From: Alteromonadaceae bacterium
GTDB lineage: Bacteria; Pseudomonadota; Gammaproteobacteria; Pseudomonadales; Oleiphilaceae
DNA length: 64,000 nt
Reading direction: 5' to 3'
Assembly (NCBI GenBank): GCA_013393545.1
Contig: JABXHG010000001.1
Span: forward strand, 1 to 64,000
The position numbers and the translations under genes were made by a program. Shown here one piece after another: positions 1 through 64,000 of this stretch; positions within the stretch are counted from its first letter, which is position 1; every line of letters starts with the position of its first letter. A model generated the notes under the pieces. That model searched no databases. It was not told the origin of the DNA and saw only the letters and a list, made by a program, of their open reading frames with translations.

Positions 1-165
1 GGTCAGCTTTTCAGGTACCATTTTGGATAGCGGCGGTTAGTGTTGGTTTTTTGTGTAGGAGCTTGAAATCATAACACTTTCAGCCGCTTCTTCCTTCCTT
101 ACGCTACCTTCTCATGAGAAATCCGGGTTAGTAAGGTTCCAGCGCCGCAGGCGCGAGCGATCGGA

Positions 166-3100
166 GTGGTGTTAGGTGGTATAGGAGCAATTCTCAGCAA
201 CTACGTAGCTCAGGGAGAAGCCGCTGCAGCGCAACAAGAAGCGCTAGAGGCCTGGCAGAAGCACCAGGATGCAATATCCGAATTGGAAGCGCTCCAGCAA
301 GAAGCGCTTGGTGATTTACAGGCTGGCGCAGCCGATATTTTTAGTGATTTTTCGGCCAAGTTTGATCCTGCCATGGAAAAGCTGGATATCTTCCAAGACT
401 ATAGTGTTGATGCGGGTTTTGGTTCTGATCTGATGCAGAATATTGCAAATGACATGATCAAGGAGCTAGCGGAGAATAAAATCTTTGTAGATGGGACTAC
501 TCCAAATTTATTTGAGCAATTTTCACAAGATTTAGATTTTTTAAATCTCCTACGCGGTGATGGGGTCAATTTCGAGTCGATTGAGGCTTGGTATGGCCAT
601 ATTGCAGATGAAACTCTTGCGAAAATGGAAAGCATTGTCAGCTCTTACTCTGATAAACTGGATATAGTTCTAGAAAATGATGCTTTTCTACTCCATAATC
701 TTTCCAGCTCCGGAGATGACGTAATACTGGCAAATGTCAGCCAAGAGTTTCTCGATGGCGGGGATGGAAACGATACTTTCGTTCTGGATGATCTAACAAG
801 TCACAAGTACATCTACGACAAGTCTGGGAATAATAAGATTCAGGTGGATGGCGTTGTCCTAAGTGGCGCGAATTTGATGGTTGACTCTGGGGCAAATAAC
901 CTATCATTTAAAGATGATTATGGAAATACCTATACGAAGTCTGTATCTGCAAATGGAATCGACTACGACCTTACCATAAATATAAATGGCGGAGGATCTG
1001 TCACTATTATCCATTGGGATCAATCTCCTGGTTTGTTTGGAATCTCTTTAAATGGGCCCGAGGGTGAAGATGAGATCACTCCCCCTGAACAATCGAGTGA
1101 TGTTCTGGTCGTTGGAGATGGGGTGATAGGGGATGTTTACTCTATAACTGACGATGGAAGTGTTGAAAAATCCGATCAGTATTTTAATAGAAGCTACGAA
1201 GGTCGTGAGTCCACGGTTGGTAAAACGGACGACTTGGGGAATAGTCTTGACCAGTCAGGCTTAAATCAAAAAGAAATCGTCTTTGATGCTAAGGGCTTCA
1301 TGAACAATCCTGATGATGGAGACTTATGGTTTGATGGAGGTGACCTGAATGACGTTCTGGTCGGGTCCAATGGTAATAACCATATTTATGGTCGAGGTGG
1401 AGACGATTATATTGAAGGCTTTGGTGGCCAAAATTTGCTGGTAGGCGGTCAAGGGGACGATTATTTTATTGGAAGTGACCTCTCCAACCACATTTACATG
1501 GATGATATTGACTCCCTTGATGCCGGGGGTGGCGGGAATGATTACGCCGAAGGTGGTGAAGGTAGTGATTGGATTTCGGGCGGCGCAGGAGATGACGTTA
1601 TAAAGGGTGGCGAAGGTCAAAACCGCCTCGCGGGTGGCAGCGGCAGAGATCGAATTACATCCGGGTCTGGAGATGACTATGTTTTTGCAGACGGATATAT
1701 GCTGAGAGGAGATGGAACTAGCATCGAGCTGCAATCAGATTCTTCGCTCGATAAAGACCAATATGACGATTACGTTGACGCTGGAGACGGGAACAATCAG
1801 GTCACCGGCGGTGCAGGGTCAGATATCATTATCACGGGTGATGGCGACGATCTGATTGGAGGCGATATTCGGGATAGCAGTGGACTCTCCGAGGGCTTGC
1901 AGGATCGTTACGTACCTTTGCCGCAGCACATGCATGGAGAAGACACCATTTATTCGGGAGCTGGCGACGATCAAGTTATTGGTGGCGGTGGTGACGATAC
2001 AATCTATGGCGGTGATGGTGCTGACAGTATTTGGGGTGATGATGACCAGTTAACGGCTTTCACGCCAAGTGGCAACGATAAGATTTTTGCCGGGAATGGG
2101 GCTGATACGGTATTTGGAGGCGCGGGTAACGATAGAATCTACGGCGAGTCCGGCGATGATAGCCTGAGCGGTGGTGAGGGAGATGATCTGATTGAAGGCG
2201 GCTCAGGCGCTGACAAGATTTGGGGTATGGAAGGCGATGATCGCGCAAATGGGGGCGATGGCGACGACACGATTTGGGGCGGAGTCGGCAATGACAGTCT
2301 TGGTGGGGGTGCCGGAGTTGATGAAGTCCAAGGAGGTGAAGGCAATGATGTTGTGTCCGGTGGCGATGGTGACGATACTTTATTCGGTCAGGCCGGAAGC
2401 GATCTGCTCCACGGTGGCGATGGAGACGATTGGGTTCAGGATGCCCTGAATGCGGCGTCTTCAGACCAGAATTCTCTCTATGGCAATGATGGCGAAGACA
2501 CTGTGCTTGCTGGAATCGGAGAAGACAGCCTCTATGGTGGTAATGGTGATGATCACCTTCAAGCGGGCTCAGGAAGCGATTTTCTCGGGGGTGGCGCAGG
2601 CTCAGACGCGTTGCTTGGACAGGAAGGCAATGACACTCTGAGCGGTGGTCAAGGCACCGATTACTTGTTCGGACATTCGGGTAACGATACCTACCAGTTC
2701 AGTTCTGGAGACGGTTTAGATCTGGTACGCGACACGTCAGGTTCGAACAGAATTGAGTTTGGTGGCGGTGTCCACATGCAGTACGTTGAAATCCAGCAGA
2801 GTGCGACCAGAACTTATCTCCGCTACGGCGATGGCGACACCGTCGTTATGGATAACAACACCTTCCTGAAGCTTTCTGATGCATCCCTTGCTGATGGAAC
2901 CATATTGTCGAAAGGTGACCTGCAGGAACTGGCGCTGGAAGGCCGGGAACATCAGGGCCGAAGAGTCTCGGGAATAATGAGCAGTGGCTCTTACTTGGGA
3001 CGGACAATTGATCAGTTTTCCTGGTTCGGCGGCCAGTTGATTGGCCACAACAGCAGTTCAGGGACGCTGGATTTGAGCAATCAGTCCGCCTGGACGCAGG

Positions 3101-6100
3101 GTGTGACTTCGCTTACCGGGCCAATCACCTACTACACGGATGTGGATGGAAACGTAATGTCGTCCGTATCAGGAGCTGATGGTTCTCCAAAAGTTCCCAG
3201 TGGAGCAGTTAAACAGCATGTCCTTTGGCCTAATGGCTCTACAATTACGACAGATGCTAACCCAGTAACTGAGGACAGTGTTCTGTCTGACCCTGATGCA
3301 GATAACCCGGCGCCAGAGGGTGCCAGTGGTGATAGTAGTGGCGTCAGTTCTGATGATGAGGTGCTGGATGGCACCGAAGTCGACGATACGATTGACGGGG
3401 AGTCAGGCAACGATCTTATCCGTGGACACGCCGGAGAGGATGTTCTGAACGGAGGGGATGGGAATGATCTTCTTTTCGGTGGTGACGGGAACGATACACT
3501 AGAGGGTGGTTCAGGCGACGATATTCTTAGTGGGGGCGCTGGAAATGACCTGATTAATGGAGGCAATGGCAACGACACTCTCCATGGGGATGAAGGTGAC
3601 GATGAAATCAACGGTGGCGCAGGTAATGACATTATTACGGGCGGCGCTGGTGCAGATACGCTGGACGGTGGCGGGGGCTCGGATACTTATTATTTCAGCG
3701 TGGGTGATGGCGCAGATGTTATTGATCACCGAAGTGGCATTAATGGCGAAGACAAGCTCAAGTTTGAAAGTGGAATCGACCCGGAAGATATCAAGGTCCT
3801 CAGAGAGAGTGAGGATTTAATCCTCAAGGTCGGTGAGAGTGGCGATCAGGTAACTGTAAAAGGGTACTTTGAAAATGAAGGCACAACCTACAAAGCAGTT
3901 GATGAGATCGTTTTTCTCGGAAGCAATACCTCATGGGACGTCGAACACGTAAAGGCCCTGGCGCTTATTGGTGGGAATTCCTCAGATATTCTTGAGGGCT
4001 ACAACAGTTCAGATGACACAATTTATGGCCGGGACGGTGATGACATACTTAATGGCCGGGATGGCAACGACGTTCTTATTGGGGGTGGAGGGAATGATAC
4101 CCTGAACGGAGGCGAGGGAGCGGACTCATACCGCTATGAGCTTGGCGATGGTATAGACACTATTATAGATGATAGCGGGGATGAAAACGTTCTCTTGTTT
4201 GGTGAAGGCATATCAAATGATTCGTTGAGTCTAAAACGAACTGGTGATGATCTCCAATTTCATATCGACGGGGGAGATGCAGTATCCGCCAATAACTTCT
4301 TTGACGAGAGTGGAGCTAATCTGGCCACCGTTGAGTTGGCAGATGGCACAACTTTCTCCGCATCAGAACTGAAGGCAAAGATCCTGATCGGCGGAGAAGA
4401 AAATGATGACATCATCGACTATGAAACTGATGACTTTGTGGACGGTGGACAAGGCAACGACACATTCACGGGCGGTGGAGGAAGTGATGTTTATTTCTTC
4501 GAAGCAGGTGATGGAGAAGATGTCTTAATCAACAACGATAATGATGATTCGAGTGCCGATACGGTTTTATTTGGCTCTGGTATTACGCCAGACCAGGCGA
4601 GCACGCAGCGAGTCGGTCAGGATCTGATCATAAGTTATGGCTCAGAGGATACTTTGACGATTCAGTCATTCTTTATGAATGAGGGGAATTCACGAAGAGG
4701 GATCGCCGGGGTCGAATTCTCTGATGGCTCAAAATGGTCTAAGCAGGACCTTCTGGCAAGTGTGCTTGTAGGCACGGCAAAGGATGAAACCCTGATTGGG
4801 TATTCGTCTGACGATACTCTGATCGGCGGTTCGGGCGACGATGAGCTGGATGGCGGGGCAGGTGACGATGTCTACCGTTTCGGTAAGGGCGATGGCGTTG
4901 ACACGGTAAACGACTCCGAAGGCCAAGACCGAATCGAGTTTGTCGACATAGCCTCTTCGGAGGTTGTAATCCGCAAGGAAGGCAATCACCTCAGAATCAC
5001 TATTCCATCTACCGGGGACTCGGTGCTGATCGAACACCAGTTTGACGGCACAGGCAGTAATCCGCAGTCCTCCAGCCTCGAAACGGTCCAGTTCTCCGAT
5101 GGCGTCACCTGGAATTTTGACCAGTTGATGGCTGAAGCCATTGAAGGCAGCGGGGCCGACGACCTGATTCATGGTTTCGACCTTGATGAGTCGATCAACG
5201 GCGGTGACGGCGCTGACGAGATCTACGGCCATGAAGGTGCTGATACCCTTCAGGGTGGTGCCGGCAACGATATGCTCGATGGCGGCCAGGGTCAGGATGA
5301 GCTGTTTGGCGGCATTGGAAATGACGAACTCAGGGGGGACACCGGGGAAGACACGCTTTACGGCGGGGACGGCGCGGACACCCTCCACGGAGAGCAGGAC
5401 GATGACGTTCTCCATGGTGAGGCGGGCGACGATGAGTTGCACGGTGGTGATGGCTCCGATGAGCTTTATGGTGGCCAGGATGCCGATGAACTCTTTGGCG
5501 GTTCCGGCGCTGATCTGTTGTCTGGTGGTGATGGTGATGATGTCCTCCACGGCGGCAGTGGTGACGACACACTGAACGGTGACGCCGGAAATGATGTTCT
5601 GTTCGGTGATGGTGGCTCTGACACGCTGAGTGGTGGGGCCGGCAACGATGAGCTGTACGGCACCGGCGAGCTTTCCGGCGGCGAGGGCGACGACTACCTG
5701 GAAGGCCAGGGCCTTCTCGATGGTGGCTCTGGCAATGACGAGCTTCATGGCCAGGGCTCCGATACGCTGGTGGGCGGATCGGGCAACGATATCCTGGTCG
5801 CCAATACTGACCCGTGGCAGGAAACGAGTAATGTTCTGGAAGGCGGTACCGGTGCCGATCAGCTGTTTGGCTCCTACGGTAACGATACCTACCGCTTCAA
5901 CCTGGGTGATGGTCAGGACATTCTGATCGAAACCCCCGAGGGTGAAGCGTACAGCAACGTTGCACCTTCTGATGACACGCTGGAGTTCGGCCCGGATATC
6001 GCTGCCGAAGATCTTGCCTTTACTCGAGTCGGGAAAGACCTGCAAATCAGCCATGCCAATGGCACTGATGGAATCCTGGTAAAAAACTGGTTCCAGGAGC

Positions 6101-9054
6101 CGACCAATCACTACAAGGTCAATCACTTTGTATTTGCAGACGGAACCGAATGGTCCGCTCTGGATGTGGAAGAGGCTTCTGTCACGGTAGGCACCGATAG
6201 CGCAGACACATTGCTCGGTTACCGGGATCTGAATGAAGAAGTCTTTGCCGGCGACGGTGATGACCAGGTCTGGGGCCGCGCCGGGGATGACGTACTCCAT
6301 GGTGAAGCGGGTGATGATTACCTGGACGGCGAAGAGGGTGATGATCATCTGATTGGCGGTGCAGGGGTTGATAACCTGGTCGGTCGTGATGGCGCAGATA
6401 CCCTTGAAGGCGGCATCGGCAACGATACGCTGCAGGGGGGCGCAGGGCAGGATGTGCTGCTCGGCGGGGAAGGCGAAGACAGCCTGTTTGGCGGCGACGG
6501 TAACGACCAGCTTGACGGTGGTGCTGACGACGACTTCTTCGAGGCCGGGGCTGGAGACGATGTGGTTAACGGTGGATCGGGCGATGACCAGATCAATGGT
6601 GGCGCCGGGGACGATACACTCACCGGCGGCACCGGCAATGACATGTATGTCTACTCAGCCGGATCGGGCCATGACACTATCTACAATGCCGATGGTGGCA
6701 GCGATGGCGTGATGTTCACGGGCGGTGCCACCGAAGACCGGATCAGTTTCACCCGAGACGGAGATGACCTTGTTCTCCTCATAGACGACGGAACTGAGGG
6801 AAGTGTTCGAGTCGTAAATCATTTCCTCGGTGGAAATCACGCGATCGACTGGGTGCAGCCGGACGGCGGCTACATGATCTCGACCTCCCAGATTAATCAA
6901 CGCGTTGCCGCAGGTGAAACCGACGGTGAATACGATTCTGTCGTCACTGGTACCGGTGAAGGAGAACAGTTGGCCGGCGGGAGTGGTCGTGATTTGCTTG
7001 AAGGCCTCGCGGGTGACGATACGCTGTTCGGCATGGGCGGTGACGACCAGGTGGAAGGCGATGCAGGCGATGATCAGCTCTATGGCGGGAACGGCAGCGG
7101 CACAGGCAGCGGCAATGATGTGCTCATTGGTGGCGATGGCAATGATGTCCTGGTCGGTGAAGACGGCGACGACACGCTGATCGGTGGTGCTGGCAACGAC
7201 AGCTACTACTACAAAGCCGGCCAGGGTGTGGATGTTGTCGACAATCAGGGCGGTGGCTCTGATGGGGTGTTCTTCCTGGATGGCCTTGACCGTAACCGCT
7301 TAAGCTATCATCAGGATGAAAACGATCTTGTCATTCTTGTCGACGGCGACCTCGGCCAGCAAGTGCGGGTGACGGATCACTTTCTGGGCGGGAATAACGC
7401 GATTGCGTACGTCCAGCCTACCGATGGCGGTAATGCCATCATGGCCGGTGACATCGCAAGCCTTCTGTCCGAGATGCCTGGCGGTACAAGTGATCCCGGT
7501 GATGGTACCGGAGATGGCTCTGGTGAAGACAGTGGTTCTGGTGACGGTGGCGATCAAGGCACCGACCCGGATCCAGGTACGACCCCAACGCCTGAACTGG
7601 GTGGTGACGATGTACTAACCGGCCGCGCAGGCAATGATATCCTGATCGGCGGTGTTGGCAACGACACACTGGACGGCGGTTCAGGTAATGATCGGCTTGA
7701 GGGTGGAGTTGGAGATGACACCTACATCTTCACCGGTGGCCAGGATGTCCTCAGGGAAAGTGGTGGCACTGATGTGTTGAGGTTTGGTGCCGGCATTACC
7801 TTTAACCAGGTGGCCTCCGGCCTGATGAAATCCGGTGACGATCTTGTTTTGCAGGTAGATGGGGGCCCGGATCAGGTCACGCTGACCAACTTCTTCCTTG
7901 GTGGTGATGCTGTTATCGAAACCATTGAGTTCGAGGAGGGCGGTCAACTCACCTCGGATCAGATATACGGCGCGTTTGGCCTGTCTGAACCCACACCTCC
8001 TTCCGGATCTTCCCAGACTGTTGAGGGTACATCCGGTGACGATAGTTCCTTGGATGGCAGTGCAAGCGCTGATCTTATCCAGGGCTTCAATGGGGACGAT
8101 GCCCTGTCCGGTGGTGCCGGAAATGACCGACTTGAAGGTGGTAACGGCCATGACACCCTGAGTGGTGGGCTTGGGGCTGATACTCTGATCGGCGGGCGTG
8201 GAAACGATACCTATCGGTTCAGTTCCGGTGATGGTCAGGATGTAATCGATAACGTGGGCGGCGGCAATGACACCCTGCGCTTCGAAGACATCACCTTCAA
8301 TCAGGTGGCCAGTGGTTTGATGAAATCAGGCAACAGCCTGGTGCTTCAGGTGAGCGGAGGATCGGACTCGGTAACCATCCAGGACTTCTTCTCGGGTGGT
8401 GATCATTCCATTGACCTGATTGAGTTTGGGCCCGGTGGTCAGCTCACCTCGGATCAGATCTTCGGGGCCTTTGGGTTGAGTAATCCGGACCCACAAGGGT
8501 CGCCAGACTATCAAGGATTGCCCGACGAGCGTGGGTTCGGGAACGTGGTGAATGCCAGAGCATCCGCAGAAACCATTCTGGGCTCCTCCGACGCGGACTT
8601 CATCGATGGCGGTGCAGGTAACGATATGCTCGTTGGTGGCTTGGGAGATGACTATCTCCTGGGTGGCGAGGGCGATGATACCTACCAATTCGCTTCCGGT
8701 GATGGTCAGGACACGATCAATAACCTGTCAAACGGTGCTGGAGACGACCAATTGCACTTCGCGTCAGGCATCGACGAGTCACAGTTGTGGTTCTCGCGCG
8801 ATGGTGATGATCTGGTCACAAGTGTTCTGGGAAGCGATGACCAGGTACGTGTTCATGATTGGTACAGCGCCGATGCCCAGAAACTGGACAGCGTTCATAC
8901 TGACGACGCCATGATCTCCGCTAACCAACTGGAACAACTGGTGACCGCCATGGCGGGATTTGGCCAGCCTTCTGGTGGTGAAATGAATTTGACGCCACAG
9001 GAGGAGAACCAGATACAGGCTTCTATTGCCAGTTCCTGGCAACCGAGCGCTTAG
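166..9054 (+). CDS. Giant RTX (haemolysin-type calcium-binding) protein, probable type I secretion substrate
   Basis: A 2962-residue secreted or surface adhesin/toxin-like protein. Residues 1 to about 190 are helical and free of RTX motifs. From about residue 395 onward there are many blocks of GGxGxDxxx nonapeptides that bind calcium, alternating with haemolysin-type calcium-binding related modules (PF06594-like; near residues 1200, 1345, 1470, 1590, 1940, 2180, 2370, 2540, 2705 and 2860). The C-terminus carries LVTAMAGFG near residue 2925 and a short acidic/hydrophobic tail, as in T1SS substrates of this group. No T1SS genes lie in the window. The start is uncertain: GTG at 166 has no clear ribosome binding site, and the frame is open only back to a stop at 115. 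The first third is visibly AT-richer than the rest. Family assignment is firm; function (adhesin, toxin or enzyme scaffold) is open. Confidence 0.9.
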   Translation: MVLGGIGAILSNYVAQGEAAAAQQEALEAWQKHQDAISELEALQQEALGDLQAGAADIFSDFSAKFDPAMEKLDIFQDYSVDAGFGSDLMQNIANDMIKELAENKIFVDGTTPNLFEQFSQDLDFLNLLRGDGVNFESIEAWYGHIADETLAKMESIVSSYSDKLDIVLENDAFLLHNLSSSGDDVILANVSQEFLDGGDGNDTFVLDDLTSHKYIYDKSGNNKIQVDGVVLSGANLMVDSGANNLSFKDDYGNTYTKSVSANGIDYDLTININGGGSVTIIHWDQSPGLFGISLNGPEGEDEITPPEQSSDVLVVGDGVIGDVYSITDDGSVEKSDQYFNRSYEGRESTVGKTDDLGNSLDQSGLNQKEIVFDAKGFMNNPDDGDLWFDGGDLNDVLVGSNGNNHIYGRGGDDYIEGFGGQNLLVGGQGDDYFIGSDLSNHIYMDDIDSLDAGGGGNDYAEGGEGSDWISGGAGDDVIKGGEGQNRLAGGSGRDRITSGSGDDYVFADGYMLRGDGTSIELQSDSSLDKDQYDDYVDAGDGNNQVTGGAGSDIIITGDGDDLIGGDIRDSSGLSEGLQDRYVPLPQHMHGEDTIYSGAGDDQVIGGGGDDTIYGGDGADSIWGDDDQLTAFTPSGNDKIFAGNGADTVFGGAGNDRIYGESGDDSLSGGEGDDLIEGGSGADKIWGMEGDDRANGGDGDDTIWGGVGNDSLGGGAGVDEVQGGEGNDVVSGGDGDDTLFGQAGSDLLHGGDGDDWVQDALNAASSDQNSLYGNDGEDTVLAGIGEDSLYGGNGDDHLQAGSGSDFLGGGAGSDALLGQEGNDTLSGGQGTDYLFGHSGNDTYQFSSGDGLDLVRDTSGSNRIEFGGGVHMQYVEIQQSATRTYLRYGDGDTVVMDNNTFLKLSDASLADGTILSKGDLQELALEGREHQGRRVSGIMSSGSYLGRTIDQFSWFGGQLIGHNSSSGTLDLSNQSAWTQGVTSLTGPITYYTDVDGNVMSSVSGADGSPKVPSGAVKQHVLWPNGSTITTDANPVTEDSVLSDPDADNPAPEGASGDSSGVSSDDEVLDGTEVDDTIDGESGNDLIRGHAGEDVLNGGDGNDLLFGGDGNDTLEGGSGDDILSGGAGNDLINGGNGNDTLHGDEGDDEINGGAGNDIITGGAGADTLDGGGGSDTYYFSVGDGADVIDHRSGINGEDKLKFESGIDPEDIKVLRESEDLILKVGESGDQVTVKGYFENEGTTYKAVDEIVFLGSNTSWDVEHVKALALIGGNSSDILEGYNSSDDTIYGRDGDDILNGRDGNDVLIGGGGNDTLNGGEGADSYRYELGDGIDTIIDDSGDENVLLFGEGISNDSLSLKRTGDDLQFHIDGGDAVSANNFFDESGANLATVELADGTTFSASELKAKILIGGEENDDIIDYETDDFVDGGQGNDTFTGGGGSDVYFFEAGDGEDVLINNDNDDSSADTVLFGSGITPDQASTQRVGQDLIISYGSEDTLTIQSFFMNEGNSRRGIAGVEFSDGSKWSKQDLLASVLVGTAKDETLIGYSSDDTLIGGSGDDELDGGAGDDVYRFGKGDGVDTVNDSEGQDRIEFVDIASSEVVIRKEGNHLRITIPSTGDSVLIEHQFDGTGSNPQSSSLETVQFSDGVTWNFDQLMAEAIEGSGADDLIHGFDLDESINGGDGADEIYGHEGADTLQGGAGNDMLDGGQGQDELFGGIGNDELRGDTGEDTLYGGDGADTLHGEQDDDVLHGEAGDDELHGGDGSDELYGGQDADELFGGSGADLLSGGDGDDVLHGGSGDDTLNGDAGNDVLFGDGGSDTLSGGAGNDELYGTGELSGGEGDDYLEGQGLLDGGSGNDELHGQGSDTLVGGSGNDILVANTDPWQETSNVLEGGTGADQLFGSYGNDTYRFNLGDGQDILIETPEGEAYSNVAPSDDTLEFGPDIAAEDLAFTRVGKDLQISHANGTDGILVKNWFQEPTNHYKVNHFVFADGTEWSALDVEEASVTVGTDSADTLLGYRDLNEEVFAGDGDDQVWGRAGDDVLHGEAGDDYLDGEEGDDHLIGGAGVDNLVGRDGADTLEGGIGNDTLQGGAGQDVLLGGEGEDSLFGGDGNDQLDGGADDDFFEAGAGDDVVNGGSGDDQINGGAGDDTLTGGTGNDMYVYSAGSGHDTIYNADGGSDGVMFTGGATEDRISFTRDGDDLVLLIDDGTEGSVRVVNHFLGGNHAIDWVQPDGGYMISTSQINQRVAAGETDGEYDSVVTGTGEGEQLAGGSGRDLLEGLAGDDTLFGMGGDDQVEGDAGDDQLYGGNGSGTGSGNDVLIGGDGNDVLVGEDGDDTLIGGAGNDSYYYKAGQGVDVVDNQGGGSDGVFFLDGLDRNRLSYHQDENDLVILVDGDLGQQVRVTDHFLGGNNAIAYVQPTDGGNAIMAGDIASLLSEMPGGTSDPGDGTGDGSGEDSGSGDGGDQGTDPDPGTTPTPELGGDDVLTGRAGNDILIGGVGNDTLDGGSGNDRLEGGVGDDTYIFTGGQDVLRESGGTDVLRFGAGITFNQVASGLMKSGDDLVLQVDGGPDQVTLTNFFLGGDAVIETIEFEEGGQLTSDQIYGAFGLSEPTPPSGSSQTVEGTSGDDSSLDGSASADLIQGFNGDDALSGGAGNDRLEGGNGHDTLSGGLGADTLIGGRGNDTYRFSSGDGQDVIDNVGGGNDTLRFEDITFNQVASGLMKSGNSLVLQVSGGSDSVTIQDFFSGGDHSIDLIEFGPGGQLTSDQIFGAFGLSNPDPQGSPDYQGLPDERGFGNVVNARASAETILGSSDADFIDGGAGNDMLVGGLGDDYLLGGEGDDTYQFASGDGQDTINNLSNGAGDDQLHFASGIDESQLWFSRDGDDLVTSVLGSDDQVRVHDWYSADAQKLDSVHTDDAMISANQLEQLVTAMAGFGQPSGGEMNLTPQEENQIQASIASSWQPSA

Positions 9055-9061
9055 TGAGTGA

Positions 9062-9090
9062 CCGACGGAGGGCTCCTGGCCCTCCGTCGG
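9062..9090 (+). terminator. Strong hairpin after the RTX gene
   Basis: A perfect 12-bp stem (9062-9073 with 9079-9090) around a 5-base loop begins eight bases after the RTX stop codon. No T-run follows, so it may act as an RNA-stabilising 3' end or a Rho-assisted stop rather than a classical intrinsic terminator. Confidence 0.55.
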
Positions 9091-9231
9091 AGTCCGTCAA
9101 TCTCGATCATTGTGCAAAGTTCTGCGTCTTTTCCTCATTTCAATAATCCCTGCCCTTGTTTAAACTCCCGGCCTTCGGAAATTTCAATAACCATGCTCCG
9201 GATTTACGATCCGGCCCGCAGGAGAAACACT

Positions 9232-10251
9232 ATGAGCAACAACGTTGTGGTCTGCGCCATGTACAAGTTCGCAGTCCTGAACGATTACAAACAGCTGCGC
9301 CAGCCGCTGCTGGATCTGATGCTGGAGAAGGACGTGCATGGCACCCTGCTGCTGGCCGGTGAAGGCATCAACGGCACCATCGCCGGCAGCCGTGAAGGCA
9401 TCGACGCCGTCAAACACTGGATCGCCAGCGACGAGCGCTTCAAAGGCATCGACTACAAGGAATCCTTCGTCGACATCCAGCCGTTCAAACGCACCAAGGT
9501 CAAACTCAAGAAAGAAATCGTTACCATGGGCGTGGAGGGCATCGACCCCAAACGCGTCGTAGGCACCTACGTTGACCCCAAGGACTGGAACGACCTGATC
9601 TCCGACCCCGAAGTACTGCTGGTGGACACCCGCAACCAGTACGAAGTGGAAATCGGCACCTTCAAGAACGCCGTGAACCCGGCCACCGATACCTTCCGGG
9701 AATTCCCCGAGTACGTGAAGGAAAACCTGGACCCGCAGAAACACAAGAAAGTCGCCATGTTCTGCACTGGCGGCATTCGCTGCGAAAAATCCACGGCGTT
9801 CCTGAAAGAACAGGGCTTTGATGAGGTGTATCACCTCAAGGGCGGTATCCTGAAATACCTGGAAGACGTGCCCGAAGAACAGACTCTGTGGCAGGGCGAG
9901 TGCTTCGTGTTTGACGACCGGGTGACCGTGAACCACAGCCTAGAGCGGGGCGATTACGACCAATGCCACGCCTGCCGCCGGCCAATCACCGAAGACGACA
10001 AACAGCGCCCGGAATACGAGCAGGGCGTGAGCTGCCACCAGTGCATCGAATCGCTGACCGAAGAGCAGAAAGCCCGTTTCCGTGAGCGTGAACACCAGAT
10101 GCGCCTCGCCGAAGCCCGGGGAGAAGCCCACGTGGGCGGCGAAGCGGCCCGGATTATTGCCGAGCGCAAGGCGCGCAAGAAGGCGGAGCAGCAGGAGCAG
10201 GCCCGCAGAAGTCTGTTGGGCGTTCGTGAACGTACCACCGAGCCGAATTGA
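9232..10251 (+). CDS. trhO: tRNA uridine(34) hydroxylase TrhO (rhodanese-domain, YceA family)
   Basis: A 339-residue protein, close to the family length of about 350. TrhO hydroxylates U34 of tRNAs to 5-hydroxyuridine on the way to cmo5U/mcmo5U. The N-terminal acylphosphatase-like part starts with VVVCAMYKF and contains [11 protein letters not shown] central rhodanese domain follows with the active loop [10 protein letters not shown] (Cys178, second Cys184). The C-terminal part has a Cys-rich segment ([12 protein letters not shown]). ATG 9232 is chosen because AGGAGA lies seven bases upstream and the family begins here; the frame is open further upstream but that stretch is not conserved-looking. 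It appears monocistronic or cotranscribed with the DUF481 gene 24 bases downstream. Confidence 0.95.
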
Positions 10252-10275
10252 TCCCTGAAAACGAAAGGAGAACCG

Positions 10276-11004
10276 ATGCGGATTCAGACTTCACTGGCCG
10301 TTGCCTGCCTTGCGCTGGCCCCTCTGGTACAGGCGGACGAGAACAACCTGACCGGCGAAGCCGAACTCGGTGTGTTGATGACGTCTGGCAACACCGAGGA
10401 AACCAAGATCAACGGTCGTTTGGCTCTGGCTCAGGAAACCGCCCGCTGGCGTAATAGCGGAGACTTCAGCACCCGTTACACTGAAGCGGATGACGAAACC
10501 ACCGCCGAGGAATACCAGGCGGCCCTGGAAGCCGATTATAAATTCGATGATAGCCAGTACTGGTTTGTGCGCGGCGCCTGGGAAGATGATCGTTTTTCCG
10601 GTTACGACTTTGAATCCACCGCCACCACCGGCTACGGCAATCGAGTCTGGCAGAGCGGTGAACGGTCATTCCTGGATTTGTCGGCGGGTGTCGGTTATCG
10701 CTACAACAAATTGCAGCAGGTTAACGCAGAGGGTGACGATGTCGAAGATGAAGCCATCGCCCGGCTGGCCGCGCGGTTTGATTACGCGTTGTCCGATAAT
10801 GCCCTGTTCCGCCAGAAGTTGAGCACCGAGACCGGACTGGACGAGAACAACACCATCTCCGAATCGGAAACCTCACTGCAGAGCAACATTGTGGGCAATC
10901 TGTCGATGAAAGCCGCGTTCCGGGTCAAGCATGTATCGGATGCGCCGGAAGGCATCGACAGTACCGATACGGAAACCAGCTTGTCGTTGTTGTACGGTTT
11001 TTGA
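10276..11004 (+). CDS. DUF481 family outer-membrane protein (YdiY-like)
   Basis: A 242-residue protein with a cleavable signal peptide (residues 1-20, ending VQA). The mature part has the DUF481 pattern: GEAELGVLMTSGNTE near the start, then alternating beta strands rich in Tyr, Trp and acidic residues, and an aromatic C-terminal Phe. This is expected to be a small outer-membrane beta-barrel; physiological substrates of DUF481 proteins are not established. AAAGGAG lies just before the ATG. It follows trhO by 24 bases and ends in a clear bidirectional terminator. Confidence 0.85.
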   Translation: MRIQTSLAVACLALAPLVQADENNLTGEAELGVLMTSGNTEETKINGRLALAQETARWRNSGDFSTRYTEADDETTAEEYQAALEADYKFDDSQYWFVRGAWEDDRFSGYDFESTATTGYGNRVWQSGERSFLDLSAGVGYRYNKLQQVNAEGDDVEDEAIARLAARFDYALSDNALFRQKLSTETGLDENNTISESETSLQSNIVGNLSMKAAFRVKHVSDAPEGIDSTDTETSLSLLYGF

Positions 11005-11021
11005 AGCCGACCGTGTTAACC

Positions 11022-11050
11022 AAAAAAGGGCAGCCTGGCTGCCCTTTTTG
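11022..11050. terminator. Bidirectional intrinsic terminator between convergent genes
   Basis: An A-run, then the stem GGGCAGCC/GGCTGCCC with almost no loop, then a T-run. It has the intrinsic terminator signature on both strands and sits exactly between the convergent DUF481 and TudS-DUF1722 genes. Confidence 0.9.
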
Positions 11051-11069
11051 CTGTTCGGTGATTAATCCG

Positions 11070-12029
11070 TTAAACGTTGTTACGAAGCCCCAGCTCATCC
11101 GGGTAGGGTGTCAGGTATTTCTGGCTGGTCAGGTAATCCGCCGGCTCCTTACGCTGAGCCAGGCGTAGCAGCGTCATCGGCACTACCAACGGCACCTCCT
11201 CCCGGCGATAGGCTTCAATCTGCTCGAGCAGCACGGATTTCTCCTCCGAAGACATGCTGTCCTTCAGGTAACCCAGAAGATGCTGCATGGCGTTCACATG
11301 CGAGCCCCGGCTCACCCTCTGGCTCATGGCTTCCATGAACAGGTGAATATAACGGTCGGCAATCTGCTCCAGCGGCTCCGATTTCAGATCCGCCAGCAGT
11401 GGCCCGAGTTGGCGATAGATCTTCTCCGAGTGGGCCATCAGCGTGAACTTGTGGCGGGTGTGGAACTCAATCAGCGCCTGCTTGCTCAGATTCTCACCCG
11501 CGACGTTCTGCAGCCAGTCGTCATAGGCAAACACCCGCTCGATAAAATTCTCCCGCAGCATACTGTCGTTCAGCCGGCCCTCTTCTTCCACCGGCATCAG
11601 CGGATAAGCTTCCATCAACGCCTCGGCAAACAGCCCCACGCCGGAGCTGTCGATGTGGTTGCCCTTCTCCGTGTACACTTTCACCCGCTCCATGCCACAG
11701 GTCGGCGATTTCTTCATCAGGATGTAACCGCGCAGGTTGCCCAGCGTCGGCAGCACCTCGTCAATAAATCCGCGCATTTCGTCGGTATGGTCGGCGTTAC
11801 CGCTGGTTTGGATCAGGCGCATGCCTTCAGGATACTTGCGCAGGTGAATGGTTGGCCGGGGCACGCCCAGACCAGCCTCCAGTTCCGGGCAGATTGGTCG
11901 AAATTCAAAGTGTTTCGCCAGCACTTGCGTGCAATAGCGTGAGTGCTTGTGGCCACCATCGTGGCGAACTTCCTTGCCCAGCAAACAGGTGCTGATGCCT
12001 ACAGGGATACCGGTCACAGAGTTCTCCAA
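11070..12029 (-). CDS. DUF523 (TudS-like desulfidase) fused to DUF1722 (YbgA)
   Basis: A 319-residue two-domain protein. Residues 1 to about 150 are DUF523/TudS: Cys15 (STCLLG), Cys47 (PICPE) and Cys111 (SPTCG) match the three ligands of the [4Fe-4S] cluster used by TudS thiouracil desulfidases. Residues about 185-310 are DUF1722 (FHTRHKFTLMAHS), the YbgA domain often found beside photolyase genes. Whether this fusion desulfurates damaged or thiolated nucleobases is inference from TudS. No photolyase gene is adjacent here. A dispersed palindromic repeat occupies the upstream region. Confidence 0.85.
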   Translation of the reverse strand: MENSVTGIPVGISTCLLGKEVRHDGGHKHSRYCTQVLAKHFEFRPICPELEAGLGVPRPTIHLRKYPEGMRLIQTSGNADHTDEMRGFIDEVLPTLGNLRGYILMKKSPTCGMERVKVYTEKGNHIDSSGVGLFAEALMEAYPLMPVEEEGRLNDSMLRENFIERVFAYDDWLQNVAGENLSKQALIEFHTRHKFTLMAHSEKIYRQLGPLLADLKSEPLEQIADRYIHLFMEAMSQRVSRGSHVNAMQHLLGYLKDSMSSEEKSVLLEQIEAYRREEVPLVVPMTLLRLAQRKEPADYLTSQKYLTPYPDELGLRNNV

Positions 12030-12061
12030 ATCACATAAGCGGCATAATCAGGATCAGGGAA

Positions 12062-12241
12062 GGTGTGGGTACGCTTTCCAAAAATTTTGAAGGCCATGGA
12101 TGGCCTGAAATAAGCGCACATGGGCTAAGCAAACGTTTTAGAAGCGAAGCTTCCCGTGCCGCTTAGCGACAGCAATCTATGATTGCTGGCCGGACCCGCT
12201 TGCGGGTGCTTGTAGCGGTTTTTGGAAAGCACACCCAAACC
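12062..12241. repeat. Palindrome-ended intergenic repeat, copy B
   Basis: About 180 bp with imperfect 23-bp terminal inverted repeats (12062-12084 and 12219-12241), each ending in CTTTCCAAAAA toward the inside. Read on the minus strand it shares the core segments CCGCTACRAGCAC, TTGTGCGCTT-like and GGCCATCC(A/C)TGGCCTTC with the element at 59897-60006. Compared with that copy it carries about 70 extra internal bases containing small hairpins. It fills the gap between two minus-strand genes. No coding potential is seen. Confidence 0.75.
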
Positions 12242-12281
12242 TTGCCGTCTGATTACCTTACGTGACTTCAGTGTAAAACGA

Positions 12282-14537
12282 TTAACCTTTAGTGCCCAGC
12301 CACGACAGCCGCTCGGCCTGCCTGCGTTTTTCATGGGCGGCCAAAGTGGTGGCATAAATGCTACGAACATCCCTCGCAAATTGTTCCACCGAATAATCCG
12401 CCGCGAAATCCCGCGCCTTGTCGGAGAGTTGATCGCGCAGGCTGTCGTTTTCCAGCAGCTGCCGGGCGCGGGCCAGCCACTGGCTCTGGTTCTCCGGAGT
12501 CTTGAAGCCGTTATAGCCATCGCGAACCACATCCTCGATGCCACTGGAACGCACGGCCACCACCGGCAGCCCGGCCGACATGGCTTCCAGGATCACCATG
12601 CCCTGGGTTTCGGATTTCGAGGCAAACAGGAAGGCGTCGCCCAGGTTGTACCACAGGGCCATGTCCTCCGGTTTCACCGGCCCGACCAGCTGGAAATGGT
12701 CGGTCAGCTCCAGCGCTTCGATTTTGCCCTGCAATCGGTCTCGCTGGTGGCCATCGCCGATCATCAGAAAACGGAAGGGCGCATCGGTTTCCCGGCGCAG
12801 TTTGTCGATGGCTTCGATCATGAAATCGATGTTTTTCTCGTTCGACAGCCTGGACACGCTGACAAACACCTTCTCATTGGTCAGGCCCAGTTGCTGGCGC
12901 AGTTTTTCGACCTCGGCCGGCTGTACCGCCTGGAATCGCTCGTATTCAATGCCGGTGGGCTGCACGAAGGTGGGGGTGGTGACCCCGATCATGCGCAGAT
13001 ATTCCTCGGTGGAATAGGTGGGCACAATCACGCCGTCACACCGGTTGGCGAAGTGCTTGATCAGCGCATGGGAAATCAGGTTACGAAACAGCATGCCGGG
13101 CAGCGGCACAAAATGGGCGTAGTGCTCCAGCCGAGTGTGGTAGGTGTACACGGCGGGAATTTTCAGGCACCGGGCAATGAAAAGCCCCAGGCTGCCGAGC
13201 CAGAACGGATGGTGCAGGTGCACGATGTCCGGACGGAAGCAGCGCACCCGTTTGCGAACCCGGCGCAAGAAAATATTGGCCACCCGGAATTCCCGGTTCG
13301 AGCCCATGGCCACCAGTGAGGGCACCCGCAACACATTGGCTTCCTGCTCCGGCTGGTCCTTGTAGCGGGGGGCAACCACCACAACGGTATCTTTCAGGGT
13401 TTCCAGGCCCCGGCGCAGCCGTTCAATGGAAATGGGCACGCCGCCGATAAAGGGCAGATAGTTGTTGGTGAACATGGCCACCCGCAAGGGCTTTTCCAGC
13501 CAGGGGGTAGGGTCCAGGTCGTAATCCGGGTAATAATTCTTGCCGACAAAAATCAGCTGGTAAAGCTTGATGGTGATCGCCAAAAACACCGTGAGAATCA
13601 GGATGAAATTGACAAAACCGGTGTAAAACAGCGAATAAACGAAGAACCAGGCCGCCTCTAGCTTTTCCAATACCGGATGCTGGCCGACATCGAGCCGCTG
13701 CATCTGATGGCTGATTTCCCCATCCGGAGAGACCCGCACATCGACGTAATGGTAAAAGCTGCGATCGGTATTCAGTACCAGCCCTCCGGCACCACCGGTG
13801 GTGATGAAGTTTGTATCGGCGAGGGTTTGCTGGTCATACAGCGCCTGGTTGGCGGAAAACACCAGATCAATATCCCGCGTTTTAACCACGTCCATCAGTG
13901 CATTCCGGAACGCTTCGGGTTGCAGGTAATCCTCTTCGTCAGCGAACAGCGCTTCATTGGACGGTTTTACCGGCGGGTGGCCGACAAACAGAATGCGGGC
14001 GTTGCTGGTGTCCTGGTTGAGCGTGTCTTTGAGCCAGCGGATCTGCCATTGCCAGGGCGTTTTGCCGGTGCTGTCGAGGAAAATCAGGCGAGTATTGCCG
14101 GTGCGTACACTGTAGAAATGAGGGCCGAAATGGTCATAGAACCGAAAACTGCCAAAATCGTCATATTCATTGGGGCCGAATGTCAGCAGATAGGGTAATT
14201 CCAGACGCTGTAACGTCCCGTAAAGTGCCCGATACTTGTCCTCCCCGCCGCCACTGACCGCATTGCCCGCAGACACCAAAAAATCCAGATTGGCCTTGTT
14301 GAGCTCCGGAATAATACGACGCTCGAAAATGCCCACCGAATTATTGATGTTGCCGACCACGGCAAAACGAATGTCGCTGCCGGGTGGGGTGTTGGTGTGA
14401 ATACGCTCGACCTGTTCGGTGTGCAGGGCCTTGAAGTCTTCCTTGACGAAATTCAGGTACAGCTTGTAGCCGACCAGAAAGGCAATGATCAGCAGGCAGA
14501 GGTAAAACATTAATTTCAGTGGCTTGCTTCTGATCAT
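12282..14537 (-). CDS. Membrane-anchored pseudo-metallophosphoesterase fused to a GT4 glycosyltransferase
   Basis: A 751-residue protein. A transmembrane anchor spans residues 9-27. A calcineurin-like phosphoesterase fold covers about 55-285, and a second membrane segment lies near 296-325. A group 1/GT-B glycosyltransferase follows from about 350 (GGVPISIERL, HLHHPF, a donor-side SETQGMVILEAMSAG loop near 640). In the first domain the metal-ligand motifs are degraded: GDxH reads GNIN (62-65), the GD pair reads GN (91-92) and GNHE reads GPNE (121-124), while GHPP persists. The glycosyltransferase motifs look intact. The ATG overlaps the stop of the upstream flippase-like gene (TGATG), so the two are translationally coupled and probably work on one lipid-linked or exported glycan. 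The sugar is unknown. Confidence 0.85.
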   Translation of the reverse strand: MIRSKPLKLMFYLCLLIIAFLVGYKLYLNFVKEDFKALHTEQVERIHTNTPPGSDIRFAVVGNINNSVGIFERRIIPELNKANLDFLVSAGNAVSGGGEDKYRALYGTLQRLELPYLLTFGPNEYDDFGSFRFYDHFGPHFYSVRTGNTRLIFLDSTGKTPWQWQIRWLKDTLNQDTSNARILFVGHPPVKPSNEALFADEEDYLQPEAFRNALMDVVKTRDIDLVFSANQALYDQQTLADTNFITTGGAGGLVLNTDRSFYHYVDVRVSPDGEISHQMQRLDVGQHPVLEKLEAAWFFVYSLFYTGFVNFILILTVFLAITIKLYQLIFVGKNYYPDYDLDPTPWLEKPLRVAMFTNNYLPFIGGVPISIERLRRGLETLKDTVVVVAPRYKDQPEQEANVLRVPSLVAMGSNREFRVANIFLRRVRKRVRCFRPDIVHLHHPFWLGSLGLFIARCLKIPAVYTYHTRLEHYAHFVPLPGMLFRNLISHALIKHFANRCDGVIVPTYSTEEYLRMIGVTTPTFVQPTGIEYERFQAVQPAEVEKLRQQLGLTNEKVFVSVSRLSNEKNIDFMIEAIDKLRRETDAPFRFLMIGDGHQRDRLQGKIEALELTDHFQLVGPVKPEDMALWYNLGDAFLFASKSETQGMVILEAMSAGLPVVAVRSSGIEDVVRDGYNGFKTPENQSQWLARARQLLENDSLRDQLSDKARDFAADYSVEQFARDVRSIYATTLAAHEKRRQAERLSWLGTKG

Positions 14538-15592
14538 CAGGTGTCCCGGTGGTTTTTGATCAGTTCCCGTTGCATGACAACCAGGCCGATTAACATGCCC
14601 AAGTAAATGGTGATGAAGCGCCAGGCAATGGTCACCAGAACCAGGTGGTTTCCGGTTAGTATGTCACGGAAAAAACCACCAAACACGCCTTCGGAAATGC
14701 CCGAGGCGCCCGGCGTGGGCGAGAAATACATGATGAAGGTGGTGACCACCAGCAGCCCCAGCGTCATCAGGTAATTCACCTCATAGCCCAGGCCGTGAAT
14801 CAGCAACGCCGGGAAGCTGAACAGGCTGAGCAGAAACAGGGCGGTAAAAAGCACCGAAAGCAGCACGTACCGACGTTCGCCCTTCAGGTAATCGGTAAAG
14901 CTCTCGGAAAAACGCAGCATCTCCCGGCGCAACTTGAATTGCCAGCGGTCGTGTCGGCAGCCATTGATCAGGTGAGCTTTTCTCAGGCCGGCAACAATGC
15001 TGCTCAGGGGAGCGATCAGCCAGCGGGTTTTAAATAGTAATGTCAGGAAAAAGCCCAGGTACAAGGTGACAAACACCGCCAGGGCCGTGACGATTCCCGA
15101 GGACCAGATGTCGCCATCCAGTGCTCGCAGGGTCAATAGAAACACGGGTGTGAGTGAGAAAATAAAGATCACTGCCAGAACTGTTCGGATAGTGGTGGCG
15201 GCCGTCGCCCGGGCAACCGGTACACCATTACGGGTGAGATACCAGATCTGGGCAAAACCACCGCCGGTCGCCATGGGAGTGATATTGGAGAAAAACAGAT
15301 TAATGAAAACCAGTTTGAAAATGCTCGGCAGTGGCAACCGGTGACCCAGCGCCCTAAGCGTGTAGTAAAGCCGTAGGCCGTCGGAAATAAAATACACCGC
15401 CAGCAGCGCAACCACCGCCGCCAACAAGCCCGGGCTCAACAGCCGGGTGTCGAACTGAAAACTTCGCCCGGCAAAGCGGTCGTATACGGCCCAGAGACCG
15501 GCACCAGTCAGCAACAGAAACAGTACACCGAAAGCCAGCAGGCGTTTGCTGGAAGCCTGTTGCTGATAGCTGTCTTCGGTGTCTTCTGCCAT
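14537..15592 (-). CDS. Lysylphosphatidylglycerol synthase TM-region/UPF0104 family membrane protein
   Basis: A 351-residue polytopic protein with about eight hydrophobic helices, with the PF03706 signature around SPTPGASGISEGVFG near residue 295 and ITPMATGGGFAQI near residue 105. Members include the flippase half of MprF and AglD-type proteins linked to lipid-glycan transfer. No catalytic LPG synthase domain follows, so this is the membrane part only. It is the first gene of a two-gene operon with the glycosyltransferase fusion, overlapping it by one base, which suggests a flippase or lipid-carrier role in the same pathway (inference). GGAG precedes the ATG. Confidence 0.85.
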   Translation of the reverse strand: MAEDTEDSYQQQASSKRLLAFGVLFLLLTGAGLWAVYDRFAGRSFQFDTRLLSPGLLAAVVALLAVYFISDGLRLYYTLRALGHRLPLPSIFKLVFINLFFSNITPMATGGGFAQIWYLTRNGVPVARATAATTIRTVLAVIFIFSLTPVFLLTLRALDGDIWSSGIVTALAVFVTLYLGFFLTLLFKTRWLIAPLSSIVAGLRKAHLINGCRHDRWQFKLRREMLRFSESFTDYLKGERRYVLLSVLFTALFLLSLFSFPALLIHGLGYEVNYLMTLGLLVVTTFIMYFSPTPGASGISEGVFGGFFRDILTGNHLVLVTIAWRFITIYLGMLIGLVVMQRELIKNHRDT

Positions 15593-15733
15593 GCGAACTC
15601 CGTTTTTCAGGGGGGCGGCAGTTTACCCGCTGCGGTCGGAGGGTTGAACCGCGCCGGGCGTTACAGGCTTGAAATTTTTTCTCAGGACGCGCACAAATAG
15701 TAGCTGAATCCTCGAACAACAAGGTAAATCGAC

Positions 15734-16282
15734 ATGCCCAAGCATTTTGAACAGGCGCCGGGCCTTCACGAAGACCCGGTACCGGAGACCGAAGGATACG
15801 TGTTCAATCAGACCATGATGCGCATCAAAGAGCCTGAGCGCTCCATGGATTTTTACACGCGAGTGCTGGGTATGCGCCTGATACGCAAGCTGGACTTCCC
15901 GGAAATGAAATTCACCCTGTATTTTCTGGGTTACCTGGATGACCGGCAGGCGCAAACCGTTCCCTCGGATGACGCCCACCGCACCACCTATATTTTCGGT
16001 CGTGAAGCCATGCTGGAGCTGACCCACAACTGGGGCACCGAAAACGATCCGGAGTTCAGTTACCACAACGGCAATGATGAACCTCAGGGGTTCGGCCACA
16101 TTGGCATTGCGGTACCGGATGTCTATGCCGCTTGTGACCGTTTTGAAGAGCTGGGCGTGGACTTCGTGAAAAAGCCTGATGACGGCAAGATGAAAGGCCT
16201 GGCCTTCATCAAGGACCCGGACGGTTACTGGGTCGAGATCCTGCAGCCCAACATGCTGGAAAAGCAGCGTAAAGACAGCTGA
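15734..16282 (+). CDS. gloA: Lactoylglutathione lyase (glyoxalase I)
   Basis: A 182-residue cytosolic enzyme that converts the methylglyoxal-glutathione hemithioacetal to S-lactoylglutathione. Metal ligands are recognisable: Gln26 (FNQTMMRIK), the Glu of [10 protein letters not shown], the His of GFGHIGIAV and the Glu of YWVEILQP. The N-terminal extension and the overall length fit the longer, Zn-dependent class found in Pseudomonas GloA3 and eukaryotes rather than the roughly 135-residue Ni class. AAGGT lies upstream of the ATG. It is monocistronic, divergent from the flippase-like gene. Confidence 0.93.
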
Positions 16283-16289
16283 TTGGTCA

Positions 16290-16307
16290 GGGAGCTCAGA
16301 GGCTCCC
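16290..16307 (+). terminator. Hairpin after gloA
   Basis: A GGGAGC/GCTCCC stem with a 6-base loop begins seven bases after the gloA stop. Only a short T-rich stretch follows, so this is a weak candidate, lying between convergent genes. Confidence 0.35.
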
Positions 16308-16336
16308 AGGTTTCAGTGTTTGTATGGCGCCCGGCA

Positions 16337-17281
16337 TCAGCTTTCCTCGCTAGTGCCTGGCGTTTTGCCGTAACGGGAGGCGATAATCACGGCAACGGTG
16401 AGAATGACCGCGCCCAGAATGCCGGTTGGCCCCAGCACCTCGCCCAGAATCATCCACGCCAGCAAGGCCACGAACAGCGGCTCCAGCGTTACGATAATGC
16501 TGGAAAGGGTGGCCGGTGTGTTCTGCATGCCCTTGAAGAACAGCAGGTAGCCCAGGCAGGTGGGCACAACACCAATGTATGCCACCATTAACCAGTGGTG
16601 GGCGCCCATAGTGTTCAATCCCTCAAAACCACCGCTGAACGCGACGACGGGCAAAAGAATCAGTGCTGCGGTAAAGAAACAGATAAACGCGGTGGTAAAC
16701 ACTGGCATGCCGGCTGAATTATAACGACTGGTGAGTGTGAAGCCGGTGTAGACTGCAGCCGCCAGCAGAGCCATCAGAATACCTGCGATTCTTAGTGAAC
16801 CGGCTGTCTCCATGTCGCTGACTACCAGCATGCTGGTGCCAATGATGGCAGCGATGGCCGAAAGTACGGTCAGCAGGCCCGGCTTTTCGCCCAGCAACGG
16901 CGCGGCAAGAATGGCCACCAGTACCGGGGGCAGACACAGGGAAATCAGGGTGGCGATACCGGCGCCGGTCAGATCCACGGCGAGCAGGTAACTGCCCTGA
17001 TAAAACGCCTGAAACAGGCCCATGGCGGCCAGCGGTAACAGCGTTTTTAGATTCAGGGTTCGCAGAGAACTACCGGGTACAGGCTGGCCGGGATTGGCGG
17101 CCTGCAGCTGTTTTTGCTCCCGACGCATCAAGAGCCAAAAAAAAGGCATGGCCACCAGCAAACGCAGCAAGGCCAGAGTGATGGCCTGCAGATCGGAGCC
17201 AGTAAAAAGGAACTTGGCAACAATGCCGGTAGTGGCCCATAACAGTGCGGCCAAAGCAATGAGGAATGCGCCTTGAATCAT
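16337..17281 (-). CDS. EamA/DMT superfamily transporter
   Basis: A protein of about 314 residues with ten hydrophobic helices arranged as two EamA repeats (ALLWATTGIVAKF near the start of the first, YIGVVPTCLGYLLFF in the second). The family exports amino acids, metabolites or small organics across the inner membrane; substrate cannot be told from sequence. ATG 17281 (MIQGAF) is preferred over the TTG five codons upstream because the first helix begins directly after it. Neither has a good ribosome binding site. It is convergent with gloA. Confidence 0.85.
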   Translation of the reverse strand: MIQGAFLIALAALLWATTGIVAKFLFTGSDLQAITLALLRLLVAMPFFWLLMRREQKQLQAANPGQPVPGSSLRTLNLKTLLPLAAMGLFQAFYQGSYLLAVDLTGAGIATLISLCLPPVLVAILAAPLLGEKPGLLTVLSAIAAIIGTSMLVVSDMETAGSLRIAGILMALLAAAVYTGFTLTSRYNSAGMPVFTTAFICFFTAALILLPVVAFSGGFEGLNTMGAHHWLMVAYIGVVPTCLGYLLFFKGMQNTPATLSSIIVTLEPLFVALLAWMILGEVLGPTGILGAVILTVAVIIASRYGKTPGTSEES

Positions 17282-17360
17282 CGGATTTGCCAGCAAGCTA
17301 ATGAATTGAGCGAACAGGCAAGACTAACAGCGCCAGGCGCGCGGCGCTATAGGGAAAGAA

Positions 17361-17379
17361 CGGGGCGCCCGGCGCCCCG
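17361..17379 (-). terminator. Intrinsic terminator of comEA
   Basis: On the minus strand a stem CGGGGCGC/GCGCCCCG with a 3-base loop is followed by TTCTTTCC. It lies 12 bases past the comEA stop codon. Confidence 0.75.
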
Positions 17380-17390
17380 CAACAGCAGAG

Positions 17391-17663
17391 TTATTTAACC
17401 GCCATTCGCTCGGCATTTTTCTCTACCGTGCGTGCACCTATCCCCTTTACTTCAGACAGCTGCTCTACGCTTTCAAACGGGCCGTTGGCATCGCGATAGG
17501 TCACGATGGCCTCGGCTTTGGCCTCACCAATACCGTTGAGGGACGTCAAAGCCATGGCATCTGCTGTATTAATGTTCACGGCAGCGGGTTCTTCCGCCCA
17601 AACGGGGTTCATGGCGAGGGAGAAAAGCAGAACCAGAGTAGCCAGAATGGATTGTTTTTTCAT
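17391..17663 (-). CDS. comEA: ComEA-type helix-hairpin-helix DNA-binding protein
   Basis: A 90-residue protein with a signal peptide (1-23, cleavage after VWA) and one HhH pair: VNINTADAMALTSLNGIG and VEQLSEVKGIGARTVEKN. This short single-domain ComEA form in gammaproteobacteria binds double-stranded DNA in the periplasm during transformation uptake (known for the family; competence of this organism is not shown). CAGGAG lies six bases before the ATG. The 300 bases upstream carry an Rsm/Csr-like RNA element on the same strand, so this gene may have a long CsrA-binding leader or simply lie downstream of an independent sRNA gene. Confidence 0.88.
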   Translation of the reverse strand: MKKQSILATLVLLFSLAMNPVWAEEPAAVNINTADAMALTSLNGIGEAKAEAIVTYRDANGPFESVEQLSEVKGIGARTVEKNAERMAVK

Positions 17664-17769
17664 GGGTAACTCCTGAAAACAAATGCATTTGTTGGAAGTC
17701 AGCCGGGAGGCCAGTTGGCCGGAAAGCGGTCAGAACATCTGCAGGAGTGATTTTCGGAGAGAGGTGGAA

Positions 17770-17966
17770 GGCGAAAACACAGAGAACCACGTTCCTTGTG
17801 GTGTCGCCATTCCGTGATCGCCCTCTGGCCTGATCCTTCAGGCATCGCGTGTTCCCGTGCGCGTCATCCCTGTGTTCTTCCCTGTAGCCCTGGTCCGTTG
17901 GACAACCTCGTTTGTGAAGTCGTCGTCCCTGAGCCGGCATTCCGTGCGGCTTGCCATCCCTGACAG
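17770..17966 (-). ncRNA. Candidate Rsm/Csr-type sRNA (CsrA/RsmA-sequestering) or CsrA-binding leader
   Basis: On the minus strand ten GGA motifs occur within about 165 bases (5' ends of the complementary TCC at 17957, 17941, 17926, 17894, 17879, 17867, 17853, 17834, 17811 and 17793). Eight have the flank CAnGGA, the CsrA/RsmA consensus. Several sit in loops of small hairpins: GCCG/CGGC around CACGGAATG, CGCG/CGCG around CACGGGAACA, GCCTGA/TCAGGC around AGGA, ACCAC/GTGGT around AAGGAAC. A promoter (-10 TACACT at 17977-17972) and a GacA-type box at 18021-18038 precede it at the spacing typical of rsm genes. The 3' end is unclear because no strong intrinsic terminator follows; ends are approximate. 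Spacing, loop placement and promoter all fit RsmX/Y/Z. Confidence 0.72.
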
Positions 17967-17971
17967 TTTTA

Positions 17972-17977
17972 AGTGTA
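17972..17977 (-). promoter_or_regulatory. -10 box of the candidate Rsm sRNA
   Basis: TACACT on the minus strand, with CTGGCA 17 bases upstream as a possible weak -35, as expected for an activator-dependent promoter. The predicted start near 17965 places the first CAGGGATGG motif right at the 5' end of the transcript. Confidence 0.5.
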
Positions 17978-18020
17978 CAGCAGTTAATCTGGCCTGCCAG
18001 AAGACATTGTCGTTGGTTTT

Positions 18021-18038
18021 TGTAGGAGATTGCTTACG
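18021..18038 (-). promoter_or_regulatory. GacA-type upstream activating sequence
   Basis: Minus-strand CGTAAG-N6-CCTACA matches the GacA box TGTAAG-N6-CTTACA at 10 of 12 fixed positions. Its centre is about 64 bases upstream of the predicted sRNA start, the spacing known for rsmY/rsmZ promoters. It suggests control by the GacS/GacA (BarA/UvrY) two-component system. Confidence 0.65.
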
Positions 18039-18162
18039 TGGGTGTAGGTTGGGTGTTTTGTGGCGGATCTACAGGCGGTGTGCTTGTCGAAGGAGAGAAG
18101 GATCGGGTTTCTATTTTGGAAACTCTGTGCTATGGTTTCAAAAAAAGAAACAAGGAAGTTTT

Positions 18163-18474
18163 GTGCACATAATTTCGAGGAAGCCGTTCAATGATGCCGC
18201 CAAGCAGTTTCCCAATGATCGGGAGGCATTGGTGAATACCTACATCACATTGCGAAATGGGAGATTTGAAACGCCTGATCAGTTACGTCAGGTGTTCCCG
18301 TCATTGGACAATTTCAAATATCGCGATAAATGGTGGGTTATCGATATCGGCGGCAAAAATTTACGGATGATTGCCTTCATCGAATTCCGTGACAACCGCA
18401 TGTATGTGAAGCACATTTGCAGCCACGCCGAATACGACCGGCTGACTGACAAGTACCGTCGCAATAAGGAGTGA
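18163..18474 (+). CDS. higB: HigB-type mRNA interferase toxin
   Basis: A 103-residue toxin of the HigB/RelE superfamily (PF09907-like): starts MHIISRKPFNDAAKQFP, central FKYRDKWWVIDIGG, and the C-terminal basic catalytic strand VKHICSHAEYDRLT. HigB cleaves mRNA on the ribosome. GTG 18163 is chosen because AAGGA lies six bases upstream and the family starts here; the frame is open further back through AT-rich promoter sequence. An inverted repeat GAAAC/GTTTC at 18119-18139 in front of the gene is a plausible HigA operator. The toxin gene precedes the antitoxin, the usual higBA order. Confidence 0.9.
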   Translation: MHIISRKPFNDAAKQFPNDREALVNTYITLRNGRFETPDQLRQVFPSLDNFKYRDKWWVIDIGGKNLRMIAFIEFRDNRMYVKHICSHAEYDRLTDKYRRNKE

Positions 18475-18479
18475 GGCCT

Positions 18480-18896
18480 ATGTTATCGCCTGCTTTTGTT
18501 CAGATCAGAGACGCGCTGGCCCAAGTCCCTTTTGTGGCTCATATCGAGAATCAGGGCGACTACGAGCAAGCATTGGAGCTGATGGATCAGTTGGTGGACG
18601 ATTACGACACCAATAGGCCGTTAATTGAGATCCTCGCTGTCAGCATTGAACGTTGGGAAGATCAGGCCGCCGAATTTTCTGACTTCAATGCGGCTGTCGC
18701 TGAAACGGATACGGGAATTGCTCTTCTGAAAACCCTGATGGACCAATACGGTCTTGGAGTTGCTGACCTGCCGGAGTTGGGTTCAAAGGGCAACGTGAGC
18801 AAAATTCTCAATGGTGCTGAAGGAAAGAAGCTGACCCGCAAACATATGGAAGCTCTCGGCAAGCGGTTCGGGGTGTCTCCTGTACTGTTTTTCTGA
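18480..18896 (+). CDS. higA: HigA-type antitoxin with C-terminal XRE helix-turn-helix
   Basis: A 138-residue antitoxin. The acidic N-terminal half binds toxin. The C-terminal HTH (LPELGSKGNVSKILNGAEG) is of the long HigA class that pairs with this HigB type. ATG 18480 sits eight bases after GGAG and five bases after the higB stop; a GTG three codons upstream leaves no room for a binding site. It neutralises HigB and is expected to autorepress the operon. Both genes look intact, unlike the other two toxin-antitoxin remnants nearby. Confidence 0.88.
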   Translation: MLSPAFVQIRDALAQVPFVAHIENQGDYEQALELMDQLVDDYDTNRPLIEILAVSIERWEDQAAEFSDFNAAVAETDTGIALLKTLMDQYGLGVADLPELGSKGNVSKILNGAEGKKLTRKHMEALGKRFGVSPVLFF

Positions 18897-18933
18897 AGTC
18901 TTCCAGGGGAAAGCGGAACAAATCTAATTTCCT

Positions 18934-19186
18934 TCAGGTCCACGCACAGGCAAACGCCTGAACACAGCACCGAAACAGCTCGGCCGAGAAAAAACCGTGT
19001 TCGCCCGGCTGCTCAGCCACGAATAACTCACCACCGGATTCCCGGACGCCGCCCTCAATCATCAGGTTATCGCTCATCTCGAAGTCCTCAACCGCGTGGC
19101 CCATTTCATCCCGGTCGGTTCCGCCGACCCGCTCCCGGTTTCGCCGGCTGTCGAGAGTGAATCCGATGGCGGGTTTGCCATGGGGC
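18934..19186 (-). pseudogene. 3' fragment of a nucleoside 2-deoxyribosyltransferase gene (stub 1)
   Basis: The minus strand encodes about 84 residues in one open frame from HGKPAIGFTLDSRR to the stop, closely matching the C-terminal half of the intact gene at 23153-23704 (shared: GGTDRDEMGHAVEDF, MSDNLMIEGG, RESGG). The N-terminal half with the catalytic Glu and the start codon are missing. Homology also covers the stop codon and a few bases beyond it. Frame conservation suggests a recent duplication-truncation. Confidence 0.8.
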
Positions 19187-19334
19187 CTCTGAAAACGGAT
19201 GGAACCACTGAATCTTACCCGGCATTGAGTTGAATAGACCTGGCTTTCAGATCGGGTTTTTTCCTGTGCGCTACACTTCCAGACAACAGTTATCTTCTTA
19301 ACTGTCAGAGTGGGAGAGTCACAATGCCGGCCGC

Positions 19335-20317
19335 ATGGATCTGGAGTCCTCTATGAAACCCGCCCAACGCCGCGGCAGTTCTCTTTCCAGCCCTGATTTT
19401 ACAAGCCTGCAGGGTGTCTGGCGTTCCCAGGGTTATGGCACTGTGTTGCTGATCGAGGAAGATTGGTACACCCTTTTTGAAGAAACCAGCATCAGCTGCC
19501 TGAAGATTCATGCGGGCAGTATTGAAGAACTTGGCCACTATTACGAAGATTTGGAGGTATCGCCTGGTGGCCAGGCGTTCAGTGCGCATCGGGTAACGGG
19601 CGTAGCACGCATCAGATTCCGTCGCCTGAAAGGATTGCCCGCCAGTGTCACTGAAAGTCACAGGCACAGGGCAAAGGATCCGCAATACAACTTTGACGTT
19701 TTCTGGCGAACCTTTCACGAGCAATACGCCCTGTTTGAACTCAAGGGTGTGGCCTGGGACCGGGCGCATCATGACTATCTTCCCCAGATTAACGCGAACA
19801 CATCACAGGAAACGCTCTTTGCCATCATGGTTGCGATGCTACGGCCCCTGAAGGATGGCCATATTCGTCTGCATTCACCCTGGGGGCATTACAGGGCAGG
19901 TGCCCAGCCGGCGCTCTTCAGGCGGCTGACACGGGAACTTGAAGATGCCTGTGATGACCGGGAGCTCACCAGCTACCTGGGCGATCTCAAAGAGTCGGCG
20001 CGTGACGTGATCCATGAGGATTATCTCGCAAGCGCCGTTAGCCATGGCGGCAACCGGCTGCGGACCTCAGTGCGGTCCAGGGCATCCTTTCCGACACGCT
20101 CGAGCGCCATCTGCCAAATGGCTGGCACCTGACCTTGTCCAATGAAATCTACCGGGCCTACGACGGTGAGATATACGAAGATGTCGGCATCCCGCCACAC
20201 ATCCGTCTCAAGTACCTTGGCCGAAAAGGGCGCGAGGAAGGCAAAGACCCGATGCTGGAGCGGGTAATTAAGCTGGTCGGCGGTTTTGCTAGGATGATGA
20301 CTGTAGGTTCTGAGTGA
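19335..20317 (+). pseudogene. S41 family peptidase, internally deleted and frameshifted
   Basis: The first part (19335 to about 20060) encodes the N-terminal domain of S41/tricorn-type peptidases: NFDVFWRTFHEQYALFELKG, AWDRAHHDYLPQINANTS, LKDGHIRLHSPW. The tail (about 20085-20317, another frame) encodes the family C-terminus: SDTLERHLPNGWHLTLSNE, IYRAYDGEIYEDVGIPP. The whole catalytic core between them, including the nucleophilic Ser and the Lys region, is absent, and the two parts are out of frame; the 5' frame ends at 20132. The product should be inactive. The deletion junction is near 20060-20085. The N-terminal domain reads cleanly, so the lesion appears recent. Confidence 0.8.
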
Positions 20318-20339
20318 ATAGTGCAGACACAGAGGCAGC

Positions 20340-20834
20340 ATGAAGTATTTCGCTTACGGCTCGAATATGTCTCTCCTCAGATTAAGAGCGAGGGTTCCAA
20401 GCGCGGAGCGAATCGGTATGTTCACGCTCGTTGAGCATGCCCTTCGGTTTCATAAGTGGAGCAGGAAAGACAAATCCGCAAAATGCGACGCACTGTTTAC
20501 CGGAAATCCGGAGGACTTCGTCATTGGCGCACTGTTTGAGATTCCGCGCGACGAGAAAGGCCCGCTAGACAAGGCTGAGGGTTTGGGCCTTGGTTACGAT
20601 GAAAAGTGGGTCACGGTTACGGATACGCTCGGGAATTCCCTTGACGCTTTTACTTACTGTGCAACGTCAACGGATCCATCTTTGCTGCCTCACTCCTGGT
20701 ATTTGAATCATGTCATCGTTGGTGCGAAAGAAACAGGCGTTCCCGCTGACTATCTTGATGCCCTTTCAGCCACGAGAAGTCAGGAAGACCCTGATCGAAA
20801 ACGAGATGCGAGAGAGCGGGCCATCTACGATTAA
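20340..20834 (+). CDS. Gamma-glutamylcyclotransferase family protein
   Basis: A 164-residue protein starting MKYFAYGSNM, the AIG2/GGCT signature forming the substrate-binding loop. An acidic residue in LDKAEGLGLGYDE is placed as the catalytic Glu. Family enzymes release 5-oxoproline from gamma-glutamyl peptides; bacterial members of this size are mostly uncharacterised. It starts 22 bases after the S41 pseudogene stop. No strong ribosome binding site is seen (AGGCAGC). Confidence 0.82.
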   Translation: MKYFAYGSNMSLLRLRARVPSAERIGMFTLVEHALRFHKWSRKDKSAKCDALFTGNPEDFVIGALFEIPRDEKGPLDKAEGLGLGYDEKWVTVTDTLGNSLDAFTYCATSTDPSLLPHSWYLNHVIVGAKETGVPADYLDALSATRSQEDPDRKRDARERAIYD

Positions 20835-20954
20835 AAGCGGCTCGCTAGGGTTTAAGAAATGGGGTCGCCCGTAGTATAGCGTCAACATGTAGTGGTTCAA
20901 TGACTCTGGACACCAACGTAGGTTGTAAGATCGCCACCATCAGCGAGGTGTCTG

Positions 20955-21014
20955 ATGACCAGAAAACGACGCTCCTATACTCCTGAGTCGAAACAGGAGG
21001 CAGCCAGCCTGGTA
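20955..21014 (+). pseudogene. 5' stub of an IS3-family transposase orfA
   Basis: ATG 20955 opens a frame reading MTRKRRSYTPESKQEAASL, the typical start of IS3/IS911-group OrfA proteins. Similarity stops after about 20 codons and the frame runs into unrelated sequence, ending at 21122 inside the antisense neighbour gene. No transposase orfB or complete inverted repeats are visible. It marks past insertion-sequence activity in the hot spot. Confidence 0.6.
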
Positions 21015-21072
21015 ATGGTTCACGCAGCCTCACCTTTCCCAGCATGGCATGCCATATTGCAAGAGTTTGAAG

Positions 21073-21525
21073 CTAAAACTGCATCCGATATTTCTGCACT
21101 AATTCAATCCGGGAGCGAATGACCTCAGCATAAAAGGTGAGCCGCGAAAAAGACGACGAGCTGCCAAAATTTTGTGGTGTCCAGACATTGGCAACAAACG
21201 CCTTTTCTACTTCTCGGTATGCCTCCCAAGCGGCTTGAGCGTCTTTAAATGCTTCCCTTTCAGAAGCGGGCAGCTCAGCATTTAACCCGAACACGGCTGC
21301 TGCAAGCGTCTCCTCCAGAAATTCGATATAGTCGTGATACGCTTCAATGGAGTCTGAGGTGGTCTGAGCATCCTCGTAAATAGCCTGCTCATAGGAAGAC
21401 GCCTCGGCCCGAAAATTCTCCAGATACTTGTGTGCATCCGGGTTATCGATGGCCTGGCCCGCTGATGAAAAAAGCGCGATGCCCAGAAATGCGAGATAAC
21501 GAATGAAACCGGGTACCGCGCTCAC
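21073..21525 (-). CDS. LprI/DUF1311-like periplasmic protein, candidate lysozyme inhibitor
   Basis: A 150-residue protein with a signal peptide (1-25, cleavage after GQA). The C-terminal half, FKDAQAAWEAYREVEKAFV followed by a Ser-rich turn and YAEVIRSRIELV, has the DUF1311 (LprI N-terminal) pattern, but without the cysteines most members have. DUF1311 proteins can inhibit lysozymes (known for M. tuberculosis LprI). Its ATG overlaps the stop of the upstream lysozyme gene (ATGA), so enzyme and inhibitor are translationally coupled. This pairing supports an immunity-like role against the GH24 enzyme (inference). Confidence 0.65.
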   Translation of the reverse strand: MSAVPGFIRYLAFLGIALFSSAGQAIDNPDAHKYLENFRAEASSYEQAIYEDAQTTSDSIEAYHDYIEFLEETLAAAVFGLNAELPASEREAFKDAQAAWEAYREVEKAFVANVWTPQNFGSSSSFSRLTFYAEVIRSRIELVQKYRMQF

Positions 21526-22061
21526 TGGTAGACTCCCTGATCAAACAGTTTCCACTCGGCCGCGCGACGGTTTTTCAGGCCTTGCATGACTTTGCCTTGA
21601 GATTTATTCCACGCTTTCCAGGCGCTTTCCAGCGATGCATAGCCAGTAGACGCTTTCGGGTTGTTCAACAACCGAACAACAGATGAACCGGAGAACCCCC
21701 GTCTTCCGATATTGAATGCGAAGATCACCAGAGCATCGAATTCACTTTGCGACAGGGTGCGAGTGACAACTCTTCTGATCTCCCGTTCAAAGGGTGCGAC
21801 GTCTTGAGCCAGGAGCATTTCGGTTTCCTGCTGGGTAATGCCTGATGAGAATTTGTGCCATTCCCCCTGATCAATCAGGTGTCCTACGCCAATCGTGGCA
21901 CCCGCCACCCATTGGGTAATGGCAAGGCCGGTCTGGTCGTCGTAAGGCATTAGGCGGGCGCCTTCAAGTTGTTTCAGCAGGGAGCGCCCTGGTGCACTGA
22001 GAACTTGATTCTGGGCGAGCGGCGTTTGAGTGAAGGTCGCGACACTGGATCCTTGTGCCAT
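21522..22061 (-). CDS. GH24 phage-type lysozyme (muramidase)
   Basis: A protein of about 179 residues. The T4-lysozyme-like active site is recognisable: LEGARLMPYDD (catalytic Glu, Asp) and ATIGVGHLID (catalytic Thr context), then SQSEFDALVIFAFNIG and the C-terminal RRAAEWKLF. It hydrolyses MurNAc-GlcNAc bonds. There is no signal peptide or SAR helix, so export must depend on lysis, a holin or a dedicated secretion system; no phage genes surround it. ATG 22061 is chosen because AAAGG lies nine bases upstream; upstream in-frame ATGs at 22070 and 22133 are possible. It is followed with overlap by an LprI-like periplasmic protein. Confidence 0.85.
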   Translation of the reverse strand: MAQGSSVATFTQTPLAQNQVLSAPGRSLLKQLEGARLMPYDDQTGLAITQWVAGATIGVGHLIDQGEWHKFSSGITQQETEMLLAQDVAPFEREIRRVVTRTLSQSEFDALVIFAFNIGRRGFSGSSVVRLLNNPKASTGYASLESAWKAWNKSQGKVMQGLKNRRAAEWKLFDQGVYQ

Positions 22062-22120
22062 GGGTTCCATCCTTTGATTGTTATTGATGTTTTCGAGACT
22101 ATTCGATTCGTGGCAACGGT

Positions 22121-22180
22121 TCAATGTCGCCATAGTCGACCTGTTGCAGCGTCAGTGAAAATAACCTTCCATGGTTTCAT
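22121..22180 (-). pseudogene. Truncated ParE toxin stub
   Basis: Five bases after the parD stop, an ATG opens the frame MKPWKVIFTDAATGRLWRH, which looks like the first strand of a ParE/RelE toxin and then meets a stop. The remaining roughly 80 codons expected of ParE are missing and the lysozyme gene region follows. Position and start fit a classic parDE operon in which the toxin has been lost. Confidence 0.6.
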
Positions 22181-22185
22181 TGGCT

Positions 22186-22473
22186 TCAAGTATTTCGTTT
22201 GTCGTCGATAATCTTTTCTGTGCGCTCGGAGAGGTAAGTGGCGAATTGATCTGCAGTGAAGCTTTTTGTTCGACCTTGCTCACCATCTTCCAGACCTGAG
22301 TCAATGGCGGCTTTTAATTTGTTCATCTTGGTGATGTAAGCAGATTCGATTTCTTCCACCATTCTCAGTCCGGCTCGCAAGACTTCGCTGGCATTCTGGT
22401 ATCGGCCGGAAGCAACCAGGCGATCTACCACGGTTGATTGGTGGTCTGTTAGTACTATGTTCCGCGTTGCCAT
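22186..22473 (-). CDS. parD: ParD-family antitoxin (orphan)
   Basis: A 95-residue protein. The N-terminal ribbon-helix-helix reads NIVLTDHQSTVVDRLVASG and YQNASEVLRAGLRMVEE, typical of ParD (PF03693). The C-terminal half is acidic and helical, the toxin-wrapping part. Its toxin partner survives only as a 19-codon stub immediately downstream. It may persist as an anti-addiction or autoregulatory protein (inference). The gene looks intact. Confidence 0.85.
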   Translation of the reverse strand: MATRNIVLTDHQSTVVDRLVASGRYQNASEVLRAGLRMVEEIESAYITKMNKLKAAIDSGLEDGEQGRTKSFTADQFATYLSERTEKIIDDKRNT

Positions 22474-22555
22474 GGATGTGATCCTGTCTTGGCTTTATTG
22501 GCATATTATACCAGCGCAATAAAGGGTCTTCCCCGGCTTGCTGCTCTTCGCCAGT

Positions 22556-22846
22556 TCATGCTGACGCCCGGTCTTCCTCAATCGCTTCAAGCTTTACCCG
22601 AAAACCGCACGCTGCGGCATACTTGTTTAGCGTCTCCCAACTTGGATTGCTTCGGCCACGTTCAAGCCTGGAGATGTTGCTTTTATTGGTTCCGAGTTTC
22701 TTTGCAACGTCCTCTTGGGTGAGACCCGCTTTTGTTCTCATGGTGATCAACTGGTCTATCAGACTGAACTCTTCCTGAAGAGCATCGTATTCCTGACGAA
22801 CCTTGGGATTTTTCAGTGCGTTCTGCTTAAACTGTTTGAAATTCAT
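22556..22846 (-). CDS. XRE-family antitoxin of a Gp49/RelE-type module (orphan)
   Basis: A 96-residue protein with an N-terminal helical arm and a Cro/C1 HTH at about 33-75 (MRTKAGLTQEDVAKKLGTN, SNISRLERG, PSWETLNKYAAACG). This architecture is typical of antitoxins encoded directly after Gp49-like RelE toxins. Its ATG overlaps the stop of a toxin C-terminal stub (TCATGA), and AAGGAGG lies upstream inside the stub. The toxin body is deleted. A perfect 18-bp palindrome just upstream of the stub is the likely operator. Confidence 0.85.
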   Translation of the reverse strand: MNFKQFKQNALKNPKVRQEYDALQEEFSLIDQLITMRTKAGLTQEDVAKKLGTNKSNISRLERGRSNPSWETLNKYAAACGFRVKLEAIEEDRASA

Positions 22847-22902
22847 GATTTCTTGACCTCCTTTAATCGCTCTTTGGCGAGCGCTAGGTCTTCCTTTTTC
22901 TT
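22843..22902 (-). pseudogene. C-terminal stub of a Gp49/RelE-like toxin
   Basis: The minus strand reads KKKEDLALAKERLKEVKKS then stop, overlapping the antitoxin ATG by four bases. Gp49-family toxins end with a similar K/E-rich ELAKxRLKE helix. An in-frame stop precedes it directly (22903-22905), and the operator palindrome begins at 22907, so the deletion runs from beside the operator to the last 19 codons of the toxin. Confidence 0.6.
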
Positions 22903-22906
22903 TTAG

Positions 22907-22924
22907 GTTGTCATATATGACAAC
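22907..22924. promoter_or_regulatory. Perfect 18-bp palindrome, probable antitoxin operator
   Basis: GTTGTCATATATGACAAC is fully self-complementary. It lies 61 bases upstream of the XRE antitoxin start and beside the deleted toxin start, the expected place for an autorepressor operator. The XRE protein encoded downstream is the natural candidate ligand (inference). Confidence 0.6.
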
Positions 22925-22992
22925 ATTCGGCCACTATATTGAAAGCTACTGCTGTTTATAATGGCGTACCCTGAGCCACCACAGAGAACTCC

Positions 22993-23118
22993 ATGCCCAT
23001 CGAAAAGAACCAAGTCGTCCTGTTCCACTACAGCGCCAGAGATGAACAAGGCAACATTGTTGAAGAGTCTCGTGCCGATCACGGTGTGGCTGGTGAGATT
23101 ATTGAACTGCCGGTTTGA
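22993..23118 (+). pseudogene. 5' fragment of a duplicated slyD, with its promoter
   Basis: The frame MPIEKNQVVLFHYSARDEQG, then NIVEESR, matches the first 30 or so residues of the intact slyD at 28054 and then diverges to a stop (41 residues in all). Upstream sequence also matches: a TATAAT box at 22957-22962 lies exactly 31 bases before the ATG in both copies, and CACAGAGAA-like leader bases are shared. The FKBP active-site region is missing, so no prolyl isomerase activity is expected. Confidence 0.8.
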
Positions 23119-23152
23119 TTAATTGGGAATACAGTAACGGATTTATCTTCCT

Positions 23153-23704
23153 TCAGGTCCACGCATAGGCAACGGCCTGAACACTCCGCCAAAACACCTC
23201 CCCTGAGAAAAACCGATGCTCCCCCGGCTCCTCAGCCACGAATAACCGCCCACCGGATTCCCGGATGCCACCCTCAATCATCAGGTTATCGCTCATCCCG
23301 AAGTCCTCAACCGCGTGGCCCATTTCATCCCGGTCTGTTCCGCCGGCCCGTTCCCGGTAGCGTCGGCTGTCCAGGGTGAATCCGAAGGCGGGCTTGCCCT
23401 GGCCAATCATGTAGCCTACTTCGAACACGGTGCCCGGGTCCGCGCTGATGCCGCGGAAGGGCGTCAGGTTGGCGATGATGGCATCGCAGCTGTCCATGAG
23501 TTCACGGTTGGCCTGGTAGATTCGGTGGCCGCGTTCGGGCTTTGCTTCGTTCTCCGGGAATGCCAGTTCCGTGTCCAGCGGGTCCACACCCTCAAGGCCG
23601 GCTTCACGGAGCAGGCGTTTTTTCTCGGCGACGATGGCCCTGTGTTCCTCTGCCGGGAAGAAGACTTCCGGGCCGGCGAGGTAGATGCGTTTTGGTTTTG
23701 CCAT
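23153..23704 (-). CDS. Nucleoside 2-deoxyribosyltransferase
   Basis: A 183-residue enzyme (PF05014 family) that transfers or hydrolyses deoxyribose from nucleosides. It starts MAKPKRIYLAGPEVFFP (the YLAGP loop), contains ANLTPFRGISADPGTVFEVGYMIGQGKP with the nucleophile Glu, and ends with a DNLMIEGG segment near the C-terminus. ATG 23704 is chosen by the family start. The frame extends upstream to 23896 with another possible start about 18 codons up (MSISLTHQ), and the site GAAGGG is unusually close to the chosen ATG. Two stubs of its 3' end occur at 18934 and 25539. It may act in nucleoside salvage or in clearing nucleotide signals. Confidence 0.85.
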   Translation of the reverse strand: MAKPKRIYLAGPEVFFPAEEHRAIVAEKKRLLREAGLEGVDPLDTELAFPENEAKPERGHRIYQANRELMDSCDAIIANLTPFRGISADPGTVFEVGYMIGQGKPAFGFTLDSRRYRERAGGTDRDEMGHAVEDFGMSDNLMIEGGIRESGGRLFVAEEPGEHRFFSGEVFWRSVQAVAYAWT

Positions 23705-23882
23705 GCCCTTCTGTGGCGGGAGTTGGTTTTTCTGGTGGGTGAGGCTTATGCTCATCAGTCGCAGTTCTCGTCCGGGAGTTGCTTTATGGGTGTGGCTTAT
23801 CGTATTGCATGTTTTTTCCGTTGTGATCCGGATCGCAATATACAGCCCGGTTTCGGATGAACCCGCCAACAGGAGCGCGGTA

Positions 23883-24305
23883 ATGGCATCGCACATTGAA
23901 AATGGTCAGAGCCCATGGGCCAGGTTTCTCGCGCATCTGTTCGTGATTCTCGTGGCCTGGACCATTTTTATCAAATACCTGTTCCCGGTTGGTTTTGCGC
24001 TGGCCAGCAATGAGCCTTGGGCAACCTATATCTACTGGGACCTGTGGCCGGCTGCGCACCTCTGGCTGGCCTGGGCGTTGTTGGCGAAGCCACGGTATAC
24101 GCGCCTGCTGGCTATTGGCATGTCTGTGGTTGAGATCCTGATCATCACCACTCTGTTTTTTGGGTTCCTGGCGGAGCCGGAGTGGTCCATCTGGCGCACG
24201 AACTGGTTTGTGAATAAGGTATTTGTACTGACAGCGTTTGTTCTGGTGCTGAGTACGGCCCTGTTCCGGCCTGGGACCTTGAAGGTGCAGCGGCATAGAG
24301 CATAG
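23883..24305 (+). CDS. Hypothetical four-helix inner-membrane protein
   Basis: A 140-residue protein with four predicted transmembrane helices (about 14-34, 50-66, 75-95, 110-130), rich in Trp and Leu. No family was recognised with confidence. AGGAG lies seven bases before ATG 23883; the frame is open upstream, overlapping the divergent deoxyribosyltransferase start region, but the good binding site fixes this start. Codon use resembles the core genes. Confidence 0.6.
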   Translation: MASHIENGQSPWARFLAHLFVILVAWTIFIKYLFPVGFALASNEPWATYIYWDLWPAAHLWLAWALLAKPRYTRLLAIGMSVVEILIITTLFFGFLAEPEWSIWRTNWFVNKVFVLTAFVLVLSTALFRPGTLKVQRHRA

Positions 24306-24321
24306 AGAAAACGGGGTAGAT

Positions 24322-25068
24322 CTATTTCTCCGGGCTTTTGATATAGACGACGTTTTTCTCCCGGATGTCGATCTCAAACAAGTCGCTGGCCCGGACCAAA
24401 TCACTGAGCTTCTTATACCCGTAGTTCACAGGGGAGAAGGAGCTGTTATTGGAAATATACTGACCAACCTTGCCGAGATGCGCCCAGCCATCGTCATCGG
24501 CTGTTTGTTCCACCGCTGTTCTCAGGGTTCGCACCAGGACGGTGTCGCCCCGCAGTTGGTTGCGGCCCCATTTGGTTTCTGAGGTTGGTTTCGGGGTGCC
24601 GCCGGTGGTGATGCTATCCGGTTCTTCGGTATTCTCGCGTAAATTCTCTGTGTAGATAAATTGCGAGCATGCATTAACAAAGGGCATGGGCGTTTTGCGC
24701 TCGCCGAAGCCAAAGACCGGCAGCCCGGCCTCAAGAATGCGCATGACCAGTGGCGTAAAATCTGAATCGCTGGTCATCAGGGCGAAGGCATCGACGTTTC
24801 CGCTATAGAGCAGATCCATGGCGTCGATGATCATGGAGGCGTCAGTGGCATTTTTGCCAGTTGTGTAGGCAAATTGCTGAACTGGCCGAATGGCGTTGGC
24901 GTGGAGCTTTTCGATCCAGCCACTCAGTTGCGGGCCATTCCAGTTTCCATGCGCATGGCGGACGTTCACGGCACCGTACTTGGCAAGTTCCTGGAGTACC
25001 CCTTCGATGGACTGGTGACTGACGTTGTCACAGTCGATGAGTAGAGCGATTTTGTAATTGCTGTTCAT
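24322..25068 (-). CDS. NYN-domain (LabA/DUF88-like) ribonuclease with C-terminal OST-HTH/LOTUS domain
   Basis: A 248-residue protein. Residues 1 to about 150 form a NYN/PIN-like domain: YKIALLIDCDNVS (first Asp pair), TDASMIIDAMDLLYSG and FALMTSDSDFTPLVMRI carry the conserved acidic residues for metal-dependent RNA cleavage. Residues about 175-248 match an OST-HTH/LOTUS RNA-binding domain (VLVRTLRTAVEQ, WAHLGKVGQYI, YGYKKLSDLV). Such proteins are thought to act on RNA; targets are unknown. ATG 25068 fits the family start, though the frame continues upstream. A fragment of a second NYN gene lies at 25594-25818. Confidence 0.85.
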   Translation of the reverse strand: MNSNYKIALLIDCDNVSHQSIEGVLQELAKYGAVNVRHAHGNWNGPQLSGWIEKLHANAIRPVQQFAYTTGKNATDASMIIDAMDLLYSGNVDAFALMTSDSDFTPLVMRILEAGLPVFGFGERKTPMPFVNACSQFIYTENLRENTEEPDSITTGGTPKPTSETKWGRNQLRGDTVLVRTLRTAVEQTADDDGWAHLGKVGQYISNNSSFSPVNYGYKKLSDLVRASDLFEIDIREKNVVYIKSPEK

Positions 25069-25244
25069 AATGTTTGAGCTGTCCCTGTCTCGGATGGTGA
25101 TCCTGAATACTAGCAGTAAAGCCGGAACCGCGGAAAACCGGGATAGGCCTATGTTGGATGGGTTTAAGGGCATAGAATTGGCGAATGGTATCGAGTGGGT
25201 GCTGATGAGCACTCCGATAAAAAACGCAGCTACAGGCCCTTAAT

Positions 25245-25535
25245 ATGAATGTGGATAAAGCAAAAAAGCGTATTGCAAAGCAAGTTAAGAAGGGCTTTCA
25301 CGGCTATCCCTTAGTTTCGCTGGAGTATTTTGGTAAAACGCCCGATTCAGCCAGCGAAGTTGTTATTTCATATACCGAGGAAGAGGGCGCGGAACCTCAG
25401 AAGCAGACGTTCGTAAGTGGAGATGATGCCCGGGAAGATGAAACGATCCAATCCACCCTCCTGAAAATCATTGAGCGAGCCGATGCCAAAACGGTGACCG
25501 AAATCGACGGTATTTCCACCGCCCGTGAAAGCTGA
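25245..25535 (+). CDS. Small hypothetical protein
   Basis: A 96-residue soluble protein with a basic N-terminus (KAKKRIAKQVKKGFHGYP) and an acidic rest (SYTEEEGAEPQKQ). No signal or membrane segment. I do not recognise a family. It has normal codon use and lies divergent from the NYN gene across a 176-base gap. No clear ribosome binding site precedes the ATG. It is probably real given its composition. Confidence 0.55.
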   Translation: MNVDKAKKRIAKQVKKGFHGYPLVSLEYFGKTPDSASEVVISYTEEEGAEPQKQTFVSGDDAREDETIQSTLLKIIERADAKTVTEIDGISTARES

Positions 25536-25538
25536 AGG

Positions 25539-25604
25539 TCAGCTCAACGCCGCAAACAGCTCCCCCGAGAAAAACGGGTGTTCGCCCGGCTCCTCAGGGG
25601 CGAA
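25539..25604 (-). pseudogene. 3' fragment of a nucleoside 2-deoxyribosyltransferase gene (stub 2)
   Basis: The minus strand reads FAPEEPGEHPFFSGELF then AALS and stop, matching the C-terminal FVAEEPGEHRFFSGEVF of the intact gene at 23153. Only about 20 codons remain. Sequence upstream on this strand switches directly into an NYN-gene remnant, so two gene ends have been joined. Confidence 0.6.
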
Positions 25605-25818
25605 TGTCTGGCCTGGCTTTCAGTAGCAAAGCGTTGTTGCCCGTCTCCTCGAGTTCACGGATGGCGCTTTCGATTTGCGTGGCATAGCGTTTTAGCTGGA
25701 CAGTCCCGAACGATTCCAAAGTTGTCTCAACAATGCGCATGACCAACGAAGTGAAATCTGGATTACTGCTCATCATGACGAGGCATCGAGATTTACACTG
25801 TGTAGGAACGGGCGACAC
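25594..25818 (-). pseudogene. NYN-domain gene remnant
   Basis: A 74-codon minus-strand frame contains LVMMSSNPDFTSLVMRIVET (25705-25785 region), clearly related to ALMTSDSDFTPLVMRILEA of the NYN protein at 24322. The first acidic motifs and the OST-HTH domain are missing. The rest of the frame (KRYATQIESAIRELEET) is not recognised. It ends by running into the deoxyribosyltransferase stub. It is probably untranslated. Confidence 0.6.
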
Positions 25819-25904
25819 AAAACTCCTGGTGTCTAAAACGAAAAAATGATTTATGGTTCAATCAGCTGCTTGATTGACGGAAGCAAAACAAGGACGTTCG
25901 GACA

Positions 25905-26582
25905 ATGGATTTCACCCCGGTTCTCCAGCCGATTTATACGGCGCTATGGTATCTGATACCCCTCTTCTTCATCGGTGGAGTGCTCAAGTCGCCTTGGTTC
26001 AAGGGCAAGTTTGGGGAGTTTCTGGTCAACCTATCTGCCCGATTGTTCCTGGATAAATCCCGCTACCATCTCATCAAGAACGTTACCCTTCCCACGGACG
26101 ATGGCACCACGCAGATCGACCACGTTCTGGTTTCAGAGTTTGGCGTTTTCGTTGTCGAAACCAAAAACATGAAGGGCTGGATTTTCGGCAGCCCGCACCA
26201 GCGCTACTGGACCCAGAAGATCTACCGTTCCAGCCGCAAGTTCCAGAACCCACTGCACCAAAACTACAAACACGTGAAAACGCTGCAGACACTGCTCGGG
26301 CTCAGTGATCACCAGATGCATTCAGTTGTCGTGTTTGTGGGTGACAGCACGTTCAAAACACCCATGCCGGAGAACGTGACGCGGGGATTCGGGTATGTCC
26401 GCTACATCAAATCCAAAAAGGACCGGGTGTTGAGTGCCAAGGAGGTGGCAGCGGCTTTGAAAAAAGTGGCGTCCGGCCGTCTGAAGGCATCGTTTGCAAC
26501 AGATCGGGCACATAATCGCCATGTGCGGGGCTTGGTCGCTGAGTCTAAAACCCCAGCTGCGAAACGGGCCCAGGCCCGGTAA
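25905..26582 (+). CDS. Membrane-anchored NERD-domain protein
   Basis: A 225-residue protein. An N-terminal transmembrane helix (about 10-28) is followed by a nuclease-related NERD domain: KGKFGEFLVNL, then GTTQIDHVLVSEFGVFVVETKN with the D...ExK arrangement of restriction-like nucleases, and HQNYKHVKTLQTLLG. The basic C-terminus (SKTPAAKRAQAR) could bind nucleic acid. NERD proteins are often in defence or plasmid-processing contexts, but substrates are not known. The neighbouring hot spot fits an accessory role. Confidence 0.82.
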   Translation: MDFTPVLQPIYTALWYLIPLFFIGGVLKSPWFKGKFGEFLVNLSARLFLDKSRYHLIKNVTLPTDDGTTQIDHVLVSEFGVFVVETKNMKGWIFGSPHQRYWTQKIYRSSRKFQNPLHQNYKHVKTLQTLLGLSDHQMHSVVVFVGDSTFKTPMPENVTRGFGYVRYIKSKKDRVLSAKEVAAALKKVASGRLKASFATDRAHNRHVRGLVAESKTPAAKRAQAR

Positions 26583-26611
26583 AGGCTTTTGAGGAGGGTG
26601 AGTATTAAATC

Positions 26612-27109
26612 ATGGACCCGATAAGCTTGGCGTTTTCCGCATACCTCAATACCGTACACTCGACGGTATCCAATCATTTCAATGAAACCAGAAACCTGGA
26701 GGTTACTCCCGTCGTCGTTGAATACGAGGGTGTGCCGGTGTCTTACCAGCATCAGCTTTGGCGGGTGCGTCAGGACAGCGTTTGCGCCAACTACCGGCAG
26801 GATATCAGTAGGTTTTCTGAGTGTACCGCCAAGGCTTCCCGGTTGTTCCACGCGCTGTGTTCGGAATTGAAGCAGTCTGGTGAAAACGGCCAGCGGCAGC
26901 TGAATATTCGAAACATGTACTGCAATGCGGCTGTGTCCTTCAAACCCACCGTCGCCCGCATAGATTCCGCAACAGCGCTCTCTGAGGTGCAAGAGGCTCG
27001 ACAGGCCTGCAGTGCGGCGACGGTTGCAGCCATGGGTAGTAGTGACCCGAGGGTGGCGCGGGAGCGAGATAAAGCCTGTGCACATTACCGTAAGTTGAAG
27101 GCCCAATAG
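26612..27109 (+). CDS. Hypothetical protein
   Basis: A 165-residue soluble, mostly helical protein with six cysteines (CANYR, SECTAK, ALCSEL, MYCNA, QACSAA, KACAHY), several spaced as if on helices. No signal peptide is obvious. No family was recognised. GGAGGGTGAG lies upstream of the ATG. It lies between the NERD gene and the DUF4177 gene on the same strand, so the group may be cotranscribed. Confidence 0.6.
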   Translation: MDPISLAFSAYLNTVHSTVSNHFNETRNLEVTPVVVEYEGVPVSYQHQLWRVRQDSVCANYRQDISRFSECTAKASRLFHALCSELKQSGENGQRQLNIRNMYCNAAVSFKPTVARIDSATALSEVQEARQACSAATVAAMGSSDPRVARERDKACAHYRKLKAQ

Positions 27110-27143
27110 GGAAAAAGAGTCAAAATTCTTAAAAGGAGATGTT

Positions 27144-27365
27144 ATGACGGCTCAACGCTTTACCGAATACAAGATGGTTCATATCGCAGAAGGTGGCTGT
27201 GGCACTTTGTTGCTTGGCTCCTCTGGCTTGCCTTTGAAGAAAATTGAAGCCGAACTGAACCGTTATGCCGCTGAAGGCTGGCAGGTTGTATTCCAGGTTC
27301 TCGAGATGAAGCGGTTCTGGCTGTTTTGGCAGCGTGAAGCTGTGATCGTTACATTGGGGCGTTAA
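27144..27365 (+). CDS. DUF4177 family small protein
   Basis: A 73-residue protein with the DUF4177 pattern: FTEYKMVHI, then KKIEAELNRYAAEGWQVVFQVLEM and a final strand EAVIVTLGR. The function of the family is unknown. AAAAGGAG is well placed before the ATG. It is followed by the YidD-like gene after three bases, indicating an operon. Confidence 0.75.
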   Translation: MTAQRFTEYKMVHIAEGGCGTLLLGSSGLPLKKIEAELNRYAAEGWQVVFQVLEMKRFWLFWQREAVIVTLGR

Positions 27366-27368
27366 CCG

Positions 27369-27626
27369 GTGCTGAAAACGCTGGCGCTGAAGGCCGTCGG
27401 GTTATACCGCCGCACGGGCGGTGGCACTCGATGGTTCGGCATTGACTGCAATTTTGAACCGAGCTGTTCAGCCTATTCCGAGGAAGCCATCCGGCAGTTT
27501 GGTCTTCGCAAAGGGCTGGCATTAACGTTTCACCGTCTTAGAAGGTGCAACCGGCCGGACTCGATCTGCAAATGCATCGAGCCGGTCGCATGGGACATAG
27601 AGCATGTTGAAACAAGAAGAAGTTGA
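27369..27626 (+). CDS. Divergent YidD-like membrane protein insertion factor
   Basis: An 85-residue protein with the YidD core CNFEPSCSAYSEEAI, FGLRKGLALTFHRLRRCNR, starting at GTG 27369. Canonical YidD helps YidC-dependent membrane insertion and is encoded between rnpA and yidC. This copy stands elsewhere, lacks the usual tail after RC, and instead has DSICKCIEP. It is probably a paralog with an altered role. Its 3' end overlaps the TM2-domain gene by 23 bases. Confidence 0.75.
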   Translation: MLKTLALKAVGLYRRTGGGTRWFGIDCNFEPSCSAYSEEAIRQFGLRKGLALTFHRLRRCNRPDSICKCIEPVAWDIEHVETRRS

Positions 27627-27978
27627 GGCTGAGGAAGAGTCGCTCAGGAAGGCGATTCGCGAGCTGTCAGAAGATCGAAGAGCCGAATTCTATCGGCAAG
27701 CCGGGAAAGCGGTTAAAGACCCGGATACATACGCTGCCTTGAATTGGTTCTTTATCGCTGGCCTGCACCATTTTTACTTGGGGCGCTGGCAACTGGGGCT
27801 GCTTGATCTTGGGGCTCTGGTTCTTGCCATTGTGTGTTTCTCGGCCGGGTTGATTTGGGCGGGTGTTGCTTTGCTCGTCGTCGTGTATTCCTGGGAACTG
27901 TGGCAGCTGTTTAGGTCGCAGATTATTGTTCAGGATTGGAACAACCGGCTTTATCGGCGCTTGCTGCGCCGAGGTTAA
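27604..27978 (+). CDS. TM2-domain membrane protein
   Basis: A 124-residue protein with a charged coiled N-terminus (EEVEAEEESLRKAIRELSED), then a TM2 domain: ALNWFFIAGLHHFYLGRWQLGLLDLG, with the GxHxFYLG motif between two helices, and a second hydrophobic pair at about 75-100. TM2 proteins are of unknown role. It overlaps the YidD-like gene, suggesting translational coupling and a joint membrane function. Confidence 0.78.
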   Translation: MLKQEEVEAEEESLRKAIRELSEDRRAEFYRQAGKAVKDPDTYAALNWFFIAGLHHFYLGRWQLGLLDLGALVLAIVCFSAGLIWAGVALLVVVYSWELWQLFRSQIIVQDWNNRLYRRLLRRG

Positions 27979-28017
27979 TCAATGAGCGCCAGCACTGATG
28001 CCAGTGCAGTTGGCGGT

Positions 28018-28023
28018 TATAAT
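28018..28023 (+). promoter_or_regulatory. -10 box of slyD
   Basis: TATAAT 31 bases before the slyD ATG. The same box at the same distance is kept in the truncated slyD copy at 22957-22962, which supports its being a functional part of the duplicated unit. No convincing -35 is visible. Confidence 0.5.
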
Positions 28024-28053
28024 GGCTTGTTTAAAACCTGCACAGAGAATCCT

Positions 28054-28533
28054 ATGCCCATCGAAAAAAACCAAGTCGTCCTGTTTCACTACAGCGTTCG
28101 TGATGAACAGGGCAATGTTGTAGAAGACTCCCGGGGCGGTGAGCCCAATGCCTATTTGCATGGCCATGGCGGCATCATCAAGGGCCTGGAAGAAGCCCTG
28201 GAAGGCCGCGAGGCAGGCGATGTCTTCAGCGTTACCGTCACGCCAGAGAAAGCCTATGGCCCGCGTAAGCCGGATGCCGTTCAGCGGGTGCCGATCAAGC
28301 ATCTGGTCGGCGCCAAACGGTGGAAGCCTGGCATGATCGCCCAGGTGCAGACCGAACAGGGCCCGCGCCATGTGCTGGTTGCCAAGGTCGGCCACAAGTT
28401 TGCGGATGTGGACACCAACCACCCGATGGCCGGCAGAACCCTGACCTTCGATATCAACATCATTGAAGTGCGTGATGCCGATGCGGAAGAGCTGGCCCAT
28501 GGCCATGCCCATGGGCCGGGCGGGCATCACTGA
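28054..28533 (+). CDS. slyD: SlyD-like FKBP-type peptidyl-prolyl cis-trans isomerase
   Basis: A 159-residue cytosolic foldase. FKBP strands (NQVVLFHYSVRDEQGNVV, EALEGREAGDVFSVTV, PEKAYGPRKPDAVQRVP) are interrupted by the insert-in-flap chaperone domain, and the His-rich tail (HGHAHGPGGHH) suggests Ni/Zn binding as in SlyD. ATG 28054 is the family start; the frame is open further upstream. It is followed after three bases by a thioredoxin-like gene. A truncated copy lies 5 kb upstream. Confidence 0.9.
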   Translation: MPIEKNQVVLFHYSVRDEQGNVVEDSRGGEPNAYLHGHGGIIKGLEEALEGREAGDVFSVTVTPEKAYGPRKPDAVQRVPIKHLVGAKRWKPGMIAQVQTEQGPRHVLVAKVGHKFADVDTNHPMAGRTLTFDINIIEVRDADAEELAHGHAHGPGGHH

Positions 28534-28536
28534 GGC

Positions 28537-28866
28537 ATGCAAAGCATCTGCTCGGAAGAGGCGTTGTCGGAATTGCTCCAGTCCAGCCCTGCGGTGCTAC
28601 TGTTGTACGGGGGAGCAAGCTGCGGCGTCTGCCAGGCCATCAAGCCCCAGTTGGAAAAGCTTGTCAGCGAAGAGTTCCCGCGGCTGGTCACCGCTTATAT
28701 CGATTGCCAGGCAACTGCGGGCCCACTGTGTGCGGCCCGCGGGATCTTTTCTCTGCCTGTTGTCCAGTTGTGGTTCGAAGGGCAGCGGTTTGCGGAGTTT
28801 GTCAGGGTGTTTTCTCTTGGTGAGGTGCGTGCCGCGCTGGAGCGGCCTTATGGGCTTTTGAGTTAG
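28537..28866 (+). CDS. Thioredoxin-like protein
   Basis: A 109-residue thioredoxin-fold protein with a CGVC active site (GGASCGVCQAIKPQLEKL) and the cis-Pro region FSLPVVQLWFEG. It lacks a signal peptide. The short form and noncanonical CGVC dipeptide differ from TrxA (CGPC). It lies three bases after slyD, an apparent operon, and shortly before trxC; a protein-folding or redox role is likely. Confidence 0.82.
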   Translation: MQSICSEEALSELLQSSPAVLLLYGGASCGVCQAIKPQLEKLVSEEFPRLVTAYIDCQATAGPLCAARGIFSLPVVQLWFEGQRFAEFVRVFSLGEVRAALERPYGLLS

Positions 28867-28999
28867 CCTGAGCACGCATTCGGGCATCAGCCTCGGGCCA
28901 ACGCAACCTGATAATACGAGTTGGGCGCGGCACTCGGGTTGATTTCTTCCGCTCTGCCCTGATGGTTTAAACCAGTAAGCAACCATAGGCAAATTGATA

Positions 29000-29440
29000 A
29001 TGACTGATATTCGACACCTTGTATGTCCCCATTGCCACAAAGTGAATCGCGTACCCGCCGATAAGCTGTCAGCCGGCGGCAATTGCGGTGCCTGCAAACA
29101 GCCGCTCTGGCCGGATCAGGTTCTGGAGCTGGGAGATCAGAGCTTTGCAGCCCATACAACGCGCAGTGATGTGCCGGTGCTGGTGGATTTCTGGGCCAGC
29201 TGGTGCGGCCCCTGCAAGGCGATGGCGCCTCAGTTCGAGCAGGCTGCAAAAGCATGGCGCGGTAAAGTGCGCTTTGCCAAGCTGAACACCGAGCAATCCC
29301 CCGGGCCGGCCGGTCAGTATGGTATTCGCAGTATACCCACGATGATCCTGTTCCAGAATGGCCGGGAAGTAGCGCGCCAGAGTGGTGCCATGAACCACGC
29401 ACAGATCAGCCAGTGGCTGGAATCGAACGGTATTCAATAA
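29000..29440 (+). CDS. trxC: Thioredoxin 2 (zinc-containing)
   Basis: A 146-residue protein. The N-terminal zinc ribbon (CPHCHKVNRVP, GNCGACKQPLW) is followed by a thioredoxin domain with WCGPCKAMAP and the cis-Pro motif SIPTMILF. TrxC is a reductant linked to oxidative stress and often OxyR-regulated; no OxyR site was identified. ATG 29000 is preferred to TTG 28994. Confidence 0.93.
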   Translation: MTDIRHLVCPHCHKVNRVPADKLSAGGNCGACKQPLWPDQVLELGDQSFAAHTTRSDVPVLVDFWASWCGPCKAMAPQFEQAAKAWRGKVRFAKLNTEQSPGPAGQYGIRSIPTMILFQNGREVARQSGAMNHAQISQWLESNGIQ

Positions 29441-29495
29441 GTTCGATCTCCGATTGAGTGGCGCTCCCGAAGGGGCCATGACGGCGAGTCAGTGC

Positions 29496-32183
29496 CTACC
29501 CCGCAGCGCTGCTGCTGGTTCGCCGCCACCTGATCAGTACCTTGTGCAGCTCTTCCACCACCAGCAGGCTCAAAGCGAAAGCCAGCAGCTGCAACCATTG
29601 CTGCAATGAAATCGGCTGAATCTGCAGCACGTCAGAGAGCCCCGGGGTGTACATGGCGCCGATGTGGGCCAGTTGCGCGAGGGGCACGGCCAGCATCAGG
29701 AATGGGTTGCGTAGCAGGGGGATTTTGAACAGGGAGCGGGATTCCGAGCGGCTGTTCAGGGCGTGGATGTTGCCGAAGAGCACCATCAGCATCAGTGTCA
29801 GGTTGCGGGCTTCGTCAATCGTCTGGCCCTGGTCCAGTGTCCACTGAAAATTCATGAACGCAACCAGCCCCATCCAGGTGCCCACCACCAGCACATGCTC
29901 AATGATGTGTTTATCGAACACCGGCTCCTGTGGTGAGCGGGGTTTTACGGACAATTCTCCGCCTTCCTTTGGTTCAAAGGCCAGGGCGACGTCCTGGAAG
30001 CCGTTTGCCACCAGGTTCAGCCAGAGCAGTTGCACGGCGATCATGGGCATGGGCAGGCCGGTCAGTACACAGAGGAAAAATAACAGGATAGCCGAGAAGC
30101 CTGTGGCAACCAGCAGTCCGATCACCTTGCGGATATTGTTGTAAACCACGCGCCCCTGTTCGATGCCGGCGACGATGGAGGAAAAGTTATCGTCGGTGAC
30201 GATCAGGTCCGCCGTTTCCTTGGCGACATCGGTGCCGCGCTTGCCCATGGCGATGCCGGCATGAGCCTGGCGCATGGCCGGGGCATCGTTGACACCATCG
30301 CCGGTAACGGCGACGAAATGCCCGTCCCGCATGAAGCTGTCCACAATCTGCGCTTTTCTGGCCGGTTCGATGCGGGCGAATACCCGGGCCGGGCGAATGA
30401 GCTGGTCGACGGCCGCCTGGCCCCGGGTGCTGGCTTCATCCAGCATGGGGCCGGTCACCACGGTTGAATCGGCGCTGCACAGGCCCAGTTCCAGGGCGAT
30501 GGATTTGGCGGTTGCAGGATGGTCGCCGGTGACCATGGCCACCTCGATACCGCCGGTGCGGCACTTTTCGATGGCGTCGAAGGCTTCATGGCGGAGCGGG
30601 TCAATCATCGCGACCATGCCGAGGAAGATCATGTCGGCCATCTCGTGATCATCAGCTGACGAGGTTTTCCTCGCCAGGGCGATAATCCGGTAGCCCCGGG
30701 ATGCCAGTTCGTTGAACTGGGTTTCCAGGGCGGGTTGGTCGATTTCGGTGGAGCCGTCTGCGGTCGCCATCCGGTTGCACATGGTCAGCATCTTTTCCGG
30801 GCTGCCTTTGGCGTAGATGACGGTTTGATCGCCCATCCGGTTGACCACGCCGCTGTAGGCCTTTTCCGATTCATAGGGAATCAGGGCTACCTGTTCCTGC
30901 CGGGTTCGCAGGTCGGTGATGGACATGTCCAGCTTCTTGGCCATCACCAGGAAGGCGATGTCCACGATGTCACCCTGGGAAACCCACTCGCCGCCGCTGT
31001 AGTCCAGATGGCTTTCGTTGGCGAGTACGCCTGCAACGCAGAGTTCCCGGAGTGTGTCCTGGCCTGGGTCGGTCACGCTTGGGCGCGCGTCTTCGGCTGG
31101 GTCTTTGATTTCCCCGCCCGGGGCTACGCCCTCGCCAGTGACATCGAACTGGCGGCCATCAGGCAGCATGACCTTGCGAATGGTGAGTTCATTAACGGTT
31201 AGGGTGCCGGTCTTGTCGGAGCAGATGAGGGTGCAGGAACCCAGGGCTTCCACCGCTACCAGTTTGCGGATGATGACGTTGAGCTTGGCCATCCGGCTCA
31301 TGCCGATGGCGAGGGCTACGGTCAGCGCAGCCGGCAGTCCCTCCGGGATCACTGACACCGCGAGGCCGATACTCATCAGAATCATGTCTTCGATGGAATA
31401 ACCGCCATCCAGGATCATCAGGCCGGCCAGGGCGGCAATGGCCAACAGAATGCCGAAGGCCAGCTGGTAGGTGAACTTGCGGATCCGGATCATCAAGGGC
31501 GGTTCGGCAGAGGTTTTGCCGGTAACGCCCTGGGCAATCTTGCCAAGCTGGGTGTTCGAGGCGGTGGCGATTACCCGGCCCCGCCCGCGCCCGTGGGTGA
31601 TGATGCTACCGGCAAAGCATTGGTCAACGCGGTCTGTGAGCGGTGTGCTGTCGTCGCTTTCCGCCCCGGCGTTCTTGGCAACCGCCAGGGATTCCCCCGT
31701 TAGCATGGATTCATCAACGGCCAGGCTGCTGGCGCTGAGTAACTGGATATCCGCCGGTACCTTGTCGCCTGAGGAAAGCAGAACCACATCGCCCGGAACG
31801 ATCTCTTCAACTTCAACGGTGACAACCTGGCCGTCCCGAAGCACGTGGGTGGTGCCTTTCATCATTTGCTTCAATGCGGCGGCCGCCTTCTGGGCCGAAA
31901 ACTCCTGAACGGTGCCGATAATCGCGTTGATCAGCAGGACGATGAGGATGAAAACCCCGCTGGGGGTCTGGCCGAGTGCAAATGACACCGCAGAGGCGAT
32001 CAGAAGGATGTAAATGAAGGGGCTAAGGAATTGCCGCGCAAACAGCTCCACCACGCTTGGCATGGGCGAGGTGGGCAACTGATTGTAACCAAATTGCTCC
32101 AGGCGGGCACTGGCTTCCTGGCGGGATAGCCCGTTGTGATCGGGTTCCGGTGTTGTTGGTGGCTCTGGGGCGGCGTTGTTCAT
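29496..32183 (-). CDS. P2A-type cation-transporting P-type ATPase (Ca2+-ATPase-like)
   Basis: A protein of about 895 residues with full P-type architecture: cation_ATPase_N (GLSRQEASARLEQFGYN), actuator TGES (SMLTGESLAV), helix M4 PEGLPAALTVALA, phosphorylation DKTGT, hinge GDGVNDAPAM and a C-terminal six-helix region. The PEGLPAAL motif and architecture resemble SERCA/PMR1-like Ca2+ or Mn2+ pumps; the substrate is not proven. The start at 32183 (MNNAAPEP) fits family length; a site is not obvious and the frame extends upstream. It is a divergent neighbour of the DUF2750 gene. Confidence 0.9.
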   Translation of the reverse strand: MNNAAPEPPTTPEPDHNGLSRQEASARLEQFGYNQLPTSPMPSVVELFARQFLSPFIYILLIASAVSFALGQTPSGVFILIVLLINAIIGTVQEFSAQKAAAALKQMMKGTTHVLRDGQVVTVEVEEIVPGDVVLLSSGDKVPADIQLLSASSLAVDESMLTGESLAVAKNAGAESDDSTPLTDRVDQCFAGSIITHGRGRGRVIATASNTQLGKIAQGVTGKTSAEPPLMIRIRKFTYQLAFGILLAIAALAGLMILDGGYSIEDMILMSIGLAVSVIPEGLPAALTVALAIGMSRMAKLNVIIRKLVAVEALGSCTLICSDKTGTLTVNELTIRKVMLPDGRQFDVTGEGVAPGGEIKDPAEDARPSVTDPGQDTLRELCVAGVLANESHLDYSGGEWVSQGDIVDIAFLVMAKKLDMSITDLRTRQEQVALIPYESEKAYSGVVNRMGDQTVIYAKGSPEKMLTMCNRMATADGSTEIDQPALETQFNELASRGYRIIALARKTSSADDHEMADMIFLGMVAMIDPLRHEAFDAIEKCRTGGIEVAMVTGDHPATAKSIALELGLCSADSTVVTGPMLDEASTRGQAAVDQLIRPARVFARIEPARKAQIVDSFMRDGHFVAVTGDGVNDAPAMRQAHAGIAMGKRGTDVAKETADLIVTDDNFSSIVAGIEQGRVVYNNIRKVIGLLVATGFSAILLFFLCVLTGLPMPMIAVQLLWLNLVANGFQDVALAFEPKEGGELSVKPRSPQEPVFDKHIIEHVLVVGTWMGLVAFMNFQWTLDQGQTIDEARNLTLMLMVLFGNIHALNSRSESRSLFKIPLLRNPFLMLAVPLAQLAHIGAMYTPGLSDVLQIQPISLQQWLQLLAFALSLLVVEELHKVLIRWRRTSSSAAG

Positions 32184-32268
32184 GTGGAAAACCGAGGCAG
32201 ATTGATGGTTGGGCGTGGCTCTCAGTGTACACTGTCGCCGAACCACCAACACGGCAATGGAGCCATTC

Positions 32269-32655
32269 ATGAGCAACAACGACCTGCAGCAGATTCTCGA
32301 ACTGGATGGCGAGGAGCGGTACGACTACTTCCTGGACGCCGTTGTTGAGGAGCGGGACATCTGGATACTGGTGAATGCGGACAACCAGTTCCTGAAAATG
32401 GTTGCCGAGGAAGACGGTGTGGCTTACCTGCCGGTCTGGCCGAGCAGTGAGTTTGCCGAAGATTATGCCGCCGGTGCCACCGATCTCTCGGCAAAGGCGA
32501 TTTCACTGCCGGATTTCTTCCGAAAATGGGTGCCTGGTCTAACCCGCGATGGTATCGAGGTGGGCGTGTTCCCGGGGGCGGATGAGGAACTCTGGATCAC
32601 GGCCCCAGAAGAGCTCAAGCAGGATCTGCAGGAAGTGATGTCCAGCGCATTCTGA
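32269..32655 (+). CDS. DUF2750 family protein
   Basis: A 128-residue acidic cytosolic protein with the DUF2750 pattern (RYDYFLDAVVEERDIWIL, LPVWPSSEFAEDYA, LPDFFRKWVPGL, GVFPGADEELWITAPEEL). Function unknown; members resemble SUKH-like/SseB-like small proteins in layout. ATG 32269 follows GGAG. It is convergent with the SEC-C protein gene. Confidence 0.82.
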   Translation: MSNNDLQQILELDGEERYDYFLDAVVEERDIWILVNADNQFLKMVAEEDGVAYLPVWPSSEFAEDYAAGATDLSAKAISLPDFFRKWVPGLTRDGIEVGVFPGADEELWITAPEELKQDLQEVMSSAF

Positions 32656-32688
32656 CCGGACACCGCATGAATCAGGGCTCCGTGCCGG

Positions 32689-33147
32689 CTAAAGACAGCA
32701 GGCCTTGTACTTCTTGCCGCTGCCACAGGGGCACCGGTCATTCCGGCCTGGTTTAAGCTGGCCTTCGCTGGTGTCACCTTTCAGGTAATACCAGCGCCCG
32801 TCTTCCTTGATGAAATCCGATTTTTCTTCCAGAAAGCCCCAGCCGCTCCCGGCGCGATAAATCGCCCGAAAGTGCACCATGCCCTGGTTGCCGTCTTCGT
32901 GGCTGTCCAGAATCTGCAGTGAGGCCCAGTCCGGCGAGTTGTCCAGGGTCAGGGTGGCCGGCCGGGTATCCGGGTGCCAGGTTGCCTTCAGGTAATCGGC
33001 CATCTGCAGCACAAAGGCGGCGTAGCGCGAACGCATCAGGGCTTCGGGCGTGGCGGCGGCCTGGCCCTGGTGCAGCGGCAGACAACACTCGGCGTAGCGG
33101 GCACCACTGCCGCAGAGGCAGGGTGCGGATTCGGGGAAGTAGCTCAT
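32689..33147 (-). CDS. YchJ family protein with N- and C-terminal SEC-C zinc motifs
   Basis: A 152-residue protein. The N-terminal CLCGSGARYAECC and C-terminal CPCGSGKKYKACCL are SEC-C zinc-binding motifs flanking an NTF2-like core (LMRSRYAAFVLQMADYLKATW, YRAGSGWGFLEEKSDFI). This is the YchJ/UPF0225 layout. Function unknown; SEC-C binds zinc and may contact ribosome or SecB-like partners. It is followed on the same strand by a YtoQ gene six bases upstream of its start. Confidence 0.88.
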   Translation of the reverse strand: MSYFPESAPCLCGSGARYAECCLPLHQGQAAATPEALMRSRYAAFVLQMADYLKATWHPDTRPATLTLDNSPDWASLQILDSHEDGNQGMVHFRAIYRAGSGWGFLEEKSDFIKEDGRWYYLKGDTSEGQLKPGRNDRCPCGSGKKYKACCL

Positions 33148-33153
33148 GGGTAC

Positions 33154-33597
33154 TTAGCGGGCCGTGATCACGTATTTCAGCACTTCCACCACTTGCTCGG
33201 GCGTTTGTGCCCAGGCCATGGCCGCCGCGTCTACTTCCTTAAGCGGGTGCACAATGTCTTCGCTGTGCAGGGTGATGTAAGGCGTGCCCAGTGCGGCGCA
33301 ATAGCCGGCATCGAAGGCCGCGTTCCATTGCTTGTATTTGTCACCGAAGCGAATCACGGCAAGATCGCACTGCTCGATCATGGTTTTGGTGCGGATGCTG
33401 TTCACTTTGGAGGATTGGTGATCGCGCCAGAAACCAACATCTGGCTTACCCAGTACATCGCCGGCGGCGTCACTGGCATCGTGGTCGGTCACCGGTGCCA
33501 TGAATTCGACAGGCAGACCGGCGGCCTCGGCGCCTTCCTGGATTTGCTCACGCCAGTTGGTGTGAATCTCGCCAGACAGGTATACAGTCCAGATCAT
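33154..33597 (-). CDS. YtoQ family protein
   Basis: A 147-residue protein with the YtoQ pattern: WTVYLSGEIHTNWREQI, APVTDHDASDAAGD, then KVNSIRTKTMIEQCDLAVIRFGD and WNAAFDAGYCAALG, resembling the nucleoside 2-deoxyribosyltransferase fold. AAGGAG is seven bases from ATG 33597; a longer frame upstream is not preferred. It is cotranscribed with the YchJ-like gene. Function is not established. Confidence 0.85.
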   Translation of the reverse strand: MIWTVYLSGEIHTNWREQIQEGAEAAGLPVEFMAPVTDHDASDAAGDVLGKPDVGFWRDHQSSKVNSIRTKTMIEQCDLAVIRFGDKYKQWNAAFDAGYCAALGTPYITLHSEDIVHPLKEVDAAAMAWAQTPEQVVEVLKYVITAR

Positions 33598-33804
33598 CGG
33601 TGTCTCCTTGGTTGTGGTGGCCGGCATGGGTGGTCTCCGGCTGTGTGATCAATGGCCGGTATGATACGCGAGCTAACCAGAGGCCCGCTACTGATGCTCG
33701 TGTAGGGTTTTACTTATCGTGCTCACGGTTATATCTTTATGCGCTTTGCATTTTAATGAGTATGCTGATTATTCTCGTTTCGGTAAAGTTCAGGGGGAAG
33801 TGCT

Positions 33805-34407
33805 ATGTGGGATGAACGGTACGAACGCGACACCTATGTCTACGGCGAAGCGCCGAATGATTTTCTGGCGGAGCAGTGCAAGGCTCTGAATCTGGCCGAC
33901 GAGCCGGGCCCGGTGTTGTGTCTGGCAGAAGGCGAGGGGCGCAATGCGGTGCATTTGGCCGAATGTGGGCATGCCGTGACTTGTGTGGATTTGTCGTCGG
34001 TTGGCCTGCGCAAGGCAAGGCGACTGGCAGAGAAACGGGGCGTTACCGTTGAAACCGTGCAGGCGGATCTGGCGCATTTCACCCCGGAACCCGGGTATTT
34101 CCAGGCGGTGGTGATGATTTTTGCTCATACACCACCGGCCATTCGCCAGCGCTCACTGGAAGTGGCCCGTGAAGCACTTCGCCCCGGCGGTTATCTGATT
34201 CTTGAAGGCTACACCGAAGACCAGATTGGCCGTGGCACCGGCGGGCCGGGTAACCCTGATATGATGTTCAGCAAACAGGAACTGGATGCCATGTTCGCCG
34301 AGGACGAAGTGTTGCTGTCCCGGGAAACGGAGCGCCATATTCTGGAGGGTGAGTTTCACAGTGGTGACGGCGCTGTTGTCCAGTTTGTGGCTCGCAAGGT
34401 TGAGTGA
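33805..34407 (+). CDS. Class I SAM-dependent methyltransferase
   Basis: A 200-residue Rossmann methyltransferase: motif I VLCLAEGEGRNAVHLAE, motif II VTCVDLSS, motif IV region YFQAVVMIFAH, and LRPGGYLILEGY. It resembles the TehB/thiopurine-like group. Substrate unknown. GGGGGAAG lies well before the ATG. Upstream sequence (about 200 bases between divergent genes) carries no other feature. Confidence 0.85.
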   Translation: MWDERYERDTYVYGEAPNDFLAEQCKALNLADEPGPVLCLAEGEGRNAVHLAECGHAVTCVDLSSVGLRKARRLAEKRGVTVETVQADLAHFTPEPGYFQAVVMIFAHTPPAIRQRSLEVAREALRPGGYLILEGYTEDQIGRGTGGPGNPDMMFSKQELDAMFAEDEVLLSRETERHILEGEFHSGDGAVVQFVARKVE

Positions 34408-34453
34408 CTGGACTGGGCTATAGAGAGTGGTGACTGCTGCGTCATTGCCTGGT

Positions 34454-35323
34454 TTACGCTTCTGGCGAGGCGTCGCTTTCTATCGTATCAGCAAGCCGCT
34501 CCACGCTTTCGCTATAAAGCTCAAGAAACAGCGCCGGTTCGATCAGCTCGAGTTCGCTGAGAATAAAGCTTTTCTGATGGGTAAAAAAGAAATCGACGCG
34601 GGCGTACAGCGGTATTTCGGGCAGTGAGGCCAAAAGACGTTCAGCTTGTTTTTTCAGGTGTGGGGGAGGGCTAAACGGTTCGATACTCACGCCATATCGT
34701 GAGTTTGCGCGCCATTCATTGTCAGCCGTTTGGCGTCGCACTGCATGGGCAAAGCGGCCGCCCATGCAGCAGACTGAAACCTCGCCTTCGCTCTCCACCG
34801 AGTGAATAAACGGTTGAACCAAAACACCGTGATCGGAAGACCCTGGTATTCGCATGCCCGCTAATTCGTCGACATTGAGTCTTTGAACGTCATTGCCGCT
34901 TTGACCACAAGCGGGTTTGATCACGACGGTGTCGGCGCCCAGTTGAAGTGCAGCTTGCGCCAGATCGTCAGAGCTTGGGTGCGTTAGATGAACGCTGGCC
35001 ACCGTAGCAATGCCGCTCTCGGCCAGAGACTGCAGATAGCGCTTGTTCAGGTTCCAGCGGATCAGGTTTGGTGAGTTCCGTACGGTGATGCCTTGGCGGT
35101 GAAGGCCCGAGAGCCAATTCAAAAAGTCGTCGGGGTTCTGGGTGTAATCCCATGCAGCCAGAGGGAGCACCAGGTCTGCTCCTTTGAACGCGGAGGCGTT
35201 CTGCCACGGCGCAAAACGTACCTCGGATCCCCGTTTTGTCAGTGCATCACTCAGGCACCTAAGAGACTTGGGCGGCTTGGGCCATTGTTCACAGGTGGCG
35301 ATGGCAATTTTTGTCCCGTTCAT
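34454..35323 (-). CDS. ATP-grasp domain protein (RimK/glutathione-synthetase-like)
   Basis: A 289-residue protein: an N-terminal Rossmann-like part (IAIATCEQWPKPPKSL, LPLAAWDYTQNPDDF) followed by an ATP-grasp (ADTVVIKPACGQSGNDV, YARVDFFF, LSELELIEPALFL with metal-binding acidic and Asn-like positions). ATP-grasp ligases form carboxylate-amine bonds. Its start overlaps the ATPase gene stop by four bases, making it the last gene of the iron-type ABC transporter operon. A role in processing or making the imported chelate is an inference; no other biosynthetic gene is present. Confidence 0.8.
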   Translation of the reverse strand: MNGTKIAIATCEQWPKPPKSLRCLSDALTKRGSEVRFAPWQNASAFKGADLVLPLAAWDYTQNPDDFLNWLSGLHRQGITVRNSPNLIRWNLNKRYLQSLAESGIATVASVHLTHPSSDDLAQAALQLGADTVVIKPACGQSGNDVQRLNVDELAGMRIPGSSDHGVLVQPFIHSVESEGEVSVCCMGGRFAHAVRRQTADNEWRANSRYGVSIEPFSPPPHLKKQAERLLASLPEIPLYARVDFFFTHQKSFILSELELIEPALFLELYSESVERLADTIESDASPEA

Positions 35324-36132
35324 GAGCCAGCCTGCCCGGTTGCCATCAAACTGGTGTTGTGTCTTACCGGCCGTATCACCGGAATGCCGGCGCTATCGTG
35401 CAGTAGTTCGACCGGCACTTGATAGAGTTCGCTCAGCATGGAGGGTTCGAGTACCTGATGGGGGGTGCCCTGTGCGTGAACGCGACCATCCCCCAGAAGG
35501 ATGACCTGATCGGCGAACTGGGCAGCCAGGCTCAGATCATGCAATACCGTTACGGTAATTAGTTTGCGTTGACGGGTTTCGCGGTTCACATGCTCCAGTA
35601 GAGACAGTTGATGATGCATGTCCAGAGCGCTGACTGGTTCGTCCAGTAGCAGAATGGATGGATTGCGCAACAGTGTCTGGCAGAACAAGGCAAGTTGCCG
35701 CTGGCCCCCGCTGAGGGTCTGAATATCCCGGTGCGCAAGGTGGGCTATGCCCACTTGTTGCATGATGGTCAGTGCACGGCTGAGTAGATCATCCCCCACG
35801 TGTAAATGCAGCGCGTCGAGCTGACCCAGCAGTACCACTTCCAGGACCGTCAGGGAGACATCCACATCGTTTCCCTGGGGCATGTAGCCTATGAGAGCAC
35901 GCCATTGGCGAAGATGCAGGCGTGAAAGCGTGGAATCACCATAGTGCACCTGCCCGCTTTCCAGCGAGATCTCACCGAACATGGCTTTGAGCAGGGAAGA
36001 CTTTCCGGTTCCGTTGGGGCCCAGAATGGCGTAGATCTGGCCCGGCTCGAAACACAGGGACACATTGCTGGCCGTGCAGGTATCGCCACGCTGAATGGTA
36101 GCGCTGGCGACTTCAAGTGTGAGGGTATTCAT
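35320..36132 (-). CDS. Fe3+-siderophore/haem-type ABC transporter ATP-binding protein
   Basis: A 270-residue ABC ATPase of the FecE/HmuV/BtuD class: Walker A GPNGTGKSS, Q-loop MPQGND, signature LSGGQRQLALF, Walker B ILLLDEPVSALD and H-loop VLHDLSLA. One base separates it from the permease stop. It energises uptake through the FecCD-type permease encoded directly upstream. The ligand may be a siderophore, haem or cobamide. Confidence 0.92.
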   Translation of the reverse strand: MNTLTLEVASATIQRGDTCTASNVSLCFEPGQIYAILGPNGTGKSSLLKAMFGEISLESGQVHYGDSTLSRLHLRQWRALIGYMPQGNDVDVSLTVLEVVLLGQLDALHLHVGDDLLSRALTIMQQVGIAHLAHRDIQTLSGGQRQLALFCQTLLRNPSILLLDEPVSALDMHHQLSLLEHVNRETRQRKLITVTVLHDLSLAAQFADQVILLGDGRVHAQGTPHQVLEPSMLSELYQVPVELLHDSAGIPVIRPVRHNTSLMATGQAGS

Positions 36133-36133
36133 A

Positions 36134-37174
36134 TCAGCGACGGCTCACGATAATCCAGAAAAAGAAAGGGACGCCGATAAAGGCGGTAACGATACCGACC
36201 GGGAACAAGGCTCCTGGCACAATGGACTTGGACAGTACCGACGAGGCCGAAAGGAAGGCCGCACCGGTGACCATGGATAACGGGACGAAGAAGCGCTGGT
36301 CTTCACCCACGAGCATTCTGGCAATATGCGGCGCTACCAGCCCAATGAAACCGATGACACCGACAAAACTGATGGCCACAGACGTCATCAAGGCGACCAG
36401 AAAAAGAACGGCCATGCGCAGTTTCCGGGTATCTACTCCCAGAGCGGATGCCCGCTGTTCTCCCATGCGTAGTGCTGTCAGTTGCCACGACAGCCGCATC
36501 AAGAGTGTTATGCAAACGGACGAGACCAACGCCGTAACGGCCAGTGTCGTCCAGGTTGTCTTGGTAAGGTTGCCAAATAACCAAAAGAGAATCTGCTGAC
36601 TGACTTCGGGCGCGGAAAGGTATTGAACCAGCGACAGCATCGATTGGAAAAGAAACAGAAGCGCAATACCCGTGAGAACGAGCATGGCGGAGGTCATATG
36701 GGAAATGGATGCAAAGAAAAACAGGATCCCGGATGCCACCATGGTCATCACAAAAGCGCCCAGAGGGACCGCTAACAACAATGGCAGCCCGAAACTTCCC
36801 ATTGCAATGACCAGTGATGCACCAAAGCCGGCAGCGGCGGCCAGGCCCAAGGTATAGGGGCTGGCCATGGGGTTGTTGAGCAGCGTTTGAATTTCAGCGC
36901 CTCCCACACCCAGGGCCGCTCCCACTACCAGCGCCATCAAGGCCATGGGAAGCCGTAGTTCCAAGACGATAACCCGGGTCATGTCGGCCACTTCCATACC
37001 AAACAATGCCCGGATTACATCAGCCAGAGGCACCATGGAGGGGCCTGTTGCTATATCCAGGAGCAGTGTGCCGAGTGCGGCCAGGGCGAGCCCCGCAATG
37101 ATGCGCCAGCGACGCCTTTCCAGGATACGCTGGCGTTGAATCGTCTCCTTGACAGAAACATCAAAGGTGCTCAT
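36134..37174 (-). CDS. FecCD-family ABC transporter permease
   Basis: A 346-residue inner-membrane permease with about ten helices and FecCD motifs: LRLPMALMALVVGAALGVGGAEIQ-type coupling start (around residues 75-95), ASPYTLGLAAAAGFGAS, GVIGFIGLVAPHIARM. It forms a homodimeric channel in the family. It lies nine bases after the binding-protein gene in the same operon. Confidence 0.92.
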   Translation of the reverse strand: MSTFDVSVKETIQRQRILERRRWRIIAGLALAALGTLLLDIATGPSMVPLADVIRALFGMEVADMTRVIVLELRLPMALMALVVGAALGVGGAEIQTLLNNPMASPYTLGLAAAAGFGASLVIAMGSFGLPLLLAVPLGAFVMTMVASGILFFFASISHMTSAMLVLTGIALLFLFQSMLSLVQYLSAPEVSQQILFWLFGNLTKTTWTTLAVTALVSSVCITLLMRLSWQLTALRMGEQRASALGVDTRKLRMAVLFLVALMTSVAISFVGVIGFIGLVAPHIARMLVGEDQRFFVPLSMVTGAAFLSASSVLSKSIVPGALFPVGIVTAFIGVPFFFWIIVSRR

Positions 37175-37183
37175 GAGCGACGC

Positions 37184-38326
37184 TTAGTTGTCGCTTTCAG
37201 GGAGTGAGACCATGAAGGTGCCCTCCGGAACCACAGGTAGATAGCGCTTGTGGAAATCAAGATAGGTCTGGCGCGGTGTTAGCTCGCTGAACAGTTCTGG
37301 GTAGGTGATCTGGGCGAAGTATTCGACCATGGCGCCGTCGGTAATAGAGCGTGAAGCCCCTTGATAAACGCCGTGAATGCGGCGGTTCTGCACGGCGGGT
37401 AGCGACTCCCATCCGGTGCGTTCGGTATAGCCCTGCAAGCGCCGTTGTGCTTCGTTTCGAGGAATGTCGATGCCCATGACCATGGCTTCGTCATTCTTGC
37501 CCAATTCGGTTTCCCTGCCAGCAATAATAACGACCTCAGGCTGGGAGGACAGTACCTGTTCAGGATTCATGGGCCCCCACCACCCGACATAGGGCAGGGC
37601 AATATTTTCTCCCCCAGTCATGGCAATCATTGCGCCCCACATGTTTTTACCATAGGTAAAGCCCAAGCCATCCGGCCCCTGATTGCCGAACTCCACATAA
37701 ACTCTTGGTTTGTCTTGGCCACTTTGCTCAATGCGTGACTGAATATTTTCAACAATATCGCGATATTCGGCAGAAATCTGGTCAGCGCGCTCTGTATCGC
37801 CGGCTATAATGCCAAGAAGCTCTGTGCTTCTCATGTGGCGTTCCAGTGTCTGGGCGTTGTAATCAACCACCAATACAGGGATTCCAGCCGACTGAATGCG
37901 ATTAACGTCCACGCCGAGGGCCTGGTATTGCCATTCAGCCAGTACCACGACATCTGGATTGAGCGACAGCACCTCTTCCAGAGAAAAAGTTCCGGCCTCG
38001 ACTTCTCCAACGTCCGCCAGTTCCTTCAGGCGAGGTACTTCAGAGCTGAATAGCTCCCAGCTTGCGGGGTTCCATACAGACCAGACGTCTTTCGAAAAGC
38101 CAACAACGTTATCGAGAGCATCGTCGCCGCCAATCGCCATGTAGTCGGGGTAATAAAAGCCCAACATCACGCGTTCAGCTGGAAGCTCAACTTCCACTTT
38201 TCGATCCAGAACATCGGTTAGCTCAACGGGTTCTGCCAGTAGCGGAGTTGAAAGCCCCGCAAATACGGTAGCCATTACCAAATGCCGGATTGAGCGGCGG
38301 AATCCCTGTTTGCCCATAACTGCCAT
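37184..38326 (-). CDS. Iron-siderophore-type periplasmic substrate-binding protein
   Basis: A 380-residue protein with a Sec signal (about 1-30, ending LLAEP), then the FecB/BtuF class III binding fold: ELTDVLDRKVEVELPAERV, LEEVLSLNPDVVVLAEW, and a long interlobe helix followed by GWESLPAVQNRRIHGVYQG. ATG 38326 is chosen for GGAG eight bases upstream. A Fur-box-like site lies 75 bases upstream. It is the first gene of a four-gene operon with permease, ATPase and ATP-grasp. Confidence 0.9.
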   Translation of the reverse strand: MAVMGKQGFRRSIRHLVMATVFAGLSTPLLAEPVELTDVLDRKVEVELPAERVMLGFYYPDYMAIGGDDALDNVVGFSKDVWSVWNPASWELFSSEVPRLKELADVGEVEAGTFSLEEVLSLNPDVVVLAEWQYQALGVDVNRIQSAGIPVLVVDYNAQTLERHMRSTELLGIIAGDTERADQISAEYRDIVENIQSRIEQSGQDKPRVYVEFGNQGPDGLGFTYGKNMWGAMIAMTGGENIALPYVGWWGPMNPEQVLSSQPEVVIIAGRETELGKNDEAMVMGIDIPRNEAQRRLQGYTERTGWESLPAVQNRRIHGVYQGASRSITDGAMVEYFAQITYPELFSELTPRQTYLDFHKRYLPVVPEGTFMVSLPESDN

Positions 38327-38400
38327 GTGAGTACTCCAAAAAATGCGAAGTGCATACGTTGTTGATTTGCAGGTGATACTAACAAAAATCGGGTACAGGT

Positions 38401-38419
38401 AATAGTGATTGTCATTTAT
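38401..38419 (-). promoter_or_regulatory. Fur-box-like operator
   Basis: The sequence at these bases matches the 19-bp Fur consensus at about 12 positions by eye, with the inner GAT/GTCAT core kept. Located upstream of the iron-type binding-protein gene, it fits iron-repressed expression. The assignment is by motif only. Confidence 0.5.
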
Positions 38420-38617
38420 ATTTTTGCGTAAAATCAATTCCTGTTCAGTTTCAGTCTCAACAAGTCGGCTCGCGCAACAGGCACTGGTGATAACAAATCC
38501 GTTCAAACTGCTGGTAGTTCTCTTTGAGTGCGGGGCAGCTCGATTCGGTGGACCCGAGATGCAGGTGCATTTGCTAACATGCAAATTCTTTATTCTGAAA
38601 GCGATTGAGTCCTGAGA

Positions 38618-40387
38618 ATGAGCTCCACCTTCAAGCTCCGCCCCTACCAGCGGGAGGCGGTCGACGCCACGATTCGGCATTTCCGCCAGTCGGATGAGTC
38701 CGCCGTCATCGTGCTGCCCACCGGCGCGGGCAAAAGCCTGGTCATCGCCGAGCTGGCTCGTTTGGCCCGGCGCAGGATTCTGGTGCTGACTCACGTGAAA
38801 GAGCTGGTGGAGCAGAACCACGCCAAGTACCAGAGCTATGGCTTAACGGGCGGAGTCTTCTCGGCCGGGCTCAAACGCAAGGACAGCCGGCATCAGGTGA
38901 CCTTCGCCAGCGTTCAGTCTGTGGCGGCGAATCTGGACCAGTTCCGGGACGAATACTCGCTGGTGATCATCGATGAGTGTCATCGGGTGAGCGGAGAGGA
39001 CACCAGTCAGTACCAGCGCATTATCGAGTTGCTGCGCCAGCAGAACGATTCCCTAAAAGTGCTAGGGCTCACCGCCACTCCCTACCGCCTCGCCATGGGC
39101 TGGATCTACCGCTACCACTACCGGGGCTTTGTGCGCGGTGACGAAGACAAGCCGTTTCAGCACTGCATCTACGAACTGCCGCTGAGTTTCATGATCAACC
39201 GGGGGTACCTCACCAAACCCGAGCTGGTGAACGCGGCGGTGGCGCAATACGATTTCTCTGCACTGCCCAGTGACCGCTTCGGCGAATACGCCGAGAAAGA
39301 CGTCAATCAGCTGCTGAGCAAGCACCAACGGGTGACCCGGGCCATCATCGAGCAGGTGGTGGAGCTTGCCGCCGAGCGTCAGGGCGTGATGATCTTTGCC
39401 GCCACGGTGGACCACGCTCGGGAAATCACCGGCTACCTGCCGGAACACGAAACCGCGCTGGTGACCGGCGCAACGGACATGAACGAACGGGCGCAGCTGA
39501 TCCAGGGTTTCAAACAGCGCCAGTTGAAGTACCTGGTGAATGTATCCGTGCTCACCACGGGCTTCGATGCGCCCCATGTGGATTTTATCGCCATTCTTCG
39601 CCCGACCCAGTCAGTTAGCCTGTATCAGCAGATCGTCGGCCGGGGCCTTCGGCTGGATGAGGGCAAGCGTGACTGCCTGGTGATTGATTACGCAGGCAAC
39701 AGCGTGAACCTGCATCACCCGGAGGTGGGCGAGCCCAAACCGGACCCGGACAGTGAGCCGGTGCAGGTGTTCTGCCCGGGCTGCGGGTTTGCCAATATTT
39801 TCTGGGGCAAGACCGACAGCGAGGGTCGCGTGGTTGAGCACTACGGGCGCCGTTGTCAGGGGCTGCTCGGGGCGGCGGAAGGCGAAGAGCCGGCTCTGCA
39901 GAAGGGCCGCTCGGAGCAGTGCGATTACCGGTTCCGCTTCAAGGAATGCCGCCACTGCGGTGCCGAGAATGACATCGCCGCTCGCAAGTGCCATGAGTGC
40001 GAAAGTGCGATCATTGATCCGGACGACCAATTAAAAGATGCCCTGAAGCTGAAAGATGCCATGGTGATTCGCTGTGCCGGAATCACGCTGAATTCGACTG
40101 GTAGCAAGCTGAAAATCACTTATCACGGCGAGGACGGAGAAGAACTCGGCGAGACCTTTGATTTCAGCAAGCCCGGCCAGCGCGCGGTTTTCAACAAGCT
40201 TTTCGGGCGGCGGTTCGCCAACAGCCAGGCGCCGAAGACCTTTAACACGGCGGGCGACGTGCTGGAAATGCAGGCGCTGTTGTCGGCCCCGGATTTCGTG
40301 ATCGCCCGCAAGCACAAGTACTACTGGCAGGTGCAGGAGCGGATGTTTGATTACCAGGGTAATTACCGGAAGGCGTATGAGGCCTGA
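38618..40387 (+). CDS. radD: DNA repair helicase RadD (YejH)
   Basis: A 589-residue SF2 helicase, matching E. coli RadD length (586). Walker A PTGAGKS, motif II DECH, motif III LTATP, motif [10 protein letters not shown] are present, followed by the zinc region ([24 protein letters not shown]) of RadD. RadD acts in double-strand-break and crosslink repair with RecA. ATG 38618 has a weak site. It is convergent with a RelE/ParD-type pair seven bases after its stop. Confidence 0.93.
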
Positions 40388-40394
40388 GACGCTT

Positions 40395-40679
40395 CTATCG
40401 TTTCAGATCGCGGTAGAAGTTTTCATGTGAGCCCAGTGCCATCAACTCCAGCACCAGCTTGCCATCGTCAAAGTGATAGCCCAGCAAGGTGAGCTGCTTG
40501 TTCATCTTGAATTTATAGACGCGAAGAAACGCCAGGTCACCTTTTTTCTGGGTGCCCAGGGTGGGGCATTTCATCAACTCTTTTACAGCCGCGTCCAAAT
40601 CTTGCTTTTGGTTCGGCTTTAGCTTCTTTACCGCTTTTTTGAACGTGGGCGTCTGCAGTACGGCGGTGATTTCAGCCAA
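40395..40679 (-). CDS. RelE/ParE-family toxin
   Basis: A 94-residue small basic protein from TTG 40679: VLQTPTFKKAVKKLKPNQKQDLDAAVKEL (helical hairpin around residues 5-35), LAFLRVYKFKMNKQLTLLGYHFDDG and the C-terminal LMALGSHENFYRDLKR, fitting RelE/ParE toxins. The TTG lies inside the antitoxin stop region (8-base overlap), giving translational coupling. An ATG further upstream would give an odd N-terminal extension overlapping the antitoxin. Target unproven. Confidence 0.8.
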   Translation of the reverse strand: MAEITAVLQTPTFKKAVKKLKPNQKQDLDAAVKELMKCPTLGTQKKGDLAFLRVYKFKMNKQLTLLGYHFDDGKLVLELMALGSHENFYRDLKR

Positions 40680-40893
40680 AATCGTATGTCTCCAGCTTCC
40701 CTGCTTCCCGTTCGGCTTGTGCAATGATGGCCTGCCGGACAAATTCGTAAGGCAAATCCGGGTTGTCTTCCATCATTTCACCAATCTTGGCCCAATGTTC
40801 GATTTGTTTGGGAGTAGTGCGATTCAAGGCTTTGGCGATAATGCTGGCTTTTTGAACCAGCTCTTCATCCAGCCGCACACTGTTCGTAGCCAT
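40672..40893 (-). CDS. ParD-like antitoxin
   Basis: A 73-residue protein: NSVRLDEELVQKASIIAKALN ribbon-helix-helix then PKQIEHWAKIGEMMEDNPDLPYEFV, the ParD-like family pattern (PF11903). It precedes its toxin and overlaps it. Likely represses its own operon. Both genes look intact. Confidence 0.85.
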   Translation of the reverse strand: MATNSVRLDEELVQKASIIAKALNRTTPKQIEHWAKIGEMMEDNPDLPYEFVRQAIIAQAEREAGKLETYDFG

Positions 40894-40957
40894 GGTAATA
40901 CCTCAAAAAATTCAAATGATGCAACTTGCGTCAATTGTAGCAGAGGCGGAAGTTGTG

Positions 40958-41041
40958 TCATTCCTCATAAATCATTTTCCGGGTCATCCCGCCGTCGATT
41001 ACAAAGTTCTGCCCCGTCACAAAGCGCGCCTCCGGTGACAA
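40958..41041 (-). pseudogene. 3' stub of a short-chain dehydrogenase gene (copy 1)
   Basis: The minus strand reads [18 protein letters not shown] then MTRKMIYEE and stop: the conserved SDR C-terminus after the last Rossmann strand. No further SDR sequence exists upstream. A related stub in the same orientation lies at 42841-42924, so the two form about 84-bp direct repeats around the DUF938 and aldo/keto reductase genes. Confidence 0.75.
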
Positions 41042-41120
41042 GTGGTCGCTATCGGTTCAGTAAGCGCTCATTCACCTGTCCGCTGGCGCAAGTGAAGACA
41101 GATCTTTATATCCATCAAGG

Positions 41121-41720
41121 TTAGACATGCCGAAACACCAATAGCTGGTTATTGGCCGGCATGGGGTGATTTTCCACCAGCCGTATACCGGCGGATTCCG
41201 CCAGGGCGCTGAGATCGGCCAAATCCCGGATGCCCATGTGGCCGGCTTGGGCTCTCAGGTGCTGGTCAAACCGGCGGTTGCTGTCACTGGTGTATTCGTC
41301 CTGGTGGTTGAACGGGCCATAAAGGCAGAAGGCGCCGTCTTCCAACAGCCGTTCGCCAATCCCACGAAACATCTGTTCCACTTCCGGCCAGGCCATGATG
41401 TGGGCGGTGTTGGCGGAGAAGGCCCATTGGAAAGTGTCTACCGGCCAGTTTGCATCGCCCACATCCAGTTCAATGATGGGTAGTATGTTGGGCAGGGCAG
41501 CTTGCGCCAACCGCCCATGGCATAGGTGTGAGGAGTCCGGATGGTCGCTCGGTTGCCATTGCAGGTGGGGCATGGCGCTGGCGAAATGCACGGCGTGTTG
41601 CCCGGTGAGTGTGCCGATCTCCAGAACCTTGCCGGGAGCCACAAAAACCGCCTGTAGCCGCGCCAGAATCGGGGCCTTGTTGTTCTCGCAGGCCTGGGAA
41701 AAGGGCAAATGATTGGTCAT
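41121..41720 (-). CDS. DUF938 family SAM-dependent methyltransferase-like protein
   Basis: A 199-residue protein with LEIGTLTGQHAVHFASAMPHL (SAM motif I), WQPSDHPDS, and FQWAFSANTAHIMAWPEVE, GAFCLYGPFNHQ as in DUF938. Function unknown. ATG 41720 begins MTNHLPFSQACENNK, the family start. It is divergent from the aldo/keto reductase gene. Confidence 0.85.
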   Translation of the reverse strand: MTNHLPFSQACENNKAPILARLQAVFVAPGKVLEIGTLTGQHAVHFASAMPHLQWQPSDHPDSSHLCHGRLAQAALPNILPIIELDVGDANWPVDTFQWAFSANTAHIMAWPEVEQMFRGIGERLLEDGAFCLYGPFNHQDEYTSDSNRRFDQHLRAQAGHMGIRDLADLSALAESAGIRLVENHPMPANNQLLVFRHV

Positions 41721-41837
41721 TGGGGCAAACGTCTCTCTCGTCAGGGGTTGAATTCCCATGCTCCCCGAAGCATGTCTTGAATACAACGCTTTCACAGCGC
41801 CACCTGACAAGCGGCGCTTTTGGTAATGGGAGGACCC

Positions 41838-42827
41838 ATGGAAAAGCAGAAGTTCGGTAACACAGACATTGAAGTAACCCCCGTTGGGCTTGGCACCTGG
41901 GCTATTGGCGGCTGGATGTGGGGCGGCACCGACGAAGCCCAGTCCATCGACACCATTCACCGGGCCGTGGATAAAGGCATTGGTCTGGTGGACACCGCGC
42001 CGGTTTATGGTTTCGGCCGTTCCGAGGAAATTGTCGGTAAGGCCCTGGCCGGAGGCCGCCGTGATCAGGTTGCCCTGGCCACCAAGGTGGCTCTGAACTG
42101 GAATGATGATCAGGACAAAGTCTGGCGTGATGCTTCCGCCGCACGTATCGAGCGGGAAGTGGACGATTCCCTCAAGCGCCTCCAGACGGATCACATCGAC
42201 ATCTACCAGGTTCACTGGCCAGACCCGAAGACCCCCATGGACGAGACCGCCCGGGCGCTTGAAAAACTCTACCAGGCCGGGAAAATCCGGGCCATTGGTG
42301 TCAGTAACTTCACCCCGGACCAGATGGACGAGTTGCGCAAGCACGTGCCCCTGCACAGCCTGCAGCCTCCGTATAACCTGTTCGAGAGGGGCATTGAGCA
42401 GGATGTTCTGCCGTACTGCCGGGAAAACGGCATTGCCACGATCACCTACGGCGGGCTGTGTCGCGGCCTCCTGACCGGCAAAATGCGGGAAGATACCCGG
42501 TTCACCGGCGACGACTTGCGCAAGAATGACCCGAAATTCCAGGGCGATCGCTATCAGCATTACCTGAAGGCTGTCGCTGAGCTGGACCAGTTTGCCCGGG
42601 AGCGGTATCAGAAAAACGTGTTGGCCCTGGCGCTGCGCTGGTTGGTAGACCAACCGGGCGTGACCACCGCGCTCTGGGGCGCAAGACGGCCGGACCAGCT
42701 GGACCCGGTGGATGACATTGAAGGCTGGTCGCTGGATGAGGATGCGATGGCCACCATTGATGGCATCCTGGAGCAGTGCATTACCGACCCGGTGGGGCCG
42801 GAGTTCATGGCGCCGCCGTCGCGTTGA
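41838..42827 (+). CDS. Aldo/keto reductase
   Basis: A 329-residue TIM-barrel oxidoreductase, NADPH-dependent in the family. The catalytic tetrad is visible: Asp and Tyr in DTAPVYGFGRSE, Lys in LATKV, His in YQVHWPD; cofactor region ALRWLVDQPGVTTALWGARRPDQL. GGGAGGA precedes ATG 41838. A hairpin AGCGCC/GGCGCT followed by TTTT lies in the leader (41796-41821) and could attenuate. Substrate unknown. Confidence 0.92.
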   Translation: MEKQKFGNTDIEVTPVGLGTWAIGGWMWGGTDEAQSIDTIHRAVDKGIGLVDTAPVYGFGRSEEIVGKALAGGRRDQVALATKVALNWNDDQDKVWRDASAARIEREVDDSLKRLQTDHIDIYQVHWPDPKTPMDETARALEKLYQAGKIRAIGVSNFTPDQMDELRKHVPLHSLQPPYNLFERGIEQDVLPYCRENGIATITYGGLCRGLLTGKMREDTRFTGDDLRKNDPKFQGDRYQHYLKAVAELDQFARERYQKNVLALALRWLVDQPGVTTALWGARRPDQLDPVDDIEGWSLDEDAMATIDGILEQCITDPVGPEFMAPPSR

Positions 42828-42840
42828 TGATTTGGGGCGC

Positions 42841-42924
42841 TTAATCCTCATAAATCATTTTGCGGGTCATGTCCCCATCAATCACGAAATTTTGGCCCGC
42901 CACAAAAGGGGGCCTCCGGTGACA
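42841..42924 (-). pseudogene. 3' stub of a short-chain dehydrogenase gene (copy 2)
   Basis: The minus strand encodes [21 protein letters not shown] and stop after an upstream frame slip, clearly related to the stub at 40958. It has an extra base in the CCGGAGG-to-TTTGTG part and several substitutions (GG to GD), so it is more decayed. Confidence 0.7.
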
Positions 42925-43032
42925 CTAGGTACCACAATGGCGGCTAAAGGTTCCCATGCGCCGGGGGCTCCGGTATGGTCTGCTCCGGTAAACTTGACCC
43001 TTTAGGTCCATATTCAGAGGAGGTAACAGACC

Positions 43033-43506
43033 GTGCAATCCACGCTGAAATTAATGATTGGCGCATTGCTCCTGGCCATCATCATGCCGCTGGCTCCGGC
43101 GCACGCAGGCGACAACGCCGATGATGCCACGGTGGAAGCTCTGCGCGAAGATGTTGCAAACCTGAACCGGGAGCTGCAGGAGTTCACGGCTGAGCGGCGT
43201 GAACGTTTGATGATGGATATCGAAGACGTTCTGGATTCCATTGATGCTCGGATAGCTGCATTGGAATCGCGGCTGCGTGAGAACCGGAATAAAGTGGACC
43301 AGTTAACCCGGGCGCAGGCACAAACTGCATTGGCCTCGCTGCGCCGTGAGCGGGCACGGGTAACCGAGTGGTACCAGCGAATGGAAGATAGCGCTAACTT
43401 TACCTGGGAATCCATGAAAGAAGGCTTTAACGAGGCGTTCGGTCAGCTTTCCGAAGATTGGGAAAGTGCCGAGCAGGCAGTACGGGACGCCGACGAACAA
43501 CAGTGA
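43033..43506 (+). CDS. Periplasmic coiled-coil protein
   Basis: A 157-residue protein starting at GTG 43033, with GAGGAGG well placed upstream. Signal peptide 1-25 (cleavage after AHA); the mature part is a long charged helix (LREDVANLNRELQEFTAERR, ARIAALESRLRENRNKV, ASLRRERARVTEWYQRM), predicted coiled coil. No enzymatic motif. Likely an envelope structural or stress protein. Confidence 0.7.
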   Translation: MQSTLKLMIGALLLAIIMPLAPAHAGDNADDATVEALREDVANLNRELQEFTAERRERLMMDIEDVLDSIDARIAALESRLRENRNKVDQLTRAQAQTALASLRRERARVTEWYQRMEDSANFTWESMKEGFNEAFGQLSEDWESAEQAVRDADEQQ

Positions 43507-43540
43507 CAATTAACCAGTGGCTGCAGTCGGTTAATGTGTA

Positions 43541-44554
43541 TTAACGGCTCTGATAAAAGCTTTTGATGGCCTGCAGCAAAGTGTCGATGTCCGGCTGACT
43601 GATATCCACGTGGGTAACAAACCGGATGGGGTTGGCCACTTTGATCAGAATGCCCTCACGCGCCAGATAATCGCTCAGTTCTCCAGTTTTGCCCAGGCGG
43701 CAGCGGGCGTGAACCATATTGGTTTGAGGGCTGTCGGGGGCTACTTCCAGTTCGGGGATGCTGGCCAGCCCTCTGGCCAGGTACTGCGCATTGGCGTGGT
43801 CGTCCTGCAGGCGCAGGGGTCCCTGCTCCAGCGCGATCTGCCCGGCAGCGGCCAGTATGCCGGCCTGGCGCATGCCGCCACCGACCATTTTTCGCAGCCG
43901 CCTGGCCCGTTCGATAAAGGCTCCGGGGCCCAGCAGCAAGGAGCCCACGGGTGCCCCCAGTCCTTTTGACAAACAGACGCTGACCGAATCGTAGTACCGT
44001 GTGATGTCGGTTATGTCGCAACCCGTTTCTACCGCAGCATTGAAGACCCGGGCGCCATCCAGGTGCAACAGGAGCCCATGGTTGTCGCAGAATTGGCGGG
44101 CCTGTTGCTGGTAGTCCAGAGACAGTACCCGGCCGCCGATGGTGTTTTCCAGCGACAGCAGGCGGGTGATGGCAAAGTGCGCGTCGGCCGGTTTGATGGC
44201 GGCGCGGGCCTTGTCCAGGCTGATGCTGCCATCGGGCTCGTTTTCAATCGGCTGTGGCTGCACACTGCCCAATACGGCAGCACCGCCGCCTTCATAGCGG
44301 TAGTTGTGGGCGTTCTGCCCGCACAGGTATTCATCTCCCCGGCCACAATGGGCCATGATGGCCAGCAGGTTGGCCTGAGTGCCGCTGGCGGTGAACAAGG
44401 CGGCTTCAAAGCCCAGGCGTTCGGCGGCGTAGCTCTGCAGGCGGTTAATGGTCGGGTCATCTCCGTAAACATCGTCGCCCACTTCGGCATTGGCCATGGC
44501 TTCGCGCATGGCCGTGGTCGGCTGGGTTACCGTGTCGCTGCGGAAATCGATCAT
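43541..44554 (-). CDS. ltaE: Low-specificity L-threonine aldolase
   Basis: A 337-residue PLP enzyme that cleaves threonine/allo-threonine to glycine and acetaldehyde. It starts MIDFRSDTVTQPT, has GDDVYGDDPT, HLDGARVFNA, and the PLP-lysine in SVCLSKGLGAPVGS. ATG 44554 is the family start, though the frame continues upstream 33 codons. It is divergent from the NAD(P)-binding protein gene. Confidence 0.93.
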   Translation of the reverse strand: MIDFRSDTVTQPTTAMREAMANAEVGDDVYGDDPTINRLQSYAAERLGFEAALFTASGTQANLLAIMAHCGRGDEYLCGQNAHNYRYEGGGAAVLGSVQPQPIENEPDGSISLDKARAAIKPADAHFAITRLLSLENTIGGRVLSLDYQQQARQFCDNHGLLLHLDGARVFNAAVETGCDITDITRYYDSVSVCLSKGLGAPVGSLLLGPGAFIERARRLRKMVGGGMRQAGILAAAGQIALEQGPLRLQDDHANAQYLARGLASIPELEVAPDSPQTNMVHARCRLGKTGELSDYLAREGILIKVANPIRFVTHVDISQPDIDTLLQAIKSFYQSR

Positions 44555-44679
44555 GTGCAGTGCGCCTCGTCTTGTCTGGAAAGCGTTCGCCGGAGCCGGC
44601 CCGGTGACCTTGAATTGTGCCTGCCGCGCATTCAGGGATAAAGTGTCAGTCATTACTCAAAGGAATCAGGAGAGTTTTC

Positions 44680-45327
44680 ATGCACGTATTTATTGCCGGC
44701 GCCAACGGGCAAATTGGCCAACACCTGCTGCAGGAAATGGCAGAGAGTGATCACGAGGCGCGCGCCCTTATTCGCCACCCGGGCCAGGGGCCGGACCTGC
44801 AAAAACTCGGTGCCACGGAAACGGTGGTGGGCGATCTGGAGCACGATTGTAGCGAAGCCATGCGTGGTTGTGATGCGGTGGTGTTTACCGCAGGCTCTGG
44901 CCCGCATACCGGCCCGGACAAGACCATTGATGTGGACCAGGACGGTGCCATTCGGCTGATTGATACGGCCAAAGCCATGGGTATCAAACGGTTCATCATG
45001 GTCAGCGCCCTGCGTGCGGAGAACCCGGATGAAGGCCCGGAGAAGCTACAGCATTACTTGTGGGCCAAGCGCAAGGCGGACGATCACCTGAAAGCCAGCG
45101 GGCTGGACTACACCATCGTGCGCCCGGGCCGGCTGACGAGCGAAGAAGGCAGCGGTAAGGTGGCGGTTTCTGTTACGCCGTCCGAACTGGGCTACATTCC
45201 CCGGGAAGATGTGGCCAAAGTGCTTCTGGCGGTGCTGGATGCGGACAACACCCACAGGCTGGTGTTTGATGTGATCTCCGGCGAGACACCGGTCGGTGAA
45301 GCTGTCGCCAGCCTCGTTAGAGGCTAA
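44680..45327 (+). CDS. NAD(P)-binding atypical SDR family protein
   Basis: A 215-residue Rossmann protein: HVFIAGANGQIGQHLLQEM (GxxGxxG), VVGDLEHD, KRFIMVSALRA, YTIVRPGRLT, LGYIPREDVA. This is the YwnB/HSCARG-like atypical SDR group, often NAD(P)-sensing or reducing. ATG 44680 follows CAGGAGAG. Confidence 0.88.
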   Translation: MHVFIAGANGQIGQHLLQEMAESDHEARALIRHPGQGPDLQKLGATETVVGDLEHDCSEAMRGCDAVVFTAGSGPHTGPDKTIDVDQDGAIRLIDTAKAMGIKRFIMVSALRAENPDEGPEKLQHYLWAKRKADDHLKASGLDYTIVRPGRLTSEEGSGKVAVSVTPSELGYIPREDVAKVLLAVLDADNTHRLVFDVISGETPVGEAVASLVRG

Positions 45328-45345
45328 CGAGGCCGGTTAAAGTGC

Positions 45346-45483
45346 TTAATCACGGTCGGCTTTGCGTTCGATGGCTTCGCCGGCCTGCTTCATGTCTTTG
45401 CCCAAACCTTCCATGGTGTTGCAGCCGGCCAGTGCGGTGCCCAGCACGAGGGTCAGCAACATGGTTCGAAGCGTAAATTTCAT
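45346..45483 (-). CDS. Entericidin A/B family lipoprotein
   Basis: A 45-residue lipoprotein easily missed because of its size. Signal and lipobox MLLTLVLGTALAGC with Cys21 as the acylated residue, then NTMEGLGKDMKQAGEAIER, the entericidin signature. CGGGAG lies upstream of the ATG. Entericidins are small cell-envelope lipoproteins; a toxin/antidote role is known for the E. coli pair, but only one is seen here. It is convergent with the NAD(P)-binding protein gene. Confidence 0.9.
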   Translation of the reverse strand: MKFTLRTMLLTLVLGTALAGCNTMEGLGKDMKQAGEAIERKADRD

Positions 45484-45577
45484 TGTGTTCTCCCGGGTTC
45501 AAGGTTCAGCGCTTGTGAATTCAAACAGGCTCCGGTGGTTTGCACAAGCCCGATGAGATGAATTTGCGTTCAGAATC

Positions 45578-45991
45578 TCACACCTTCACTTTTCCCCGTA
45601 GCGCCTTGGTTTTCCCGTGTTTGATTTTCTTGTCCACGCGCTTGCGTTTGGCGGATCTGGAGGGTTTGGTCGGGCGGCGAGCTTTTTGCGGTTTGACCGC
45701 TTCCTGAATCAGGGTTTTCAGCCGTTGTAGGGCATCGTCCTTGTTTTGCTCAAGGGTGCGGAACGATTGAGCCTTGATGATAATAATGCCGTCTTTGCTG
45801 ATGCGCTGGTCCGAAAGCGCCATTAGCCGTTCCTTGTAGAACGGCGGCAGCGACGAATGCAGAATGTCGAATCGCAAATGCACGGCGGTGGCAACCTTGT
45901 TCACATTCTGCCCGCCCGCACCCTGGGCGCGGATCTGGCTAAGCTCTAGTTCCCAGTCGGCAATTTCAACCGCATTGGAGATTTTCAGCAT
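45578..45991 (-). CDS. arfB: Alternative ribosome-rescue factor/peptidyl-tRNA hydrolase ArfB (YaeJ)
   Basis: A 137-residue protein with the RF-like core: RAQGAGGQNVNKV containing the GGQ, then the long basic C-terminal tail (KARRPTKPSRSAKRKRVDKK and onward) that enters the mRNA channel of stalled ribosomes. A DnaA-box dyad repeat lies about 90 bases upstream of its start. Confidence 0.93.
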   Translation of the reverse strand: MLKISNAVEIADWELELSQIRAQGAGGQNVNKVATAVHLRFDILHSSLPPFYKERLMALSDQRISKDGIIIIKAQSFRTLEQNKDDALQRLKTLIQEAVKPQKARRPTKPSRSAKRKRVDKKIKHGKTKALRGKVKV

Positions 45992-46067
45992 GGGTGTTAT
46001 CCATTGGTCAATTTCCCTTCAGTTTGCGCAGGGCCGGTGTTTCTGGCCCTTCAGGGCACCTATCCTG

Positions 46068-46165
46068 TTCATGCTAACAAAGTTATCCACAGTTTTTGTG
46101 AGTAACTGGCCCGATTTCCCGGTAAGCCGATTGTTCTTAACATCGCGTTTTGGCTGGCTCGGCCA
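46068..46165. repeat. DnaA-box dyad repeat, copy 1 (upstream of arfB)
   Basis: TTATCCACA (46084-46092) and inverted TTACTCACA (complement of 46098-46106) form a 23-bp dyad, preceded by CTAACAAAG. The next 60 bases are alignable with the region after the dyad at 59199-59221 (shared blocks: CGATT-GTT-T-AACA-TCGC-T-TGG then CGGCC). Together with that site it forms a dispersed repeat of about 85 bp. Confidence 0.6.
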
Positions 46166-47144
46166 GATTGTGGTGACATGACCTCTGGACGTGGCTGCTG
46201 CTCTTAAACAAAAGCGAACATTCGCACCGCGACCAGACCGACGGGTTTGCTCGGGCCTTGGAGTCCGTGACGAATCATTCGTGGACGGATTGCGTCTGGG
46301 TTAACATCGTGAGACGGCTCAATCTGGGCGCAACCATCCATCCGACTCTTCGGGCGCAAGAAAACAAATGTCGTTATCTTTTAATCAGTGTTAGGAAAGG
46401 TCAGGAAGTGACATAAGCCCCCTTAGATCAAACAGGCATGTTCACTGGATAGCTAAGCCTAAATAACCTAAAGCACTACTTAGATCCCTGCTATTGTTTT
46501 TTAGGTACTGAAGCTGGCATTAGTACCTGTTTCTGAATAAAAACACACTAATGGAACTGTCATTAGGCTGATTTCAATAAAATCTGAGTCAGATCAGGGA
46601 TGACGCTTCTAACGTACAGGGATTTAGCAATGACTCAAACTCTCGCCTGGCGCTCATTAGCCCTAGTCTCCACTGACGTTTTTTCCTGCAACGGATCAGT
46701 GACACCCCAAAACCATGAACATTGTCCGGGCATCACAGCGTCGCCCGGGAAATCGTGTGGCTCAGTTACTTACCCACAACAGAGAGCTTACCTATAAATT
46801 CAGTGCAAATAGGACAGCTTTCCATTGGTGCAGGCCAATCAAAGCCCATGTTCAGAACGCTAAGACTTATGACACCTCATTCTGAAATGAACAATCTCAA
46901 ATTTTCCGCATATTCAAAAAAGTCAACGTTGCAAAACTGATAATGAGAAACCAGCCACACGTCGGCCTGAGTATTTGAGACGACAAGCACATGATCGAAC
47001 ATCTTATGATAAACGAAGTTGACATCACTTAACGGACTCATAGACTGTGCCGCGCTTAGTATCAACATATGCGGAATTGTAATATAAATGATCTCCGAAG
47101 TGCTCAACACTAAGCAAATGGATTAAAATCAATGGAGCTGTACT
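46166..47144. other. Gene-poor left edge of the AT-rich island
   Basis: Nearly 1 kb without a credible gene; frames here (for example at 46600 and 46722) lack ribosome sites, family similarity and typical composition. It contains an imperfect palindrome around 46262-46289 (TCCGT-ACGAAT/ATTCGT-ACGGA type) and a 13-bp sequence at 46211-46223 repeated in inverse orientation beyond the right edge at 54915-54927. Composition shifts to AT-rich from about 46380. A promoter candidate lies near its right end. Confidence 0.5.
47019..47046 (+). promoter_or_regulatory. Candidate promoter of the island operon
   Basis: TTGACA (47019-47024) and TAGACT (47041-47046) spaced by 16 bases, about 100 bases before the first gene of the island operon. 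The -35 is perfect, the -10 matches at four of six positions. Confidence 0.35.
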
Positions 47145-48050
47145 ATGAATCAACCCGCCTACGCAATTACACCTGATTTCCAGTCTTATTTCGACGATTC
47201 CGGCTACATGACAGCGCCTTTTAGCGTGACTGAGCATCTAGAGGAAAATCGAGAAGCGGTTGAAAAGCTGCAAAAACTTACCGATATCCTGACGAATTTG
47301 GAGCAGGAGCGGGTTGATCTTGAAGCAAGGAAACTTCAAGACGCGCTCAATAAAATTAGCGGATTTACAAAAAAAATCGTTGATCATGCAAATGGGTTGC
47401 ATGACGATTTTGCAAAAGCAGTTTTAAAGGCTGGTGAAAGCGGGCTAATAACAAAAGAAGGACTGACGAATTTCTTCATTCAAGGTTGGTATCACACGCG
47501 TTATACCCCGAAATTCGAGCACCTCTTTACAAAATTGGTCGAAGAAAAAGTCAAAAGTCATGAAGTAAATTTAGATGACGTAGATGATAGAGAAAATAAG
47601 TTCAATAAAATGATGACCCACGATATTGATGAAGAAGAAGGTCATGAGCTGTGGGCCCTTCAGGATGTGCTGTTTCTCGGGCAAAAAGATTCGATAGACG
47701 TTATGCACGATGTCTATCCTGAGACAAAGGCAATTATTTGGAGCCAACACGACAGGCTGAACAGGCTCCCATTTATCGGATTCCTCGGATACTCGTTCTA
47801 TCTTGAATTTATGATCGCTACAAGGTCGATGGACATCCTCGGTGTGCTGAACAAGGCGCTGGGAACAAAGCCATCCGACCATAAGTTTATTTACTATCAC
47901 TACATCGTTGACCAGGGACATGCCATCGACAACATTGAGCTTCTAGACCGCATGGTAAACAGCGAAGAAGAATGTAATGAAATAATCGACAATATGAACT
48001 TTATACACACCATGTATAAAGGGCTCACATTGCGCTCTTTCGGGCTCTAA
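47145..48050 (+). CDS. Haem-oxygenase-like diiron oxidase candidate (iron-containing redox enzyme family)
   Basis: A 301-residue soluble, all-helical protein. The central and C-terminal part fit the Haem_oxygenas_2/HDO fold: E164-x2-H167 in DIDEEEGHELW, E221 in FLGYSFYLEFM, and H252/D256-x2-H259 in YYHYIVDQGHAIDN. Order and approximate spacing of E-x2-H, E and D/H resemble UndA-type diiron enzymes as I remember them. HDOs oxidise fatty acids or amino-acid-derived substrates with O2. The N-terminal ~110 residues (helical, ENREAVEKLQKL) are additional. TGGAGC precedes the ATG. It heads the island operon; a Fre-like reductase encoded further down could supply electrons. Confidence 0.65.
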   Translation: MNQPAYAITPDFQSYFDDSGYMTAPFSVTEHLEENREAVEKLQKLTDILTNLEQERVDLEARKLQDALNKISGFTKKIVDHANGLHDDFAKAVLKAGESGLITKEGLTNFFIQGWYHTRYTPKFEHLFTKLVEEKVKSHEVNLDDVDDRENKFNKMMTHDIDEEEGHELWALQDVLFLGQKDSIDVMHDVYPETKAIIWSQHDRLNRLPFIGFLGYSFYLEFMIATRSMDILGVLNKALGTKPSDHKFIYYHYIVDQGHAIDNIELLDRMVNSEEECNEIIDNMNFIHTMYKGLTLRSFGL

Positions 48051-48055
48051 AAGTT

Positions 48056-48071
48056 GGCCGCCTTGGCGGCC
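48056..48071 (+). terminator. Hairpin with T-rich tail after the oxidase gene
   Basis: GGCCGCC-TT-GGCGGCC followed by TCCTTCCTTTTCC directly after the oxidase stop. It could be an intrinsic terminator or partial attenuator separating the oxidase from the downstream genes of the operon. Confidence 0.55.
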
Positions 48072-48133
48072 TCCTTCCTTTTCCAAAAGAATTGAAATGC
48101 CACCTCTGAATTTCATTTGTAAAGGATGTACAA

Positions 48134-48814
48134 ATGCCAGCAGCTCCAAGAGATATTAAGTTTGTGCTCTGTCCGAAGAACAGTGACGAGTTTCTTGATG
48201 GACGATCCCTCGCAAAGGATATTTATAAAAAAAGCTGGGGTACAAATAAGATGGGCGACGACTACGACATCGGGATTGTGGCCTATGAACAAAATGAAGT
48301 AATTGGCAATATCAATATAAAGCTACCAGACCACAAGAATAAGCTTCCAACAGATAAGTATTTTATTCCCGGCGAGATACCTGAGTACGCAATTTCAAAC
48401 AGACGCAGCATGGCTGAGCTCTGTGGGCTTTCTGTCAGCGATCAAATCAAAAGTGAGCACCGAGCCTACACCTTAGGAGGTCTCATCGTTGGCGCGCACA
48501 TGGCAGCATACCAGTCTGACATCACGGTGTTCGCCACAGCGCAACGAAAGCCATTGATCTCGAAACTGCAAAATATGTATCACTACCCCTTTGATCATTC
48601 TGTAGGTGCGGACGTCAGCTGCGAAAATCTGCCGGAGGATCTCTATTGGCAAAGCAATTGTAAGCCTAATCTATATTATATTGACCTAACCAGCACGAAA
48701 ACAATCCAGTCAAGCATGGCAATATTATTAAAGCTATCCCAGTTTGATATTAACATTAGTAACCGCTTGTCGTTAGGAGAATTCATCAATGAAAAAAGTC
48801 AAGCAATGGCATGA
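48134..48814 (+). CDS. AHL-synthase/N-acyl-amino-acid-synthase-like GNAT acyltransferase
   Basis: A 226-residue protein with the autoinducer-synthase/FeeM fold layout: an Arg-containing helix ending in W (RSLAKDIYKKSW), DDYDIGIVAYEQNEVIGNINIKLP, then MAELCGLSV in the place of the LuxI ELSRFCV strand, and LGGLIVGAHMAAYQ, TVFATAQRKPLISKL as in the second half. LuxI/FeeM enzymes join acyl-ACP with an amine. Individual LuxI catalytic residues are only partly conserved, so substrate cannot be given; an N-acyltransferase role is inferred. AAAGGATG precedes the ATG. Its 3' end overlaps the next gene. Confidence 0.55.
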   Translation: MPAAPRDIKFVLCPKNSDEFLDGRSLAKDIYKKSWGTNKMGDDYDIGIVAYEQNEVIGNINIKLPDHKNKLPTDKYFIPGEIPEYAISNRRSMAELCGLSVSDQIKSEHRAYTLGGLIVGAHMAAYQSDITVFATAQRKPLISKLQNMYHYPFDHSVGADVSCENLPEDLYWQSNCKPNLYYIDLTSTKTIQSSMAILLKLSQFDINISNRLSLGEFINEKSQAMA

Positions 48815-49043
48815 TCGAGCGCTGTTAGAAAGCGCGAAGCAACAAAAGCTATATCTTATCATTATTTATGTTTTTGTAGGCTTGGCTGCAGCATTCATAG
48901 GGATCATGTTGTCAAAAAACGCTCCAATTCTTGACGTTCTTCTCGTATCGGGATCCGGTCTTGTGGGTCTGAGTATCGAAAAGTTGGTGAATAGAAGGAT
49001 TGAATACCTGAGGAAACAAAAATCGGAAGTAAAATCGCTATGA
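48789..49043 (+). CDS. Small two-helix membrane protein
   Basis: An 84-residue protein with transmembrane helices at about 21-42 and 47-65 and basic ends (KKVKQWHDR; RRIEYLRKQK). No family recognised. It overlaps both neighbours (26 bases upstream, 4 bases ATGA downstream), so it is translationally coupled to the exporter and may be an accessory subunit. Confidence 0.65.
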   Translation: MKKVKQWHDRALLESAKQQKLYLIIIYVFVGLAAAFIGIMLSKNAPILDVLLVSGSGLVGLSIEKLVNRRIEYLRKQKSEVKSL

Positions 49044-51349
49044 ACCCAGCTAAAAATAATCAGTTTGATAAAGGCGCTTTTGTTGTTCTACTCGCAATAT
49101 TGCTGCTAGCAGCTGGATTATTCCGTCTGTCATTCAATACTGATTATAGAGTTTTTTTTTCGCCAGGCGATGAAACGTTACAAACGTTAAATCAAATGGA
49201 GAACACTTTCGGTCCGAGTGATAATATTCTATTAGTAATTGATTATGGGAACATATCAACGAATCGCGAACAGGCAACAGAATTAGTCCATTGGGTTACG
49301 CAGGAAAGCTGGTACTTACCATACACCCGACGGGTTGATTCGATATCAAATTACCAACATACTCTAAGCAATGGTGATGAATTAGAAATAAACAACCTCA
49401 TAGAAAGCGTCGAAACTAGAGAGGGAAGTAACCTTTTTGATGAGGCTTTAGGAATAAAGCAGCTGAAAGGAAGGTTAATCTCTAATAATGACCTAACCGC
49501 AATCAATATCTCCTTCCGATTACCGCGTAAGGATCTCGAAAAAGAGGTTCCGTATGTCATTTCTTCAGTTGAATCACTGATTGAGAAAGCAAAAGTGAGG
49601 TCACCTGAGGCCAACTTTTATGTTACTGGAACGCTGCCTTTTACTAATGCCTTTACTGAAGCCACCCAAGCTGACGTTAAAAATCTAACTCCGGCCATGC
49701 TCTTAATAATGGCACTCGTCATTTTGGTCATTTTTCGCTCCTATGCGACGATATTAGCGGCCCTTTCAGTAATCTTGCTTTCGCTGCTTGGTTCGCTTGG
49801 GTTCTGTGGCTGGGTAGGAATCGAAATGAGTGGTGGTAACAGCCCTGCACCTTTTATAATTATCGCACTTTCAATCGCAGGTTGTGTTCACTTAATAAAT
49901 AGTATAGCGATCAACATCGCGGATGGTTTAGATAAATCACACAGCGTGACCAAAGCTGTCCAGGAAAACAAGACACCGATCGCGCTCACAAGCCTAAGTA
50001 CTATTCTGGGTTTTCTAGCAATTAATATTAGCGAGGTGCCACCCTATCAAGATTTGGGGAACATGGTAGTCGTTGGGGTATTTGTTGCGTTCATATCTAC
50101 AATCTTTGTAGCGCCAGCAATCCTCACTCGGGCTGAGCCGAAACATAAATTAATGATTCTCGATAATTTCCTTGATCAACTTCCTTACTTTTGCCAGCGT
50201 TTCAAGTTGGCGATTATATTAGTTTTTGTATTGGGAATCACGGTCTCATTGATTTTTGTCTCAAAGTCATCATTAAATGACGATTTTGTCCGATTGTTTG
50301 ATGAAAGTATGGAGTTCAGGTCGGATACAAAATTTACGGAACAAAATCTAACTGGCATCAACAACTATGAAATTATTGTCGAGTCAGCAACAGGCGGCCC
50401 AGTCTATGATACAGCACCAATAAGCGAAGTGAAGGAGCTAATCGATTGGATAAAACAAAAATTCCCAAATGTTCATGTAAGCTCGGTAATTGACGTTATT
50501 GAGGTGCTTCACAAGAATTTGGACGACGAAAGATCTACGGCAATTCCTTCTGATTCAAACCTGATCGCGCAATACCTTCTTCTCTATGAAATGTCGATGC
50601 CAAAAGGTCTTGAATTAGACAGTTTGCTTAGCTCTGATAAACGCCAACTGAAAATTTCGGTTACTGCAGCTTCAACTACAACGGAGAGAACACTTCAATT
50701 TGAGAAATCTGTGAATAAGTGGGTGAAAACTAATGCTCCTCACATTTCAATCGATATAACGGGCACATCTTTGTTATTTGCTCATATGGGAATGAAAAAT
50801 TCTAAGAGCATGATCGTCGGGACCTCACTTTCATTACTCTTTATATCATGTTTCCTATTGGTCGCATTAAGGTCTTTTAAATATGGTGTACTAAGTATTA
50901 TCCCAAACATTGTCCCTGCGATTCTTGGTTTTGGTGTTTGGGTGGCATTTGGTGGGATGATTGAACTGCCAATCACTCTTGTTGTGGCTATGACCCTCGG
51001 TGTTGTTGTCGATGATACTGTCCACTTTTTGCACCATTACATTTATGCAAAAAGATCCCTTAATCATAACTGCGTTGAGTCTCTTAGACATAGCATGAAA
51101 AAAGTCGGAGGAGCGATTATTCTCACAAGTGTCATCTTGGTGCTTGGATTTGCTGTAATGTCATTTTCAGTTTTTGAGGCCAATGCCAAAATGGCAATAG
51201 TCAGTGGAATGGTATTCGTTTTTGCGGTAATTATCGATCTTCTCCTACTGCCGTGTCTGATTCTGTTAATCGACGGTAATAAAGACCACGTGGAAGCTCA
51301 GGTTAATGCCTCGATTCCTTCCTCTAATAATGCATTATCAAGGGAATGA
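49040..51349 (+). CDS. RND-superfamily (MMPL/HpnN-like) exporter
   Basis: A 769-residue inner-membrane protein with two halves, each one helix, a large periplasmic loop and five helices. The loops start after FNTDYRVFFSPGD and KSSLNDDFVRLFDES. SSD-like helices include PFIIIALSIAGCVHLINS and LVVAMTLGVVVDDTVHFLHH, with the acidic VVDDT pair for proton coupling. Such COG1033 transporters export lipids and other hydrophobic compounds together with LolA-like and outer-membrane partners, both of which follow here. The ATG overlaps the preceding stop. Confidence 0.88.
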   Translation: MNPAKNNQFDKGAFVVLLAILLLAAGLFRLSFNTDYRVFFSPGDETLQTLNQMENTFGPSDNILLVIDYGNISTNREQATELVHWVTQESWYLPYTRRVDSISNYQHTLSNGDELEINNLIESVETREGSNLFDEALGIKQLKGRLISNNDLTAINISFRLPRKDLEKEVPYVISSVESLIEKAKVRSPEANFYVTGTLPFTNAFTEATQADVKNLTPAMLLIMALVILVIFRSYATILAALSVILLSLLGSLGFCGWVGIEMSGGNSPAPFIIIALSIAGCVHLINSIAINIADGLDKSHSVTKAVQENKTPIALTSLSTILGFLAINISEVPPYQDLGNMVVVGVFVAFISTIFVAPAILTRAEPKHKLMILDNFLDQLPYFCQRFKLAIILVFVLGITVSLIFVSKSSLNDDFVRLFDESMEFRSDTKFTEQNLTGINNYEIIVESATGGPVYDTAPISEVKELIDWIKQKFPNVHVSSVIDVIEVLHKNLDDERSTAIPSDSNLIAQYLLLYEMSMPKGLELDSLLSSDKRQLKISVTAASTTTERTLQFEKSVNKWVKTNAPHISIDITGTSLLFAHMGMKNSKSMIVGTSLSLLFISCFLLVALRSFKYGVLSIIPNIVPAILGFGVWVAFGGMIELPITLVVAMTLGVVVDDTVHFLHHYIYAKRSLNHNCVESLRHSMKKVGGAIILTSVILVLGFAVMSFSVFEANAKMAIVSGMVFVFAVIIDLLLLPCLILLIDGNKDHVEAQVNASIPSSNNALSRE

Positions 51350-51352
51350 TTT

Positions 51353-52051
51353 ATGTCGGTTGGTCGCATTTTTAAAATGGAGCTTTTAGATAAAGACGAC
51401 CCCCATTCAAGGGTTGTTAAGATTAAGTTCAGGGTAGAAAATGGTTTTAAGCTTAACGCCCTCCCTGGGCAATATCTTATTATCAAAGATGATGGATGCG
51501 AATTCCCCTTTTCGATTGCGAATAAAGACGACGACCTTCTTGATATTCACGTGAAGAAGGGCGGAAGTCCACGGGTCGAAAAGCTTCTTGAAGAGATTTG
51601 CTTCAAAACCGAAGTAGCGGCCATGGGTCCGTTTGGAGATGCAGTTTTTCAGATGAGTAATTCTCCTTCGGATGTAGTGTTCGTCTGTGCTGGTGTTGGG
51701 TACGCTCAAAGCCATTCCTATTTACGTGAACTGGATATGACGTCCTTCGCTTCCGTTGAGCGTGTTTCGTTGATTTGGTTAGTGGATGATTTTGAAAGTG
51801 TCTACGACCATGAGTTTCTTATGGGATTGGAAAGCAAATGGTCAAAGTTTGACGTTACACTGGTTTGTGAAACAGCGGAGAAATGTGGCTTCAATTCGGT
51901 ATCGCCCGAGTCTTTCAATTCATTCTTATCTACTCGAATTCGGCCTAGCACTCGTGTCTTCGTATCTGGCCCAAGAAACTTATCACTGGATGTTAGTCGA
52001 ACGCTCTCGCAAAAAGGGCACGATGAAAAAATCGTTTCTGATTTTCTCTAG
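51353..52051 (+). CDS. Fre/LuxG-like NAD(P)H-flavin reductase
   Basis: A 232-residue protein of the ferredoxin-reductase fold: FAD/FMN side LPGQYLIIKDDGCEFPFSIAN (the usual RPYSIAS replaced by EFPFSIAN), glycine-rich GPFGDAVF, NAD(P) side VVFVCAGVGYAQSHSYLRELD, and SGPRNLSLDV near the C-terminus. No [2Fe-2S] domain, as in Fre. It may reduce free flavin or directly serve the operon's diiron oxidase (inference). It starts three bases after the exporter stop. Confidence 0.8.
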   Translation: MSVGRIFKMELLDKDDPHSRVVKIKFRVENGFKLNALPGQYLIIKDDGCEFPFSIANKDDDLLDIHVKKGGSPRVEKLLEEICFKTEVAAMGPFGDAVFQMSNSPSDVVFVCAGVGYAQSHSYLRELDMTSFASVERVSLIWLVDDFESVYDHEFLMGLESKWSKFDVTLVCETAEKCGFNSVSPESFNSFLSTRIRPSTRVFVSGPRNLSLDVSRTLSQKGHDEKIVSDFL

Positions 52052-52090
52052 ATTAAAGAGTTATGTCTTGCGATTCTGAAATTTCATTAA

Positions 52091-52927
52091 ATGGTATTAG
52101 CTATGATTCGATATCTCTACGTTTTGCAGGCAATTGCCTGGTTGGTAATAAGTACGATGTCCCAAATTGCCTTTGGGCAGACTGAAGCGGAAGGGAGTCC
52201 CTCGGCGGAAGAGAAAGGGCTAGAAATTGCTTTGGAAGCTGATCGCCGTAGTAGTGGGTATGAAGACTTCGAAGCAGATATGGAGATGATTCTGATAGAT
52301 GCCTCTGGTGAAGAATCATTGCGCCACCTCACGGTAAAGAATCTTGAGGTGAACTCAGACAATGAGAAAGATCGGAGTTTGATCAGCTTCCATCAGCCGC
52401 GGGACGTTCGTGGTACTGCCCTTCTCACGTTTACTTATATTGAAAAAGACAATGATCAGTGGCTTTACTTACCGGCTTTGAAAAGGGTTAAAACGATCGT
52501 TTCTAGCAATAAGTCCGGGCCTTTCATGGGAAGTGAATTTAGTTTTGAGGACATGACCACTCAGATTGTTGAGAAATACGACTATCGCTTCATCAGATCT
52601 GAAGAATGTGGAAACATCGAATGCTATGTGGTTGAAAGAACGCCAAAGAGTGAAGATTCGGGGTATTCGCGGGAAGTGATATGGTTGGATAACGATGAGT
52701 TCAGGACCCAGAGAGTTGATTATTACGATAGGCGAAATCGGTTTGTAAAGACACTTAGTTTAGAGGACTACCAGCTCTATAAAAATGAGTTCTGGCGCCC
52801 GTCCAATATGGTGATGACGAACCATGAAACGGGTAAAGGAACGATTCTCAATTGGTCGAAGTACCAATTTGGCACAGGACTTGGCAAGTCTGACTTTAAT
52901 CGCAATGCGTTAAAGCGCATTAGGTGA
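52091..52927 (+). CDS. LolA-like outer-membrane lipoprotein-sorting family protein
   Basis: A 278-residue periplasmic protein with a signal peptide (cleavage after about residue 30, AFGQ) and the COG2834/PF17131 pattern: HLTVKNLEVNSDNEKDRSL, FHQPRDVRGTALLTFTY, QWLYLPALKRVKTIVSSNKS, MGSEFSFEDMT. It has a LolA-type half-barrel fold binding hydrophobic cargo. These genes commonly accompany RND exporters of this class. ATG 52091 or 52103 may be the start. Confidence 0.85.
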   Translation: MVLAMIRYLYVLQAIAWLVISTMSQIAFGQTEAEGSPSAEEKGLEIALEADRRSSGYEDFEADMEMILIDASGEESLRHLTVKNLEVNSDNEKDRSLISFHQPRDVRGTALLTFTYIEKDNDQWLYLPALKRVKTIVSSNKSGPFMGSEFSFEDMTTQIVEKYDYRFIRSEECGNIECYVVERTPKSEDSGYSREVIWLDNDEFRTQRVDYYDRRNRFVKTLSLEDYQLYKNEFWRPSNMVMTNHETGKGTILNWSKYQFGTGLGKSDFNRNALKRIR

Positions 52928-52930
52928 TTT

Positions 52931-54211
52931 GTGCGCTTGCTACGACTTATATTCATTCTGTCGGTTAGTCAGTACGCCTATGCAATTGATTTTAGGGGGC
53001 AGGCCTCGGCTGAAACTCGGTATTTTTTTGAGCCGTCGCCTTATGAAAAAAGTAACTACAGAGTAAACAATTCCGCGTCATTGGTAACAGATGTTTTCAG
53101 TGCTTCGTCTGATTACACTGATCTTTTTCGATTTGTTTCTTATTTTCGTGTTGATCAGCATGATTCTAATCGCACAAGTATTGATGTAAGGGAATTATCT
53201 TGGATTCACGTTGCTGATAATTGGGAGACCCGAGTTGGCGTATACAAGTCTTTTTGGGGCGTAACGGAGGGAAGGCATCTTGTTGATATAGTCAATCAGA
53301 CGGATTTGGTTGCCCAGCCTGATGGCGATGAGAAGTTGGGGCAGCCGATGATTAATCTGTCTATCGCTGGTAGTTCGGGAATTTTGGATGTCTTTCTACT
53401 CTCAGGCTTCAGAGAGCGCACTTTTCCGGGACCTTCCGGGCGCCCTAGGCTCCCTCTTACGGTTTCAGACAATGCCGCATACGAAAGTGGAGCAAAGAGA
53501 GCAAGACTGAGCGGGGCGATTCGATACCAAAATTACACAGAATTTGGTTTGGAATATGCCGTTTCCCATTTTTCTGGTACCTCGCGTGACCCATTACTAA
53601 TTCCCGAACCGCTCTCAGCTAGTGAGATATCGGAGTTCTCAACGACTGGAGAGCTCAGAAATGCTCAGGATAAAGAGTTCATTCCGTTTTATTCTGTCAT
53701 CGATCAGTCTGGCCTCGAGCTGCAGCAACAAATTGACGCTTGGCTGTTAAAACTCGAGGCGATTAGCAGAAGTGGCCAAGGAGATAGGTATTGGGCCGTA
53801 GACACTGGTTTTGAATACATTCAGGGAAGTGCATTTGGAAGTAACCTAGATATAGGTTGGTTGGCAGAATATCTCCATGAGCAAAGAGAAACTGCGTTGG
53901 CAAGTCCATTTGATAATGACATTCTATTGGGGGTGAGGCTCACATTGAACGACGCAGAGTCAACGCAAGCGTTGGTTGCTCTGATGCATGACCTCGAAAC
54001 CGAGGAAAATGTTTTTACCTTTGAGGCGAGTCGTCGTTTGTCCTCTAGATTCAAGGTGACTGTGGAATCGCAAGTTTTCACGAACTCTATGGAGCCTCGA
54101 ACTGCCACAGAGGTTTACAAAGCTTCGTCTGACGACAATATTGAGAATCGTGGATTTAGTGCGGTAAGTCGTTCTGACTTTGTCCAAGCTGAGCTAGTTT
54201 ACTTTTTTTGA
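52931..54211 (+). CDS. DUF1302-like outer-membrane beta-barrel
   Basis: A 426-residue protein starting at GTG 52931 after AGGTG, with a signal peptide (1-18, ending AYA). The mature part alternates amphipathic strands, for example IDVRELSWIHVADNWETRVGVY, and ends in VQAELVYFF, a C-terminal Phe typical of BAM substrates. It resembles the porin partners of RND/LolA-like export sets. Its start is three bases after the LolA-like stop. It is likely the outer-membrane exit or receptor of the system (inference). Confidence 0.75.
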   Translation: MRLLRLIFILSVSQYAYAIDFRGQASAETRYFFEPSPYEKSNYRVNNSASLVTDVFSASSDYTDLFRFVSYFRVDQHDSNRTSIDVRELSWIHVADNWETRVGVYKSFWGVTEGRHLVDIVNQTDLVAQPDGDEKLGQPMINLSIAGSSGILDVFLLSGFRERTFPGPSGRPRLPLTVSDNAAYESGAKRARLSGAIRYQNYTEFGLEYAVSHFSGTSRDPLLIPEPLSASEISEFSTTGELRNAQDKEFIPFYSVIDQSGLELQQQIDAWLLKLEAISRSGQGDRYWAVDTGFEYIQGSAFGSNLDIGWLAEYLHEQRETALASPFDNDILLGVRLTLNDAESTQALVALMHDLETEENVFTFEASRRLSSRFKVTVESQVFTNSMEPRTATEVYKASSDDNIENRGFSAVSRSDFVQAELVYFF

Positions 54212-54438
54212 TCAATCCGATTTGTAGAAAAACTAGCTAATTCTCCATAGTGATCGGATCTAACCTGCTGTTCAGAGTCCAATAGGGAGGCAATGCATTG
54301 GTGCAGTTTCCATTTGAGAACACCAAAATTACCAGAGTAGAAGCATTGTTTTGGGCGATTAGCGGGTCATTGTAGCGCTGGAATTGGAGGAGTCGAGGTG
54401 GCGGAGTCTTTAGCTCTCTTGGGTGCACTTCTTACGCT

Positions 54439-54747
54439 GTGGCCCTCGGCGTTTTTGGTCTGACAGCTCCTCAAAAGGTTGCGAGATTTGTCAATATAAT
54501 TCCTCAGGGAGATCTCGGACTGTTGGAAATCCGTGCAACATATGGCGGTATCTTTATCGGCTTAGGGTTTTCTTGCTTGTGGTTTCAACAGCCTGTTGTA
54601 TACCTCGTCGTTGGGCTTGCCTGGCTCTCTGCAGCATTATCCAGAGCCCTATCAGGTATTGTCGGCAAAGCCTTTAGCTCCAGAGAGATCGGGGGAGTAG
54701 TCATAGAAGCTTGTATCGGCATGCTGTTAATGACCGGAATAAAGTAG
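54439..54747 (+). CDS. DUF4345-like membrane protein, possibly 5'-truncated
   Basis: A 102-residue hydrophobic protein: ALGVFGLTAPQKVARFVNI, LEIRATYGGIFIGLGFSCLWF and three further helices, as in DUF4345. The family usually has one more helix in front. The only start in frame after the stop at 54373 is GTG 54439, without a good binding site, so the gene may be truncated at its 5' end. It sits at the right edge of the AT-rich island. Confidence 0.55.
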   Translation: MALGVFGLTAPQKVARFVNIIPQGDLGLLEIRATYGGIFIGLGFSCLWFQQPVVYLVVGLAWLSAALSRALSGIVGKAFSSREIGGVVIEACIGMLLMTGIK

Positions 54748-55025
54748 CGATTTTTTGCTTCGCTTCAGGCTCAGCCTGCGCGTCGTATGTTTGTTTATAA
54801 TTGGGGAGCGCCCGCTACTGCAAACAGGGTGGCTAACATTATAAAGGGCGGTCTAGCATCTATGTTTCGAGATCATCAATTGCTTATTAAGTGACTAGGA
54901 TTTCAGCGCCATCTGAATGTTCGCTTTGCGACCAAACGGGACACTAGTGACAGCGTCTGGCTCGGGCGAGGGACTTTTCGTTATGATGGCCGCCCATGTT
55001 CCCAATGGTTAAGAGGCCGCCTGCG

Positions 55026-55349
55026 ATGTCCGAAGATCCGCTCAAATCACTGTCCGATATGGCCAGTGAAGCCCATGCCCGTATTCAGGCCACCCACGAA
55101 CACATTAATCCGGTAGTGGAAGTGCGCCAGGGTATGCGTAATTCCGGTATCCCGGCCGATGTAATGACCATTGACTGCCTGCGAACCCGTCGTCGTATCA
55201 CGTTGATTCTGCACGATGAGCAACCCGGCGTTCTGCTTTACCAGTTCATCACTATCGAACAGGAAATGGGCGACGAGTTTCAGCAACTGGCCCTGGCGGA
55301 CATGAGCACCGACAAACTGTTTGCCTGGATTGAGGAGTATTTCGGCTAA
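55026..55349 (+). CDS. Conserved small hypothetical protein
   Basis: A 107-residue soluble protein (SEDPLKSLSDMASEAHARIQ, PVVEVRQGMRNSGIPADVMTIDC, RRRITLILHDEQPGVLLYQF). No family name recognised. AGAGG lies upstream of ATG 55026. It sits just before the AEC transporter gene (36 bases) and has core-like codon use. Confidence 0.6.
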   Translation: MSEDPLKSLSDMASEAHARIQATHEHINPVVEVRQGMRNSGIPADVMTIDCLRTRRRITLILHDEQPGVLLYQFITIEQEMGDEFQQLALADMSTDKLFAWIEEYFG

Positions 55350-55385
55350 CCGGTTGCCCTTGCGCCGTTTTTTCGATCCCCGCCT

Positions 55386-56264
55386 ATGTTCCAACATCTT
55401 GCTAACGCTCTGGTTCCGCTTTTTTCCCTGATTGCCCTGGGCGCCGTGCTCGGGCGTAAAACCGATTTTTTTGATGGCCGGGCGTTGTCTGGCCTGGTGA
55501 CCACTGTCGGTATTCCAGCGCTGCTGTTGCACTCGGTGCTGTCCATGGACATGAAGATTGGCCAGATGGGTGAGCTGGTGGCCATTACCGTGGTGTGGGT
55601 TGTGGTGATGGCGCTGGTGACTGCAGCGGTTTTGCGGCTGGCCGGTTTCCCCGTGCGGGATTATCTGCCGGCGCTGGTTCACCCCAATACCGGCAACATG
55701 GGGGTGCCGGTGTGTTATGCCCTGTTCGGGCCGCAGTCTCTGGGCCTGGCTATGGTGATCTCTTCGGTGATCCAGATCAGCCACTTTACGTTGGGCATTG
55801 GCTGTTTGTCGAAACAGTTTTCTCTGGCGGCCCTGGTTCGCAATGGGCCGGTACTGGCACTGGCGGCGGGCGCTGGCTTGCTGGCCATGGAAACCACACT
55901 GCCGTCGCCGGTCATGACCACACTGGATATGCTGGGTTCGATTACCGTGCCGATCATGCTGATGCAGTTGGGCAGCTCCATTGCCAACCTCAGGCTCTCC
56001 TGTGGCCGTGAAATGCTTTGGCCGGTGGCTTTCAGTTTTTACCGGCCGCTGGCGGGGTTGGGCGTGGCCTGGCTGGTACTACTGTTCTGGCCATTGGGGC
56101 AGGTGCAGGCACAGATCTTCCTGGTGCAGTGCGCCATGCCCGTTGCCGTGATGAGTTACGTACTGGCCGTCAGATACCATGGGCCGGCCCAGGTTATAGC
56201 CCTCACCATTCCCTTGTCTGTGGTTGTGTCGTTGGCTGTGGCTATTGCCTTCACTAGCGTTTGA
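55386..56264 (+). CDS. AEC family transporter
   Basis: A 292-residue inner-membrane protein with about ten helices in two inverted halves (PALLLHSVLSMDMK, HPNTGNMGVPVCYALFGPQSLGLAM in the first; QLGSSIANLRLSCGREM and QCAMPVAVMSYVLAVRYHG in the second). The auxin efflux carrier family exports organic anions; substrate unknown. Its 3' end overlaps the convergent gene by eleven bases. Confidence 0.87.
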   Translation: MFQHLANALVPLFSLIALGAVLGRKTDFFDGRALSGLVTTVGIPALLLHSVLSMDMKIGQMGELVAITVVWVVVMALVTAAVLRLAGFPVRDYLPALVHPNTGNMGVPVCYALFGPQSLGLAMVISSVIQISHFTLGIGCLSKQFSLAALVRNGPVLALAAGAGLLAMETTLPSPVMTTLDMLGSITVPIMLMQLGSSIANLRLSCGREMLWPVAFSFYRPLAGLGVAWLVLLFWPLGQVQAQIFLVQCAMPVAVMSYVLAVRYHGPAQVIALTIPLSVVVSLAVAIAFTSV

Positions 56265-56913
56265 AAAATCGCGGATTGCGGGCAACAAAGCTGTCAATCC
56301 AGCGTTCCAGGAAGGATCTCTGTTCCGGGTTTTTCAGGTAGCGCCAGCCCAAAAAAGAAACGATAAGCGCGCCCAGGGCATCCACAATCAGATCCCACAT
56401 GGTGTCGGTCAGCCCGGAAGGGTCATCCAGCATGGGTTTTTGCATATTCATGCCGAAAAGCGAATCCATGGTGAATTCGAAGATTTCCCACAGAGCCCCC
56501 ATGCCCAGGGCAAACAGAAATGCGAAGAAGGCAACAAAGCCGGCTTTCATGTGTAACTGCAGCTTTTCGGTTTCATTCATGATGTGCACGAGCAAAAAGC
56601 CGAGAATGCCCAGCAGAAATCCGGAGGAGGTGTGCAGCAGGATGTCCCACCACCAGAAACGGGTGTAATATCCATGCACCTCGCCCAGGAACAGCGAGGC
56701 AAAGACAAAGCCGATGGCCGCCAGTTGCAGTTCCGGCGGTATATGGATCCGGAAACGCCGCTCAAAAAGTACCGGGAAGAAGGTGATCAGGATGATCATG
56801 CTGGTGAGAAAGGCAATGAACCATTTCTGGCTCCACAGGGCCAATAAGGCCTCGGCCAGTAGGATCATCTGCAGCACGGCTGTAATTCGTTGATGTGTAA
56901 TTCGAATGCGCAT
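56254..56913 (-). CDS. DUF2238 (YjdF-like) membrane protein
   Basis: A 219-residue polytopic protein: FASLFLGEVHGYYTRFWWWD, LLHTSSGFLLGILGFLLVH, GALWEIFEFTMDSLFGMNMQ, DTMWDLIVDALGALIV. The paired His/Glu/Trp motifs in helices match DUF2238 (PF09997). Function unknown. Monocistronic. Confidence 0.8.
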   Translation of the reverse strand: MRIRITHQRITAVLQMILLAEALLALWSQKWFIAFLTSMIILITFFPVLFERRFRIHIPPELQLAAIGFVFASLFLGEVHGYYTRFWWWDILLHTSSGFLLGILGFLLVHIMNETEKLQLHMKAGFVAFFAFLFALGMGALWEIFEFTMDSLFGMNMQKPMLDDPSGLTDTMWDLIVDALGALIVSFLGWRYLKNPEQRSFLERWIDSFVARNPRFFKR

Positions 56914-57047
56914 AAGTGTAAGTTAACACGAATGACGACGGTAACCTGACAGGCGCTGCAATTGAAGTGTTGTGCGCTATCCTCAAATGAACGGTGAAGA
57001 GTTTGATTCTATCGCTCGGGTTGTCCTGCTGGTTATCAGGGTGGTTC

Positions 57048-57410
57048 ATGAAGGTTCTCAAGGTGATTGTGATTACTGTCGTTTGGCCGACGGTGGCGTT
57101 AATCTTGTCCGGATGCGGTGGTGGAGGCGGCGAAGGGAATAGCGATGGGTCCTCGGCAACTCTGCGTTGGGTGGCCCCTGCAACGAGGGTCGACGACCAG
57201 GGATTGAAAATGGGAGAGTTGGATGGCTATATAATCAGTTATGGCCAGGATAGCGCTAATCTGGATTCACGAATTATGCTAAATGACGCCAGTGTCATGA
57301 AATTCACCCTGCAAGGCCTGACAAACGGTCGATGGTTCTTCTCGGTGCAGACGGTAGATGTGAACGGATTAGTCAGCGCGCCTTCCCCCCAGGTGAGTAA
57401 AGTTATTTGA
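57048..57410 (+). CDS. Lipoprotein with fibronectin type III-like domain
   Basis: A 120-residue protein: signal peptide and lipobox ALILSGC, a Gly-rich linker (GGGGGEGN), then ATLRWVAPATRVDDQG, LDGYIISYGQDS and GRWFFSVQTVDVNGLVSAPS, an FN3 strand pattern. ATG 57048 places the lipobox normally; an in-frame ATG at 56994 would lengthen the signal peptide. Likely surface or periplasmic binding module. Confidence 0.7.
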   Translation: MKVLKVIVITVVWPTVALILSGCGGGGGEGNSDGSSATLRWVAPATRVDDQGLKMGELDGYIISYGQDSANLDSRIMLNDASVMKFTLQGLTNGRWFFSVQTVDVNGLVSAPSPQVSKVI

Positions 57411-57433
57411 CGACCCTTCCAAGTGGAAAAAAC

Positions 57434-58294
57434 ATGCAAAGAATCAGATTTTCAGCTGTTATCGTGGCGTGCCTTTTGTTACTGACGGCCTGTGCCGGCC
57501 CTGAATCACCGGAAGAGGTTTCCCGCGCCTTCTGGCAGGCGGTGATCAACCAGGATCCAGCCAGGGCAAATGATTACTCTACGTTGATTGAAGACGCCGC
57601 CTTTGATGGCTACCAGCGTGATTGGCAGGGCGTTGACGTGGAGTGGGGCCGGGTGGTGATCGATGGCCAGGAGGCCACCGTTGATACTGTGTTCAGTGGG
57701 GTGCCGGAGCGTGCTGAGCCCTTGGAAACGACCACCTATCTGGTAAAAAAAGACGATCAGTGGCTGGTGGACTACTTTCGCACCGGCGAGGCCCTGAATA
57801 GTGGCCCTCTGTGGAGCGATGTGATGAACCAGCTCGAAGCGCTGGGCAAAGACCTACAAACGGAACTGGCGCGCCACTCGGATGACCTGGCCCGGGAGTT
57901 TGACGCCCTGACTGAGTCACTGAACCGACAGGCCGCCGAGGCGGGTGAAAGCTTGTCTGCCCTGGTGGATGATTACGGCCAGATGCTGCGCCAGCATATT
58001 GAACAATTGTCCGACTCTCTGCGCGAGGCGCTGAAAAACAATCCTGAAGCCTCTGTTGAGGATCGCCAACTGCTTAACGAAGCTGTGATTCGCCTGGAAG
58101 AGCAGAGTGAGGCCCTGCAGGACCCGGATGTGGAGTCGGTAACTGAGAGCACACGGGTGGCTCTGGCGACCGAGCTGCAGCTTGGTGAGCTGGGAGATGA
58201 ATTCGCAGCTTACAAGGCCGAATGGCAGCAACGGCTGGCGGAAATGGAGAAAGAGTTGGCGGAGTACGCGGACCAGCTGCAGAACGAAAACTGA
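57434..58294 (+). CDS. Lipoprotein with DUF4878/NTF2-like domain and coiled coil
   Basis: A 286-residue protein: lipobox LLLLTAC (Cys18), an NTF2-like part (PEEVSRAFWQAVINQDPARA, TTYLVKKDDQWLVDYFRTGE), then long charged helices (about 125-285) predicted to form coiled coil. No ribosome site is strong; the ATG at 57434 fits the signal. Function unknown; envelope-associated. Confidence 0.75.
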   Translation: MQRIRFSAVIVACLLLLTACAGPESPEEVSRAFWQAVINQDPARANDYSTLIEDAAFDGYQRDWQGVDVEWGRVVIDGQEATVDTVFSGVPERAEPLETTTYLVKKDDQWLVDYFRTGEALNSGPLWSDVMNQLEALGKDLQTELARHSDDLAREFDALTESLNRQAAEAGESLSALVDDYGQMLRQHIEQLSDSLREALKNNPEASVEDRQLLNEAVIRLEEQSEALQDPDVESVTESTRVALATELQLGELGDEFAAYKAEWQQRLAEMEKELAEYADQLQNEN

Positions 58295-58322
58295 GAACGC
58301 TTGGAGTGCCATCGCTTTCTGA

Positions 58323-58347
58323 AACAGCCCCGCCGGGGCTGTTTTTT
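58323..58347 (+). terminator. Intrinsic terminator
   Basis: The stem AACAGCCCC/GGGGCTGTT with a short loop is followed by TTTTATT, 28 bases after the lipoprotein stop. Confidence 0.88.
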
Positions 58348-58409
58348 ATTCAGGGTTCGCTATAGTGTAATCAAACACTCACTTGAATCCGCGCAGCGAG
58401 GAATTCCCG

Positions 58410-59102
58410 GTGTCTGAATTGGTAACCTACGAACTGGATAACGGCATTGCCACCATCACCCTGACCAACGGCAAGGCCAATGCCCTGAGCCATGAGGTAT
58501 TCACCCAGCTGAACCAGGCCCTGGACCAGGCAGAGCAGGACAAGGCCATTGTTATCCTGACTGGTCAACCGGGCATGTTCTCCGGCGGTTATGACCTGAA
58601 AGAAATGCAGAAAGGCCCGAAAGAGGCCATGGCGCTGGTGAAAGTGGGCTCCACCCTGGCGCGCCGACTTGCGGCCTTCCCACTACCGGTGATTGCCGCC
58701 TGCAGTGGCCATGCCATCGCCAAGGGGGCGTTTATTCTGCTGTCGGTGGACTACCGCATTGGCGTGAAGGGCGACTTCAAGCTGGGCCTGAACGAAGTGG
58801 CCATCGGCATGACCATGCACCACGCCGGCATCGAGATTGCCCGCCACCGTCTGGCGCCTGCCTATTTCTATCGCTCCGTGGTGAATGCCGAAATTTATAA
58901 CCCCGAAAACGCCATTACCGCTGGCTTTCTGGATGAAACGGTTGCCCCCGAGCAGCTGGCTGAGCGCGCACGAGCGGTGGCTGAACAATTCAAACAACTG
59001 AACCTGCGTGCCCACCAGCAAACCAAGCTGAAGACCAAAGCCGATTATCTGGCCCGCCTGGATAGCTGTATCGAGAAGGATGCCAGCCATTTTGACTTGT
59101 GA
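58410..59102 (+). CDS. Crotonase-family protein (enoyl-CoA hydratase/isomerase-like)
   Basis: A 230-residue protein: ELDNGIATITLTNGKANALS, ILTGQPGMFSGGYDLKEM (oxyanion hole GGYDL), PVIAACSGHAIAKGAFILLS (second oxyanion loop AKGA), KLGLNEVAIGM. The Glu positions of hydratases are not clearly both present, so the exact reaction is open. Start GTG 58410 follows GAGGAA; the frame continues a little upstream without a start. Confidence 0.85.
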   Translation: MSELVTYELDNGIATITLTNGKANALSHEVFTQLNQALDQAEQDKAIVILTGQPGMFSGGYDLKEMQKGPKEAMALVKVGSTLARRLAAFPLPVIAACSGHAIAKGAFILLSVDYRIGVKGDFKLGLNEVAIGMTMHHAGIEIARHRLAPAYFYRSVVNAEIYNPENAITAGFLDETVAPEQLAERARAVAEQFKQLNLRAHQQTKLKTKADYLARLDSCIEKDASHFDL

Positions 59103-59182
59103 ACGGTAAGAGTCTGGCGGTGATCAAATAAACCGCATAAATTGGCAGCCCGCCAGTGATGCCGTTCCCGGGTGGGTATCCT

Positions 59183-59275
59183 TACCTTGCTAACACAGTT
59201 ATCCACAGAACTTGTGGGTAAAGCCGGCCGGCGATTCGGTTTTGAACACTCGCTTCTGGTCGCCGGCCGTGATAT
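59183..59275. repeat. DnaA-box dyad repeat, copy 2 (upstream of efpL)
   Basis: TTATCCACA (59199-59207) and inverted TTACCCACA (complement of 59213-59221) form a 23-bp dyad preceded by CTAACACAG, matching the element at 46068-46165. The downstream 50 bases also align with that copy. It lies about 90 bases before the efpL start, the same distance as copy 1 from arfB. Confidence 0.6.
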
Positions 59276-59311
59276 ATCAGCGTTTCCCAAACAAACTCTG
59301 GAATCCTTGTT

Positions 59312-59878
59312 ATGCCAAAAGCGAGTGAGATCAAGAAGAACCAGGCGGTGGAATATCAGGGCCGCGTGTATTTCGTAAAAGACATTGAGCGCTCCGTGCC
59401 GCAAGGCCGGGCTGGTGGCAGTCTGTACCGCATGCGCATGTACGATGTGGTGACCAACCAGAAGCTGGACGAGACTTTCAAGGATTCCGACATGCTTAAC
59501 CAGGCGGATCTGGTGCGCCGCCCGGCGGTGTTTTCCTACGCCGATGGCGATGAGTATGTGTTCATGGATACCGAGGATTTCACGCAATACCTGTTGAACA
59601 AAAGCGCCATTGAAGATGATTTGTTGTTTATTACCGAAGACACCGAGGGTCTGATGGTGGTGCTGGTGAGCGACAGCCCGGTAGGTGTGGATCTGCCGCC
59701 GACGGTGGAGCTGGCCATCGAAGAAACGGATCCGTCGGTGAAGGGTGGTTCTGCCACGGCCCGGACCAAGCCGGCGTATTTGACCACGGGGCTGGTGGTG
59801 CAGGTGCCGGAGCATATTTCCACCGGGGATCGCATCAAGGTGAATGTTGATGAGCGCAAGTTCCTGAGTCGGGCCTGA
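59312..59878 (+). CDS. efpL: Elongation factor P-like protein EfpL (YeiP)
   Basis: A 188-residue EF-P paralog: [23 protein letters not shown] with the YeiP-type loop in place of the EF-P lysine/arginine modification loop ([14 protein letters not shown]), OB domains [19 protein letters not shown] and [18 protein letters not shown]. EfpL helps resolve polyproline-type stalls. Downstream lies a palindrome-ended repeat. Confidence 0.92.
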
Positions 59879-59896
59879 CGCGCCGGCATCGGTGCA

Positions 59897-60006
59897 CAAG
59901 TGGGCGGGCAGGCCTTTCCAAAAACCGCTACGAGCACTTCCTTGTGCGCTTCTCTCAGGCCATCCCTGGCCTTCGAAATTTTTGGAAAGGCCTGCCCGCC
60001 CACTTG
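59897..60006. repeat. Palindrome-ended intergenic repeat, copy A
   Basis: A 110-bp element with perfect 28-bp terminal inverted repeats (59897-59924 and 59979-60006). The interior reads CCGCTACGAGCAC...TTGTGCGCTT...GGCCATCCCTGGCCTTCG and is shared with copy B at 12062-12241. It fills the space between convergent efpL and the spermidine-synthase-like gene to within two bases of the latter's stop codon, and as a long hairpin could end both transcripts. Confidence 0.8.
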
Positions 60007-60007
60007 C

Positions 60008-60793
60008 TTAAGTTTGGGTGTCTTCGTTTCTGGCCAGCATGGATACTTTCTTCAGCAGCTTCAGCCATCCCACCGGTAAGCATTTTTCCAGTTCCTTAGC
60101 CCGGTTTGCGGGCAGGGTCCAGGGATCAAACAACGTTTTGCACCCGAAGATAACCCAGTTGTTGGTTTTGCTTTTGAAAACCAGCAGCACCGGGAACTGG
60201 CGCCGGAGTTCCCGGAACAGGGTTCCGTCGGTTTCTGGCATGCGGTGGTAGTTCAGAGCCAGCCAGCCGGTTTTTGAAAGTGCCCGGCTGCAGGCTTTGA
60301 TGAACTGGCGCTGGGCCTGGGCGGGGCTCATGCGGTCGGCGCTGTAGAGATCGGTGAGGATCAAATCGGTGCCGCCTTCCGGCAGGTTATCCACCGCCAG
60401 TCGGGCGTCGGCGGTGGTGACTGTTAAACGCTCGGAGTGAGGCAGTGAAAACCATTCATGGGCGATTTCTACCACTTTTTGCCGTAGTTCAAACACGTCT
60501 ATCCGGCTTTCCGGTAGCAGGCGGTGAAGGCCGTGTGCCAATGCGCCGCCGCCTAATCCCAGCACGGTGACCCGTTCCGGCTCTTGCCAGGCAATGGGCA
60601 GCAGCATCGCGCGGTTGTATTCGTGTACCGGCAGGTGCGGGGCCGAGCGCAGGATTTTGCTCTGCTCGAACACCGAGTCAAAGCTCAGTACCCGGTGTTT
60701 GCGGTCGTCAATCACCAGGATGTTGCCCAGTTTGTCGCGGGCCACGTGCACAATGTCGCCCTTGATGGACGGGCGGTTGATGATGGTGCCCAT
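60008..60793 (-). CDS. Spermidine synthase-like protein
   Basis: A 261-residue protein with the spermidine-synthase-like fold: NILVIDDRKHRVLSFDS, VTVLGLGGGALAHGLHRL (SAM-like glycine loop), VFELRQKVVEIAHEWF, DLILTDLYSADRMSPAQAQ. Polyamine-pocket residues of true SpeE are not clearly kept, so it is probably one of the widespread spermidine-synthase-like methyltransferase-fold proteins. It overlaps the lytic transglycosylase gene by one base. Confidence 0.8.
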   Translation of the reverse strand: MGTIINRPSIKGDIVHVARDKLGNILVIDDRKHRVLSFDSVFEQSKILRSAPHLPVHEYNRAMLLPIAWQEPERVTVLGLGGGALAHGLHRLLPESRIDVFELRQKVVEIAHEWFSLPHSERLTVTTADARLAVDNLPEGGTDLILTDLYSADRMSPAQAQRQFIKACSRALSKTGWLALNYHRMPETDGTLFRELRRQFPVLLVFKSKTNNWVIFGCKTLFDPWTLPANRAKELEKCLPVGWLKLLKKVSMLARNEDTQT

Positions 60794-61497
60794 TAGTTGG
60801 CGGCGTAACGTTGGTGCAGGATGCCCACGCGGTTTACATAGGCTTTGGTTTCCGCGTAGGGCGGTACGCCCTTGTAGCGGCTGACAGCGCCGGGGCCGGC
60901 GTTGTAGGCGGCGGTGGCCAGGCGGATGTCGCCGCCAAAGCGGTCAAGCATCTGTGACAGGTAATTCGCTCCGCCCCGGATGTTTTCCCGGGCTTCAAAC
61001 GGGCGGCTTACTCCCAGTTCTTTGGCGGTGCCTGGCATCAGTTGCATCAGGCCCTGTGCGCCGACCGGGGAGGTTGCGTCCGGATCGAAGGCGGATTCGG
61101 CGTGGATGATGGCGCGCACCAGTGCAGGGTCTACATCGTATTCCTTTGCAGCCGTGGTGATTTCCTCGCGATAAGTGCCGGTGTAGAGCGGGGTGTTATG
61201 CCAGTCCACGGTGGAATCCGGGTCGCAGGCATAACAGTGAAAGCGTATAACGTCGAAATCCCGGGTGTCGGGTTTTTGGTTGGTGTAGGAAACCACGCCC
61301 CGTTCGTCGGTGTAGCGATAAACGGTTTCGTTTCTGGTGGAAGGACGCGTTTTTTCATTGCCTCCTACGTTGGTGAATTCAACCGTGCCGTCGGAATGCT
61401 CAATGCGTTTAATACCGTCGGCATGGCCAGAGTTTGCCAGGCCGAGAGCCATCAGGATCAAAAGTGGGCGGAAAACAGTGTAAACAGTACGCTTCAT
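60793..61497 (-). CDS. Soluble lytic murein transglycosylase with N-terminal DUF4124
   Basis: A 234-residue envelope protein: signal peptide (1-26), DUF4124-type segment IKRIEHSDGTVEFTNVGG and a second YRYTDERGVVSYTNQKP, then an SLT domain with catalytic Glu in AIIHAESAFDP, SPVGAQGLMQLMPGT, AAYNAGPGAV. It cleaves the glycan strand of peptidoglycan with anhydromuramyl formation. Stop and next ATG overlap (one base). Confidence 0.9.
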   Translation of the reverse strand: MKRTVYTVFRPLLILMALGLANSGHADGIKRIEHSDGTVEFTNVGGNEKTRPSTRNETVYRYTDERGVVSYTNQKPDTRDFDVIRFHCYACDPDSTVDWHNTPLYTGTYREEITTAAKEYDVDPALVRAIIHAESAFDPDATSPVGAQGLMQLMPGTAKELGVSRPFEARENIRGGANYLSQMLDRFGGDIRLATAAYNAGPGAVSRYKGVPPYAETKAYVNRVGILHQRYAAN

Positions 61498-61564
61498 TGC
61501 TGGTCAGGGCTTCCGGTTTGTGGTTATGCTCTGAAGTTCCATATCTAGATTTCAGGAGTGTGCC

Positions 61565-61804
61565 ATGCCGTTCTCGCCAAATCACCTTGCAGAGCTCAAT
61601 TTATTGTCCCAGTTCCCATCCACTTCCACTCAGGAAGGGATCAAGGTTCACGAACACTCCGCCGCTCCGGAAACGGTTCAGGCTGCACAGGCGTTGTTCA
61701 GCAAGGGGCTGATCAGCCAGAAAGACGGCGGTTATCTGACCCCTCTGGGCTGCGAGGCAGTTGAGATGACGCAAAAGCTGCAATCGCTACTGGCTGGCGA
61801 ATAA
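61565..61804 (+). CDS. TIGR02647 family protein
   Basis: A 79-residue protein: ELNLLSQFPSTSTQEGIKVH, TVQAAQALFSKGLISQKDGGYLTPLG, LQSLLAGE. Matches the TIGR02647 pattern conserved in gammaproteobacteria; function unknown, winged-helix-like in appearance. GGAGTGTGCC precedes the ATG. Confidence 0.8.
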   Translation: MPFSPNHLAELNLLSQFPSTSTQEGIKVHEHSAAPETVQAAQALFSKGLISQKDGGYLTPLGCEAVEMTQKLQSLLAGE

Positions 61805-61868
61805 CCCCTTCGCGTGCGCGTAGTGGACGCGTAAAAGGGGGCGTTCAAGCTTTGTTTTTGACGCCCCC
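61805..61868. promoter_or_regulatory. Pair of overlapping hairpins before the host-attachment gene
   Basis: CCCCTTCGCGT pairs imperfectly with ACGCGTAAAAGGGG, while the following GGGGCGT (61837-61843) can instead pair with ACGCCCC (61861-61867). The two stems share the GGGG and are mutually exclusive. They follow the TIGR02647 stop and end 53 bases before the next gene; they may be a terminator/antiterminator-like leader. Evidence is base complementarity only. Confidence 0.35.
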
Positions 61869-61920
61869 CGCAGTGGTGCTATCGTTTCAGTACAGCCTGC
61901 AAAAACATGGAGGGCAGATA

Positions 61921-62376
61921 ATGACGAGGCGCGACGAGAATCCCCTGGCTCCAAAGAAGCTCTATATTCTGGTGGCGGATAGCGCCATGGCCCGGTTTTT
62001 CAAGGCAAAAACTCCTATCAAAAGCATCGAGGAAATTCTGGATCATCCCCACAAGGAGGGCCGGCAGAGGGATTCGGATATCTATACCGACCGGCCGGGC
62101 AGCAATCACAGCGGGGCGGGCGGTTACCAGACCTACGATCGAGAAACGGACGAAGATCCGGAAAATGCCCGCTTCGCGCGTGAGCTGGGGGCGTACCTCA
62201 AAAAGGCCCACCACGAAGGCCGGTTTGACAATCTGGTGCTGGTGGCACCGCCAAAGTTCCTGGGGGTGTTGCGGCATCACATTGGTAAGGAGTGCATGGC
62301 GACGGTTCTCAAATCCATCGACAAGGATCTTGTGAGCCAGGACGCTGCATCGATCACCCGGCACCTGGAGCTGTAG
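61921..62376 (+). CDS. Host attachment protein family (AtsA-like)
   Basis: A 151-residue protein: KKLYILVADSAMARFFKAK, DRPGSNHSGAGGYQTYDRETDEDP, ARELGAYLKKAHHEGRFDNLVLVAPPKFLGVLRHHI, the Host_attach (PF10116) pattern, related to baeRF-type stress proteins. GGAGGGC precedes ATG 61921. Role: probable stress or surface attachment factor. Confidence 0.85.
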   Translation: MTRRDENPLAPKKLYILVADSAMARFFKAKTPIKSIEEILDHPHKEGRQRDSDIYTDRPGSNHSGAGGYQTYDRETDEDPENARFARELGAYLKKAHHEGRFDNLVLVAPPKFLGVLRHHIGKECMATVLKSIDKDLVSQDAASITRHLEL

Positions 62377-62396
62377 CCACGCGCGGTTCTTCAGTC

Positions 62397-62420
62397 AGCC
62401 TGCGGTGGGTGCCGCAGGCT
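62397..62420 (+). terminator. Hairpin after the host-attachment gene
   Basis: AGCCTGCGG/CCGCAGGCT, a 9-bp stem with a 6-base loop, 20 bases after the stop. No T-run, so weakly supported as terminator. Confidence 0.45.
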
Positions 62421-62492
62421 CTATTCAAAGCACCTGAGGATACGTGAGAGCTTGACTGGTCACGCGGGCATGGCTTTCAATTGAGAAGCCTG

Positions 62493-63113
62493 TCAACGCC
62501 CGTTCATAATTCCCACCACCAGTCGGCCCGCCAGGCCCACCAGTACCGCACCGAATACCCGCTCGAACCACACCGCGCGTTGTTTCAGGGCATCCAGCCA
62601 GCGAGGATTAGAGAACAGCCACGCCACTATCAGGTACCAGCCGGTGTCGATGGCCAGTGCGGTGGCTGCATAACCGAATTTGGCCAGCAGGCTGGTGTCG
62701 GTGCCAACCACCTGGCTGAACAGTGCCAGGAAGAACACGGCGATTTTCGGGTTCAGGAAGGCAATCAGGAAGCCGTCTCGGGCAGCACTTTTACTGGTAG
62801 GGGCTTCGGCCAGTTCGTTATTGCCATCGGATTTGGCCAGCAATCCCTTCACCCCCAGCCAGGCCAGATAGCCTGCGCCGCCCCATTGGAGGATGGCAAA
62901 GGCAGTAGGTGAGGCGGTAATCACGGCCGCCAGGCCAAGGATGCTGAGAAACGCGTAGATGCCAACGCCAAGACCATGAGACAGGGCCGTGATCACGCCA
63001 TTACGACGCCCGCCGGCCAGTGTCTGCTTCATGACCAGCGCCAGTGACGGGCCGGGTGACATGGCGCCAAGCACGCAAATGGTGACGATGGTCAGCCAAG
63101 TGGCAAATGTCAT
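62493..63113 (-). CDS. LysE/RhtB family exporter
   Basis: A 206-residue inner-membrane protein with about six helices and the LysE signature GAMSPGPSLALVMKQTLAGGRRNG near the start (residues 17-40), KSAARDGFLIAFLNPKIAVFFLALF in the middle. Exports amino acids or derivatives. Ten bases separate it from the preceding SelW-like gene stop region; both are on the minus strand. Confidence 0.9.
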   Translation of the reverse strand: MTFATWLTIVTICVLGAMSPGPSLALVMKQTLAGGRRNGVITALSHGLGVGIYAFLSILGLAAVITASPTAFAILQWGGAGYLAWLGVKGLLAKSDGNNELAEAPTSKSAARDGFLIAFLNPKIAVFFLALFSQVVGTDTSLLAKFGYAATALAIDTGWYLIVAWLFSNPRWLDALKQRAVWFERVFGAVLVGLAGRLVVGIMNGR

Positions 63114-63131
63114 GGGAAATCCTTGAAAGTG

Positions 63132-63422
63132 TTACTGGGAGTGGGTGGTCGGGTGATCAGAGTGGCCAAGGGATCTGTCTGGATCGATTTGATCCCTGAC
63201 CATCTGTTTCAGCTGCTTGATCTCGGGAAAACCGCCATCCTCCTTTCGGGACCAGATGCGGTTGCCGTTCACATGAATTTCGAAAATGCCGCCAGTGCCG
63301 GGGTGCAGGCTGAGTTCGTCAATGTCGCCCTCGAAGGTTGTCAGCAGTTCCTGTGCCATCCAGGCCGAGCGAAGCAGCCAGCGGCAACCGGTGCAGTAGT
63401 GAATGTCGATCTTGTTGGTCAT
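63132..63422 (-). CDS. SelT/SelW/SelH (Rdx) family selenoprotein-like protein with Cys
   Basis: A 96-residue thioredoxin-like fold protein: IDIHYCTGCRWLLRSAWM with the CxxC redox motif where some members have CxxU, and GGIFEIHVNGNRIWSRKEDGGFPE. No Sec codon. Likely redox function; partner unknown. It precedes LysE on the same strand. Confidence 0.88.
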   Translation of the reverse strand: MTNKIDIHYCTGCRWLLRSAWMAQELLTTFEGDIDELSLHPGTGGIFEIHVNGNRIWSRKEDGGFPEIKQLKQMVRDQIDPDRSLGHSDHPTTHSQ

Positions 63423-63484
63423 GCCGGCGTTGACCTCCTTCGTTATGGTATCGTGTGCGGCTTTTCCAGAAGAACCGATATGTT

Positions 63485-64000
63485 ATGGCCGATCTGTCTG
63501 TTGTCCAGTATATCCTTATTGCGCTGATTTTTGTGTGGAGCGGCTTTGTGCGCTCGGGCCTTGGTTTTGGTGGCGCGGTGCTGTCATTGCCGTTTTTGCT
63601 GCTGGTACTGGACGAGCCGCTGGTGTTTTTACCACTTATCGCCGTGCACCTGCTGGTATTTTCCTCTCTGACGGTCTGGATGAACAACCGCAAGAAGCCG
63701 GGAGTCAGGGAAGGGCAGAGAGAGGGCACGGTCGACTGGCATTACATCGGCCGGCTGATGGCCATTCTGATTGTGCCCAAAATGATCGGTGTCATCGGCC
63801 TGTTTACGCTGCCGAACCATGTTCTCAGTGCCATCATTTTCGTGATTGTGGCGCTGTATTCGGTCTCCTACATCATTAACCGGCCGTTTCGCAGTGGCAG
63901 CAAGACCATCGACATACTTTTTCTGATGCTTGGTGGTTACATCAGTGGCACCTCGTTGATCGGGGCGCCGTTGATTATTGCCGTGGCCGCCCAGCACTTG
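63485..64000 (+). CDS. TauE/SafE (TSUP) family transporter, 3' end outside the window
   Basis: The first 172 codons of an open frame from ATG 63485: SGFVRSGLGFGGAVLSLPFLLL (first TSUP repeat), HLLVFSSLTVWMNNRKKP, a cytoplasmic loop, and the second repeat start GGYISGTSLIGAPLIIAV. TSUP proteins move sulfite, sulfoacetate or other anions. The gene continues past base 64000, so the C-terminus is not seen. Confidence 0.85.
   Translation, partial: MADLSVVQYILIALIFVWSGFVRSGLGFGGAVLSLPFLLLVLDEPLVFLPLIAVHLLVFSSLTVWMNNRKKPGVREGQREGTVDWHYIGRLMAILIVPKMIGVIGLFTLPNHVLSAIIFVIVALYSVSYIINRPFRSGSKTIDILFLMLGGYISGTSLIGAPLIIAVAAQHL

Follow-up and report, generated by a model that had tools for sequence, protein, structure and literature searches.

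What would a bacterium make, and where would it move the product, with an operon that joins a candidate haem-oxygenase-like dimetal oxidase (HDO) to a LuxI/FeeM-fold acyltransferase, a flavin reductase, and a set of envelope transport proteins? Here, we propose that the seven genes of Table 1 form a horizontally acquired biosynthesis and transport set for an oxidised N-acyl product, a chain of steps to which, taken whole, we give an even chance. We hold the folds and the gene content with high confidence, and we infer the catalytic steps, the substrates, and export rather than uptake. The gene set is unusual, testable, and assembled from known kinds of parts.

Table 1. Features of the operon and of the gene next to it
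Feature	Length	Coordinates	Strand	Remarks
HDO (haem-oxygenase-like dimetal oxidase candidate)	301 aa	47145..48050	+	PF14518; putative ligands E164, H167, E221, H252, D256, H259
Stem-loop in HDO-acyltransferase gap	6 G-C pairs, 4-nt loop	48056..48071	+	Pattern scan only
LuxI/FeeM-fold acyltransferase	226 aa	48134..48814	+	Predicted fold
Small protein	84 aa	48789..49043	+	Two hydrophobic stretches, conserved IEKLVxRRI
RND/MMPL transporter	769 aa	49040..51349	+	PF03176, 111.6 bits
Fre/LuxG-like flavin reductase	232 aa	51353..52051	+	Between RND and LolA genes; lacks C-x4-C-x2-C
Periplasmic LolA-like carrier	278 aa	52091..52927	+	PF17131, 208 bits; DUF1329, 54 bits; hydrophobic N-terminus
Outer-membrane barrel candidate	426 aa	52931..54211	+	C-terminal Phe; homologues adjoin the LolA-like gene in 24/30 loci
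DUF4345 gene		54439-54747		Just after barrel; GC3 0.47

Within the window, by which we mean the whole 64-kb stretch of DNA analysed, the open reading frame list fills positions 47145-54211 with seven frames, all on the forward strand. The junctions measure, in gene order, 83, -26, -4, 3, 39, and 3 bases; four of the six are overlapping or 3 bases apart and two are wider, in keeping with the original prediction of adjacent, mostly tightly spaced genes on one strand. That prediction had also taken a GC content below that of the flanks as a hint of transfer, and the difference is indeed present: the block has 42.6% GC, compared with at least 52.1% (mean, 55.7%) in all 42,801 same-length stretches without contact to it, which overlap and correspond to only about eight independent ones. 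The operon was likely acquired by horizontal transfer. GC3 is 0.38 to 0.49 in the seven genes, compared with 0.63 to 0.73 in six of the seven nearest neighbours listed and 0.67 to 0.79 in four of the five farther genes listed. The remaining neighbour is the DUF4345 gene, and because its GC3 is low, it perhaps lies within the same transferred segment, which may extend to about position 54750. The remaining farther gene (166-9054) encodes a 2,962-residue RTX-repeat protein with 26 PF00353 stretches, and its GC3 of 0.52 is lower than that of most genes measured.

No convincing direct repeats were found flanking the segment, and the best bordering pair (26 nt, 77% identical, at 46808 and 54281) is treated as chance. 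We found no tRNA in the window, no Rfam RNA at gathering score between 43000 and 58000, and no match to the HDO or the acyltransferase in a plasmid collection; viral carriage of the HDO was confirmed for none of the seven stretches matching a motif. Promoter-like sites are not enriched (12 observed, 16.8 in shuffles). The stem-loop behind the HDO gene is possibly an attenuator or processing hairpin, though the region holds 10 terminator-like sites against 8.4 expected in shuffles.

The HDO identity originally proposed for the first gene product agrees with a profile search, in which it scores 30.8 bits against PF14518 (cut-off, 28.9). A haem-oxygenase-like helical fold is predicted, and the protein has the full set of three histidines and three carboxylates that defines the HDO superfamily (PMC13108848). 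Five of these residues had been named from the start, and all five are present; overlooked was H252, which completes the motif H252-x3-D256-x2-H259. All 35 sequences of alignment A1 agree at all six positions, and the set recurs in each of the 11 distant relatives aligned, out of 32 distant HDOs. A predicted structure without clustered carboxylate/His ligands had been named as a refuting outcome; at the level of sequence, the six residues that would form the cluster are present and conserved. By sequence, the nearest relative with a solved structure is 3dde, whose title gives a domain of unknown function. Judged by its sequence, the protein is a candidate dimetal oxygen-using enzyme, with a predicted pair of metals and predicted O2 activation. 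In HDO chemistry, an external reductant is needed to recycle the metal pair.

Fold and ligand set are shared with the other members of the superfamily (UndA, CADD, MboA, AetD, and SznF). The E-x2-H spacing is as in MboA (E86/H89), and H-x3-D-x2-H resembles the HX3EX2H of AetD. What sets the window HDO apart from these is its link to an acyltransferase of the LuxI/FeeM fold and to an envelope transporter. Validated functions are described for only about a dozen HDOs (PMC13108848).

For the acyltransferase, the LuxI/FeeM-like assignment is upheld by structure prediction: a LuxI/FeeM-type fold is predicted, and the ten best structural matches of the model are AHL synthases and FeeM. It differs from those N-acyl synthases in having HDO and reductase partners and in matching no Pfam family at E 0.5, the LuxI and FeeM models included; its homologue in L001, a locus introduced below, matches none at E 1. 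Residues regarded as invariant in LuxI are R24, W34, D45, D48, E100, and R103. When the window protein is matched to this list by eye, its R24, W35, DDYD, and E95 appear similar, and G98 would stand at the position of R103. An hhalign comparison with PF12261 proteins was not significant (probability 5%, P 0.0075). We infer acyl transfer to an amine, from an ACP or a CoA donor.

Does this gene set recur elsewhere? Searched for in 84,980 species genomes, two conserved HDO motifs gave 41 matching stretches, and relatives are encoded by three of them: L001 (54% identity), L002 (52%), and L003 (25%). In L001 and L002, gammaproteobacterial MAGs of one family that count as one lineage, genes for the acyltransferase (34% identity to the window protein), the small two-helix protein (28%), and the flavin reductase (21 to 22%) come after the HDO gene and share its strand. 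The acyltransferase gene adjoins the HDO gene in all three loci read directly, and we expect two further HDO/acyltransferase pairs, one of them including P0002. No RND/LolA-like/barrel trio lies beside the core in the viewed stretches of L001 and L002; their genomes (G001 and G002) have trios on other contigs. All seven genes together were encountered only in the window. Synteny had been suggested as a check on the whole set, and its outcome is divided: the first three genes and the reductase gene recur, without an adjacent trio. Among the loci read only parts co-occur, and the seven genes as a conserved unit were rejected; we observe a four-gene core and a separate, common trio. The L001 and L002 cores are flanked on both sides by related barrel genes on the other strand (L001, 8228-9451 and 12940-14094; L002, 8271-9494 and 13099-14394), with 51 to 57% identity between sides; the two L001 copies were scanned and match PF13372. 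The window barrel has no phmmer match to them.

The HDO family is rare among the sampled genomes. In whole-genome searches, close relatives turned up in two of 369 genomes from the class, namely G001 and G002, and in one of 349 from the phylum (G001); searches by order and family, centred on G001 and G068, covered two and three genomes. A LuxQ-periplasm marker, used as a proxy for Vibrionaceae, exceeded its cut-off in none of the 369 genomes (one lay below it), and a homologue of the window's AEC transporter was likewise found in none at E 1e-60, a threshold that is probably too strict. The closest HDO relative is P0002 (60% identity), and a relative from Prochlorococcus (P0027) is also among those found. 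The tree places the Vibrionaceae HDOs P0003, P0004, P0006, and P0007 as sister to the window HDO and P0002, with L001 and L002 outside; the 37 core HDO rows lie on one side of a fully supported branch, and L003 and L093 form very long branches. For the four Vibrionaceae HDOs, we found no acyltransferase relative in a search of limited sensitivity.

The reductase was originally called Fre-like, and Fre/LuxG-like is still its best description, but its score against the NCBIfam Fre model (41.4 bits) is far below the cut-off of 230. Another NCBIfam model gives 40.4 bits (cut-off, 340), and no Pfam match exceeds its cut-off. With the window protein as query, phmmer recovers the L001 reductase (E 2.9e-5) and misses that of L002 at E 0.01. 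Because of this and the low identity, the reductases of the window and of L001/L002 may be independent recruitments. All three lack C-x4-C-x2-C and share FSIA/ISIA, GxGxxQ, and SGPR motifs. An HDO gene and a reductase gene also share one operon in MboA/MboB, which has been presented as possibly the first dedicated pair of HDO and reductase; MboB carries flavin and Fe2S2, and the substrate is a tripeptide (PMC13185094). The window cluster is a candidate second pair of this kind.

The transport genes form a common, separate module. The best NCBIfam match of the RND protein, over residues 14-743, is HAE3 (TIGR00921; 164.8 bits, below the cut-off of 351.9), and the LolA-like carrier clears the PF07044 (DUF1329) cut-off of 23.1 bits. 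Neither the barrel nor the small transmembrane protein has a Pfam match, and the barrel assignment is that of a candidate. We found PF17131 in 58 of 114 sampled genomes. Among the best 30 PF17131 loci, 27 have an RND homologue, 24 a homologue of the window barrel, and 23 all three, which fits the earlier view of these proteins as a set. RND and LolA genes are adjacent in all 27 comparison loci, where the LolA frame opens between 231 bases before and 55 bases after the RND end. The window has the three genes in order, as homologues of those in the 23 complete trios, except that the reductase gene comes between RND and LolA; the RND gene, in turn, sits between the small transmembrane gene and the reductase gene. 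Because core and trio genes are interleaved in this way, we suggest that the two work together, and the interleaving is the main argument for it.

Two described systems resemble the trio. AmeABCD shares an HAE3-like RND protein, a LolA-superfamily carrier (DUF1329 in both), and an outer-membrane protein with the window; its AmeA is a DUF1302 protein, its AmeC a COG4447-type periplasmic protein, and the set lies with monoterpene genes (PMC6394551). The window barrel has no DUF1302 match in Pfam, and an AmeC-type protein is not among the seven genes. Thalassolituus TOL_3187 with its downstream porin gives MMPL, LolA-like, and porin without known domain in the same order as in the window, although MMPL and LolA-like are described there as one protein (PMC6304351). 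Its authors propose a part in alkane passage (PMC6304351), so that transport in the window could run in either direction.

In the proposed pathway, the LuxI/FeeM-fold enzyme would draw on an acyl thioester of the host and acylate the amino group of an amino acid or of a similar amine. The Fre-like flavin reductase would use NAD(P)H to reduce the HDO, which with O2 may oxidise the amino acid or the acyl part, for example, by desaturation, decarboxylation, or N-oxygenation. The two-helix protein could hold the enzymes at the membrane or deliver their product to the pump. From the inner membrane, the product would be extracted by the RND protein, ferried across the periplasm by the LolA-like protein, and brought into or through the outer membrane by the barrel. 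In one expressible block, the cluster would offer N-acyl amino acids as a likely class of substrates, together with a product transport route.

Three other readings are less favoured. The HDO could act on a free fatty acid in the manner of UndA, with the acyltransferase in a side role, acyl tailoring for example, and a hydrocarbon or oxidised fatty acid as the transported compound. We consider this unlikely, as CADD and HrmI match the HDO at least as well, the operon has no ligase or carrier protein, and the acyltransferase gene keeps its place beside the HDO gene wherever both were read directly. It is rather unlikely, too, that the product of the core is a diffusible acyl signal and that the trio has no part in it, having come along as a neighbour in one transferred segment. 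The cores of L001 and L002 without an adjacent trio, and the frequency of PF17131 in sampled genomes, speak for such a separation; the 4-base overlap of the RND gene with the small transmembrane gene and the splitting of the trio by the reductase gene argue against it. So does L080, a locus with a distant HDO, in which a PF12261-ligase-HDO run has a trio 132 bases upstream and on its own strand, though RND and LolA homologues occur in the fetched stretches of only 2 of 31 such loci.

A tolerance system, with the HDO altering or scavenging some damaging hydrophobic compound or oxygen species that the trio then pumps out, has precedents: AmeABCD protects against monoterpenes (PMC6394551), and DtpC, a predicted HDO, protects Acinetobacter during desiccation (PMC13232832). 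It would leave the LuxI/FeeM-fold acyltransferase without a role, however, and the seven genes include neither a regulator nor a degradation gene; we regard it as quite improbable here.

Beyond the close relatives, an HDO match at E 1e-10 occurs in 33 of the 369 genomes, and stretches of 6.6 to 19 kb were fetched around 31 HDOs, G001 and G002 being left out. The trio is not a standing partner of these distant HDOs, with RND and LolA homologues in just two of the stretches: L070 has the pair 4.9 kb away, the stretch ending inside LolA, and L080 has a complete, adjacent trio. L080 (2605-11356) encodes on one strand the RND, LolA-like, barrel, PF12261-like, ligase, HDO, TPR, and SDR proteins, an independent meeting of trio and HDO.

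Might HDOs of this kind be standing partners of LuxI/FeeM-like acyltransferases more generally? We tentatively consider, with more doubt than belief, that they are, in at least three operon designs: that of the window, with a new acyltransferase, a reductase, and a transporter; that of L003, with FeeM; and that of many Gammaproteobacteria, with PF12261 and an AMP ligase. The PF12261 proteins would then be misnamed acyltransferases and the whole set would lead to unrecognised oxidised N-acyl lipids, and the version found in the window would come with a reductase and an export line of its own. In L003 (9803-11586), from a betaproteobacterial MAG, the distant HDO gene overlaps by 4 bases a gene that joins a FeeM domain (38.8 bits) and a cyclic-nucleotide-binding domain in one protein. 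A standing partnership of FeeM with L003-type HDOs was rejected, with a FeeM homologue in none of seven other HDO loci of that family (flanks of about 1.5 kb).

The third design is an operon common among the Gammaproteobacteria sampled (L066-L096; e.g., L077, 7771-12035) encoding a PF12261 “thermostable hemolysin”-like protein, a ligase, the HDO, an SDR, and a TPR protein, for which the window cluster suggests a possible function in place of the hemolysin name. Among the literature matches listed, we found no described function for this operon; nor did we recognise a link of PF12261, FeeM, or LuxI with HDO or TenA genes among the matches listed, which lie largely outside subscription journals. 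The PF12261 set has no match by sequence among solved structures, and we read these proteins as possible acyltransferases. Beside the HDO, a ligase homologue and an SDR are each found in 30 of the 31 loci and a TPR protein in 27. With a profile made from 13 of the proteins encoded upstream, a PF12261-like gene is recovered in 29 of the 31, a count that includes those 13, and PF12261 itself was found in all three of these proteins scanned (175 to 197 bits). Of the other two loci, L083 is truncated where its contig ends, and L093 does not have the operon. In L095, the PF12261-like protein lies about 2.2 kb from the ligase.
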